37,103 nucleotides of DNA from Halococcus agarilyticus. GTDB lineage: Archaea; Halobacteriota; Halobacteria; Halobacteriales; Halococcaceae. The stretch covers positions 1-37,103 of the forward strand of contig NZ_BAFM01000025.1 in assembly GCF_000334895.1 (NCBI RefSeq), read 5' to 3'. Each line of letters begins with the position of its first letter. The first letter of the stretch is position 1. Both the position numbers and the translations under genes were made by a program. The notes below the pieces were generated by a model, which did not search any database, was not told the origin of the DNA, and saw only the letters and a list, made by a program, of their open reading frames with translations. Shown one piece after another: positions 1 to 37,103 of this stretch.

Positions 1-2
1 AA

Positions 3-716
3 GTAGGAGATATCGTTCGCATAGAGCGTAAGGAGGATAGTAAAATAAGGAACGTGCCAGATGCTAAAATAGAAAGTGAACTTTCAGATCTTGGTTATAG
101 TAAGAGCGGACTAATTCAGTCAGAGGCAGTAGTGTTTGTTGAGGGGCGATCGGATAAAATAATCCTGAAGGAATTCGCTCAGACGTTAGGACTGAATCTT
201 GGTGATCGAGGCATTGAAATGGTGGAACTGGAGGGGGAAGGAAACATGAAAGAGCACGGCCGTTCCTTAGTCAAACTGCTTGACTCATTTGAAATTCCGT
301 ATCTGTTTATCGTTGATTCTCATGGCGAAGAGCCGAGCAATGTCGTACATGACTACGTCACCAAAATCAACAGAGAAGACGCAGATACTTGGTGGCACAC
401 TAGGCCAGAATACTTCCACGCTTGGTCAAAATATGGTATCGAGTCGTACCTCATAGAGGCCCCAGATGCTATCTCGTCAGCGACGGACGGGAATCAAGAA
501 CGGATTGAAGAAATCATACGCGAGAATGATAAAGAACCTGACAAAGCGAAAGCTTTGGGGGAAGTTTATTCAGAAATAATAACTACACTCGAACCGAATG
601 AGATAGCGTATAAAAAAGACACCGACGGAAGAACGATTGCTAGGAAGATGGATCGGGAACAAATACCCGAAGAGACAACAGAGGTCATAGATATGATTGC
701 GAGTTTGGTCGACTGA
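3..716 (+). CDS. OLD-family ATP-dependent endonuclease, C-terminal TOPRIM part (5' end outside window)
   Basis: The frame is open from the left edge, so the gene starts outside the window. The GTG at 54 is the first possible start inside but is unlikely to be the true one. The visible part is a TOPRIM nuclease domain: the FVEGRSD stretch gives the Glu-Gly-x-x-Asp motif, and the later IVDSHGE stretch occupies the position of the metal-binding DxD motif. OLD-family proteins have an N-terminal ABC-type ATPase followed by such a domain and act as DNA nucleases, often in phage defence (family knowledge). The nearest gene downstream is core metabolism, so no partner protein is visible on this side. 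The stretch is clearly AT-richer than the neighbouring core, which suggests acquisition. Gabija GajA is a possible relative but cannot be separated from other OLD proteins without the N-terminus. Confidence 0.72.
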   Translation, partial: VGDIVRIERKEDSKIRNVPDAKIESELSDLGYSKSGLIQSEAVVFVEGRSDKIILKEFAQTLGLNLGDRGIEMVELEGEGNMKEHGRSLVKLLDSFEIPYLFIVDSHGEEPSNVVHDYVTKINREDADTWWHTRPEYFHAWSKYGIESYLIEAPDAISSATDGNQERIEEIIRENDKEPDKAKALGEVYSEIITTLEPNEIAYKKDTDGRTIARKMDREQIPEETTEVIDMIASLVD

Positions 717-849
717 AAATACCTCTGCCAGGTGGATTTTGTCCATTATGCGTCTTGTACTGTATTAATCCAATAGTTCATTTTCAGGACGAATCCTACT
801 CGAAGCCGACGAAGATTCCTGAGAACGAGGGGAGACCGTACGCGGCCGT

Positions 850-862
850 CCGCTATCCTTTT
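850..862 (+). promoter_or_regulatory. TATA-like box for homoserine kinase
   Basis: The CTATCCTTTT stretch lies about 27-36 bp upstream of the ATG at 888, the spacing expected for a leaderless haloarchaeal transcript. This supports 888 over the TTG at 861 as the start. Confidence 0.4.
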
Positions 863-887
863 GCGCCCCCTCGCACAACCCGCGGTC

Positions 888-1763
888 ATGCTCACCGTCC
901 GGGCCCCCGCGACGAGCGCCAACCTCGGCAGCGGGTTCGACGTGTTCGGCGTCGCCCTGGAGCGCCCGGCGGACGTGGTTCGGGTCGCGAAGGCCGACCG
1001 GACGACGATCGAGGTCACGGGCACCGGGAGTCAGTACATCCCCGAGGACCCCGAAAAGAACACCGTCGGGGCGGTCGCCGAGGCGCTCGACGCGCCCGCA
1101 CACATCGAGATCGACAAGGGTGTGCGGCCGGCCTCTGGTCTCGGGTCGTCGGCCGCGAGCGCCGCCGCCGCCGCGGTCGCGCTCAACGAACTCTACGGAC
1201 GCGGGCACACGCGCGAGGAGCTCGTCCCGATCGCGGCCGAGGGCGAGGCGGTCGTCTCTGGTACTCCCCACGCCGACAACGTCGCGCCCGCGATCCTCGG
1301 GGGATTCACGGTCGCGGCAGGCGAGGGTGTCTCACAGGTCGACACCGCGATCCCGCTGGTGGCGTGTCTGCCCGAGATCGTGGTCTCGACCCGCGACGCG
1401 CGCCGGGTGGTTCCCGAGGGAGCGACGATGGAGGAGTTGGTCGAGACGGTCGGTGCGGCTGCGACGCTCACGATCGGAATGTGTCGTGGCGATCCGGAAC
1501 TCGTCGGCACGGGGATGGACGATCCGGTGGTGACGCCTGCGCGCGCCGATCTGATCGACGGCTACGAGGAGGTCAGGACCGCAGCACTCGAAGCGGGGGC
1601 GACAGGGGTCACCGTCAGCGGTGCGGGACCGGGCGTGCTCGCGGCCTGCGGGGCAGACGACCGGCGGCGGATCGCGAGCGCGATGCTCGACGCGTTCGCC
1701 GCTCGCGGGATCGATGCGCGCGCGTACCCGACGCGAGTCGGACGGGGCGCGACGATCCATTAG
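888..1763 (+). CDS. thrB: Homoserine kinase (GHMP family)
   Basis: Phosphorylates L-homoserine with ATP to O-phosphohomoserine, the precursor of threonine and possibly of cystathionine. The N-terminus (MLTVRAPATSANLGSGFD) is typical of the GHMP family. The glycine/serine-rich ATP-binding loop PASGLGSSAAS follows at about residues 80-90, and a C-terminal GATGVTVSGAGP motif matches the third GHMP motif. The length of 291 aa is normal. I chose the ATG at 888 because the conserved strand begins directly there and a TATA-like box sits 27-36 bp upstream. It is the first core gene after the AT-rich left edge. A cystathionine beta-synthase-like gene (3787) and a cystathionine gamma-synthase-like gene (6666) lie nearby, which fits a threonine/sulfur amino acid neighbourhood. 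Confidence 0.93.
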   Translation: MLTVRAPATSANLGSGFDVFGVALERPADVVRVAKADRTTIEVTGTGSQYIPEDPEKNTVGAVAEALDAPAHIEIDKGVRPASGLGSSAASAAAAAVALNELYGRGHTREELVPIAAEGEAVVSGTPHADNVAPAILGGFTVAAGEGVSQVDTAIPLVACLPEIVVSTRDARRVVPEGATMEELVETVGAAATLTIGMCRGDPELVGTGMDDPVVTPARADLIDGYEEVRTAALEAGATGVTVSGAGPGVLAACGADDRRRIASAMLDAFAARGIDARAYPTRVGRGATIH

Positions 1764-1772
1764 GGCCTCAGA

Positions 1773-2288
1773 TCAGAGTCCGTTTCGTTCTCCGGAAGCA
1801 ATATTATCGAGCGCCTCGGTCAGGGCCTGGTTGACCTCCTGGGGATCGGAGACGCCGTCGAAGGAGACGTCCATCGTGTCCGAACCGGCGGTGTAGATCG
1901 TGATGTGGCCGTACGAGAACAGGCGTTCGAGCACCGACTGTTCGTAGGTGGTGTTCTGGACCCGATCGAGTCTGACCTGGGCGACGTTGCGGTTCACGAT
2001 CCCGGTCTTGCGGTAGACTTCCTCGCTCGTGATGATGTAGTGGGTGCTCCGCTGGGAGACGTACGCCCACACGACGATCGCGAGCCCGATCGGAACCCCC
2101 ACGAGAGGGAGCCACCGGGCCGGCGGTTCGGTCAGGACGACGGCCGTCAACACGATCCCGGCGATCACGAGCGCGATCCCGAACAGGATCGACGGCAGGA
2201 CGAGCCGGAGGCTGGGGTGGCCCTCCCACCTGACCTCCTCACCCTCGGTGAACGTGACCCACTCCGGGACGTCGTTTCTTTCCGACAT
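1773..2288 (-). CDS. PH domain-containing membrane protein (bPH2/YdbS-like)
   Basis: A 171-residue protein with two adjacent hydrophobic segments at roughly residues 33-75, followed by a bacterial-type PH domain with the usual YIITSEEVYRKTGIVNR and VRLDRVQNTTYEQS stretches. Proteins of this family are membrane-anchored and of unclear function. An upstream ATG at 2348 exists, but the ATG at 2288 is preferred: it begins the conserved region and a TATA-like TACATCTAT lies 26-34 bp upstream of it. The gene is convergent with homoserine kinase, separated by about 10 bp. Confidence 0.8.
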   Translation of the reverse strand: MSERNDVPEWVTFTEGEEVRWEGHPSLRLVLPSILFGIALVIAGIVLTAVVLTEPPARWLPLVGVPIGLAIVVWAYVSQRSTHYIITSEEVYRKTGIVNRNVAQVRLDRVQNTTYEQSVLERLFSYGHITIYTAGSDTMDVSFDGVSDPQEVNQALTEALDNIASGERNGL

Positions 2289-2404
2289 GCTCGCCGATAC
2301 CGAGCCGGCCCGGATAGATGTATCGGCGCTCGACTGTCCGATCGACATTTAGCATATCCGGGCGAGGAGGCCCCGCCAGCGCGGCGGCGGGCGGTTGCGG
2401 CTCC

Positions 2405-2480
2405 TGGTGGATCGAGGGCGAGGAGGCGACCAACGGGAGCGTCCGAGGGCTCGGGTGGTGCTGTGCGGCGGCGGTGCGGT
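2405..2480 (+). repeat. Repeat unit U1
   Basis: First copy of the unit whose other copies start at 2495 and 12197. The conserved ends are TGGTGGATCGAGGGCGAG and GGTGCTGTGCGGCGGCGGTG, with a variable middle of about 22 bp. Confidence 0.65.
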
Positions 2481-2494
2481 TCGGGTACCGTGCC

Positions 2495-2563
2495 TGGCGG
2501 ATGAAGGGCGAGGCCCGCTCCGCGGGCCGAGGGCTTCTGCGGTGCTGTGCGGAGGCGGTGCGG
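2495..2563 (+). repeat. Repeat unit U2 with hairpin middle
   Basis: Second copy, 90 bp after the first. Its variable middle is a perfect hairpin, GGCCCG-CTCCG-CGGGCC. The conserved flanks match U1 and the copy at 12197. Confidence 0.7.
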
Positions 2564-2633
2564 AAGAGCGCCAGCAGTCCTACCGTGAACGAGCGCCCGC
2601 AGGGCGCGAGTGAGCGGATGTTTTTAGTCCAGG

Positions 2634-2694
2634 TTTTTGGAAGGGGTTCGAGGGAGTGAGCGAAGCGAGCGACCGAGGACCCCTTGTAAAAAAA
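2634..2694. terminator. Bidirectional terminator-like hairpin downstream of pdxS
   Basis: AAGGGGT at 2641-2647 pairs with ACCCCTT at 2679-2685. A T-run (2634-2638) and an A-run (2688-2694) flank the pair, so either strand would end in a U-tract. It begins 8 bp past the pdxS stop codon. The adjacent TTTTTAGTCCAGGTTTTTGG recurs downstream of the idi homologue. Confidence 0.55.
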
Positions 2695-2702
2695 GTGGGT
2701 GA

Positions 2703-3611
2703 CTAGACGCCGCGACCCTGGAGCTTCTCCTCCTCGGCGAGGTCGGCGTTCGCGTCGCCCTTCATTCCCGAACCGGCGTTCGTGGCGATCCCCGCGAGCG
2801 TCTCGGGGTCGTCCCACGAGTTGGTGGCCTCGACGATCGCCTCGCCCATCGCGGCGGGGTTCTCCGCGCCGAAGATGCCCGAGCCGACGAAGATGCCGTC
2901 ACAGCCGTGGTGCATCATCAGCGCGGCGTCGGCGGGCGTGGCGATCCCGCCGGCGGCGAAGTTCACGACGGGCAGCCGGCCGGCCTCGGCGGTCTCGTGA
3001 ACGAGGTCGGCGGGAGCCTCGATCTCGCGGGCGTAGGCCTCGCGCTCCTCGTGGTTCATGCCTTCGAGCTTGCGGATCGCGCCCTTGATCGCGCGCTGGT
3101 GGTAGACTGCCTGATTGACGTCGCCGGTGCCGGCCTCGCCCTTGGTCCGGATCATCGCCGCGCCCTCGCCGATTCGCCTGAGTGCCTCGCCGAGGTCGCG
3201 CGCGCCGCAGACGAACGGCGCGGTGAACTCGCGCTTGTCGATGTGGTACTCGTCGTCGGCGGGCGTCAGCACTTCGGACTCGTCGATCATGTCTACTCCT
3301 GTGGCTTCGAGGATCTGGGCCTCCTTGGTGTGGCCGATCCGCGATTTGCCCATCACCGGGAGCGACACCTCCTCGATGATCTCGGTCACGTCGGCGGGGT
3401 CGGCCATCCGTGCGACGCCGCCGCGCTTTCTGATGTCGGCGGGGACGGCTTCAAGCGACATCACCGCGACCGCGCCGGCGTCCTCCGCGATCCGCGCCTG
3501 CTCCGCGTTCACGACGTCCATGATGACCCCGCCCTGCTGCATCCGGGCGAACCCGCGCTTCACGAGGTCGGTACCGCGCTTCAGTTCCTCCAAGTCGGTC
3601 TCGTCGGCCAT
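2703..3611 (-). CDS. pdxS: Pyridoxal 5'-phosphate synthase lyase subunit PdxS
   Basis: PdxS condenses ribose 5-phosphate, glyceraldehyde 3-phosphate and PdxT-derived ammonia into PLP in the DXP-independent B6 pathway. The sequence is a typical (beta/alpha)8 SOR/SNZ protein of 302 aa: [34 protein letters not shown] (active-site Lys), the [15 protein letters not shown] phosphate-loop region with the second conserved Lys, and the C-terminal phosphate-binding FVGSGIF. The start at 3611 ([13 protein letters not shown]) is preferred over the ATG at 3635, and GGTTAAGTG at 3633-3642 is a well-placed TATA box. The pdxT partner is not in the window. The stop codon abuts a terminator-like element. Confidence 0.95.
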
Positions 3612-3632
3612 GACCGGAGTTGCCGCCCGACG

Positions 3633-3642
3633 CACTTAACCC
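3633..3642 (-). promoter_or_regulatory. TATA box of pdxS
   Basis: The minus strand reads GGTTAAGTGC, about 23-31 bp upstream of the ATG at 3611, implying a leaderless or nearly leaderless transcript. Confidence 0.45.
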
Positions 3643-3786
3643 TCCTCTTCGGCCACAGATCGTTCGGCTGCCGAAGGCAGAAGGACCAAACGTCGCCCGC
3701 GCGAATACTGCCTCAGTCGTAACGATGATACCGCTCATGTCCCCGGACCGGACCGCCGAAGCCAGCTCCGCGTTCCCGCACGACCG

Positions 3787-4767
3787 ATGACGACGCATCG
3801 AGCACCGCTCGACTCGGTGAACGAGACCATCGGCGAGACCCCGCTGGTTCGCGTCCACGCAGCCCCCGATGCAGTCCCGGTGTACGCGAAACTCGAATCG
3901 TTCAACCCCGGCGCGAGCGTCAAGGACCGCATCGGGCAGTACATGCTCGAAGCGATGCTCGATCGCGGCGACCTCGAACCGGGCGGAACGGTGATCGAAC
4001 CCACGGCGGGGAACACGGGGATCGGGATCGCGCTCGCCGCCACCCAGCTGGACGTCGAGGCGGTGTTCGTGGTTCCCGAGCGGTTCAGCCTCGAAAAGCA
4101 GCAGCTGATGCGATCGCTGGGCGCGGCGGTCGTCAACACCCCCACCGACGACGGGATGGGCGGTGCGATCGATCGGGCCGACGAGCTCGCCGCCGAACAC
4201 GAGAACGCGGTCGTGCCCCAGCAGTTTTCGAACCCGCTCAACGCCGAGGCGCACTACGCGACCACCGCCCCCGAGATCCACGACGCGCTCGACGGGCAAG
4301 TGGGTGCGGTGGTCGCGGGCTGTGGCACGGCGGGGACGCTCATGGGACTCGCACGCTACGCCCGCGAGCAGCACCCGGAAACCGTCGTGGCCGCGGTCGA
4401 GCCGCAGGGATCGCGCTACGCGGAGGTCATGGGCAGCGAGGTCGAGGAAGGCGAGTACAAGACCGAGGGGATCGGGACGCACGATCCCTCGAAGAACGAG
4501 CTGTTCGATCCCGAACTCGTCGATCAAGTGATTCGAGTCGGGGATCGCACCGCCCAGGACGAACTCAAGCGGCTCGCGCGCGAGGAGGGCCACCTCGTGG
4601 CGGCGAGCGCGGGGATGGCGAGCGTCGCCGCCCGCGACGTGGCCGAGCGGATTTCGAATGGTGAGATCGACGCCCCTCACGACACGGTGGTGACGGTGTT
4701 CCCCGACTCCTCGGAGCGCTATCTCTCGAAGGGGATCTACGACGAGTTCGAGAACTGGGAAGGGTGA
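3787..4767 (+). CDS. PLP-dependent cysteine synthase / cystathionine beta-synthase family protein
   Basis: A fold-type II PLP enzyme of 326 aa. The FNPGASVKDRI stretch near residue 45 carries the Schiff-base lysine, EPTAGNTGIG is the substrate-binding loop, and GCGTAGTLMG is the phosphate-cradling glycine loop. Such enzymes make cysteine from O-acetylserine or O-phosphoserine plus sulfide, or cystathionine from serine plus homocysteine. The exact substrate cannot be read from sequence, and no regulatory CBS domain is present. It is divergent from pdxS, whose product supplies its cofactor. A cystathionine gamma-synthase-like gene lies 1.9 kb downstream. The last ~26 codons and the sequence just past the stop recur in diverged form at about 5560-5675, beyond the toxin-antitoxin-like pair. 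Confidence 0.88.
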   Translation: MTTHRAPLDSVNETIGETPLVRVHAAPDAVPVYAKLESFNPGASVKDRIGQYMLEAMLDRGDLEPGGTVIEPTAGNTGIGIALAATQLDVEAVFVVPERFSLEKQQLMRSLGAAVVNTPTDDGMGGAIDRADELAAEHENAVVPQQFSNPLNAEAHYATTAPEIHDALDGQVGAVVAGCGTAGTLMGLARYAREQHPETVVAAVEPQGSRYAEVMGSEVEEGEYKTEGIGTHDPSKNELFDPELVDQVIRVGDRTAQDELKRLAREEGHLVAASAGMASVAARDVAERISNGEIDAPHDTVVTVFPDSSERYLSKGIYDEFENWEG

Positions 4768-4812
4768 TTCGCCCCCGCTGGAGATCGGGCAACGTCGATT
4801 TCGGCGCGAGAG

Positions 4813-5184
4813 CTACTCGTGAAGCCAGCCGTGCCACAGCCCGAGATCGACGAGCTCGTTCGTGATACCTTCAGTGCCGTACTGTTCGATCACTTCGTCG
4901 ACGGCTCGCGCCAACCCCTCCGGATCGTCGTCGGGGAGCCGCTGGTCGTAGAACAGCAACAGCCCCGCGTGGTCCACTTCGCGGTGCAGCGGTTCGAAAT
5001 CCTTCGCGTTGTTCGTGCAAAGCAGGACGCCGTTCTCCCCACACCACAGGAGCAATCTACGGTCGGTCGTCCGTTCGCCGAAGCGGTCTTTGGCCTGCAT
5101 CACGCGATAGCCACGCTCGTCGAGCACGCGCTCGAAGACCCGACCGACGTGTTCGTCGAGGAGGACGGGTGGCGTGTCGCTCAC
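4813..5184 (-). CDS. DUF5615-type PIN-like protein, probable toxin
   Basis: A 123-residue protein resembling DUF5615/Mut7-C PIN-like domains: an N-terminal LLDEHV strand with acidic residues, a central VLLCTNNAKDFEPLH motif (usually T-x-D-x-D-F in the family; here the first acidic position is Asn), and a GLLLFYDQR strand. Proteins of this type are commonly encoded beside DUF433 proteins and are proposed RNase toxins (family knowledge). The GTG start overlaps the stop of the upstream DUF433 gene as GTGA, so the two are translationally coupled. The pair is convergent with the CBS-like gene. Whether the altered motif keeps nuclease activity is unknown. Confidence 0.75.
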   Translation of the reverse strand: MSDTPPVLLDEHVGRVFERVLDERGYRVMQAKDRFGERTTDRRLLLWCGENGVLLCTNNAKDFEPLHREVDHAGLLLFYDQRLPDDDPEGLARAVDEVIEQYGTEGITNELVDLGLWHGWLHE

Positions 5185-5462
5185 TGAACGGGCTCTTTTG
5201 GCTTCAACGAGCCTTCGCGGACCCGTTCGAAGGCATCGGCGTTTTCGCGCCTGTACGTTCGCATCTCGTCGGCGTTCGAGTAGTAGTACGAGAGCGCTTC
5301 GTACACCTCGGCGAGCGAGACGTCGAACTGGTCGGCGACGTGTGCCGGGTGGTGGCCGGCGTCGACGACCCGCGAGGCGACGTGACGAACCGCGATCCGC
5401 GTTCCCTCGATGTGGGGTTCGCCACCGAGCACGTCGTCGTCGCGGACGATGGTCATGGACAT
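5181..5462 (-). CDS. DUF433 protein, probable antitoxin
   Basis: A 93-residue DUF433 protein: an N-terminal beta segment with DDVLGGEPHIEGTRIAVRHV, then a helix-turn-helix-like region (HPAHVADQFDVSLAEVYEALSYY), and a charged tail. DUF433 proteins typically act as DNA-binding antitoxins for adjacent DUF5615 proteins. Two ATGs (5462 and 5456) are possible. TATA-like GATATAAC at 5480-5488 lies about 20-27 bp upstream, so a leaderless start is likely. It is first in a two-gene operon with the DUF5615 gene, overlapping by 4 bp. Confidence 0.8.
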   Translation of the reverse strand: MSMTIVRDDDVLGGEPHIEGTRIAVRHVASRVVDAGHHPAHVADQFDVSLAEVYEALSYYYSNADEMRTYRRENADAFERVREGSLKPKEPVQ

Positions 5463-5479
5463 ACTACATCCCCGATTCG

Positions 5480-5489
5480 GTTATATCTT
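5480..5489 (-). promoter_or_regulatory. TATA box of the DUF433/DUF5615 operon
   Basis: The minus strand reads AAAGATATAACC, 20-28 bp upstream of the DUF433 start. Confidence 0.45.
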
Positions 5490-5559
5490 TCCGGCAATCG
5501 ATCTACCGGGCGTTCGGGAACCGAAACGAGACGGACAACACCCGCGACTCCGATCGACT

Positions 5560-5675
5560 ACCGACGAGCTGTTCCCGATCTTTGCAGAGTTCACTCGACT
5601 GGGATCTACGACGACTTCGAAGAGTGGGAAGGGTGATCGCGTTCGGATGGAGACACGGCAAGCGCCAATCGGCTC
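5560..5675 (+). pseudogene. Diverged duplicate of the 3' end of the CBS-like gene
   Basis: Read in the frame that stops at 5636, this stretch ends in STGIYDDFEEWEG, against SKGIYDEFENWEG at the end of the CBS-like protein. Upstream, AVPDL..R..S matches VFPDSSER..S. The similarity continues about 38 bp past both stop codons. No start or PLP site is present, so this is a fragment of about 26 codons. It lies beyond the DUF433/DUF5615 pair, so that pair is bounded by imperfect direct repeats of about 115 bp (here and about 4690-4805). Confidence 0.7.
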
Positions 5676-5681
5676 GGTTTC

Positions 5682-6485
5682 CTACCGGGTGAGGTCGAGG
5701 AGTTCGTCGGTGAGCTTCCCGCGTTCCTCGTAGAACAGGCCGTGACCGCTGTCCTCGAACCGGACGAGTTCGGCGTCGTCGATCCCCTCGTGGAGCACCT
5801 CGGCGGTGATGTCGAACGGACAGATCTCGTCGTTGACGCCGTGGCAGATCTTCGTGGGGACGGTGATGTCGGCCATGTCGGACCTCAGGTCTTCGTCCCG
5901 GAAGGTCTCGGCGGAGGTCGCCGTCGCGTACTGGGAGGCCTGCATGGCGAGACTCCAGAGCCAGTCGAGGAACTCCTCGGAGGGCATCTGGTGAAAAAGC
6001 ATCTCGCCGAACTGCGCGTTCATCGCGGGGCGGTCGTTCCGTGCGCCCTCGACGAGCGGATCGATCTCCTCGTCCGAAAGTCCCTCGGAGAAGTCGGGCT
6101 TCTCGGTGAGACACGGGCTGGCCGCGCCGAGCAGCGCCAACTTCTCGACGCCCGCCTCGTCGTGACGGCTCATGTAGTGGGTCACGGTGCCGCCGCCCAT
6201 CGAGAAGCCCGCGAGCGTCGCACCCTCGACGTCGAGGGCGTCGATGACGGCCCGCAGATCGTCGGCGAAGCGGTCGTAGCTGTACTCGCCGTAGGGTTTG
6301 TCCGACTGGCCATAGCCCCGGAGATCCACCCCGAGACACCGATGGCCCGCGTCGAGCAACGCCTCGTACTGGTACTCGAACATCCGGTGGTTGAGCGGCC
6401 AGCCGTGGACGAACACGATCGGATCGCCCGATCCCATATCGCGCACGAACACCTCGGTCCCGTCGTCGGTCTCGATTCGTGGCAT
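5682..6485 (-). CDS. Alpha/beta hydrolase, cofactor-free haloperoxidase-like
   Basis: A 267-residue alpha/beta hydrolase. It has the HGWPLN oxyanion-hole loop near residue 27, the DLRGYGQSDKP motif, the nucleophile elbow GFSMGGG with the catalytic Ser, a later Asp in the HGVNDEICPFD region, and the catalytic His in DSGHGLFYEE near the C-terminus. The HGWPL / GFSMGGG pattern is that of non-haem chloroperoxidase-type esterases, but the natural substrate cannot be inferred. I chose the ATG at 6485 (MPRIETDDGTEVFV) because the fold starts there. A TATA-like TTATCCGTTA at 6511-6520 is correctly spaced. The gene is convergent with the CBS-like gene, with the duplicated CBS tail immediately downstream. 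Confidence 0.88.
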   Translation of the reverse strand: MPRIETDDGTEVFVRDMGSGDPIVFVHGWPLNHRMFEYQYEALLDAGHRCLGVDLRGYGQSDKPYGEYSYDRFADDLRAVIDALDVEGATLAGFSMGGGTVTHYMSRHDEAGVEKLALLGAASPCLTEKPDFSEGLSDEEIDPLVEGARNDRPAMNAQFGEMLFHQMPSEEFLDWLWSLAMQASQYATATSAETFRDEDLRSDMADITVPTKICHGVNDEICPFDITAEVLHEGIDDAELVRFEDSGHGLFYEERGKLTDELLDLTR

Positions 6486-6587
6486 GGCAGCACCCGGACG
6501 TTCGCGTGTGTAACGGATAATGCTGTAGAACCACGCCAACGTTGCCTCTACGGAAAGTGTCGCCACCATACTGCCGCCTTCGGAGGG

Positions 6588-6597
6588 TTCTTTTATT
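6588..6597 (+). promoter_or_regulatory. Possible TATA element of the cystathionine gamma-synthase-like gene
   Basis: TTCTTTTATT lies about 70 bp upstream of the ATG at 6666. A start about 27 bp later would leave a leader of roughly 45 bp. A weaker A-rich stretch at 6630-6637 could instead give a leaderless start. Confidence 0.25.
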
Positions 6598-6665
6598 GCT
6601 CCGTTCGCCCGTGTGTGCTCGGCGGCGAAGAAAAGAGTCACACACCCTGCGGTCGATGTCCCTCT

Positions 6666-7859
6666 ATGACGAACGACGATGGGCATCGCGAGGATCGTGA
6701 CGACCACGACGACCGCATCGAGACCCGCGCGATCCACGCCGGCCAGGCACCCGATCCCGAGACGGGCGCGCTGATGACGCCGATCCACGCGAACTCCACG
6801 TACGTCCAGGACGCTCCCGGCAAGGACCGTGGCTACGAGTACTCCCGGACGGGGAACCCGACCCGCACCGACCTCGAAGCCAACCTCGCGAGCCTCGAAG
6901 GAGGTGCTCACGGCCGCGCCTTTTCGAGCGGGATGGGATCGATCAACACCGTGCTGAATCTGCTCGAAGCGGGCGATCACGTCGTGACGGGAGCCGACGT
7001 GTACGGCGGGACACATCGTCTGTTCACCCAGGTCTACGAGGAGTACGACCTCACCTTCGATTTCGTCGACACCACCGATCACGAGGCCGTCGCGGCGGCG
7101 ATGGGGCCGGACACCGAACTCCTCTGGCTCGAAACCCCCACCAATCCACTGATGCGCGTGGTCGACATCGCCGCCCTCTCGGAGATCGCCCACCAGCACG
7201 ACGCGCTGTGTGCGGTCGACAACACGTTCGCCACGCCGTATCTCCAGCGGCCGCTGGAACACGGCGCGGACATCGTCAGCCACTCGCTGACGAAGTATCT
7301 GGGCGGGCACTCGGACGTGGTCGGCGGCGCGCTCGTGGTCGATAGTGACGACCTCGACGAACGGATCGGGTTCTACCAGAACTCGGTCGGCGCGACGCCT
7401 GGCCCCTTCGACGCGTTTCTCGTTCTCCGGGGAACCAAGACCCTCCCGGTGCGGATGGATCGCCACTGCGAGAACGCCCGCGCGCTCGCGACGTGGCTCG
7501 ACGACCATCCCGACGTGAGCGACGTATACTACCCGGGTCTCGACTCCCATCCCTACCACGACCTCGCCGCACGGCAGATGGACGACTTCGGCGGGATGTT
7601 GAGCTTCGAACTCGACGGCACTCTAGAGGAGGCGAGCGCGGTCGTCGAGGGGACGGAGGTGTTCACGCTCGCGGAGTCGCTCGGCGGCGTCGAGAGCTTG
7701 ATCGAACAGCCCGCCGCGATGACCCACGCCGCGATCCCGCGCGAGGAACGTCTCGAAGCGGGACTGACCGACGGCCTGATCCGGGTCTCGGTGGGGATCG
7801 AGCATCTCGACGATCAGCGCCGCGACCTCGATCGCGCGATCGACGCCGCGCTCGACTGA
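6666..7859 (+). CDS. Cystathionine gamma-synthase / gamma-lyase family PLP enzyme
   Basis: A fold-type I Cys/Met metabolism PLP enzyme of 397 aa. It has the N-terminal [18 protein letters not shown] signature, [11 protein letters not shown] (phosphate contact from the neighbouring subunit), [11 protein letters not shown], the cofactor-ring Asp in [13 protein letters not shown], and the Schiff-base lysine in [13 protein letters not shown]. Family members make cystathionine from an activated homoserine plus cysteine or cleave cystathionine to cysteine; the direction cannot be read from sequence. The ATG at 6666 is followed by an acidic, His-rich lead (about 18 residues) before the conserved start, common for halophiles. 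With the CBS-like enzyme it would complete transsulfuration, and nearby homoserine kinase could supply O-phosphohomoserine. Confidence 0.9.
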
Positions 7860-7949
7860 CGGCGGTCGAGGCTGTTCGGCGGTCCCGACGGTAGTTCATC
7901 ACCCGATCGGACCGCCACCGTTTTGCCGCGGCCACCCCTCCCCCGCTCA

Positions 7950-8663
7950 ATGGCCGGAGAAGGCGGCATCGGCCCGTTCGGTCGAATTCTCGACGGGCGG
8001 GTTCCCGACCGCGACGCGCTGCCGTGGTACGTCGCGCCGGTGCCGCGCACGATCGAGGACCTCGGGTTCCGGCTCGTGTGGCTCGTCGTCGCCGTGAACC
8101 TCGTCGGCACGGCGTTCGGCTTCTGGTACTACCGGGTCCAGTTCGCGCAGACACCGATCGTGATGTGGCCGTTCGTTCCGGACAGTCCGCTGGCAACCTT
8201 GTTCATCGCACTCAGCCTCGCCGCGTGGAAGCTCGGCCACGATCCGGAGTGGCTCCACGCACTCGCCTTCTTCGGGTGTCTCAAGCTCGGCCTCTGGACG
8301 CCGTTCGTCCAGCTCGTTCTCAACGGTCCCGGTGGCATCGCGACGTGGCTCTACTGGTTCCTCGTCTTCAGCCACCTCGCGATGGCCCTCCAGGGGTTCG
8401 TGATCCACCGCTACGCGGACTTTCCGGTCGGCGCGGTCGCGGTCGCCGTGGCGTGGTACGGGGTCAACGACGTGGTCGATTACTTCGCGCCGCTGGTCGG
8501 CGATTTCCACCACACCCTCCTGCGGGCCGAGTTCGTCGACGGCGTGATCGATCACACGGTGGTCGCCCACGACCTCGCTGCGGCGGCGGCGGTGACGCTG
8601 ACGCTCGCCGCGACGTTCCTCGCGCTCGCCACCCGGGTGAAGAAGCTCGAAGCCGAGCGGTAG
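7950..8663 (+). CDS. DUF1405 family membrane protein
   Basis: A 237-residue integral membrane protein with about six hydrophobic helices. The FGFWYYRVQF, MWPFVPDSPLATLFIALSL and AWYGVNDVVDYF stretches are characteristic of DUF1405. Function is unknown. The ATG at 7950 is preferred over the upstream alternative at 7923, which adds only a short Pro/Arg-rich lead. The CGTTTTGCC stretch about 27 bp upstream could be a weak TATA element. It follows the cystathionine enzyme on the same strand after a 90-bp gap, so a separate promoter is likely. The C-terminus is a short charged cytoplasmic tail. Confidence 0.82.
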   Translation: MAGEGGIGPFGRILDGRVPDRDALPWYVAPVPRTIEDLGFRLVWLVVAVNLVGTAFGFWYYRVQFAQTPIVMWPFVPDSPLATLFIALSLAAWKLGHDPEWLHALAFFGCLKLGLWTPFVQLVLNGPGGIATWLYWFLVFSHLAMALQGFVIHRYADFPVGAVAVAVAWYGVNDVVDYFAPLVGDFHHTLLRAEFVDGVIDHTVVAHDLAAAAAVTLTLAATFLALATRVKKLEAER

Positions 8664-8739
8664 TGGGGAGCGCCGCTCGGCGGACGGACGGCGATCGTCG
8701 GCGGAACCACCGCTCGGAAAACTGGAAACCCGACGGTTC

Positions 8740-8748
8740 CATTTATGC
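8740..8748 (+). promoter_or_regulatory. TATA box of the Orc1/Cdc6 gene
   Basis: CATTTATGC lies 25-33 bp upstream of the GTG at 8773, supporting a leaderless transcript starting at the GTG. Confidence 0.5.
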
Positions 8749-8772
8749 TCGTTCGGCCGGCACGTCTCGGGT

Positions 8773-9777
8773 GTGATTCAGGATGCCCGCATTCTCCGCG
8801 ACGAGTTCATCCCGAACGAGGTCGGGCATCGCGATTCGGAGATGAACGCGCTGACCCGCGCGCTCGACCCGGTGACGCGGGACGAGCCGGCCGAGACCGC
8901 GCTCCTGTTCGGCCCCTCGGGAGCCGGCAAGACCTGTCTCGCACGATTTGCGGTCGATCGGCTGCGCGAGAGCGTGATCGACCTCACTCACCAGTACGTC
9001 AACTGCTGGCAGGACTACACCAGGTTTCGCGCGCTGTATCGCCTCCTCGAAGCCATCGGCCCGACCTACGACGTTCACCGCCAGTCGACGCCGACCGACG
9101 AGCTTCTCGAACGGCTCGAAGCGTACGACGGCCCGCCGTTCGTGGCCATTCTCGACGAGGTCGACCAGCTCGAAGACGAGCGCGTGCTCTACGATCTATA
9201 CCGGATTCCGGGGATCTCGATGGTGCTGATCGCCAACCGTGAGCCCGAACTGTTCGCACGACTAGATGAACGGCTCGTCTCGCGGCTCCACGGCGCGACC
9301 CGCATCAGGTTCGAGAAGTACGCGGTCGACGAACTCGTTTCGATCCTCGAAGACCGGGTTCGGTGGGGGCTCGACGACGGTGCGATCGATCGCGACGGGC
9401 TCGCGCGGATCGCCGACGCGGCCGCCGGCGACGCCCGCGTGGCGATCACCGTGCTCCGCAACGCCGCGAGACGCGCCGAACGCGACGGGGCCGCGACGAT
9501 CACGCCCGCGACGATCGAGGCGGCGATCCCGGCGGGCCGAACCGCGGTCCAGCGGAAACACGTCGATCAGCTCACCCCTCACCAGCGCGCGCTCTACGGG
9601 ATCGTCGAGGAGCACGGGTCGATCGCGCCAGGCGACCTCTACGAGGCGTACGCCGCGCGCGTCGACGAGCCGAAGACCGATCGAACGGTCCGCAACCACC
9701 TCTCGAAGCTCGCCCACTACAACCTCGTCGTGAAGGAAGGCGAGGGTCGTGGACGAACCTATCGACTTCGGGATTGA
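8773..9777 (+). CDS. Orc1/Cdc6-family AAA+ ATPase
   Basis: A 334-residue archaeal Orc1/Cdc6 protein: Walker A GPSGAGKT at residues 47-54, Walker B AILDEVDQL near 130, sensor-1 VLIANRE, an arginine-bearing sensor-2 region (DARVAITVLRNAARRAE), and a C-terminal winged helix (about 265-334) with TPHQRALYGIVEE and RTVRNHLSKLAHYNLV. Family members bind origin recognition boxes and load the replicative helicase. This one is shorter than the usual ~400 aa. No clear tandem origin boxes or AT-rich unwinding element lie beside it, so it may be one of the several haloarchaeal paralogues not tied to an adjacent origin. The GTG start is supported by the upstream TATA box. Confidence 0.88.
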   Translation: MIQDARILRDEFIPNEVGHRDSEMNALTRALDPVTRDEPAETALLFGPSGAGKTCLARFAVDRLRESVIDLTHQYVNCWQDYTRFRALYRLLEAIGPTYDVHRQSTPTDELLERLEAYDGPPFVAILDEVDQLEDERVLYDLYRIPGISMVLIANREPELFARLDERLVSRLHGATRIRFEKYAVDELVSILEDRVRWGLDDGAIDRDGLARIADAAAGDARVAITVLRNAARRAERDGAATITPATIEAAIPAGRTAVQRKHVDQLTPHQRALYGIVEEHGSIAPGDLYEAYAARVDEPKTDRTVRNHLSKLAHYNLVVKEGEGRGRTYRLRD

Positions 9778-9836
9778 CAGGGAGTTCCGGAAGTCCGACG
9801 CGCGCGTTCAGTAGGTCAGCCCGATAGTCCAGCTGT

Positions 9837-10022
9837 ATGGACAGTCCCGAATCACTCGGCGCCCGCGCTCGCCGCCTCGGATCACTCGCTGCCGGCGACG
9901 GCGACGCCACGCCCGACGCGGACGAGGTTTCGCGGGCCTACCGCTACCTTCGCCTCGTGAAGTTGGCCCTCGTGATCGTCGCGACGGCGCTCACGATCGC
10001 TCGGATGCTCGGCTGGCTGTGA
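9837..10022 (+). CDS. Small single-span membrane protein, unknown function
   Basis: A 61-residue protein with a polar, acidic N-terminus and one C-terminal hydrophobic helix (LVKLALVIVATALTIARMLGWL). I do not recognise a family. It sits between the Orc1/Cdc6 gene and a zinc-binding unknown on the same strand. The acidic N-terminus and codon usage resemble neighbouring real genes, and no conflicting gene exists on either strand. Confidence 0.55.
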   Translation: MDSPESLGARARRLGSLAAGDGDATPDADEVSRAYRYLRLVKLALVIVATALTIARMLGWL

Positions 10023-10104
10023 TCTGGCCCACCGCGGAACTTCCGGCAATCCGGCCCGCTCGCTTACGCCGGCTCGACAGTGCGATCCCGGTGGAGGGAA
10101 CGAA

Positions 10105-10692
10105 ATGATCGGCGCAACCGCCTTCTGTCCGAAGACCGGCGCACAGCTCTCCGAACGACGCCACTACGACGAGCGTGGCCGCTCGCTCCGCGCACCCGTC
10201 GCGGACGGGATCGTCGACGGCGACGAGCTCGACGGCGAACTCACGGCGGGGGCGGTGCGGTCGTCGCGGCGCGCGCTGCTCGCACACTTTCGCCGCAGCC
10301 ACCAGCGCCACGGGTCGGCGGACGCCGACCTCTATCGGACGGTCGCGCTCTGGCTCCGGCGACTCAAGCGGGCGGCGAGCGGCCCGCACGAACCGGATAC
10401 GATCGTCTGGCTCGCGCTGAGCGCACGGGTTCGCGAGGCGGAGCACGACGCCGACTGGATGCTGGCCCACGTCGCGATCCGCTGTCCGCGGTGTCACGGC
10501 CGGCTCAGCTACGAGCGGCTCGGTTCGGAAACGATCCACGCGGCATGTGGCACCGACTGCACCGACGACAGCGCCGATCGCCTGGCCGAGATCGAAACGC
10601 TCGCCCGTGATCTCTACGCTCGGGCGTTCCCGTCGTCCGAGGAGGCACGCTTTCCACGGAGCTGGCCGGAGACGGCCGCCGCTGGCGATTGA
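10105..10692 (+). CDS. Haloarchaeal protein with zinc-binding cysteines, unknown function
   Basis: A 195-residue protein without a family I can name. A lone Cys near residue 8 (FCPKTG) is followed by a helical, Arg/Ala-rich middle, then CPRCHGRLSY near residue 132 and a CGTDC pair about 20 residues later. Together these form a probable Cys4 zinc ribbon. The C-terminus is helical and acidic. GGTGGAGG ends 7 bp before the ATG, a Shine-Dalgarno-like sequence that is unusual in this mostly leaderless window and suggests co-transcription with the small membrane protein upstream. It converges on the HFX_2341-family gene across a hairpin-rich 95-bp gap. Confidence 0.7.
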   Translation: MIGATAFCPKTGAQLSERRHYDERGRSLRAPVADGIVDGDELDGELTAGAVRSSRRALLAHFRRSHQRHGSADADLYRTVALWLRRLKRAASGPHEPDTIVWLALSARVREAEHDADWMLAHVAIRCPRCHGRLSYERLGSETIHAACGTDCTDDSADRLAEIETLARDLYARAFPSSEEARFPRSWPETAAAGD

Positions 10693-10723
10693 GTGGTGTC
10701 GTTTGCGTGGCGATCGGTCGTTC

Positions 10724-10806
10724 GGAAATCCTCACTCCGTTCGGATTTTCCCTGCTCGCGGCTCCGCCGCTCGCGTTTTCGAGGTGCTCACTCCGCTCGC
10801 ACCTCG
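10724..10806. terminator. Three consecutive hairpins between convergent genes
   Basis: GGAAATCC (10724) pairs with GGATTTTCC (10743-10751) around an 11-nt loop. GCGGC-TCC-GCCGC occupies 10758-10770. CGAGGTGC (10780) pairs perfectly with GCACCTCG (10799-10806) around TCACTCCGCTC. The first and third loops differ by one base, so they look like copies of one element. The third hairpin overlaps the last codons of the minus-strand gene. Confidence 0.5.
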
Positions 10807-11687
10807 CCGTCCGCGTGCGAGCGCACCCACAGCTCGCCGATGCGCGAGAGCCGCGTCCGGTGGGATTTGCCGTGGGCGTCCTGCTCGATGTACCCCTTCC
10901 CGCCGGGACCGAGTCGGTCGACGTTGTAGATCACCTTCGACCGGAAGCTGTCGGTGTACTCCTCGCTCAGTTCGTTCGCCAGCGCGTGGGCGAGCTCGGA
11001 GACGCTCTCGAAGGGGCCGTCCTCGCCGAGTTTGAACAGGATCAGCTCCTCGAACGGTTTGACGTTCGAGAAGGAGGCCACCGGGAGTTCGATGATGTGG
11101 CTGCCGTCGACCGCCTTCGCGCCGATGGTGGTGCCGCGCTCGTCGAACTCCGCGAGCAGGTCGCGCGCGCTCTGGAGGCGTTCGTCGACCCGCTCGTCGT
11201 CGATCTCGCCCGCGAGGTCAGCGAGGAGGTCGATCTGTCTGTGGAGCTCCTCGGCGAGTTCGGTTTCTAAGTACTTCTCGGGGATGGTGTAGTAGGTGTG
11301 GATCCGGCCGCGGTCCTCGCTGCGCTCGACGCCGATCGAGTGGGCGGCGGTGGCGAAGGCGAAGCTCACCGTGCGAGGCATCGCGCTGATGTTGGCCCAG
11401 ACCTCCCGGTCGGCGTCGAGCTCGGTGTTGATCATCTCGTATGCCTGCTCGAACGCCGCATCGTAGTCGTACACGTCGTCGACGACGAACCGCTCGGTGT
11501 CCGCACCGAGCAGGTTCCGGAAGTCCTGTTCGAGCTTCGCCGCGAGATTGCGGGAGTACTCGACGTTCGCGGCGCTCCCGACCGCGCCTTCGAGGAGGAT
11601 CACGTGATCGACGTCGAGTTTGTCGCGCACCAGGGGCGCGATCAGCCGGTCGTAGTCGAACCCGACCGGCACGATGTGGGTCTGCAT
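10788..11687 (-). CDS. HFX_2341 family (DUF6293) transcriptional regulator-like protein
   Basis: A 299-residue haloarchaeal protein. The N-terminal half (MQTHIVPVGFDYDRLIAPL, then VWANISAMPRTVSFAFATAAHSI) has a Rossmann-like CARF-resembling layout, and the C-terminal half looks like a winged helix (FEELILFKLGEDGPF through LWVRSH). The family name and regulator role come from related haloarchaeal proteins; the ligand and targets are unknown. I chose the ATG at 11687 because the conserved beta strand begins there and GCTTATTCG at 11709-11718 is a well-spaced TATA box. It is convergent with the zinc-binding unknown. The upstream neighbour on the same strand is a CsaA-like gene 62 bp away. Confidence 0.78.
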   Translation of the reverse strand: MQTHIVPVGFDYDRLIAPLVRDKLDVDHVILLEGAVGSAANVEYSRNLAAKLEQDFRNLLGADTERFVVDDVYDYDAAFEQAYEMINTELDADREVWANISAMPRTVSFAFATAAHSIGVERSEDRGRIHTYYTIPEKYLETELAEELHRQIDLLADLAGEIDDERVDERLQSARDLLAEFDERGTTIGAKAVDGSHIIELPVASFSNVKPFEELILFKLGEDGPFESVSELAHALANELSEEYTDSFRSKVIYNVDRLGPGGKGYIEQDAHGKSHRTRLSRIGELWVRSHADGEVRAE

Positions 11688-11749
11688 ACGCGTCCTATCA
11701 GGGAACGACGAATAAGCGTTGCCGAGCGGATCGATCCCCGCGCTCCCGA

Positions 11750-12106
11750 TCAGTACACCCGCGCGCCGTTCTCGACATCGGATTCGGGCTGGAGATGCAC
11801 GACGCCGTCGCCGTCGGCCGCGTCGACCCCGGTCACGAGACACTGGCTCTCGAAGCCCGCAATCTGAACGGTGCCGAGGTTCACGACTGCGACGACCTGG
11901 CGACCGAGGAGTTCCTCGCGGTCGTAGCGCGTCAGCCCGGCGGCCGACTGGAGTGTTTCGCCGCCGAAGTCGACATCGAGCTTGTAGACGTCCTTTCGTG
12001 CTTCGGGGAACGCCTCGACGGAGACGATCTCGCCAACGCGCATTTCCACGTCGTCGAGGAACGCTTCGGGACCGATGTCGGGTTCGTCGATGCCCATGAG
12101 TCCCAT
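11750..12106 (-). CDS. CsaA-like tRNA-binding domain protein
   Basis: A 118-residue single-domain OB-fold protein of the tRNA-binding/CsaA/MetRS C-terminal type: VEMRVGEIVSVEAFPEARK, then YKLDVDFG, LLGRQVVAVVNLGTVQIAGFESQCLV and VHLQPES. Such domains bind tRNA or act as export-related chaperones, and the role here is unknown. Two start codons (12106 and 12097) are both plausible. It reads toward the HFX_2341-family gene. Upstream is the second long repeat-bearing gap. Confidence 0.85.
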   Translation of the reverse strand: MGLMGIDEPDIGPEAFLDDVEMRVGEIVSVEAFPEARKDVYKLDVDFGGETLQSAAGLTRYDREELLGRQVVAVVNLGTVQIAGFESQCLVTGVDAADGDGVVHLQPESDVENGARVY

Positions 12107-12196
12107 GTGTCGTCGGGTCTCATGACTGCATCGGAGCCGCAGCGGCCGGCGGTCGCGGTGCGGTTGCGGTGGTGGAAGCGGTGTGGTGGGGGTACC

Positions 12197-12265
12197 TGGC
12201 GGATGAAGGGCGAGCGAGCGAAGTGAGCGAGGGCTTCGGCGGTGCTGTGCGATGGCGGAGGTGGG
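12197..12265 (+). repeat. Repeat unit U3
   Basis: Begins TGGCGGATGAAGGGCGAG, identical to U2 over 18 bases, then a variable GAGCGAAGTGAGC segment, then GAGGGCTTCGGCGGTGCTGT. It matches the units starting at 2405 and 2495. Confidence 0.7.
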
Positions 12266-12437
12266 TGCCGTGCGGTCGCGGAAAGCGCCAGCAGTTCTAC
12301 CGCGAGCGATCGAAGGGAGCGAGCGGGCCGACGACTGACCGGAGTTCTCGTGAGCGACCGTAGGGAGCGAACGAGAGCACGGAAGGGCTTCGCTCTTCCG
12401 GAGGGAAGGAGGAGGCTTTTGGTCCAGATTTTGCTAG

Positions 12438-12483
12438 CGAGGCGCTACGCGCCTCGGACCATTCGCGCGGCTTCGCCGCGCGA
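12438..12483. terminator. Double perfect hairpin downstream of the idi homologue
   Basis: CGAGGCGC-TAC-GCGCCTCG (12438-12456) is an 8-bp perfect stem with a 3-nt loop. TCGCGCGGC-TTC-GCCGCGCGA (12463-12483) is a 9-bp perfect stem. They lie 50-95 bp past the stop codon on the minus strand, followed by a run of A's (minus strand) and then CTGGACC. Confidence 0.5.
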
Positions 12484-12532
12484 AGCCAGCGAGGGAGCGC
12501 GTAGCGCGACTGAGCGCAGCAAGAGGTGGGTT

Positions 12533-13105
12533 CTAGAAGTCGCGCCGCATCGCGATCTCGAACCAGGGACAGAGCCGGAGCTGGCGGTACCACCGCGGGT
12601 TCTCGTGGAGATGTTCGTAGGGAGCCCACAGCAGCCCCGCGACCTCGCTCTCGTCGGGGTCGAGGTCGGTATCGGCAAGCGTGGCCTTCAGCACGGTGCA
12701 GACCTCGTGTTCGACGCCCTCGTCGTAGTAGTAGCGTTTGTACTCGAAGCGGTCGGTCACCCGGACCTCCTCGTACTGGTCGGCGGTGATGCCGAGCTCG
12801 TCGACCAGGCGCTCGCGGGTGGCCTCGACTTGGGTCTGGCCCTCGACGGGATGGGAGGCGACGGTGCCGTCCCAGAAGGTGTCCCAGAGGCGCTTTTCGG
12901 GGCTGCGCTGGGCGAGCAGGATGCGGCCGTCCTCGTCGAAGACGAGCACCGTGAACGCGCGGTGGCGGGTCCCGTCGCCGGTGTGGGCGTCGAGGCGGTT
13001 GACCGTTCCCTGTGGTTCGTCGTCGCCGTCGACCGCGATCACGTCCTGGCCGGCGTTCGGGTGGGCCGTGTCGGACGCTGCGTCGGCTGACTCCTTCGTG
13101 CTCAT
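12533..13105 (-). CDS. Type 1 isopentenyl-diphosphate delta-isomerase homologue, catalytic Cys replaced by Ala
   Basis: A 190-residue NUDIX-fold protein whose layout follows type 1 IDI. The metal ligands are all there: H41 and H48 (LDAHTGDGTRHRAF), H85 (ASHP), and E132 and E134 (VEHEVC). W78 and the C-terminal PRWYR region also match. The E. coli catalytic Cys67 (NSVCGHP) corresponds to A83 (GTVASHP) here. IDI interconverts isopentenyl and dimethylallyl diphosphate for archaeal lipids and carotenoids. Without the Cys this protein may have another chemistry or be a related NUDIX hydrolase. The classical NUDIX box is also not intact. The start at 13105 is followed by an acidic, poorly conserved lead of about 20 residues. 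Confidence 0.82.
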   Translation of the reverse strand: MSTKESADAASDTAHPNAGQDVIAVDGDDEPQGTVNRLDAHTGDGTRHRAFTVLVFDEDGRILLAQRSPEKRLWDTFWDGTVASHPVEGQTQVEATRERLVDELGITADQYEEVRVTDRFEYKRYYYDEGVEHEVCTVLKATLADTDLDPDESEVAGLLWAPYEHLHENPRWYRQLRLCPWFEIAMRRDF

Positions 13106-13162
13106 GGGTGGGTCTCGCGGAGGGGCCTCAAAGTGGCTTCGACTCCCGGAGCGATCGATGGA

Positions 13163-14143
13163 TCACTCCGGGGGCTGCGGGTCGATCTCGTAGCCCTCGC
13201 CGACCCGGATCGAGAGCGCGCCCCGTTCGGTTTCGACGTCCAGATCGCGCGCGGAGAGCATCTCGCCGTCGAGGCTGAACGTGCCTGGCTCGCCGTCCCG
13301 GACCGAGATCGAGAGTTCGGCGGTTTCGAGCCGGGTGATGTTCGACGTGTCGGTGCCCAGCAGCCGCCGGAGGGTGGCCTCGCCGACGAGCTTCCCGGTC
13401 GGGCGGTCCTCGATGATCGTGACCTCGAACCGGCCGTCCTCCATGTCGGCCTGGGTGTGGCCCTCGACCGGGAACCGGCGACCGTTGCCGACGAGGACGA
13501 ACGCCGCCTCGCCGTGCCACGACTGCTCGTCCGTGGCGGTCTCGACGTCGAGCGTGAGCCCCTCGAAGTCGGCGGCAGTTCGGATCGTGTTGACGACGTA
13601 TGCGAGCACGCCGAAGGAGTCCTTCATGTCGGCGGTGGTTTCGGAGCTCGCGTCGGCGGTCAGCCCCGCGATCGTGGAGTTGACGAACGGACGGCCGTTC
13701 GCGATCCCGAGGTCGACCTGTCTCGTGTCGCCGGTTTCGAGCACCGAGAACGCCTCCTCAACGCTCCCGACGCCGATGTTGCCGGCGAAGTTGTTGCCCG
13801 TCCCCGTTGGCACGACACCGACGGTCGTCGAGTCGAGCGCGTCGGCGTCGTAGAGGCCCCGCACCACCTCGTGAATCGTCCCGTCGCCCCCGGCGGCCGC
13901 GACGAGGTCGGCGTTCGCCGCCTCGCGCCCGAAGTCGATCGCGTCGCCGCTCTCGTGGGTCTCCCGCACCGCGAAGTCGTGGTCGGTGGCGAGCTCGCGG
14001 ATCCGTTCGGCGTGATCGGCGCTGCCGCTCACCGGGTTGAGGACGAGCACCCGCGACGCGTCTCCAGAATCGGCGTCGCGGCCGCCGTCAGCGCGGACGG
14101 GTCGCCCGCGAATCGGCGGCGTGCGTCCCGGTCGTCGGGCCAT
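13163..14143 (-). CDS. Diacylglycerol kinase-like (YegS/DagK family) lipid kinase
   Basis: A 326-residue protein of the diacylglycerol kinase catalytic family. It has VLVLNPVSGSADH near residue 33, the nucleotide-binding AAAGGDGTIHEVV, VPTGTGNNFAGN, a GHTQADMEDGRFEVTII strand, and the C-terminal SLDGEM motif that closes the active site. It probably phosphorylates a lipid alcohol such as an archaeol-type or diacylglycerol-like substrate; the substrate cannot be specified. The ATG at 14143 is followed by a short Arg/Pro-rich lead. The gene is 57 bp from the idi homologue on the same strand and divergent from the PHP gene with only about 53 bp between starts, so both promoters share that gap. 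Confidence 0.87.
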   Translation of the reverse strand: MARRPGRTPPIRGRPVRADGGRDADSGDASRVLVLNPVSGSADHAERIRELATDHDFAVRETHESGDAIDFGREAANADLVAAAGGDGTIHEVVRGLYDADALDSTTVGVVPTGTGNNFAGNIGVGSVEEAFSVLETGDTRQVDLGIANGRPFVNSTIAGLTADASSETTADMKDSFGVLAYVVNTIRTAADFEGLTLDVETATDEQSWHGEAAFVLVGNGRRFPVEGHTQADMEDGRFEVTIIEDRPTGKLVGEATLRRLLGTDTSNITRLETAELSISVRDGEPGTFSLDGEMLSARDLDVETERGALSIRVGEGYEIDPQPPE

Positions 14144-14196
14144 GGCCCACCGATTGCGGACGGAACAGCAAAGGTCTGCCGGGTTCTTTGACCCAC

Positions 14197-14904
14197 GTGT
14201 ACCGGATCGACCTCCACGCACACACACGATTCTTCCACGGTCACCGCCGGCTCGGCGACGCCTACGACCCGCTCGGGGCGAGGCTGCTCACCGGGACCGC
14301 GCGCCTCCGTGGGCTCGACGGTGTCGCCACCACCAACCACGACTACTATCGGGAGTTCGACGACGAACTCGCCGGCGTGGCGGTCATCCCCGGTATCGAG
14401 GTCTCGACCACGAAGGGTCACGTGCTCGTGGTCGGCCCCGACCCGCCGGCCGAGACGGTTCGCGGGGAGCTCACCCCCTCGGAGGTCGTCGAAATCGCCC
14501 ACGACCGGAACTGTGCTGCGATCGTCGCTCATCCGTACCGGAACTCCACAGTGAGGGAGGTCGACGCGTCGTTCGACGCCATCGAGGTCAACGGGAAACA
14601 CCCGCGAACCCGGGAGTGGGTCGAGCGCCTCGCCGACCGTCACGGCCTCCCGATGACCGGCGGCAGCGACGCCCACTACCCGCCGGAGGTCGGGCGGGCG
14701 TACACCGCGATCGACGTCGACGACCCCACGCCAGAGAACGTGGTTGCAGCGATCAAGGACGGACGAGTCGAGCCGCGAGTCGACGACTGGCTGCCCTACC
14801 AGGTCATCGGCCGACTCTACCGGTACGTCCACGAGGAAAGCGATCAGTTCGACCGTCCGGAGTGGGCGACGCCCGGTGTCGGCGCACCACCGGAGGACGA
14901 CTGA
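14197..14904 (+). CDS. PHP domain metal-dependent phosphoesterase
   Basis: A 235-residue PHP protein. It has the first metal motif DLHAHTRF at residues 4-11, TTNHDYYREFDDE, GIEVSTTKGHVLV, VAHPYRN, and the late GGSDAHYPPEVG, together the set of His/Asp metal ligands of the polymerase-and-histidinol-phosphatase family. Members hydrolyse phosphoesters such as nucleotides, and the substrate is unknown. A TTG at 14188 would add three residues, but the GTG at 14197 puts the metal motif at the usual distance from the N-terminus. The final ~30 residues are acidic and not part of the fold. Confidence 0.85.
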   Translation: MYRIDLHAHTRFFHGHRRLGDAYDPLGARLLTGTARLRGLDGVATTNHDYYREFDDELAGVAVIPGIEVSTTKGHVLVVGPDPPAETVRGELTPSEVVEIAHDRNCAAIVAHPYRNSTVREVDASFDAIEVNGKHPRTREWVERLADRHGLPMTGGSDAHYPPEVGRAYTAIDVDDPTPENVVAAIKDGRVEPRVDDWLPYQVIGRLYRYVHEESDQFDRPEWATPGVGAPPEDD

Positions 14905-14911
14905 CGATATC

Positions 14912-15325
14912 CTACCCGCGGCGTTCGTCGAGGATCAGCCGGGTCTTGGTGCTCACGACGTCGTCGAGCTCGCGGGCCTGGGTGATCAGCGCGTTGACCG
15001 CGGCCGTATCGGCCGCGTCGACGACGAGCACCACGTCCTGCTCGCCCGAGACCTGCCAGACGAAATCCACCTCGGGCCACTCGGTCATCCGCTTCGAGAC
15101 CGCCGAGGTGTCGACGTCGACCGCGACCCCGACCTCGATCATCGCCTTGATGTTCCCAGTACGGGTGGTCACGGTGAACCGCTCGATGGTGCCGTCCTCG
15201 ACGAGCTGCTCGACGCGGTTTCTGACCGTTCCCTCGGAGGTTCCGACCGCTTCGGCGATTTCGGTGTAGGGCGTCCGGGAGTCCCGTCGGAGGACGTTCA
15301 GGATGCGGCGATCGAGGTCGTCCAT
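14912..15325 (-). CDS. Lrp/AsnC family transcriptional regulator
   Basis: A 137-residue Lrp/AsnC regulator: an N-terminal winged helix (MDDLDRRILNVLRRDSRTPY, with recognition helix around SEGTVRNRVEQLVEDG) and a C-terminal RAM-type alpha/beta domain from about residue 62. These proteins form dimers to octamers and often sense amino acids. It is divergent from carA, with 98 bp between starts. Two near-identical palindromes (15358-15372 and 15410-15424) lie in that gap. The first overlaps the expected promoter of this gene and the second lies between the carA TATA box and its start. I infer autoregulation and control of carA. Confidence 0.9.
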   Translation of the reverse strand: MDDLDRRILNVLRRDSRTPYTEIAEAVGTSEGTVRNRVEQLVEDGTIERFTVTTRTGNIKAMIEVGVAVDVDTSAVSKRMTEWPEVDFVWQVSGEQDVVLVVDAADTAAVNALITQARELDDVVSTKTRLILDERRG

Positions 15326-15357
15326 TCCCGGCTGTACCGATCGCCGGCACTTCACGA

Positions 15358-15372
15358 TTACGAATATCGTAA
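15358..15372. promoter_or_regulatory. Palindromic operator 1 (Lrp/carA intergenic)
   Basis: TTACGAATATCGTAA: perfect 6-bp arms TTACGA/TCGTAA with a 3-bp AT spacer. It lies 33-47 bp upstream of the lrp start, at its likely BRE/TATA region. Confidence 0.7.
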
Positions 15373-15389
15373 CCTTGTTTCGAACACAA

Positions 15390-15398
15390 CGGTTATTA
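15390..15398 (+). promoter_or_regulatory. TATA box of carA
   Basis: CGGTTATTAC, 26-34 bp upstream of the carA ATG at 15424, implies a leaderless transcript. Confidence 0.5.
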
Positions 15399-15409
15399 CG
15401 GGTGCGTCT

Positions 15410-15424
15410 GTACGCATATCGTAA
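15410..15424. promoter_or_regulatory. Palindromic operator 2, overlapping the carA start
   Basis: GTACGCATATCGTAA matches operator 1 at 13 of 15 positions. Centre-to-centre distance is 52 bp, close to five helical turns. It sits downstream of the TATA box and touches the first base of the carA ATG, so a bound protein would block initiation. Confidence 0.7.
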
Positions 15425-16488
15425 TGACGGATGCCTACGTGGCGATCGAGGGCGGCCACGTCCTGACAGGGCGTGCGCGCGCACCGGGCACGGCCCGTGG
15501 CGAACTGGTGTTCACGACCGCCTACACCGGCTACGAGGAGAGCCTGACCGATCCCTCCTACGCCGAGCAGGTGCTCACCTTCTCGTACCCGCTGATCGGC
15601 AACTACGGCGTGCGGGACGAGCGGTTCGAATCCGAGGACGTCCAGCCCACGGCGGTCCTCGCCCGCGAACTCACCGACGACGTGGCCGAGTGGCTCGAAG
15701 CGGAGGGCGTGCCCGCGATCGACCATCTCGATACCCGCGACGTCGTGACCGACGTCCGCGAGGAGGGCGCGATGGAGTGTGGGATCGCCGCCGGCCCCGA
15801 CGCGACTCCCGAGGACGCGCTCGCCGAACTCGACCGGTGCAAGGGGATGAGCGAACACACCGACATCGGCGCGACGGTCAGCGTCGACGAACCCGCACGC
15901 TACGAGGGCGATGGAGCGTACGAGGTCGCGCTGATCGACTGCGGCGCGAAGGGCTCGATCCGGTCGTCGCTTCTCGAACGTGGTGCGGACGTCACCGTGC
16001 TCCCGTACGACGCCACGCCGGAAGACGTCAGGGCGATCGAGCCGGACCTCCTGTTCATCTCGAACGGGCCCGGCGATCCCGAGAACTTCGAGGCCGCCCA
16101 AGGGCTCGTCGAGGAGTTCGCGGGTGAACTCCCGCTTGCGGGCATCTGTCTCGGCCAGCAGATCGTCGCGGCGGCGCTCGGCGGGAGTACCGAGAAGATG
16201 GCGTTCGGCCACCGCGGCGTGAACCAGCCGGTCCGGGACCTCGACTCGGGCCGCGTGGTGATGACGACCCAGAACCACGGCTACACCGTGACCGAGCCCG
16301 GCGACCTCGACGTCACGCAGGTCAACGTCAACGACGACACGCCCGAGGGACTCGCGAGCGACGCGCTCGACGTCATCACCCGCCAGTACCACCCCGAGGC
16401 AAACCCCGGCCCGCACGACTCGCTCGACTTCTTCGACGACGTGCTCGCGATGGCGGATACCCAGCGAGCGGCCCCGACCGCGGACTGA
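15424..16488 (+). CDS. carA: Carbamoyl-phosphate synthase small (glutaminase) subunit CarA
   Basis: CarA hydrolyses glutamine and channels ammonia to CarB for carbamoyl phosphate synthesis (pyrimidines and arginine). The 354-aa sequence has the N-terminal CarA domain (FTTAYTGYEESLTDPSYAEQ, YPLIGNYG) and a class I glutamine amidotransferase domain. The latter has FISNGPGDP, the nucleophile elbow GICLGQQ with the catalytic Cys, and the His-Pro-Glu of QYHPEANPGP. The start at 15424 fits the upstream TATA box. carB is not adjacent: the next gene downstream is an opposite-strand zinc-ribbon protein. An Lrp/AsnC gene is divergent with shared palindromes between. Confidence 0.95.
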   Translation: MTDAYVAIEGGHVLTGRARAPGTARGELVFTTAYTGYEESLTDPSYAEQVLTFSYPLIGNYGVRDERFESEDVQPTAVLARELTDDVAEWLEAEGVPAIDHLDTRDVVTDVREEGAMECGIAAGPDATPEDALAELDRCKGMSEHTDIGATVSVDEPARYEGDGAYEVALIDCGAKGSIRSSLLERGADVTVLPYDATPEDVRAIEPDLLFISNGPGDPENFEAAQGLVEEFAGELPLAGICLGQQIVAAALGGSTEKMAFGHRGVNQPVRDLDSGRVVMTTQNHGYTVTEPGDLDVTQVNVNDDTPEGLASDALDVITRQYHPEANPGPHDSLDFFDDVLAMADTQRAAPTAD

Positions 16489-16558
16489 TCGTCGATCCCC
16501 GAGCGTCGCCCGCGGAACAAACCGACTGGCGACCGAGTCGGCGATGGACCGATTCTCG

Positions 16559-17107
16559 TCAGTGTCGCTCGGTCGCCGGTCGAGCGGTTTCCGTCTGCTC
16601 GTCCGCGGGTTCGACCGAGGTGTCGTCCGAGCGGGTGGGGCCCGCGAACTCGGTCGTGGCGCAGTCGACGCAGTAGTGGTTGTGCTCGACGGAGCTGGTG
16701 ACGATGGGGACGCCAGCCAGGCAGACCTCTTCGCGGTAGCGCCGGACCAGGCCCTGGTCCAGTCGTGAGTCACAGCTCACACACCGTTCCGTCCGCCCTT
16801 CCGCGGTGCGGAGAACGCGCTCGTCGACGCTCCGGACCCGTCCGAACCGGGTGAGCGAGTGGCGGCGATCCAGGCGACGGCGAAAGCGCGGGTTCACGAA
16901 CACACCGAAGAGAACGAGCACCACGGAGATGAGCACGATCGCGGCCGACGCCACGAGGTTCACCGGCGCGGAACCGCCGACGATCCGAAGTGACGTCACG
17001 ACGATGCCGAGCACGCCCAGTCCCACCAGTAGCCAGCCAGCGACGCCATAGAGAAGCTCCGACACCGTGGTGGCGAGTCGTTGGGACTCGGATTTCTTCG
17101 CCGGCAT
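16559..17107 (-). CDS. Two-span membrane protein with zinc-ribbon cysteines
   Basis: A 182-residue protein. Two hydrophobic helices lie at roughly residues 12-35 and 42-66, followed by a basic stretch (FRRRLDRRHSL). A cysteine cluster follows: CVSCDSRL, a single Cys in EEVCLAGVP, and HYCVDC, forming a probable zinc-ribbon domain on the cytoplasmic side. The tail is acidic and Thr-rich. It resembles haloarchaeal zinc-ribbon membrane proteins without assigned function. I chose the ATG at 17107 because ACAATTATG at 17131-17139 is an ideally placed TATA box, which rules out the ATG at 17134 lying inside it. Confidence 0.75.
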   Translation of the reverse strand: MPAKKSESQRLATTVSELLYGVAGWLLVGLGVLGIVVTSLRIVGGSAPVNLVASAAIVLISVVLVLFGVFVNPRFRRRLDRRHSLTRFGRVRSVDERVLRTAEGRTERCVSCDSRLDQGLVRRYREEVCLAGVPIVTSSVEHNHYCVDCATTEFAGPTRSDDTSVEPADEQTETARPATERH

Positions 17108-17130
17108 ACGTCGGATGAGCGACGACACCG

Positions 17131-17140
17131 ACATAATTGT
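17131..17140 (-). promoter_or_regulatory. TATA box of the zinc-ribbon membrane protein
   Basis: The minus strand reads ACAATTATGT, 24-33 bp upstream of the start at 17107. Confidence 0.5.
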
Positions 17141-17363
17141 TGGGGAGTTGCCACCGGAAGCCGGCGGTCACCACAGGGCAGCCCCACGGTATCGGGCGAC
17201 CGAGATCGCTTCTCGGAGGGGGAGGTGTTCGTCGCTTCGATGGTTATTCCCACGGAATCGCGGGGCGGTAGGTATATGCGTTCGGCCCGGCAATATCTGC
17301 TGCATCAGTGACGCGGTTTCAACGCGGTTCACGGAGTACGCCCCGCCGGGGCAGTTCACAATC

Positions 17364-18917
17364 ATGGAGGACACAGCGAAGTACCTGATTCACGCGGACG
17401 TCACCGCCGAGGGGGTGGTGGAGCGAAACGACGTGGTCGGCGCGGTCTTCGGCCAGACCGAGGGCCTGCTCGGCGACGATCTCGATCTCCGGACGCTCCA
17501 GGACGCCTCGAAGGTCGGTCGGATCGACGTGGCGATCAACTCCCAGAACGGCCAGTCGTTCGGCCGGATCACCATCGCGAGCGGGCTCGACAGGGTCGAG
17601 ACCGCGATCCTCGGCGCATCGCTCGAAACCATCGACCGGATCGGGCCGTGTCGCTCGACCGTCGACGTCGACCGGATCGAGGACGTCCGGGCCGCCAAAC
17701 GCCGCGAGGTGGTCGATCGCGCGAAGGCGCTGCTCGGCGCGTTCGAGGAGTCCACGATGAGCTCGGCGGAACTCGTCGAAGCCGTCCGCGAGAGCGCACG
17801 CACCGGGGAGATAACCACCTACGAGGGGCTGCCGGCCGGGCCGCGGGTCGCCGAGACCGACGCGATCATCGTGGTCGAGGGGCGAGCGGACGTGCTCACC
17901 CTGCTGGGCTACGGCGTCAAAAACGCTATCGCGGTCGAGGGAACGAACGTGCCCGATCCGGTGGCCGCACTCACCGAGCAGCGCACGACGACCGCCTTCC
18001 TCGACGGCGACCGCGGCGGCGACCTCATCCTGAAGGAGCTCGGCCAGGTGGGAGACGTCGATTACGTCGCGGTCGCGCCCACAGGAGAAAGTGTCGAGGA
18101 CCTCTCGCGCGAGGCGGCGCTGTCGGCGCTCCGCGAGAAGGTCGCCTACGATCTCGTCGCGGGTGCGAACAGCCCGCGCGAGGCCGTCGCCGCCACCGAC
18201 GGCAGCGCGCGGCCCGCCCCCGAGAGCACCGAGCCCGCGCCGCCGGTCGAGCCTGGCGGCGCGACCGGTCCGGACGCCACCCTCGACGCGACCCCGACAA
18301 CGACGGGCGACACCGCCGACGAGTCGACCGCGACAGCCGGTGTCGAGTCGGCCCAGTCGCCCTCGGCCGAGAGCGACGCAGCACGTGCGACGGTCGAAGC
18401 CGAGGGTGGGGCGGCGACCGAATCGGCCGAATCGACCGGGTCGACCGAGACGGTCGACGCCGACGACGCAACCGGCGGAACCGCCACCGAACCGGCGGCT
18501 GGCACACCGGCCGACGAGTCGGACGCCACACCGGAGCCCGAGACGCTCCGCGGGCACGTCCGAGCGGTCATCGAGGGCGAGTCCGGACGCGTCCGGCTGC
18601 TCGACACCGATTTCGAGACGGTGGCCGACGCGCCGGCGAGCGAGGCGTTCGACGCGATCGAGGGGGCGACGGCGGTCCCTGCGAGCGTGGTGCTCGACGG
18701 CGAACTCACCCAGCGCGTGCTCGACGTCGCCGCCCAGCGCGGCGTCGCAGGGATCGTCGCACGCTCGGAGGGCGAGTTCGTCAAGAAACCCACCGGGGTC
18801 CGGGTGCGGACGGCGGCTCAGCTCCGGCCCGAATCCGACGACGAACCCGACGCGGCATCGGGGGACTCGTCCGACGCCGACTCGGACGCGGTCGACGAGG
18901 AATCCGCATCGGGCTGA
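17364..18917 (+). CDS. dnaG: Archaeal DnaG primase-like protein
   Basis: A 517-residue archaeal DnaG. It has the N-terminal MEDTAKYLIHADVTAEGVVE region and a TOPRIM domain at about residues 165-260 with the catalytic E172 (VVEGRADVL) and D214/D216 (FLDGDRGGD). A low-complexity Ala/Thr/Glu-rich linker runs from about 278 to 392, followed by a conserved C-terminal domain (LRGHVRAVIEG through FVKKPTGVRVRT) and an acidic tail. Archaeal DnaG associates with the exosome and can bind RNA; a primase role has also been reported. The linker is longer than the compact archaeal form, a halophile feature. TATA-like GTATATGCG at 17269-17277 would give a leader of about 65 bp. The 3' end overlaps the convergent GNAT gene by 100 bp. 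Confidence 0.92.
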   Translation: MEDTAKYLIHADVTAEGVVERNDVVGAVFGQTEGLLGDDLDLRTLQDASKVGRIDVAINSQNGQSFGRITIASGLDRVETAILGASLETIDRIGPCRSTVDVDRIEDVRAAKRREVVDRAKALLGAFEESTMSSAELVEAVRESARTGEITTYEGLPAGPRVAETDAIIVVEGRADVLTLLGYGVKNAIAVEGTNVPDPVAALTEQRTTTAFLDGDRGGDLILKELGQVGDVDYVAVAPTGESVEDLSREAALSALREKVAYDLVAGANSPREAVAATDGSARPAPESTEPAPPVEPGGATGPDATLDATPTTTGDTADESTATAGVESAQSPSAESDAARATVEAEGGAATESAESTGSTETVDADDATGGTATEPAAGTPADESDATPEPETLRGHVRAVIEGESGRVRLLDTDFETVADAPASEAFDAIEGATAVPASVVLDGELTQRVLDVAAQRGVAGIVARSEGEFVKKPTGVRVRTAAQLRPESDDEPDAASGDSSDADSDAVDEESASG

Positions 18918-19315
18918 CGAACGAACAGGAGTCCGTCGTCGCCGTCGTAGTGACAGGAAAGTCGCTCGGCGACCGCGAAGCCGTGGCGCTCGTAGAAGCG
19001 TCTCGCACGGGTGGCGTCCGCGCGGGTCGTGAGTCGGAGTTCGCTTTCTCCCACCCGGTCGACGACCGCAGCGAGCAGCGCCGAGCCGTGGCCCGATCCT
19101 CGGTGATCGGGCGCGACCGCGAGTTCGGCGAGATAGGCGGGGTCGCCCGGGATCGCGAGCGCGTACCCGACCGGCGGTCGTCCGGCGACGAGCGCCAGGG
19201 GCGGGCCGTCGATCCCGGCATGGAGGAGGTCGGGCCACGTCGAGTCGAGCGACACGGTCTGGATGGCGAGCAGCGTCGTGAGATCGTCGCGGGTCGCCTC
19301 GCGGATCGTCGTCAT
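18818..19315 (-). CDS. GNAT family N-acetyltransferase
   Basis: A 165-residue GNAT protein. It has MTTIREATRDD at the N-terminus, LAELAVAPDHRGSGHGSALL with the acetyl-CoA pyrophosphate-binding R-G-x-G-H-G loop near residue 70, and ARRFYERHGF near 105. The layout is RimI-like and the substrate is unknown. The enzymatic fold ends near residue 128. The last ~35 residues are a Ser/Asp-rich low-complexity tail encoded opposite the acidic DnaG tail, so the tail composition may simply reflect the antisense overlap. Its ATG overlaps the stop of the upstream DUF92 gene (ATGA), giving a coupled two-gene operon. Confidence 0.85.
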   Translation of the reverse strand: MTTIREATRDDLTTLLAIQTVSLDSTWPDLLHAGIDGPPLALVAGRPPVGYALAIPGDPAYLAELAVAPDHRGSGHGSALLAAVVDRVGESELRLTTRADATRARRFYERHGFAVAERLSCHYDGDDGLLFVRQPDADSSSTASESASDESPDAASGSSSDSGRS

Positions 19316-20697
19316 AGCGGCGCGAGGCCAACACCCACGGCGAGCGCCGCACACACCAGCGCGGCCGCGAGCGTCGCGAGGAAGTTCACGGTCCGGTTGT
19401 CGAACTCCAGACCACCGAGTGAGCCGCTGTTCCGTCCGACACTCGTGGTGCCGCCCCGACCCGGGAGCAGGCTGTCGAAGCGCCGGTCCTCGAACAGCGC
19501 CCCGAGGAGGCTGTCGACGACCATCCCCGCGACCCCCGCCGCGGCGATGATCGCCGCGCCCGCCGGTGTCACGTCGAGGGCGAGGGCGGCGAGGCCGGCG
19601 ACCACCACTGCGCCGCCGAGCCCTGCGACCACGCCCTGCCACGTCACGCCGCCGTCGGTCCCCGGGGGCACGGGTTCGAGCGTCGTGATGAGTCTGGGAG
19701 TGTCGTAGAGCCCGCCGATCTCGCTCGACAGCGTGTCGGCCATCGCGGCGGCGATCGAACCCGCGAAGACGAACCGGAACAGCTCGCCGCCGACGGGGAG
19801 GAGCGGGGCCGCGGCGTAGCCGAGCACCGCCCCCAGCGCGACCGCGGCGTTCGCGAGCACGTTCCCGCTGCCGCGCGCGCCGCCGTCGTCCTCGGCGATG
19901 CCGCGCTGGCGCTTCCGATCGTACCGGAACTTGGTGGCGAGCCCGCCGCCCGCGAAGAAGGCGATCAGCAGCGCGAACCAGCCGAACCCGCCGAGCACGA
20001 TCATCAGCAGTCCCGAGAGCACGCCCGTCAACATTCCCGGGATCGAGGCGGTGTCGAGCGCGTACGCGAGATAGCCGAACCCGGCGGTGACCGCGAGCGC
20101 GACGCCGATCCCGGTCGCGGGGACCGACGGCGAGAGCTCGGCGAGCAGCCAGAGCAGGAGTCCCGCCGAGAAGAGGACGAGCGGATCGTCGCGCTCGAAC
20201 AGCACCGAACGAACCAGCGCGCCGAGCAGCGCTCCGCTGGCGGCGTAGAAGATCGCGAGCGCTGGCGACGGCGTGGGCGCGACGAGCCCGACCACGAGCT
20301 GGCCCGCCGTGCCCGCGAGCGTCCCGCCGACCACGAACCCGACGACGCCCGCGATCGGCGTCCCCCGCCACACCCGAACCACCGCCTCGACGAGGTTGCC
20401 GCCCGAGAGCACGAGCACGCTCGCCACGAACACGAACGTCGGCATCGTGAAGAGGGAGGCGAACAGCGCGAGCCCGGCGGCCGCGAGCGAAAAGCCCGCG
20501 AGGCCGTAGAGGGTGCGCTCCTCGCGGTCGCCCGAGCGAGCGAACAGCTCGAACACCCGCCCGTCGTCGATCACGAAGGCCGCGAGCCCCGCGACGACGA
20601 CGAACGGCGCGGCGGCCGCCCGTCCGAGAAACGGGGCGGCGAGCGAGAGCGCGCCGACGAGCGCGAACCCGCCCGCCCGCCGGACAGGGTGGGTCAC
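19312..20697 (-). CDS. DUF92 family membrane protein (TMEM19/VTE6-like)
   Basis: A 461-residue polytopic membrane protein with roughly 12 hydrophobic segments. The second half is the DUF92 domain: FFAGGGLATKFRYDRKRQRGIAEDDGG, SGNVLANAA, FAGSIAAAMADTLSSEIG, and GALFEDRRFDSLLPGRGG. In plants the family includes VTE6, a phytyl-phosphate kinase acting on an isoprenoid phosphate, so a role with prenyl phosphates is a reasonable guess only. I chose the GTG at 20697 because TGTTAAGTG at 20723-20730 is well placed as a TATA box. The adjacent divergent gene is a cis-prenyltransferase homologue, which supports an isoprenoid theme. Confidence 0.85.
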   Translation of the reverse strand: MTHPVRRAGGFALVGALSLAAPFLGRAAAAPFVVVAGLAAFVIDDGRVFELFARSGDREERTLYGLAGFSLAAAGLALFASLFTMPTFVFVASVLVLSGGNLVEAVVRVWRGTPIAGVVGFVVGGTLAGTAGQLVVGLVAPTPSPALAIFYAASGALLGALVRSVLFERDDPLVLFSAGLLLWLLAELSPSVPATGIGVALAVTAGFGYLAYALDTASIPGMLTGVLSGLLMIVLGGFGWFALLIAFFAGGGLATKFRYDRKRQRGIAEDDGGARGSGNVLANAAVALGAVLGYAAAPLLPVGGELFRFVFAGSIAAAMADTLSSEIGGLYDTPRLITTLEPVPPGTDGGVTWQGVVAGLGGAVVVAGLAALALDVTPAGAAIIAAAGVAGMVVDSLLGALFEDRRFDSLLPGRGGTTSVGRNSGSLGGLEFDNRTVNFLATLAAALVCAALAVGVGLAPL

Positions 20698-20825
20698 TGC
20701 CCGTCGTTTTCCCGAAGGCCACTTAACACTCCCGAAGCCACCGGAACCGGCGGGTGTGGTGCGGCGAGCGGCGAGTTCCGCACACGAGCCGTGAGTTTTA
20801 GGCGCGCGCCGCGAGTAGTCGGCGT

Positions 20826-21434
20826 GTGGGACTCTACGACCGGTATCTCGCCGCACGGGTCCGCCGGAACCCGGCTCCGTTGCCTGCGCGGATCGCGCTG
20901 GTCATCGCCGAGCGCGACCTCCTGGAGGGAGGTGCGTACCGAACCCTGGAGGACTGTTTTGCGTGGGCGTTCGAGTACGGGGCCGACCGCGTGATGGTGT
21001 ACGTCAGCGTGCTCGATACTGGTGCTGTGCCCACCATCCGACGAGTCTTCGAGCGGTGTGATGCGCCGCGCGAGCTCGCGGTCCGGGGACCCGACGACGC
21101 CGAGCGCGCCGACGCCCCCATCCAAGTGAGCATCGGTCTCGGCGGCAAACACGAGTTCGCGGAGGCAGTACGCGGGGTCGCGACTCAGGTCGAGGCCGGC
21201 ACGCTCACCGCCGGCGACATCGACGGCGACGCGATCGAGGAGCGGCTGGTGTTCCCCGAAGACCCCGACCTCGTCATCAAGACCGGCGCGGAGCGACTCT
21301 CCGATTTCATGATCTGGCAGTCCGTCTACTCGGAACTCCACTTCACCGACGTCAACTGGCGCGATTTCAGGAAACGCGACTACCTCCGGGCGCTCCGGGA
21401 CTACCAGAATCGCCAGCGCCGCTACGGAAAGTGA
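20826..21434 (+). CDS. Undecaprenyl diphosphate synthase-family protein with degenerate active site
   Basis: A 202-residue cis-prenyltransferase homologue. The C-terminal half is clear: DLVIKTGAERLSDFMIWQ, SELHFTDVNWRDF and the final RRYG match the family. The N-terminal catalytic segment is not intact. The usual H-x-A-x-x-MDGNGRW is replaced by RIALVIAERD, so the essential Asp aligns with A28, and about 12 residues between it and the next helix are missing. The C-terminal Arg-Thr-x-G-E motif is also altered and one residue shorter. It may be a non-catalytic partner, as NgBR/Nus1 is for eukaryotic enzymes, or have lost function. The start GTG at 20826 has TTTTAGG about 26-31 bp upstream. Confidence 0.8.
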   Translation: MGLYDRYLAARVRRNPAPLPARIALVIAERDLLEGGAYRTLEDCFAWAFEYGADRVMVYVSVLDTGAVPTIRRVFERCDAPRELAVRGPDDAERADAPIQVSIGLGGKHEFAEAVRGVATQVEAGTLTAGDIDGDAIEERLVFPEDPDLVIKTGAERLSDFMIWQSVYSELHFTDVNWRDFRKRDYLRALRDYQNRQRRYGK

Positions 21435-21559
21435 GACCAGGCGGCGTCGCGCTGGCCCACCGCGACGCCGATCGGCCATCCAACCGCCGACACCGCCAAC
21501 CCCATCTCGTATTCGAGAATCATAACGTACTTGCGACGGTTCGGGTAACGACCACCCGT

Positions 21560-21661
21560 ATGAGATCGTACGAGGGTGGGCGCGTCGTTCGCCGTCGGCC
21601 GGGCGACGGCCGAGAGTTCGTCGGTGAGGCGAACCGACCGGGACGGCCGAATGAGCGGTGA
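21560..21661 (+). CDS. Possible leader ORF overlapping the APC permease start
   Basis: A 33-codon frame begins with an ATG at 21560, about 30-39 bp after a TATA-like CATAACGTAC (21521-21530). It stops at 21661, overlapping the permease start by 11 bp. The peptide is Arg/Gly-rich and resembles nothing I know. It could be a translated leader affecting permease translation, or chance. Its value is that it occupies the only leaderless-type start position after the promoter. Confidence 0.25.
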   Translation: MRSYEGGRVVRRRPGDGREFVGEANRPGRPNER

Positions 21662-22997
21662 GTCGGTTTTCGAGGGGGAGTTGGGAACGCTCGACTGTGT
21701 TCTGTTGAGTCTCGGCGGGATGGTCGGCTCCGCGATCTTCGTGTTCCCGGGCTCGACCGGTCGGCTGACCGGTCCGTCGGCGGTCGGCGCGTGGCTGGTG
21801 GCCGGCGTGTTGATGCTCGCGATCGCGCTCTGCTACACCGAACTCGCGCTCGCGTTCCCGGAGACGGGGGCGGTCGCGGTGTTTCCCTACGAGACGCTCG
21901 GCCCCTCGCCCGCGATCCGCGCGTTCGCGAGCTATCTGGAGGGGGTCTGCTACACCGTCGGCTGGGTGTTCGGGATCAGCGTGTCGGCGCTCGCGATCGC
22001 CGACTACCTCGCAATCCTGGTGCCGGCTGCGGGCGGTCACGTCCCGCTCGTGGCGCTCGTCGCCATCGGGGCGGCCACGCTCGTCAACCTCCTCGGCGTC
22101 GACGTCACGAGTCGAGCGAACCTGCTCCTGTCGGCACTGTTGCTCGCGGTGCTGTGTGCGTTCGTGGCCAGCGGGTTCGCCCGCTTCCGGCCGAGCAACT
22201 ACGAGCCGTTCTTCGCGGCCGGCCCGGTGCGATTTTTCGCCGCCGTCCAGGTCGCACTCACCGCCTACGGCGCGTGGACCGCGATCCCGTCGGTGGTGGA
22301 GGAGATCGAGACGCCGTCGCGAACCGTCCCCCGCGCGATCCTCGTCTCGCTCGCCGCCGCAACGCTGCTCTACACCGCGATCGTCGCCGCGGTCCACGGC
22401 GTCGTTCCGATCGAGCGCTTTGCGGCGGACAGCGCTGCGATCACCGCACCGCTCGGGGTGGCCGCCGGCGCGATCGGGCTCCCGTGGCTCCGCTCCCTGC
22501 TCGCGTTCGGCGCGGTGATCGCCATCTTCACCACGCTGCTCGTCGGCGTGATGAGCGCGGGGCGCGTGCTGTTCGCGCTGGGACGCAACGACACGCTGCC
22601 GCGGGCGTTCGCCGCGACGAGCGGGTTTCGGGTCCCGTGGGTGGGCGTGCTCGCCGTCGGGGTCGTCGCGGGCGCGCTCGTCACGGTTCCCGGGTACTTC
22701 TCGCAGCTCCTGGTCGTCGCCGCCGTCGTCGGGACCGGCGTGCCGTACGCGCTCAACATACTGTCGTTCGTCGGTTTGCGCCACTACCGCACCGATATCG
22801 AATCGCCGTTCCGTGCCCCGGGCGGCGACGCCCTGGCGATCGTGGCGTTCGCGGGGATCGCCGTCGCCATGATCGGGCTCGGATCGACCGAGATCCGGTG
22901 GTCGCTCGGCGCGCTCGCGGTGTTGATCGGCTCGTTCGTTCTCCGTGCCGCCCTGGTTCCCGACGCGATCGAGCCCGAGACGCCGACGGATTCGTAG
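21651..22997 (+). CDS. APC family amino acid permease
   Basis: A 448-residue membrane protein with about 12 helices. The start of helix 1 (LLSLGGMVGSAIFVFPG) is the unwound Gly-rich substrate-binding segment of APC transporters. FPETGAVAVFPYETLG after helix 2, VEEIETPSRTVPRAI in the cytoplasmic loop, and SAGRVLFALGRNDTLPRAFA are further family motifs. It probably imports or exchanges an amino acid; specificity is unknown. The ATG at 21651 is chosen because the conserved N-terminus (GTLDCVLLSLGG) follows. The nearest promoter-like sequence is 120 bp upstream, so there is a leader of about 100 bp containing a possible short ORF. Confidence 0.88.
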   Translation: MSGESVFEGELGTLDCVLLSLGGMVGSAIFVFPGSTGRLTGPSAVGAWLVAGVLMLAIALCYTELALAFPETGAVAVFPYETLGPSPAIRAFASYLEGVCYTVGWVFGISVSALAIADYLAILVPAAGGHVPLVALVAIGAATLVNLLGVDVTSRANLLLSALLLAVLCAFVASGFARFRPSNYEPFFAAGPVRFFAAVQVALTAYGAWTAIPSVVEEIETPSRTVPRAILVSLAAATLLYTAIVAAVHGVVPIERFAADSAAITAPLGVAAGAIGLPWLRSLLAFGAVIAIFTTLLVGVMSAGRVLFALGRNDTLPRAFAATSGFRVPWVGVLAVGVVAGALVTVPGYFSQLLVVAAVVGTGVPYALNILSFVGLRHYRTDIESPFRAPGGDALAIVAFAGIAVAMIGLGSTEIRWSLGALAVLIGSFVLRAALVPDAIEPETPTDS

Positions 22998-23065
22998 GCA
23001 GGACGTCGAGCACTCGGTTCCTCCTGCCTGATCGCCGCCGAACCGGGAGCGGTCCTTGGAGAAAG

Positions 23066-23073
23066 TATTTAAC
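23066..23073 (+). promoter_or_regulatory. TATA box of the micro zinc-ribbon gene
   Basis: TATTTAAC lies 37-44 bp upstream of the ATG at 23110, giving a leader of about 15 bp. GACAGGAG just upstream of the start could be a weak ribosome-binding site. Confidence 0.45.
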
Positions 23074-23109
23074 CTTTGTGGCCGATTGCCGGGACAGGAG
23101 CAGCCCTCG

Positions 23110-23277
23110 ATGGGATATCTCGATCGACTCAAGCGTCGGGTAGCGGGGGAAGACCGCGACGCGGAGTACGTCTGTACGGACTGTGGAGCGGGGTTCGAGG
23201 GACGCCGCCAGGTGTGCCCGGAGTGTGGGGGCTACTCGATCACGCGGCGCGAGTGGGAGCCGGCAGTGCTTCGGTGA
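23110..23277 (+). CDS. Micro zinc-ribbon protein
   Basis: A 55-residue protein with CTDCG and CPECG pairs spaced 16 residues apart, a classic four-Cys zinc ribbon, preceded by a basic MGYLDRLKRRVAG segment. Haloarchaea encode many such small CPxCG-type proteins, some shown to affect stress responses or biofilm behaviour; this one is unassigned. It stands alone between the APC permease and a convergent lipoprotein gene 9 bp away. The frame extends upstream to 23056, but that portion contains the TATA box, so the ATG at 23110 is used. Confidence 0.8.
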   Translation: MGYLDRLKRRVAGEDRDAEYVCTDCGAGFEGRRQVCPECGGYSITRREWEPAVLR

Positions 23278-23286
23278 CCCAGCGGA

Positions 23287-24288
23287 CTACCGCCACCAGT
23301 CACCCCGACGTTCCTCGCCGTCCGTCGACGCGCGGAGCACCGGCGGGTACGCCGACTCGTTGCCGTTCTCGGCCCCGAACCCGAGCGCGAGCCGGCGAGC
23401 GACGTGCCACGCGGCCGCGTCGGTGTCGACGCCGGTCAGGGAGATGTCGACACGGGTGTAGCGTTCGAGCGCGCTGTCGCCGTCGGGATCGACGCCGTAC
23501 ACCGAGCCGCACGATCGGGCGTCGGCCTCACAGGGCGGATCGGCGGGGAAGTGGATCACCACGTCGGCGTTCTCGAACGAGTCGACCCGCAGGAAGGACA
23601 GGTTTGTGGGGGCGAGGCCGTCCGCGCCGCGGTCGTAGTACGAGAGCGCGCGACGGAGCTGTTCGTCGACCGCGTCGCGCTCGTCGGCAGGGACGGCGTC
23701 GAGATCGGCGAACACCGTGAGCGTCGGGTCGTCCCAGGGGAGCGTTCGCTCGCTCGCGTTGGGTTCGGGGAGCGACGTGAGCACTGCGTGCGCTCGCATG
23801 AGTCGGGTCGGCGGGTCGTCGTGGCTCAGCCCGAGCGTGTGGCCGAGTTCGTGTTCAAGGACTCGAACCGTGGACTCGTTCGAGAGGTCGTCGAGCACCC
23901 GGACGTCGACGGTGTTTGCGGTCTGGGGTGGGCGAGTGACGCGCGGCGCGCAGCCGGCAGCCGTCTCGACCTCGCCGCAGCGTTCGAGCGACGACTGGAA
24001 CGTCACCCGGAGGTCGGGGTCGGTCGCGTTCGGCACGAGCGTGAAGTTCACCGTGAAATCGAGGTAGCGGTCGTCGTTTTGCTCCCAGTAGGTGAGCGCC
24101 TCGCGCACGAGCGGGTCGAACGCGCGGTCGGCGTCGCCCGGATCGAGCGCGACGGTCAGCTCGTCGTCGGGGTAGGGGTTGTCGGGATCACCCGTGTAGC
24201 CGGCGAGTTCGTCGGGGAGCCCCCCGCCGACACAGCCGGCGAGGACGACGAGGCAGGCCACCGCGAGCGCACGGGCGATCCCGGCCAT
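23287..24288 (-). CDS. Matrixin-like metalloprotease lipoprotein with a decayed second copy
   Basis: A 333-residue predicted lipoprotein. The signal peptide ends in the lipobox LAGC with C19 as lipidation site. A metzincin zinc site HELGHTLGLSHD lies at residues 146-157, with a possible Met-turn at RLMRAH. This half should be a secreted, membrane-anchored zinc protease. The second half (about 189-311) repeats the order of elements of the first (43-160): LTVA/LTVF, REALTYWEQ/RRALSYYDR, a Cys-Gly pair, TVDVRV/RVDISL. The zinc-site counterpart reads HVARRLALGFG and has lost the Glu and two His. I infer an internal duplication with one inactive copy. It is convergent with the micro zinc-ribbon gene. 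Confidence 0.8.
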   Translation of the reverse strand: MAGIARALAVACLVVLAGCVGGGLPDELAGYTGDPDNPYPDDELTVALDPGDADRAFDPLVREALTYWEQNDDRYLDFTVNFTLVPNATDPDLRVTFQSSLERCGEVETAAGCAPRVTRPPQTANTVDVRVLDDLSNESTVRVLEHELGHTLGLSHDDPPTRLMRAHAVLTSLPEPNASERTLPWDDPTLTVFADLDAVPADERDAVDEQLRRALSYYDRGADGLAPTNLSFLRVDSFENADVVIHFPADPPCEADARSCGSVYGVDPDGDSALERYTRVDISLTGVDTDAAAWHVARRLALGFGAENGNESAYPPVLRASTDGEERRGDWWR

Positions 24289-24394
24289 CGTCCGGAGCAA
24301 GGGTGGCACGGGTATCACGCTTGCGCCACAAGAGGCTGTGGTGTGGTTGCAGAGCGGCTGCGGGATGGGGTTCGCGCGCCGAGCGGCACGGACC

Positions 24395-24403
24395 CTTATG
24401 AGT
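24395..24403 (+). promoter_or_regulatory. TATA box of the AI-2E-type transporter
   Basis: CTTATGAGT lies 22-30 bp upstream of the ATG at 24425. It contains the earlier in-frame ATG at 24398, which argues against that start. Confidence 0.5.
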
Positions 24404-24424
24404 ATGCCACGCATGCGCAGCGGT

Positions 24425-25489
24425 ATGTCCATCGAACGGGGTTTACTCCTCGCCGCGATCGTCCTCCTCGGCGCGGTCGCCGTACTCATGGTCCTCCCCT
24501 ACGAGCAGTATCTGCTGCTCGCGATCCTCCTCGCGTACCTGCTCTACCCCCTCCAGCGCCGTCTGCGCGAGCGCGTCGGGAGCCGGACGTCGGCGGGACT
24601 GCTCATCGTCGGCTCCTTTCTCGCCGTGATCGTCCCGCTGGGGGTGCTCCTCGGCGTCGCCGTCAGCCAGGCCTCGGCGATCCTCGTAGCGATCGAGCGC
24701 GGCGAGTTCAGCCTCGGGGCGATCGAGAGCCAGCTGAGCGAGCGGACCGGCATCCCCATGGACATCGAACGGATCCTGTCGGAGGGGAACCTCGATCCGT
24801 CCGCGCTGTTTGGCGGCTCCGGCGGGGACAGCACAACGGCACTCCTCGACGGCGCGAGCCAAGTGCTCGGCAACGTCGTGAGCGTGCTCGGCAGCCTCTC
24901 GGACATCGCGATCGGCATCACTCTCTTCCTGTTCGTGCTCTACTACCTGCTCGCGGACGGCCCGGCGCTCGCCGCGTGGCTCCGCTCCGTCTCGCCGGTC
25001 AGGGACACGACGATCGATCGGCTCTACGAGCGAAGCGATCGGCTGATGTGGGCGGTCGTGTTCGGCAACATCCTCGTTGCGGTCGTCCAAGGTGTGCTCG
25101 TCGGGATCGGGTTCGCCGCCCTCGGCGTGCCGAACGCGATCTTCTGGACGATCGCGACCACGATCCTCGCGCTGTTGCCGATCATCGGCGCGTCGGTCGT
25201 CTGGATCCCGGCCACCGGCTATCTCGTGCTGGTCGATCGCCCGGTGATCGCCGTGGCGCTGTTCGGCTACGGTGCGCTCGTGGTGAGTCTCTCCGATAAC
25301 TACCTCCGGCCGATGATCGGCGGGCGCGAGGCGCGACTCAACCCCGGCCTGTTCGTCGTCGGCCTCTTCGGCGGCCTCACGGTGTTCGGCTTCATGGGAC
25401 TGTTCTTCGGGCCGGTCGTGCTCGGCCTTCTCAAGGTGCTCGTCGAGCTGTTCGCGGAATACCGACCGCCGGCCCGGTCGGCGATGTGA
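24425..25489 (+). CDS. AI-2E family transporter (PerM-like)
   Basis: A 354-residue membrane protein of the AI-2E/PerM family with about seven to eight helices. The N-terminal pair ends in LLYPLQRRLRERVG. The soluble mid-region (residues ~85-150) precedes LFLFVLYYLLADGP, and the conserved C-terminal part has LALLPIIGASVVWIP, LVVSLSDNYLRPMIGGREARLNPGLFVVGLFGG and GLFFGPVVLGLL. Family members have been linked to autoinducer-2 export and to Na+/H+ antiport, so the substrate here is open. The start is fixed by the TATA box 22-30 bp upstream. Confidence 0.88.
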   Translation: MSIERGLLLAAIVLLGAVAVLMVLPYEQYLLLAILLAYLLYPLQRRLRERVGSRTSAGLLIVGSFLAVIVPLGVLLGVAVSQASAILVAIERGEFSLGAIESQLSERTGIPMDIERILSEGNLDPSALFGGSGGDSTTALLDGASQVLGNVVSVLGSLSDIAIGITLFLFVLYYLLADGPALAAWLRSVSPVRDTTIDRLYERSDRLMWAVVFGNILVAVVQGVLVGIGFAALGVPNAIFWTIATTILALLPIIGASVVWIPATGYLVLVDRPVIAVALFGYGALVVSLSDNYLRPMIGGREARLNPGLFVVGLFGGLTVFGFMGLFFGPVVLGLLKVLVELFAEYRPPARSAM

Positions 25490-25510
25490 GGTCCCCTGTG
25501 ACGCGATCGG

Positions 25511-26149
25511 TCAGTCGTGCGCCCGGTCGTCGTATGGATCGTCACCCCGATCCGTCGTGGTCGTGAGCCCGGCGGCGATCGTCTCGATCATCATCTCACG
25601 GATCGCGGGGTAGCGGTCCTCGCCGATCTCCTCGCGGTACGGCGCGAGGGTCGCCGCCGCCTCGATGGTACCGGCGATCGCCTCGGGATCGCCGTCTCGG
25701 ATCTTCCCCTCGGCCTGCCACGTTTCGATGTACGGCCGGAGATAGCCGAGCTCACGATCGACCTGTTCGGCCAGTTCCTCGTCGGAGTAGAGGCGGGTCA
25801 GCCGCTCGTAGTCGTCGCCGGTGAACAGCTGCTCGACGAGCGGGTTCGTCTCCAGCTCCTCGAACGTGATCCGGAGGAATTCCCGAATAGCGCGCTCGGG
25901 ATCGTCCGTCCCCTCCAGGGGCGTGACGGCGCGCCCGTAGAAGCGCTCGGTCTCGCGTTCGAGGACCGCGAGGTAGCACTCGTCCTTCGAGTCGAAGAAC
26001 TGGTAGAACGTGCTCGGCGCGACGTCGATCTCTCCTGTGAGGTCGGCGATCGTGGTCTTGTCGAGTCCGTAGCGCGCGAACTGTTTTCGACCCGTGTCGA
26101 GGAGCTCTTCTCGGAGGAGATCTCGCTTTTCGTCACTGAATCCTTTCAT
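25511..26149 (-). CDS. TetR/AcrR family regulator of the adjacent ABC operon
   Basis: A 212-residue TetR-type repressor: N-terminal helix-turn-helix (RKQFARYGLDKTTIADLTGEIDVAPSTFYQFFDSKDECYLAVL) and an all-helical ligand/dimer domain. It is the last gene of a four-gene set read right to left (ATPase, permease, permease, TetR), 61 bp after the second permease. This layout suggests it controls the transporter and responds to its substrate. No clear palindrome was identified upstream of the ATPase gene, so its operator remains unlocated. Confidence 0.87.
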   Translation of the reverse strand: MKGFSDEKRDLLREELLDTGRKQFARYGLDKTTIADLTGEIDVAPSTFYQFFDSKDECYLAVLERETERFYGRAVTPLEGTDDPERAIREFLRITFEELETNPLVEQLFTGDDYERLTRLYSDEELAEQVDRELGYLRPYIETWQAEGKIRDGDPEAIAGTIEAAATLAPYREEIGEDRYPAIREMMIETIAAGLTTTTDRGDDPYDDRAHD

Positions 26150-26210
26150 CTGTCAGTCGTGGGTCGGTGGTGCGGTAGTTCGGGTTCGGGTCCCGGGCGC
26201 TGCGTTCGAG

Positions 26211-27014
26211 TCACTGGATGTCCATCCTCGTGAAGCGGAACTGGCTCACGGCCACCAACACCAGGGTGGCGATAAGCAAGATTCCAGCGCTTGCGAAGTC
26301 GTAGCTCCCCTCGACGAGGATCTCGTTGGCGTCGAAGTAGGCCATCGGCGCGACGTTCGCCACCCAGCCGAAGTCGGTCGCAGTGATGAACGATTCGAGC
26401 AGGTACAACGAAAATATCAGCCCGATGGCGGCGTTCTGGGCGGTATCCCGACTGTCGAACAGGACGGAGAGGACGAGCCCGATGGCTCCACAGCACAGCA
26501 GGTAGGGGATCGAGAGGACGTGGACCATCAGGAGTTCCTCGACGGCGATCGAGGCGTCGATGAACAGCGTTCCGGCGTAGATCACCGCCGGCGTGACGAC
26601 GCTCGCGACGAGGATCGGCACCAGCAGCGAGAGGAACTTCTCGACGAGCACGCTCGTCCGTGAGACCGGGTTCGAGAGCAGCACGTCCATCCGGTCGGTG
26701 TCGATGTCGCCTCGGATCGATCCCGCCGCGCTGTAGGCCAGATAGAGCCCGAAGAAGACCGCCCAGAAGAGGGTGTAGAACTCCCCGGCGAGTAGGCCTT
26801 CGAGGCTCGACAAGCTCTCCAAGCCGAACGCCTCGATGAACGGTCGAGGCAAGTCCGTGATCACCTGCTCGAACTGCTCGTTGGCCGCGATGTTCGTCGT
26901 GATCAGCGGCGTGAACGCCACGAAGGCGAGCGCCATCAGCGCGAACGCGCCGCTGAGTCCGAGTGTACCCCTGATCCGCTTTCGGCCATCGTAGCGCAGG
27001 ACGTCGAGGGTCAT
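26211..27014 (-). CDS. ABC transporter permease (second of a tandem pair)
   Basis: A 267-residue ABC-2-type permease with about six helices: helix 1 after RYDGRKRIRGTLG, a periplasmic-side loop, then YLAYSAAGSIRGDIDTDRMDVLLSNPVSRTSVLVEKF, a motif shared with its neighbour, and further helices ending in FRFTRMDIQ. It is paralogous to the upstream permease (both share VSR.S.LVVE/LVEK, PYLLCC and the terminal RFTRMDI), so the two probably form a heterodimer. The ATG at 27014 overlaps the stop of the upstream gene by one base (TGATG), so translation is coupled. Confidence 0.85.
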   Translation of the reverse strand: MTLDVLRYDGRKRIRGTLGLSGAFALMALAFVAFTPLITTNIAANEQFEQVITDLPRPFIEAFGLESLSSLEGLLAGEFYTLFWAVFFGLYLAYSAAGSIRGDIDTDRMDVLLSNPVSRTSVLVEKFLSLLVPILVASVVTPAVIYAGTLFIDASIAVEELLMVHVLSIPYLLCCGAIGLVLSVLFDSRDTAQNAAIGLIFSLYLLESFITATDFGWVANVAPMAYFDANEILVEGSYDFASAGILLIATLVLVAVSQFRFTRMDIQ

Positions 27015-27805
27015 CAGATATCCATCCTCGTGAACCGCCACTGACTCGCGAAGACCAGTACCGCGGCCGCAGCGAGCAGGATGGCTCCGCCCGCCCAGTC
27101 GAAGGTCCCGTCGACGAGGATTTCGGTGGGATCGAAGTAGTTCATCGGCGCGATCACGCCCAGCACCTCGTAGTCGGTGCCGATGAGCAGCGTCTCGATC
27201 AGGAACGCAACGACCAGCACCCCGATCGAGGCGATCTGGGCGAGATCCTCGTCAGTGAGGAACACCGAGAACGCGAACCCGACCGCCGCACAGCAGAGCA
27301 GATACGGAACGGCCAGCGCGTGCAGCATGACGAGGTTCTCGACGACGAGCGGGTCGTCGATGATCACCGATCCGGCGTAGAGTACGATCGGCGTGATCGC
27401 GTTGACCGCGAGGATCGGCACCAACAGCGAGGAAAACTCCTCGACGACGAGCTTCGATCGGGAGACCGGTGCGGAGAGCAGCGTGTCCATCCGGCCTGAC
27501 GCGACGTCGCCTGCGATCATCGAGGCCGCGCTGTAGGCGAGATAGAGGCCGAGCACCAGCACCCAGCCCACCTGGAACAGTTCGACCGCGAGCAGCCCTG
27601 GTAGCGTGTCGATCGCCGAGATGCCGAGGCCCTCGGTGAACTGTTGGGGAAGCCCCGCAAAGAGCGCCTCGACGTCGAAGTCGGTAAACGAGGGCGCGAG
27701 CGCGACGAACATCGCACCGTAGAAACTCGCCGCGACCGCGATGGTGGCCCCGAGCACGAGCCGGCGCTCGCCCTCGTAGCGCGCGACTTCAAACATCCGC
27801 CTCAC
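27014..27805 (-). CDS. ABC transporter permease (first of a tandem pair)
   Basis: A 263-residue ABC-2-type permease, paralogue of the next gene. It has the shared YLAYSAASMIAGDVASGRMDTLLSAPVSRSKLVVEEF region, PYLLCCAAVGFAFSVF and the terminal RFTRMDI. The start could be the GTG at 27805, which overlaps the stop of the ATPase gene as it stands, or the ATG at 27796, which the restored ATPase frame would overlap by 8 bp. The ATG is favoured if the ATPase frameshift is a sequencing error. With the ATPase and the second permease it forms an exporter of unknown substrate. Confidence 0.85.
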   Translation of the reverse strand: MRRMFEVARYEGERRLVLGATIAVAASFYGAMFVALAPSFTDFDVEALFAGLPQQFTEGLGISAIDTLPGLLAVELFQVGWVLVLGLYLAYSAASMIAGDVASGRMDTLLSAPVSRSKLVVEEFSSLLVPILAVNAITPIVLYAGSVIIDDPLVVENLVMLHALAVPYLLCCAAVGFAFSVFLTDEDLAQIASIGVLVVAFLIETLLIGTDYEVLGVIAPMNYFDPTEILVDGTFDWAGGAILLAAAAVLVFASQWRFTRMDI

Positions 27806-29001
27806 CGCTCCGATCCGATCGGCCGATGGTGCCCGACTCCTCGTCGGGGTCGACCTCGCCGTAAAAGCGCATGAACACGTCCTCCAGGGGGGCGATCCGC
27901 GATGTCGAGGTCGAGGATGTCGTACTCGACCAGGTGTTCGAGCAACACGTTGTAATCGCCCGTATAGGTGAAGCTCACCGTCGTTCCCTCGCGGCCGCTC
28001 CCGGACGAGTCGCCATCGCGTTGGTCCGAGGCGGCGTCCTCGCCCGTGCCGCTTTCGTTCGCGTTCTGCTCGGTCGAGGGGGGCGCTGACCCGTTGGTTC
28101 GCTCACCACCGTCGGATCGCTCCGCGTTCCGCCGAGGATCGCGCTCGCTTCGCTCGCGCTCACCACCGTCGGATCGCTCCGCGTTCCGCCGAGGATCGCG
28201 CTCGCTTCGCTCGCGCTCACCACCGTCGGCCGCCGTGGGCTGGGAAGAGTCGTCGTCGCCGCTGATCGTGACGTCGTGTGCGCCGTCGATGTCGAAGGCC
28301 CCAGGTTCGATCGATCCGGCGACGTGCGCCGAGACGCGTTTTCCGGTGCGGTCGAGCAGCGTCTCGACGTCCTCGAGCTCGACGAGGTGACCGTTCCGGA
28401 TGACACCCACGCGGTCACAGATCTTCTGGACCTCGCTCAGGATGTGCGAGGAGAAGAAGAAGGTCACACCCTGTTCTTGCTCCTCGCGGATGAACTCGTA
28501 GAAGCGCTCCTGCATCAGCGGGTCGAGCCCCGACGTGGGTTCGTCCATGATGACGAGATCGGGGTCGTGCATGAACGCGAGCACGACCGCGAGCTTGCGC
28601 TTGTTGCCCGTGGAGTACTCACCGATCTCGCGGTCCATCGGCGGGTCGAACAGTTCCAGTAACTCTTCGCTGCGAGAATCGCCCTTGAGGGAGGCCTGGT
28701 ACCGCAGGAATCGCTTGCCGGTGACGCTCTCGTCGAACCCCATCTCGGCCGGGATATACCCGATGGAGCGCTTGGCCTCGATCATCGCGCTCCGGTCGGT
28801 GACGTCGTGGCCCAGCACGGTGGCGCTGCCGCCGGTCGGCGACTGAAACCCCATCAGCGTCCGGATGGTGGTCGACTTGCCCGCCCCGTTCGGCCCGAGG
28901 AACCCGAACACCTCGCCCTCGCGCACGTCGAGCGTGAGATCCTCGATACCACGGGTCTCGCCGTAGTATTTCGTCAGCTCGTTCGTCTGGATTGCGGCCA
29001 T
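27802..29001 (-). CDS. ABC transporter ATP-binding protein with apparent C-terminal frameshift
   Basis: An ABC ATPase with Walker A GPNGAGKS at residues 36-43, a signature of the form YSTGNKRKLAV, Walker B LVIMDEPTSGLDP and the H-loop in FFFSSHILSE. The ligand-side domain holds a disordered Arg/Glu/Ser-rich insert encoded by a 57-bp tandem repeat. After LDIADRPP the frame changes. A +1 shift at a run of six C's (27887-27892, G on the plus strand) restores the expected LEDVFMRFYGEVDPDEES ending and would move the stop to 27789. So there is either a one-base deletion or a base-call error. The start at 29001 is supported by a TATA box at 29029-29037. Confidence 0.85.
   Translation of the reverse strand: MAAIQTNELTKYYGETRGIEDLTLDVREGEVFGFLGPNGAGKSTTIRTLMGFQSPTGGSATVLGHDVTDRSAMIEAKRSIGYIPAEMGFDESVTGKRFLRYQASLKGDSRSEELLELFDPPMDREIGEYSTGNKRKLAVVLAFMHDPDLVIMDEPTSGLDPLMQERFYEFIREEQEQGVTFFFSSHILSEVQKICDRVGVIRNGHLVELEDVETLLDRTGKRVSAHVAGSIEPGAFDIDGAHDVTISGDDDSSQPTAADGGERERSERDPRRNAERSDGGERERSERDPRRNAERSDGGERTNGSAPPSTEQNANESGTGEDAASDQRDGDSSGSGREGTTVSFTYTGDYNVLLEHLVEYDILDLDIADRPPGGRVHALLRRGRPRRGVGHHRPIGSER
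28101..28229 (-). repeat. 57-bp tandem repeat inside the ABC ATPase gene
   Basis: Two full 57-bp copies start at 28101 and 28158 (plus-strand numbering), with a 15-bp partial third copy at 28215. They encode a 19-residue unit beginning DGGERERSERD. The repeat contains GCTCGCTTCGCTCG, the kind of GC-rich sequence otherwise seen between genes here. The copies are nearly identical, so the expansion is recent. Confidence 0.85.
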
Positions 29002-29028
29002 GTCACGCACACACTCGCCGATACGATC

Positions 29029-29037
29029 CAGAAACAT
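29029..29037 (-). promoter_or_regulatory. TATA box of the ABC ATPase operon
   Basis: The minus strand reads CATATGTTT, 28-36 bp upstream of the ATG at 29001. Confidence 0.5.
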
Positions 29038-29203
29038 ATGAATGTGACGACCGTTCTATTTTCAAATTTTTGCGGCGGTATGCAGGGGAACTGAGGGTTC
29101 GGAACGCCTCGGGGACGACGACCCAGCGGCCACGCGACCGCGCTTCGAACCAGGTGAACGAGCGGTGACCCGGAGCCGTCACTCGGGGCGAACCGTCGCC
29201 GAA

Positions 29204-29213
29204 ATGGTTAACA
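29204..29213 (+). promoter_or_regulatory. TATA-like element for the small membrane protein
   Basis: GGTTAACAAT lies 27-36 bp upstream of the GTG at 29240. Confidence 0.4.
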
Positions 29214-29239
29214 ATCGTCGGTGATCTACCTTCGAACAG

Positions 29240-29542
29240 GTGTCGGTTGTGTACACACCACATGGGTCAGGCGGGAGAGAGCGGTCGGTCGTTCCCGAAG
29301 GCGGGCGAGACGGCCCGAAGGAGGTCCGAAGACTCGAACACTACTCGTGTGCGATGGGTGGCCTCGTGGTGGCGGTCGCGCTCACGGCGGTGTGCTATCC
29401 GGTGCTCGTCGCGGTCACGGGATCGCTGGGGATGCTCGCCACGACGGCGATCGTGTCGACGGTCGTCCTCGTGTGGGGGCTCGGATGGATCGGGTTCGAA
29501 CTCCTCTGGGAGTGGCGTGCCGGTCGTTGGCAGCGGGCGTAG
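29240..29542 (+). CDS. Small two-span membrane protein, unknown
   Basis: A 100-residue protein: a hydrophilic, charged N-terminus of about 38 residues, then two hydrophobic helices (GGLVVAVALTAVCYPVLVAV and TTAIVSTVVLVWGLGWIGF) and a short basic tail. No family recognised. The GTG at 29240 has a TATA-like GGTTAACAAT about 27-36 bp upstream, which supports a real leaderless gene. It lies between the ABC operon and the convergent TetR gene. Confidence 0.55.
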   Translation: MSVVYTPHGSGGRERSVVPEGGRDGPKEVRRLEHYSCAMGGLVVAVALTAVCYPVLVAVTGSLGMLATTAIVSTVVLVWGLGWIGFELLWEWRAGRWQRA

Positions 29543-29614
29543 CTGCCGGTCGTGGTGCCCGGAGCCGCGTCGGAGTCACGAACGGCGACCGGCCCGCGAA
29601 CCGACGGTTTCCGT

Positions 29615-30211
29615 CTAGTCGTTCGCGAGAAGGTGTGAGTCGACGAACGCCAGCAGCGCCTCGCGGGTTTTCGTCGCGTCGTCGGTGGTGGAGGCGCGTC
29701 GGAGCATCGCGCCGTCGATCGCCGAGACGAGGTGATCCGCCGTCCGCTCGACGTCGACGTCCCGGAAGATGTCGTCGTCGACGCCAGCGGTCAGGACGTC
29801 GACGAGCGTGTCACGGACGAGACGGTCGGCACGGCTGAACTGTTCGCGGTACGCCTCGTCCGAGAGCGCGCGCGAGCGGAGTTCGAACAGCGCGACCTGG
29901 AACTCGCGCTGCTCCGTCGTGGGCGATTCCGGCACGAAGTTGTCGACGAGCGTCCGCAACTGGTCGTCGGGAGCGTCGGCCGTGTCGACCGCCTCCTCCA
30001 CGGTGAACTGATCGAGGACGTACTCCAGGAACGCGACGAGGATCTCGTCTTTGGTGTCGTAGTGGTAGTAGAGCAGCGATTTGCTCTTCGCGAACTCGTC
30101 CGCGATCGCCTGGATCGTGAGATCGGCGTACCCGTGTTCGCACAGCGCCCGATAGGTGGCCTCCATGATCGCCGTCTGCGTCCCGGTTTGGTCGGCCGCG
30201 TCGGTGGTCAT
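29615..30211 (-). CDS. TetR/AcrR family regulator
   Basis: A 198-residue TetR-type repressor: helix-turn-helix region (ALCEHGYADLTIQAIADEFAKSKSLLYYHYDTKDEIL) and an all-helical C-terminal domain. A palindrome lies 4-19 bp upstream of its start (30215-30230). Two sequences of the same pattern sit in the promoter gap between the zinc-ribbon membrane gene and the DrrA-like ATPase gene (30768-30785 and 30854-30869). I infer autorepression and control of that divergent pair. A T-rich stretch at 30231-30241 may be its promoter element. Confidence 0.88.
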   Translation of the reverse strand: MTTDAADQTGTQTAIMEATYRALCEHGYADLTIQAIADEFAKSKSLLYYHYDTKDEILVAFLEYVLDQFTVEEAVDTADAPDDQLRTLVDNFVPESPTTEQREFQVALFELRSRALSDEAYREQFSRADRLVRDTLVDVLTAGVDDDIFRDVDVERTADHLVSAIDGAMLRRASTTDDATKTREALLAFVDSHLLAND

Positions 30212-30214
30212 GTA

Positions 30215-30230
30215 GACTAACTATTCAGTC
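30215..30230. promoter_or_regulatory. TetR operator site A
   Basis: GACTAACTATTCAGTC, arms GACT(A/G)A, immediately upstream of the TetR start and next to its T-rich promoter element. Confidence 0.6.
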
Positions 30231-30362
30231 AAAAACAAAAAGCGTACCGTTTTCGCGAACGGCATCCGGTAGCGACCGACGACGCGACAGCGACAGCAGA
30301 CCGTCGGCGAGGAGTCGTAGGGTCGGACGGACTCGGTACGATCGAACATCCCGCTCCGACGA

Positions 30363-30764
30363 TCAGATTCCGGTTTCGCCAGCGAGCGGCGTCGCACACC
30401 ACTGGCAGAAGTCGAGCTCGTCGTCCGCCGGTCGGCCGCACGAGGGGCACACCGTCGGGCCGTCCCCATCGTGGGTGTGGACGCGATGAAGGGAGTTGTC
30501 GACGACGGCGAGCTGGTAGGCGTCGAGCGCGCTGAGCACGCTCACGACGAGCAGCGGGAGGAGGTCGAGCCACGCGACCGCACCACCGGCGACGAACGCT
30601 TCGAGCGCCGACGCCGGTACGAGCAGGTAGCTGGTGACGAACGCGACCGCGAGCCAGCCGAACGCCCGACGCCACCGCCGGAGATACACGTGTCCGGCTC
30701 CCGTCGCGAGGACGGTGAGCAACACGGCGAGCCACGGCCGCTTCTTCGAGAGCGATCTGCCCAT
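30363..30764 (-). CDS. Membrane protein with C-terminal zinc ribbon
   Basis: A 133-residue protein. A short basic N-terminus (MGRSLSKKRPW) leads into three hydrophobic segments between residues ~10 and 85, followed by a soluble tail with CPSCG and CQWC pairs forming a zinc ribbon. The arrangement resembles small haloarchaeal TM2/zinc-ribbon proteins of unknown role. It is divergent from the DrrAB-like operon, and a TetR-type palindrome (site B) begins a few bases upstream of its start, so it probably belongs to the same regulon. Confidence 0.75.
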   Translation of the reverse strand: MGRSLSKKRPWLAVLLTVLATGAGHVYLRRWRRAFGWLAVAFVTSYLLVPASALEAFVAGGAVAWLDLLPLLVVSVLSALDAYQLAVVDNSLHRVHTHDGDGPTVCPSCGRPADDELDFCQWCATPLAGETGI

Positions 30765-30767
30765 ATC

Positions 30768-30785
30768 TGACTGTACGGTTAGTCA
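30768..30785. promoter_or_regulatory. TetR operator site B
   Basis: TGACTGTACGGTTAGTCA: arms TGACTGTAC and TGACTAACC (read on the minus strand). It lies 4-21 bp upstream of the zinc-ribbon gene start, between promoter and start. A further half site TTCAGTC is at 30789-30795. Confidence 0.65.
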
Positions 30786-30845
30786 GTATTCAGTCTTTCG
30801 TCTCGCCTCGTCCAGCCACGAGGGGAGCGATCCTGACGCGACAGA

Positions 30846-30853
30846 CTTACATA
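30846..30853 (+). promoter_or_regulatory. TATA-like element of the DrrA-like gene
   Basis: TTACATAG lies 38-45 bp upstream of the ATG at 30891, directly followed by operator site C. GGACAGGAG at 30871-30879 could be a ribosome-binding site in the short leader. Confidence 0.4.
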
Positions 30854-30869
30854 GACTGACCGTTCAGTT
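30854..30869. promoter_or_regulatory. TetR operator site C
   Basis: GACTGACCGTTCAGTT, same pattern as sites A and B, immediately downstream of the TATA-like element of the ABC ATPase gene, where a bound repressor would block polymerase. Confidence 0.65.
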
Positions 30870-30890
30870 AGGACAGGAGCAATCGGTCGA

Positions 30891-31898
30891 ATGGACGCCA
30901 TCCACGTAGACGGGCTGACCAAGGAGTTCGGCACGGTCACGGCGGTGGACGACCTGTCGTTCGCGGTCGAGCAGGGCGAGGTGTTCGGCCTCCTCGGCCC
31001 CAACGGGGCGGGGAAGTCGACCCTCATCAACATGCTGGTGACGCTGCTCGGATCGACGAGCGGGACTGCACGGGTCAACGGCCACGATATCCACGACGAA
31101 ACCGGCGACGTGCGCGACAGTCTCGGCATCGTCTTCCAGGAACCCGCGATCGACGAGGAGCTGACGGGCACGGAGAATCTCGCCTTTCACGGCCGGATGT
31201 ACGGCAAGCGAAAGGCGGAACGCGAGGAGCGCATCCCGGAAGTGCTCGAACTCGTCGACCTCGCCGACGAGGCGGACGACACGGTCGAGAGCTACTCCGG
31301 GGGGATGCAGCGCCGACTGGAGATCGGCCGCGGGCTGATGCACGAACCCGAGGTGCTCTTCCTCGACGAGCCCACCACGGGGCTGGACGCCCGAACCCGT
31401 CGAGACACCTGGGAGTACATCCAGCGACTCAACCGCGAGTCGGGCGTCACCATCGTCATCACGACCCACTATATGGACGAGGCGGACTTCCTCTGTGAGC
31501 GAGTGGCGATCATGGACCAGGGCGAGATCGTCGCGATCGATTCGCCCGAGGGGCTCAAGGACTCGCTGGGCGGCGACGTCGTCACGCTCGGGCTCGATGG
31601 CCAGGCGAACGAGTTCGTCGACCGTCTCGGCGACCGGCCGTGGGTGCGCGAGCGCGATCGAACCGACGAGGGGATCGCCGTCACGCTCGAACGGGGTGCG
31701 ACGAGAATCGTCGACCTCGTCCGGCTCGCCGACGAGACGGAGGCGACGATCACGGCCGTGGATCTCGAGAAGCCGAGCCTCGAGAACGTCTTCCTCTCGC
31801 TCACCGGCAGCACGCTGACCGAGCGTGAGGCCGACGAACCGTCGACGGAGCCGGCCTCGCGCGACCGGTCGTCGCAGGCCGCGAGGGCGAGACGATGA
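30891..31898 (+). CDS. DrrA-like ABC transporter ATP-binding protein
   Basis: A 335-residue ABC ATPase. Walker A GPNGAGKS is near residue 43, the Q-loop in GIVFQEPAIDEELTG, signature YSGGMQRRLEIGR, Walker B VLFLDEPTTGLD and H-loop ITTHYMDEAD. The C-terminal domain contains ITAVDLEKPSLENVFLSLTG, the DrrA-type ending, followed by an acidic/basic tail of about 30 residues. DrrA-type ATPases power drug or lipid export. Its last bases overlap the permease start (ATGA). A TetR-type palindrome in its promoter suggests induction by a transported compound. Confidence 0.92.
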   Translation: MDAIHVDGLTKEFGTVTAVDDLSFAVEQGEVFGLLGPNGAGKSTLINMLVTLLGSTSGTARVNGHDIHDETGDVRDSLGIVFQEPAIDEELTGTENLAFHGRMYGKRKAEREERIPEVLELVDLADEADDTVESYSGGMQRRLEIGRGLMHEPEVLFLDEPTTGLDARTRRDTWEYIQRLNRESGVTIVITTHYMDEADFLCERVAIMDQGEIVAIDSPEGLKDSLGGDVVTLGLDGQANEFVDRLGDRPWVRERDRTDEGIAVTLERGATRIVDLVRLADETEATITAVDLEKPSLENVFLSLTGSTLTEREADEPSTEPASRDRSSQAARARR

Positions 31899-32665
31899 GC
31901 CTCGTCGATCCCCTCGGCATCTACGGGCTCTGGCTCCGCGACGTGAAGCGGTTCCTGCGGACGCCCTCGCAGATCGTCGGCTCGCTCGTGTTTCCCCTAC
32001 TCTTTCTCGTGTTGCTGGGCTTCGGTCTCGACGGCGGGGCGATCCCCGGACTCCCGGAGGGCGTCGCGTATCTCCAGTATCTCGTTCCCGGGATCGTCGG
32101 GTTCACGATGCTGCTGGGGGCCTCGATCGCGGGGATCTCGATCCTCTCGGACCAGGACGTCGGCTTCCTGAAGGAGATCCTCGTCGCACCGGTGAGTCGG
32201 ACCTCCATAGTTCTCGGTCGGATCGCCGGCGGGTCGACGACGGCGATCGTCCAGGCGGTGCTCATCCTCGCGATCTCGATCCCGCTCGGGTTCGAGCTCG
32301 CGGGCTGGCTCTCGCTGCCGCTCGCAGCGGTCTTCCTCGTGTTGATCGCGACGACGTTCGTCGGCTTCGGCATCGCGCTGGCGTCGCAGTTCTCCGACAG
32401 CGAGGGATTCAGCCTGATCGTCCAGTTCGTCATCTTCCCGCTGTTCATCCTCTCGGGCGCGATCGTTCCCATCGAGGGTCTGCCCGAGCTGGTCCAGCCG
32501 CTCGCGTACATCAATCCGCTGACCTACGGCGTCGACGGCCTCCGGGCGGCGCTGGTCGGCACGTCGACGTATCCGCTCCTCGTGAACTTCGGCGCGCTCG
32601 TGGTCTCGTCGGTCGTCATGGTCTCCCTCGGTGCGTACCTGTTCGAGCGGGTCGAAGCGGTGTAG
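31895..32665 (+). CDS. DrrB-like ABC-2 transporter permease
   Basis: A 256-residue ABC-2 permease with about six helices: WLRDVKRFLRTPSQIVGSLVFPLLFLVLLG at the N-terminus, EILVAPVSRTSIVLGRIAGG, FPLFILSGAIVPIEGLPE and PLTYGVDGLRAALVG, all typical DrrB/ABC2_membrane motifs. It works with the upstream ATPase, to which it is translationally coupled by a 4-bp overlap. The substrate is unknown. Confidence 0.9.
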   Translation: MSLVDPLGIYGLWLRDVKRFLRTPSQIVGSLVFPLLFLVLLGFGLDGGAIPGLPEGVAYLQYLVPGIVGFTMLLGASIAGISILSDQDVGFLKEILVAPVSRTSIVLGRIAGGSTTAIVQAVLILAISIPLGFELAGWLSLPLAAVFLVLIATTFVGFGIALASQFSDSEGFSLIVQFVIFPLFILSGAIVPIEGLPELVQPLAYINPLTYGVDGLRAALVGTSTYPLLVNFGALVVSSVVMVSLGAYLFERVEAV

Positions 32666-32728
32666 CTCGCACGACGACCACTGTCGTCGATCCGGCCCCG
32701 GACCGATCCCGACGTCTTCGACACGACA

Positions 32729-32738
32729 ATCTTTATGT
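32729..32738 (+). promoter_or_regulatory. TATA box upstream of the Rid-family gene
   Basis: CAATCTTTATGTATCG. A start about 27 bp later would leave a leader of about 100 bp before the ATG at 32861, long for this window. The in-frame ATG at 32735 lies inside the TATA box and is unlikely to be used. Confidence 0.4.
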
Positions 32739-32860
32739 ATCGATCCGGGGAATTCGCCACGAGCGGTCGCGAGCCACCTCGACGGTCGTCGACCGCTGCC
32801 GTCGCGGCTCGCCACCGACGCCGCCCCGACCGTGGCCCGTGGCGTCTCTCGATCACCACC

Positions 32861-33310
32861 ATGGAACGACTGCTCATCAACCCGGACGAACTCAAGGACG
32901 CGCAAAGCATCGGCTACAACCACGCCGTCATCGAGAACGGCGAGTTCTCCATGGCCGGCCAGGTGGCGATGGACGCCGACGGCGAGATCGTCGGCGACGA
33001 CATCGCAAGCCAGGCACGCCGGGCGTACGAGAACCTCGGCCACCTCCTCGCGGCGATCGGCAAGGAGTTCGCCGACGTGACGAAGGTCACGACCCACATC
33101 GTCGACCCGCACTCGAACTACCACGCGGGGTACAAGGACGTCTACTGGGAGACGTTCGCGGAACCGTACCCGAGCCACACGGTGTTGGGCGTCCATCAGC
33201 TGGCCCACGAGGACTACCTCGTGGAGATCGAAGTCGACCTCGCGCTCACCGCGGCGGACGTCGACGCGATCGAACCGGACGGCGACGTGGTCCGGCGCGT
33301 CACGAGGTGA
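32861..33310 (+). CDS. Rid family protein (YjgF/YER057c/UK114) lacking the RidA arginine
   Basis: A 149-residue Rid-family protein: GEFSMAGQVAMDADGEIVG, ASQARRAYENLGHLLAAIG, VTKVTTHIVD and VEIEVDLALT follow the family fold (trimeric, ligand pockets between subunits). RidA proper deaminates reactive enamines/imines and needs an Arg (E. coli Arg105, in P-A-R-S). Here that position is H106 (P-S-H-T), so imine deaminase activity is doubtful and the protein is better placed among the other Rid subgroups. The sequence between Tyr88 and Trp96 (YHAGYKDVYWETFAEPYPS) carries several aromatic residues. It is downstream of the DrrB-like gene, with its own promoter. Confidence 0.87.
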   Translation: MERLLINPDELKDAQSIGYNHAVIENGEFSMAGQVAMDADGEIVGDDIASQARRAYENLGHLLAAIGKEFADVTKVTTHIVDPHSNYHAGYKDVYWETFAEPYPSHTVLGVHQLAHEDYLVEIEVDLALTAADVDAIEPDGDVVRRVTR

Positions 33311-33340
33311 CGGAGAGTCCTCTCTGCCGGCGGGCGATCG

Positions 33341-33991
33341 TCAGCCGTACAGCCGTTCGACGAGCGCGCCGAGGAGCTTGTTCTCGGCCCGACGGAGGTG
33401 CTCCTCGAACGTGCGGCGGTCGATGCCGAGCTCGGTGCCGAGTTCGGTCGTCGTCGTTCCACGGGGAATGGCGTAGTAGCCGGCCTCGTGGGCGGCGACG
33501 ATCGCCTCGCGCTGTCGATCCGAGAGCGTCGGGATCGCCGAGTGCAAGGAGAGCAGCGGGTGTTCTCGATCGATCGTCGTGGTCTCGCGCTTCGAGCGCA
33601 CCGTCACCCGGTATCGCTCGTTGATCTCGCGGTAGAACGCCGTCAGGTTGGCGGGATCGAGCGCGAACACCCGACAGAGCTTCGCGCCGCGCTCGTAGCG
33701 CAGTGGCGGCAGGAGGAGGCACTCGGTGGCCGCGAGGTGTGTCTCGACGTTGTCCTGTGTGTGGGGCTTCAGACACTCGTCGGTGACGACGACGTACTCA
33801 CTGCCCTCGGTGATCGTGTCCCTGACGCCGACGGCCGCCTCGATCTCCCCTCTGACCGCTTCGTTCGCGTCGTTTCCGACGTGCAACAGATCGCAGTGGT
33901 CGTTGCACCACAGTTCGATCTTCGCGTCGGTGCCCTGCGTCGCGTCCTCGTAGGCCACACCCCCGCTGATCTCGAAGAGCGCTTCGTACAT
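33341..33991 (-). CDS. HTH regulator of the bacterio-opsin activator (HTH_10) type
   Basis: A 216-residue protein. The C-terminal ~60 residues (LSDRQREAIVAAHEAGYYAIPRGTTTTELGTELGIDRRTFEEHLRRAENKLL) are the HTH_10 domain of the haloarchaeal Bat-like regulators. The N-terminal two thirds form an uncharacterised alpha/beta sensor-like region with several Cys residues (WCNDHCDLLH, DECLKPH, AECLLLPP). The start at 33991 has TATA-like CTTTATGATC at 34014-34023. A histidine-kinase remnant lies directly upstream on the opposite strand. Confidence 0.85.
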   Translation of the reverse strand: MYEALFEISGGVAYEDATQGTDAKIELWCNDHCDLLHVGNDANEAVRGEIEAAVGVRDTITEGSEYVVVTDECLKPHTQDNVETHLAATECLLLPPLRYERGAKLCRVFALDPANLTAFYREINERYRVTVRSKRETTTIDREHPLLSLHSAIPTLSDRQREAIVAAHEAGYYAIPRGTTTTELGTELGIDRRTFEEHLRRAENKLLGALVERLYG

Positions 33992-34013
33992 GGGCTGGAC
34001 GGTTGTCGCCCTG

Positions 34014-34023
34014 AGATCATAAA
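34014..34023 (-). promoter_or_regulatory. TATA box of the HTH_10 regulator
   Basis: The minus strand reads GCTTTATGATC, 23-32 bp upstream of the ATG at 33991. It touches the start of the histidine-kinase remnant on the other strand. Confidence 0.5.
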
Positions 34024-34181
34024 GCACCCTCCACGTGCCGGGGCTCGGCCTCACGATCGTCGACACGCTCGTCGAAGCCCACGGCTGGGAAATCGCGCTC
34101 GACGGCGACGGGGCGGAGGCGCGCTTCGAGGTCGTCTTCGGGCCGAGCGACCCGCTGCCGGTTCGGCGGCCGAGCGAATGA
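34023..34181 (+). pseudogene. Histidine kinase C-terminal remnant
   Basis: A 52-codon frame bounded by a stop on the left contains GLGLTIVDTLVEAHGWEIAL followed by ARFEVVFG. This is the G2 box and last strands of a HATPase_c domain, ending in a normal stop at 34179-34181. The H, N and G1 boxes and any start are missing. It is a truncated remnant whose left break coincides with the promoter of the HTH_10 gene. Confidence 0.75.
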
Positions 34182-34236
34182 CGCGACGCCCGATCGAGCG
34201 CCGGGCCCGAGTGGACGAGAACTGAAAGAGAAATCA

Positions 34237-34376
34237 CGAGCCGGAGTTCGAACCCGACCGCGAGAAGGTCGTTCGTTCGCGCCGGGATCACGTGGTTCGA
34301 ACCGTGCGTTCGGCGGCCGCTCGTTGCGTTCGTTTCCCGCAGCAAGCCTAGGCCGGGATTTGAACCGAAGGTTCAA
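34237..34376. other. Candidate attachment region: tRNA T-arm-like sequences and inverted repeat
   Basis: Three related segments begin with GCCGG(G)A and contain a TTCGAACC-like loop: 34240-34255 (minus strand CGGGTTCGAACTCCGGC, which can form a T-stem with two G-T pairs), 34281-34306, and 34352-34370. No complete tRNA cloverleaf could be built on either strand. An integrase gene follows 31 bp later, so these may be remnants of a tRNA-derived attachment site. Confidence 0.35.
34360..34376. promoter_or_regulatory. Perfect inverted repeat upstream of the integrase promoter
   Basis: TTGAACCGAAGGTTCAA: 7-bp arms around GAA. It lies immediately upstream of the integrase TATA box (TTATGTATAATAC at 34381-34393) and could be an operator or part of an attachment site. 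Confidence 0.55.
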
Positions 34377-34380
34377 TAGC

Positions 34381-34393
34381 TTATGTATAATAC
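34381..34393 (+). promoter_or_regulatory. TATA box of the integrase gene
   Basis: TTATGTATAATAC lies 14-26 bp upstream of the ATG at 34407. With the usual spacing, transcription starts at or just before the ATG. Confidence 0.5.
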
Positions 34394-34406
34394 TGAGATA
34401 TGAGCC

Positions 34407-35720
34407 ATGACCGACCCGGTAAGGATGCTCGACGCGCTCAAGCGTCAAATTCGGGGAAACCTGGATGAACTCGAAGACCACGAGGAACCGCGCGACGTGA
34501 ACGACCGCGACCGAGACGCACTGCTCGAATTCGACCGGCGGATGCAACTGTTGGATTCCAAATACGGCGACTACCGACGGGAGAAACTGTTGCGTCACTG
34601 TACCCGAATCGCCGAGAACGTCGGACCTGGAGTGCTCACTGACGCTCTTGAAAGCCGTGAAGCGGCGGAGGACATCGTTCTCTGGATTAAGAGCGAGTAC
34701 GACAACGAATACACGAAACACGACTACCGAACCGCGCTCCGCATCTTCGGGAAGCGCGTCACCGACGATGGCCTCGACGGCGACCCCGACGAACCCCCGG
34801 CGTCCATCACATGGGTCCCGTCGGGTACGAGCAGTAGTCACGACCCCGTGCCGGACCCCGCCGATATGCTCGAATGGGAGGCGGACGTGAAGCCGATGAT
34901 TAAGGCGACGCAGAACGCCCGCGACGCCGCGCTCATCGCCGTCGCCTTCGACGCCGGAGCACGGAGCGGCGAGCTTCAAGACCTCACCGTCGGGAACGTG
35001 AACGACCACGAGCATGGTCTTCAAATCATGGTTGACGGGAAACAGGGACAGCGGTCCGTCCCACTCATCCCGAGCGTCCCGTATCTTCGGCAGTGGCTGT
35101 ACGGGCGGGGCGGGAGTGCGCACCCCGCACCCGACGACTCGAACGCCCCGCTGTGGTCGAAGTTGAGCGCGTCCGACCCGCTCACCTACCGCCGGTTCCG
35201 CGACATCTTTAAGAATGCGGCGGAGCGCGCGGGCGTCACGAAACCGAACGACCCGACGAACTTCCGAAAGTCGAGCGCGACGTTCCTCGCCCGGCAGGAC
35301 ATGAGTCAGGCGTACATCGAAGACCGACAGGGCCGGGTACGGGGAAGCGACGCGACAGCGCACTACGTCGCTCGCTTCGGCGGCGAGAGCGATACCGAGT
35401 ACGCGAAACTTCACGGCGTCGAGGTCGAGGAAGACGACGCCGAACCGTTCGGTCCCGTCGAATGTCCCCGGTGCGGGAAGGACACGCCCCGCGACGAACC
35501 GAAGTGCGTGTGGTGCGGACAGGTGCTCGACTACGACGCTATGCCGGAACTCGAAGCTCAACAACGCGAACTCCGGGACGCCGTGTTTCGACTCGCAGGA
35601 GAGAACCCGGAGGTGCTTGAGGACGTGAACCGCGCCCGCGACCTCATGACGGTCTTCGAGGACAACCCCGACCTTTTCGAGGACGCACAAGGGTTCGTCG
35701 AGGCGCTGTCCGACGGATAG
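34407..35720 (+). CDS. Tyrosine recombinase (integrase) with C-terminal zinc ribbon
   Basis: A 437-residue tyrosine recombinase. There is an N-terminal SAM-like core-binding region (about 35-130) and a catalytic domain with R186 (GARSGEL), a beta-hairpin lysine near K212, R287 in the position of the H-x-x-R motif (the His is replaced, T-N-F-R), and the nucleophile Tyr at Y320 (ATAHYVARFG). After the catalytic domain, C353/C356 and C367/C370 form a zinc ribbon, followed by a helical acidic tail. Such enzymes integrate and excise genetic elements. It is convergent with a small gene 2 bp away, and a perfect inverted repeat precedes its TATA box. Confidence 0.88.
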   Translation: MTDPVRMLDALKRQIRGNLDELEDHEEPRDVNDRDRDALLEFDRRMQLLDSKYGDYRREKLLRHCTRIAENVGPGVLTDALESREAAEDIVLWIKSEYDNEYTKHDYRTALRIFGKRVTDDGLDGDPDEPPASITWVPSGTSSSHDPVPDPADMLEWEADVKPMIKATQNARDAALIAVAFDAGARSGELQDLTVGNVNDHEHGLQIMVDGKQGQRSVPLIPSVPYLRQWLYGRGGSAHPAPDDSNAPLWSKLSASDPLTYRRFRDIFKNAAERAGVTKPNDPTNFRKSSATFLARQDMSQAYIEDRQGRVRGSDATAHYVARFGGESDTEYAKLHGVEVEEDDAEPFGPVECPRCGKDTPRDEPKCVWCGQVLDYDAMPELEAQQRELRDAVFRLAGENPEVLEDVNRARDLMTVFEDNPDLFEDAQGFVEALSDG

Positions 35721-35722
35721 AG

Positions 35723-35917
35723 TCATTCCTCGTCGGCGTCCCGGAGCTTGTCGAACTCGCGTTGAACCTGCTCGAAGTCGTCAGTCTTTCCGCCGTTTGC
35801 GAGCAGGGCGAGCGCGTACCCACGGGCTTCGGTATCGCCGTGAGCGAGCATCCGACCGAGCAGGTCACGGTTCTCCGCGACGAACTCCTGAACCTCCTCA
35901 GGGTCGTCGGCAGTCAT
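35723..35917 (-). CDS. Small acidic protein beside the integrase, unknown
   Basis: A 64-residue, strongly acidic helical protein (PEEVQEFVAENRDLLGRMLAHGD, then YALALLANG and a charged C-terminus). I do not recognise a family. It converges on the integrase with 2 bp between stop codons, an arrangement that suggests a conserved pair, possibly a directionality or copy-control factor; this is inference. Its ATG overlaps the stop of a short upstream frame (ATGA) that may or may not be coding. Confidence 0.6.
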   Translation of the reverse strand: MTADDPEEVQEFVAENRDLLGRMLAHGDTEARGYALALLANGGKTDDFEQVQREFDKLRDADEE

Positions 35918-35945
35918 GTCGTCTCACCATCTCGACGGAAAGTGT

Positions 35946-36053
35946 ATGAGCTGCCGTTGCCGAACGTGCGCCACAGCCGCACCACCTCTCCTCTGCCAGG
36001 TCTGTCGCGTGACCGTTCAAATCGCCGTTCGCACACGGTCGTTTCGTGGCTAG
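35946..36053 (+). CDS. Cys-rich micro-ORF, doubtful
   Basis: A 35-codon frame starting with the ATG at 35946. It begins MSCRCRTC and has a further C-x2-C about nine residues later, five cysteines in the first 20 residues. That pattern could bind zinc, but no promoter element is visible and a minus-strand frame of similar length covers the same DNA. Confidence 0.22.
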   Translation: MSCRCRTCATAAPPLLCQVCRVTVQIAVRTRSFRG

Positions 36054-36077
36054 ATGGGGCACGTGCAACCCTCATTG

Positions 36078-36254
36078 TTATCTCTCGAAACCCGCGGTTT
36101 CGGCCTGCTCGGGGTCGTACTGCTCCGCCATTTTTCGGATAAGAGAATCATACGTTTCAGCCCCTCTCTTGAGAGGTATCACGACTTCCTCCCGCGTCGA
36201 AACCCGAAGTGGAATCGCTGTCTTCGCGTCGTATCCCGAATCAGATTCGGACAT
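36078..36254 (-). CDS. Small antitoxin-like protein
   Basis: A 58-residue protein: an N-terminal acidic stretch, a beta-strand-like IPLRVSTREEVVIPLK segment, then RGAETYDSLIRKMAEQYDP and a short tail. The 'strand, L-K-R-G-x-E-T-Y-D-x-L-I, helix' pattern recalls small haloarchaeal VapB-like/DUF7557 proteins, often antitoxins. No toxin gene is adjacent. The start is supported by TATA-like CGTAATAAG at 36279-36287, and codon use looks genuine. It is too short to stand out among longer overlapping frames, which are antisense artefacts. Confidence 0.65.
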   Translation of the reverse strand: MSESDSGYDAKTAIPLRVSTREEVVIPLKRGAETYDSLIRKMAEQYDPEQAETAGFER

Positions 36255-36278
36255 GTCGGTTCATCAAGGATGGTACCA

Positions 36279-36287
36279 CTTATTACG
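36279..36287 (-). promoter_or_regulatory. TATA box of the antitoxin-like gene
   Basis: The minus strand reads CGTAATAAGT, 25-33 bp upstream of the ATG at 36254. Confidence 0.45.
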
Positions 36288-36394
36288 AGTTGTCGTGGCT
36301 TTCCCCACCCCTCCTCTTCAGCGACAGAAATTCTCGGCGTCAAGTCCACTGGGAGTCTCAACGAGCGCGCTGGGCGGCAAGCCTGTGAAGATTT

Positions 36395-36910
36395 CTATCT
36401 GCTGTCGGTGTTCACGTTCCTGCGTTCCCGCCGCCCCTCTCGTGCTCTGTTCTCCAACTCCCTGAGGTCGCGGCTACGAGCGAGGAATGCGTCTATAGTG
36501 TGAGTAGGAAACGGCTCCTCACCCTCGGAGAGAACATCCAGCAACTCCACCGTGAGGCGCGTCTCCATCACCTGAGCATCCGCCAACTCCATCGCCCGTT
36601 CCTTTGAGTATGTTGGGGCGCGTTCCTGGTGGCTTTGGACGAGAATCGTATGAATAGCCCGCTCTTCCTCGGAGAATGTCTTACGAAGGTCCTCAGGAGC
36701 CATATGGCGACCGTGACGCATGGCATTTGTGTTCCCAATAGGGGCTGCTCCACCAGAGTTTCCGACTGCGTTGGGGTTGTCGGTGGGCGCTCCGTGGTCG
36801 GAGGGCGGTCCGGTCTCGTCGTGCATGAAACACGTCTTATCCGGTGGGGCGGACCGTTGGCAGGGAGAGCCATCTTCGGTGGCTTCGGAGGCACACTGCC
36901 CGATTCCCAT
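36395..36910 (-). CDS. Zinc-knuckle protein of the virus-associated 'GN.NA..HG' type
   Basis: A 171-residue protein. The N-terminus has C6, C17, C27 and H30 in a C-x10-C-x9-C-x2-H pattern. It is followed by a Pro/Gly/Asn stretch with NSGGAAPIGNTNAMRHG. This order, a Cys/His knuckle then a G-N-x-N-A-x-x-H-G motif, is common in small phage proteins, some annotated as terminase small subunit-like (family knowledge). The remainder is helical and charged. The function is therefore uncertain, but it supports a viral or plasmid origin for this region. TATA-like ACTAATTTGC lies about 20-31 bp upstream of the start. Confidence 0.65.
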   Translation of the reverse strand: MGIGQCASEATEDGSPCQRSAPPDKTCFMHDETGPPSDHGAPTDNPNAVGNSGGAAPIGNTNAMRHGRHMAPEDLRKTFSEEERAIHTILVQSHQERAPTYSKERAMELADAQVMETRLTVELLDVLSEGEEPFPTHTIDAFLARSRDLRELENRAREGRRERRNVNTDSR

Positions 36911-37103
36911 ATCCCACTTTGTGTTTGAATCAGCAAATTAGTTTGGGCAGGCAGAGGGGAGTTTCCGATGGTTTTCACTGTGAGCAGCTGAGAATAGCTC
37001 AATATCGTGACCGAACAGAAAGGTATTGGCATCTCATTGGTCAATACTCATTTACATCGAATCCACAAACTTGAACAGACATTAGATGGATGTATAAGTG
37101 CCT
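36911..37103. other. AT-rich end of window without a gene
   Basis: No frame here resembles a gene. It contains the promoter of the upstream minus-strand gene and, at 37093-37098, GTATAAGTG, which could be the TATA box of a plus-strand gene beyond the edge. Confidence 0.4.

Follow-up and report, generated by a model that had tools for sequence, protein, structure and literature searches.

Conserved, phased Lrp-type sites between lrp and carA in Halococcus agarilyticus and at the unlinked carB promoter

Introduction

The closest described counterpart of the locus studied here is the Trh3 circuit of Halobacterium salinarum. According to the text of Ashworth et al. 2014 (PMC4177876), Trh3 (VNG1816G) is found by ChIP on the trh3, carA and carB promoters, and the promoter shared by trh3 and carA contains two signals that, together with a motif at carB, are described as conserved in 18 species. 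The same text reports that Trh3 expression is weakly and positively correlated with that of carA (0.45) and carB (0.40) in published arrays. Arginine, glutamine and lysine appear as ligands in the part of Plaisier et al. 2014 (PMC4236453) drawn on here, as predictions only.

Beyond this circuit, the sections of PMC2995911 on archaeal Lrp regulators describe dimers that occupy the same face of the DNA at intervals of two or three helical turns and can wrap it. In these sections, LrpA of P. furiosus represses from just downstream of the TATA box and archaeal Lrp activators are positioned just upstream of the BRE. Here, we compare the divergent lrp–carA promoter of Halococcus agarilyticus with these systems. 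"The window" denotes the whole stretch of DNA analysed (37,103 nucleotides).

Results

Two Lrp-type sites lie in the lrp–carA gap

In the window, lrp and carA are divergent with a gap of 98 bp between them. The features of the locus are as follows.

14912..15325, minus strand: lrp, Lrp/AsnC family, 137 aa, ATG at 15325, probable Trh3 orthologue
15358..15372, no strand assigned: site A, TTACGAATATCGTAA, putative Lrp operator on the lrp side of the gap
15379..15384, no strand assigned: TTCGAA, BRE-like (CGAAA type), with CGAA kept here in all 47 gaps of the first genome set described below
15393..15398, plus strand: carA TATA box, TTATTA, assigned from the sequence, with TTAT conserved
15410..15424, no strand assigned: site B, GTACGCATATCGTAA, putative Lrp operator in the interval from the carA TATA box to the start codon
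15424..16488, plus strand: carA, carbamoyl phosphate synthase small subunit (Pfam CPSase_sm_chain 1e-33, GATase 3.4e-40)

The lrp product carries the AsnC-type helix-turn-helix (Pfam HTH_AsnC-type, PF13404, 2.5e-18) and the RAM ligand-binding domain (AsnC_trans_reg, PF01037, 5.3e-13) of Lrp/AsnC (FFRP) regulators, both exceeding the cut-off, and its PDB matches are Lrp/AsnC proteins. Its orthologues are 59-98% identical across the order. Based on synteny and this order-wide conservation, the Halococcus protein is the probable counterpart of Trh3.

Sites A and B are identical at 13 of 15 positions, and their centres (15365 and 15417) are 52 bp apart. Re-reading of the sequence showed that the site sequences, coordinates, agreement and centre distance given in the first-pass annotation were all exact. 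The palindromes are imperfect, with 6 of 7 pairs matched in site A and 4 of 7 in site B. Site A appears to overlap the likely TATA region of lrp. The second palindrome had been placed between the carA TATA box and the start codon, touching the ATG, and indeed the last base of site B (15424) is the A of the carA ATG (15424-15426).

To judge the sites against chance, we searched the window for TTACGNATATCGTAA with up to 3 mismatches and obtained 3 strand-hits, all at sites A and B, where 0.41 were expected; none of 100 shuffled window controls reached 3 hits. Across the 3.48-Mb genome, the 13-bp core TACGNATATCGTA has exactly two occurrences, and both are in the lrp–carA gap. As such, the site pair exceeds chance. 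With the degenerate core TWCGNWWNTCGWA, the genome gave 25 strand-hits against 2 for the reversed control. Outside lrp–carA and carB these fall at 19 places, of which 11 are within putative coding frames and the others are not; at the four non-coding loci for which ORFs were listed, no arginine or pyrimidine gene was evident, and we therefore do not claim a wider regulon.

The core promoter elements between the sites agree with the haloarchaeal consensus sequences CGAAA for the BRE and TTWT for the TATA box (PMC4983044). TTCGAA is probably shared back-to-back as the BRE of the lrp and carA promoters, and may also be a half-site located 20 bp from site A. A true third palindrome at this mid-gap position (+20 from site A) was rejected, as its mean score was -15 and the element is just a half-site and also the BRE. 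Measured from its centre, the carA TATA box precedes the A of the start codon by 28.5 bp, a distance that suits a leaderless transcript, so that carA is probably transcribed without a leader, as are 72% of the protein-coding transcripts of Hfx. volcanii (PMC4983044). A conserved ACTT between site A and the start of lrp (window positions 15349-15352; 70-91% per column in 47 gaps) perhaps marks the lrp initiation region.

Both sites and their spacing are conserved in haloarchaea

The first set comprised 47 genomes, including this one, with compact gaps of 96-119 bp. Sites A and B were both found in all 47 gaps, with 52 bp from A to B in 39 of them and 51 bp in the other 8, whereas the distance from lrp to site A ranged from 39 to 61. 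Site A is of the TTACGAAWTTCGTAA type, with a CG-N5-CG core that is invariant in 47/47 gaps, and site B ends on the last base of CGTAA, beside or on the carA start.

In the case of the second set (39 further gaps, left out of the matrix) and the third set (64 compact gaps, newly added from named genomes), A-to-B distances from 44 to 60 were permitted. The distance was 52 bp in 29 and 51 bp in 10 gaps of the second set, and 52 bp in 38 and 51 bp in 26 of the third. Site A was present in every compact gap of both sets, and Haloferax and Haloarcula gaps retain both sites (L254, L202). The only decayed site B among the 150 haloarchaeal gaps was in a Haloquadratum metagenome bin of the third set. 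The first-pass annotation had made conservation of the two palindromes and their spacing the check on its proposal; both palindromes and the 51/52-bp spacing are kept, with an intact site B in 149 of 150 gaps, where phylogenetic sampling is uneven and the gaps do not count as independent events. The conserved sites have the length and phasing expected for Lrp/AsnC regulators, which bind inverted repeats of 13-17 bp in same-face clusters.

The carB promoter carries the same motif in a 20 + 31 bp register

In this genome, carB is unlinked from carA and lies on another contig. Its promoter contains the same motif as three Lrp-type sites, TTTCGATTTTCGAAA, TTGCGCATCTCGTAT and TTACGATGTGCGCAT (L051:1415-1480, contig C2 of G000), with centres 70, 50 and 19 bp upstream of the ATG, so that the spacing is 20 + 31 = 51 bp. 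This 20/51 register was the best one in 45 of 47 lrp-bearing genomes, a few of them with one weak site; the exceptions were G045, with 19 and 50, and G031, with a longer first interval. In the G031 promoter (L098), 41 bp separate the first two sites, exceeding the usual 20 by about two helical turns.

Relative to the TATA box, the carB sites are positioned differently from those of lrp–carA. At carB there are sites upstream of the TATA box and one overlapping it, and the upstream site is about 23 bp from the TATA box, compared with about 30 bp at carA in this genome. Since the total at carB is 51 bp, equal to the distance at lrp–carA, despite this different placement of the TATA box, the spacing appears to be set by the protein and not by the core promoter.

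The sites are absent where the lrp orthologue is absent

Five genomes (G018, G026, G034, G043 and G047) lack an lrp orthologue and have sites at neither carA nor carB, and in G056, which also lacks the orthologue, carA has none. No carA site scored above 6.6 in these six genomes and no carB site above 6.5 in those with carB examined, while the best carB site scored at least 14.6 in every lrp-bearing genome. G026 is a single contig, 98% complete, and keeps 5 Lrp-family matches despite the missing orthologue; its family mates G041 and G052 possess the circuit. In G043, the carA contig continues upstream without lrp, and G029, of the same genus, carries both lrp and the sites. In a further four genomes (G025, G027, G040 and G051), lrp is diverged and unlinked from carA, and both carA and carB are without sites. 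The exception was G017 (77% complete), in which carB sites are retained and lrp and carA were not found, most likely due to missing contigs.

An A-like sequence persists upstream of the diverged, unlinked lrp in G027, G025 and G051 (L056, L055 and L050).

Split loci keep the spacing on the lrp side

In eight loci from Halorubrum and related genomes (L013, L015, L156, L213, L215, L222, L225 and L240), 265-794 bp separate lrp and carA. In all eight, the lrp side holds sites A and B exactly 51 bp apart and the carA TATA stretch between them has decayed. On the carA side, which was read in L013, L015 and L156, the module is intact, so that in these three the promoter module is duplicated. The split loci may descend from one event, but the letters of the spacer have diverged and its length is unchanged. 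Since the lrp side keeps 51 bp after the carA TATA box has decayed, the spacing seems to serve the regulator rather than the carA core promoter.

Discussion

Conservation, co-loss with lrp and the Trh3 ChIP of H. salinarum indicate that sites A and B almost certainly bind the adjacent Lrp. Another Lrp paralogue, or some unrelated regulator, could instead occupy the sites, as the genome encodes several other Lrp-family proteins (7 matches) and the FFRPs of H. salinarum have common targets (PMC4236453). We consider this very improbable, because the sites are gone where the lrp orthologue is gone even though other Lrp proteins stay, as in G026, and because Trh3 itself was located at all three promoters (PMC4177876).

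We think it likely that sites A and B and the carB sites are operators of one Lrp oligomer that controls lrp, carA and carB. Lrp dimers would sit on the 15-bp sites, on the same helix face and five turns apart, within one higher oligomer that would bend or wrap the divergent promoter. With site A occupied, the lrp TATA region would be covered, leading to autoregulation, probably repression, and occupation of site B, in the interval between TATA box and start codon, would block recruitment of RNA polymerase at carA. In trans, the same protein on the three carB sites (20 + 31 bp) would co-regulate both synthase subunits, and an amino acid from the arginine/glutamine/lysine group probably modulates binding. 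Of the cooperative Lrp oligomer proposed in the first-pass annotation, the conserved operators and the same-face ruler (52/51 bp; 20 + 31 at carB) are supported, and we infer the oligomer itself, as we do the direction of regulation and the effector. A bolder form, which we hold only tentatively, is that the Lrp oligomer acts as a rigid ruler whose five-turn span (2 + 3) imposes 51/52 bp at two unlinked promoters and at the split loci independently of core promoter geometry, on a bidirectional promoter where overlapping back-to-back TFB elements would make lrp and carA initiation mutually exclusive.

The spacing might be explained without one oligomer, as a by-product of two back-to-back core promoters with a common BRE, and the interval between sites A and B is indeed full of core promoter elements (the conserved CGAA and TTAT). 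This seems unlikely to us, however, as the split loci hold exactly 51 bp on the lrp side despite a decayed carA TATA box and carB shows the same 51-bp total with its sites placed differently about the TATA box. The direction of regulation is a closer matter. Site B fits the position of a repressor, and site A would fit occlusion of the lrp promoter and the position of a carA activator alike. Lrp could be a dual or activating regulator. Bound at site A, it would recruit TBP and turn carA on, with repression from the distal site confined to high occupancy or a different effector state, as with Ss-LrpB at its own promoter. Since trh3 expression shows a weak positive correlation with carA and carB in published data, this is a serious rival, even if we rate it below even chance; site A also stops a few bp short of the carA BRE on its upstream side, as described for archaeal Lrp activators, and carB has sites upstream of its TATA box and one over it. 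On the other hand, site B lies in a repressor position, touching the ATG, and the distance from the upstream site to the TATA box differs between carA and carB, unlike that of a strictly constrained activator site. We favour autoregulation together with control of carA and carB by a single Lrp oligomer, and consider repression more probable than activation.

These findings would fix how the operators of one pathway-specific archaeal Lrp are laid out, and show how a single regulator can retain control of an enzyme whose two subunits are encoded at unlinked loci. The strict 51/52-bp spacing, together with the natural split loci, makes the idea of an oligomer acting as a ruler directly testable.

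Comparison with known systems

Ss-LrpB of Sulfolobus solfataricus resembles the arrangement proposed for the Halococcus regulator in its same-face cluster of palindromes two or three turns apart and in its autoregulation, and its three dimers wrap about 100 bp, as described in the sections drawn on from PMC2995911. In contrast, its targets there are pyruvate ferredoxin oxidoreductase and permeases, with no amino acid effector found, and we do not claim that the lrp–carA regulator is a member of the Ss-LrpB system. In the case of LrpA from Pyrococcus furiosus, the operator borders the downstream side of the TATA box and blocks recruitment of RNA polymerase, as we propose for site B; the same sections of PMC2995911 describe LrpA at its own promoter, however, and mention no paired divergent target.

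The likeness to the Trh3–carA–carB circuit of H. salinarum, as given in the text of its account, is the closest. In both, an lrp orthologue is divergent from carA, the shared promoter contains two conserved sites and carB carries a conserved motif. As the Trh3 circuit and the effector predictions were already published (PMC4177876, PMC4236453), the Halococcus circuit is a rediscovery, largely described in Halobacterium in 2014. The running text of Ashworth et al. gives no site spacing, three-site carB register, co-loss or split loci. The present analysis adds these to it: the strict 51/52-bp spacing, a 20/31 register of the carB sites, the loss of sites together with lrp, and the split loci.
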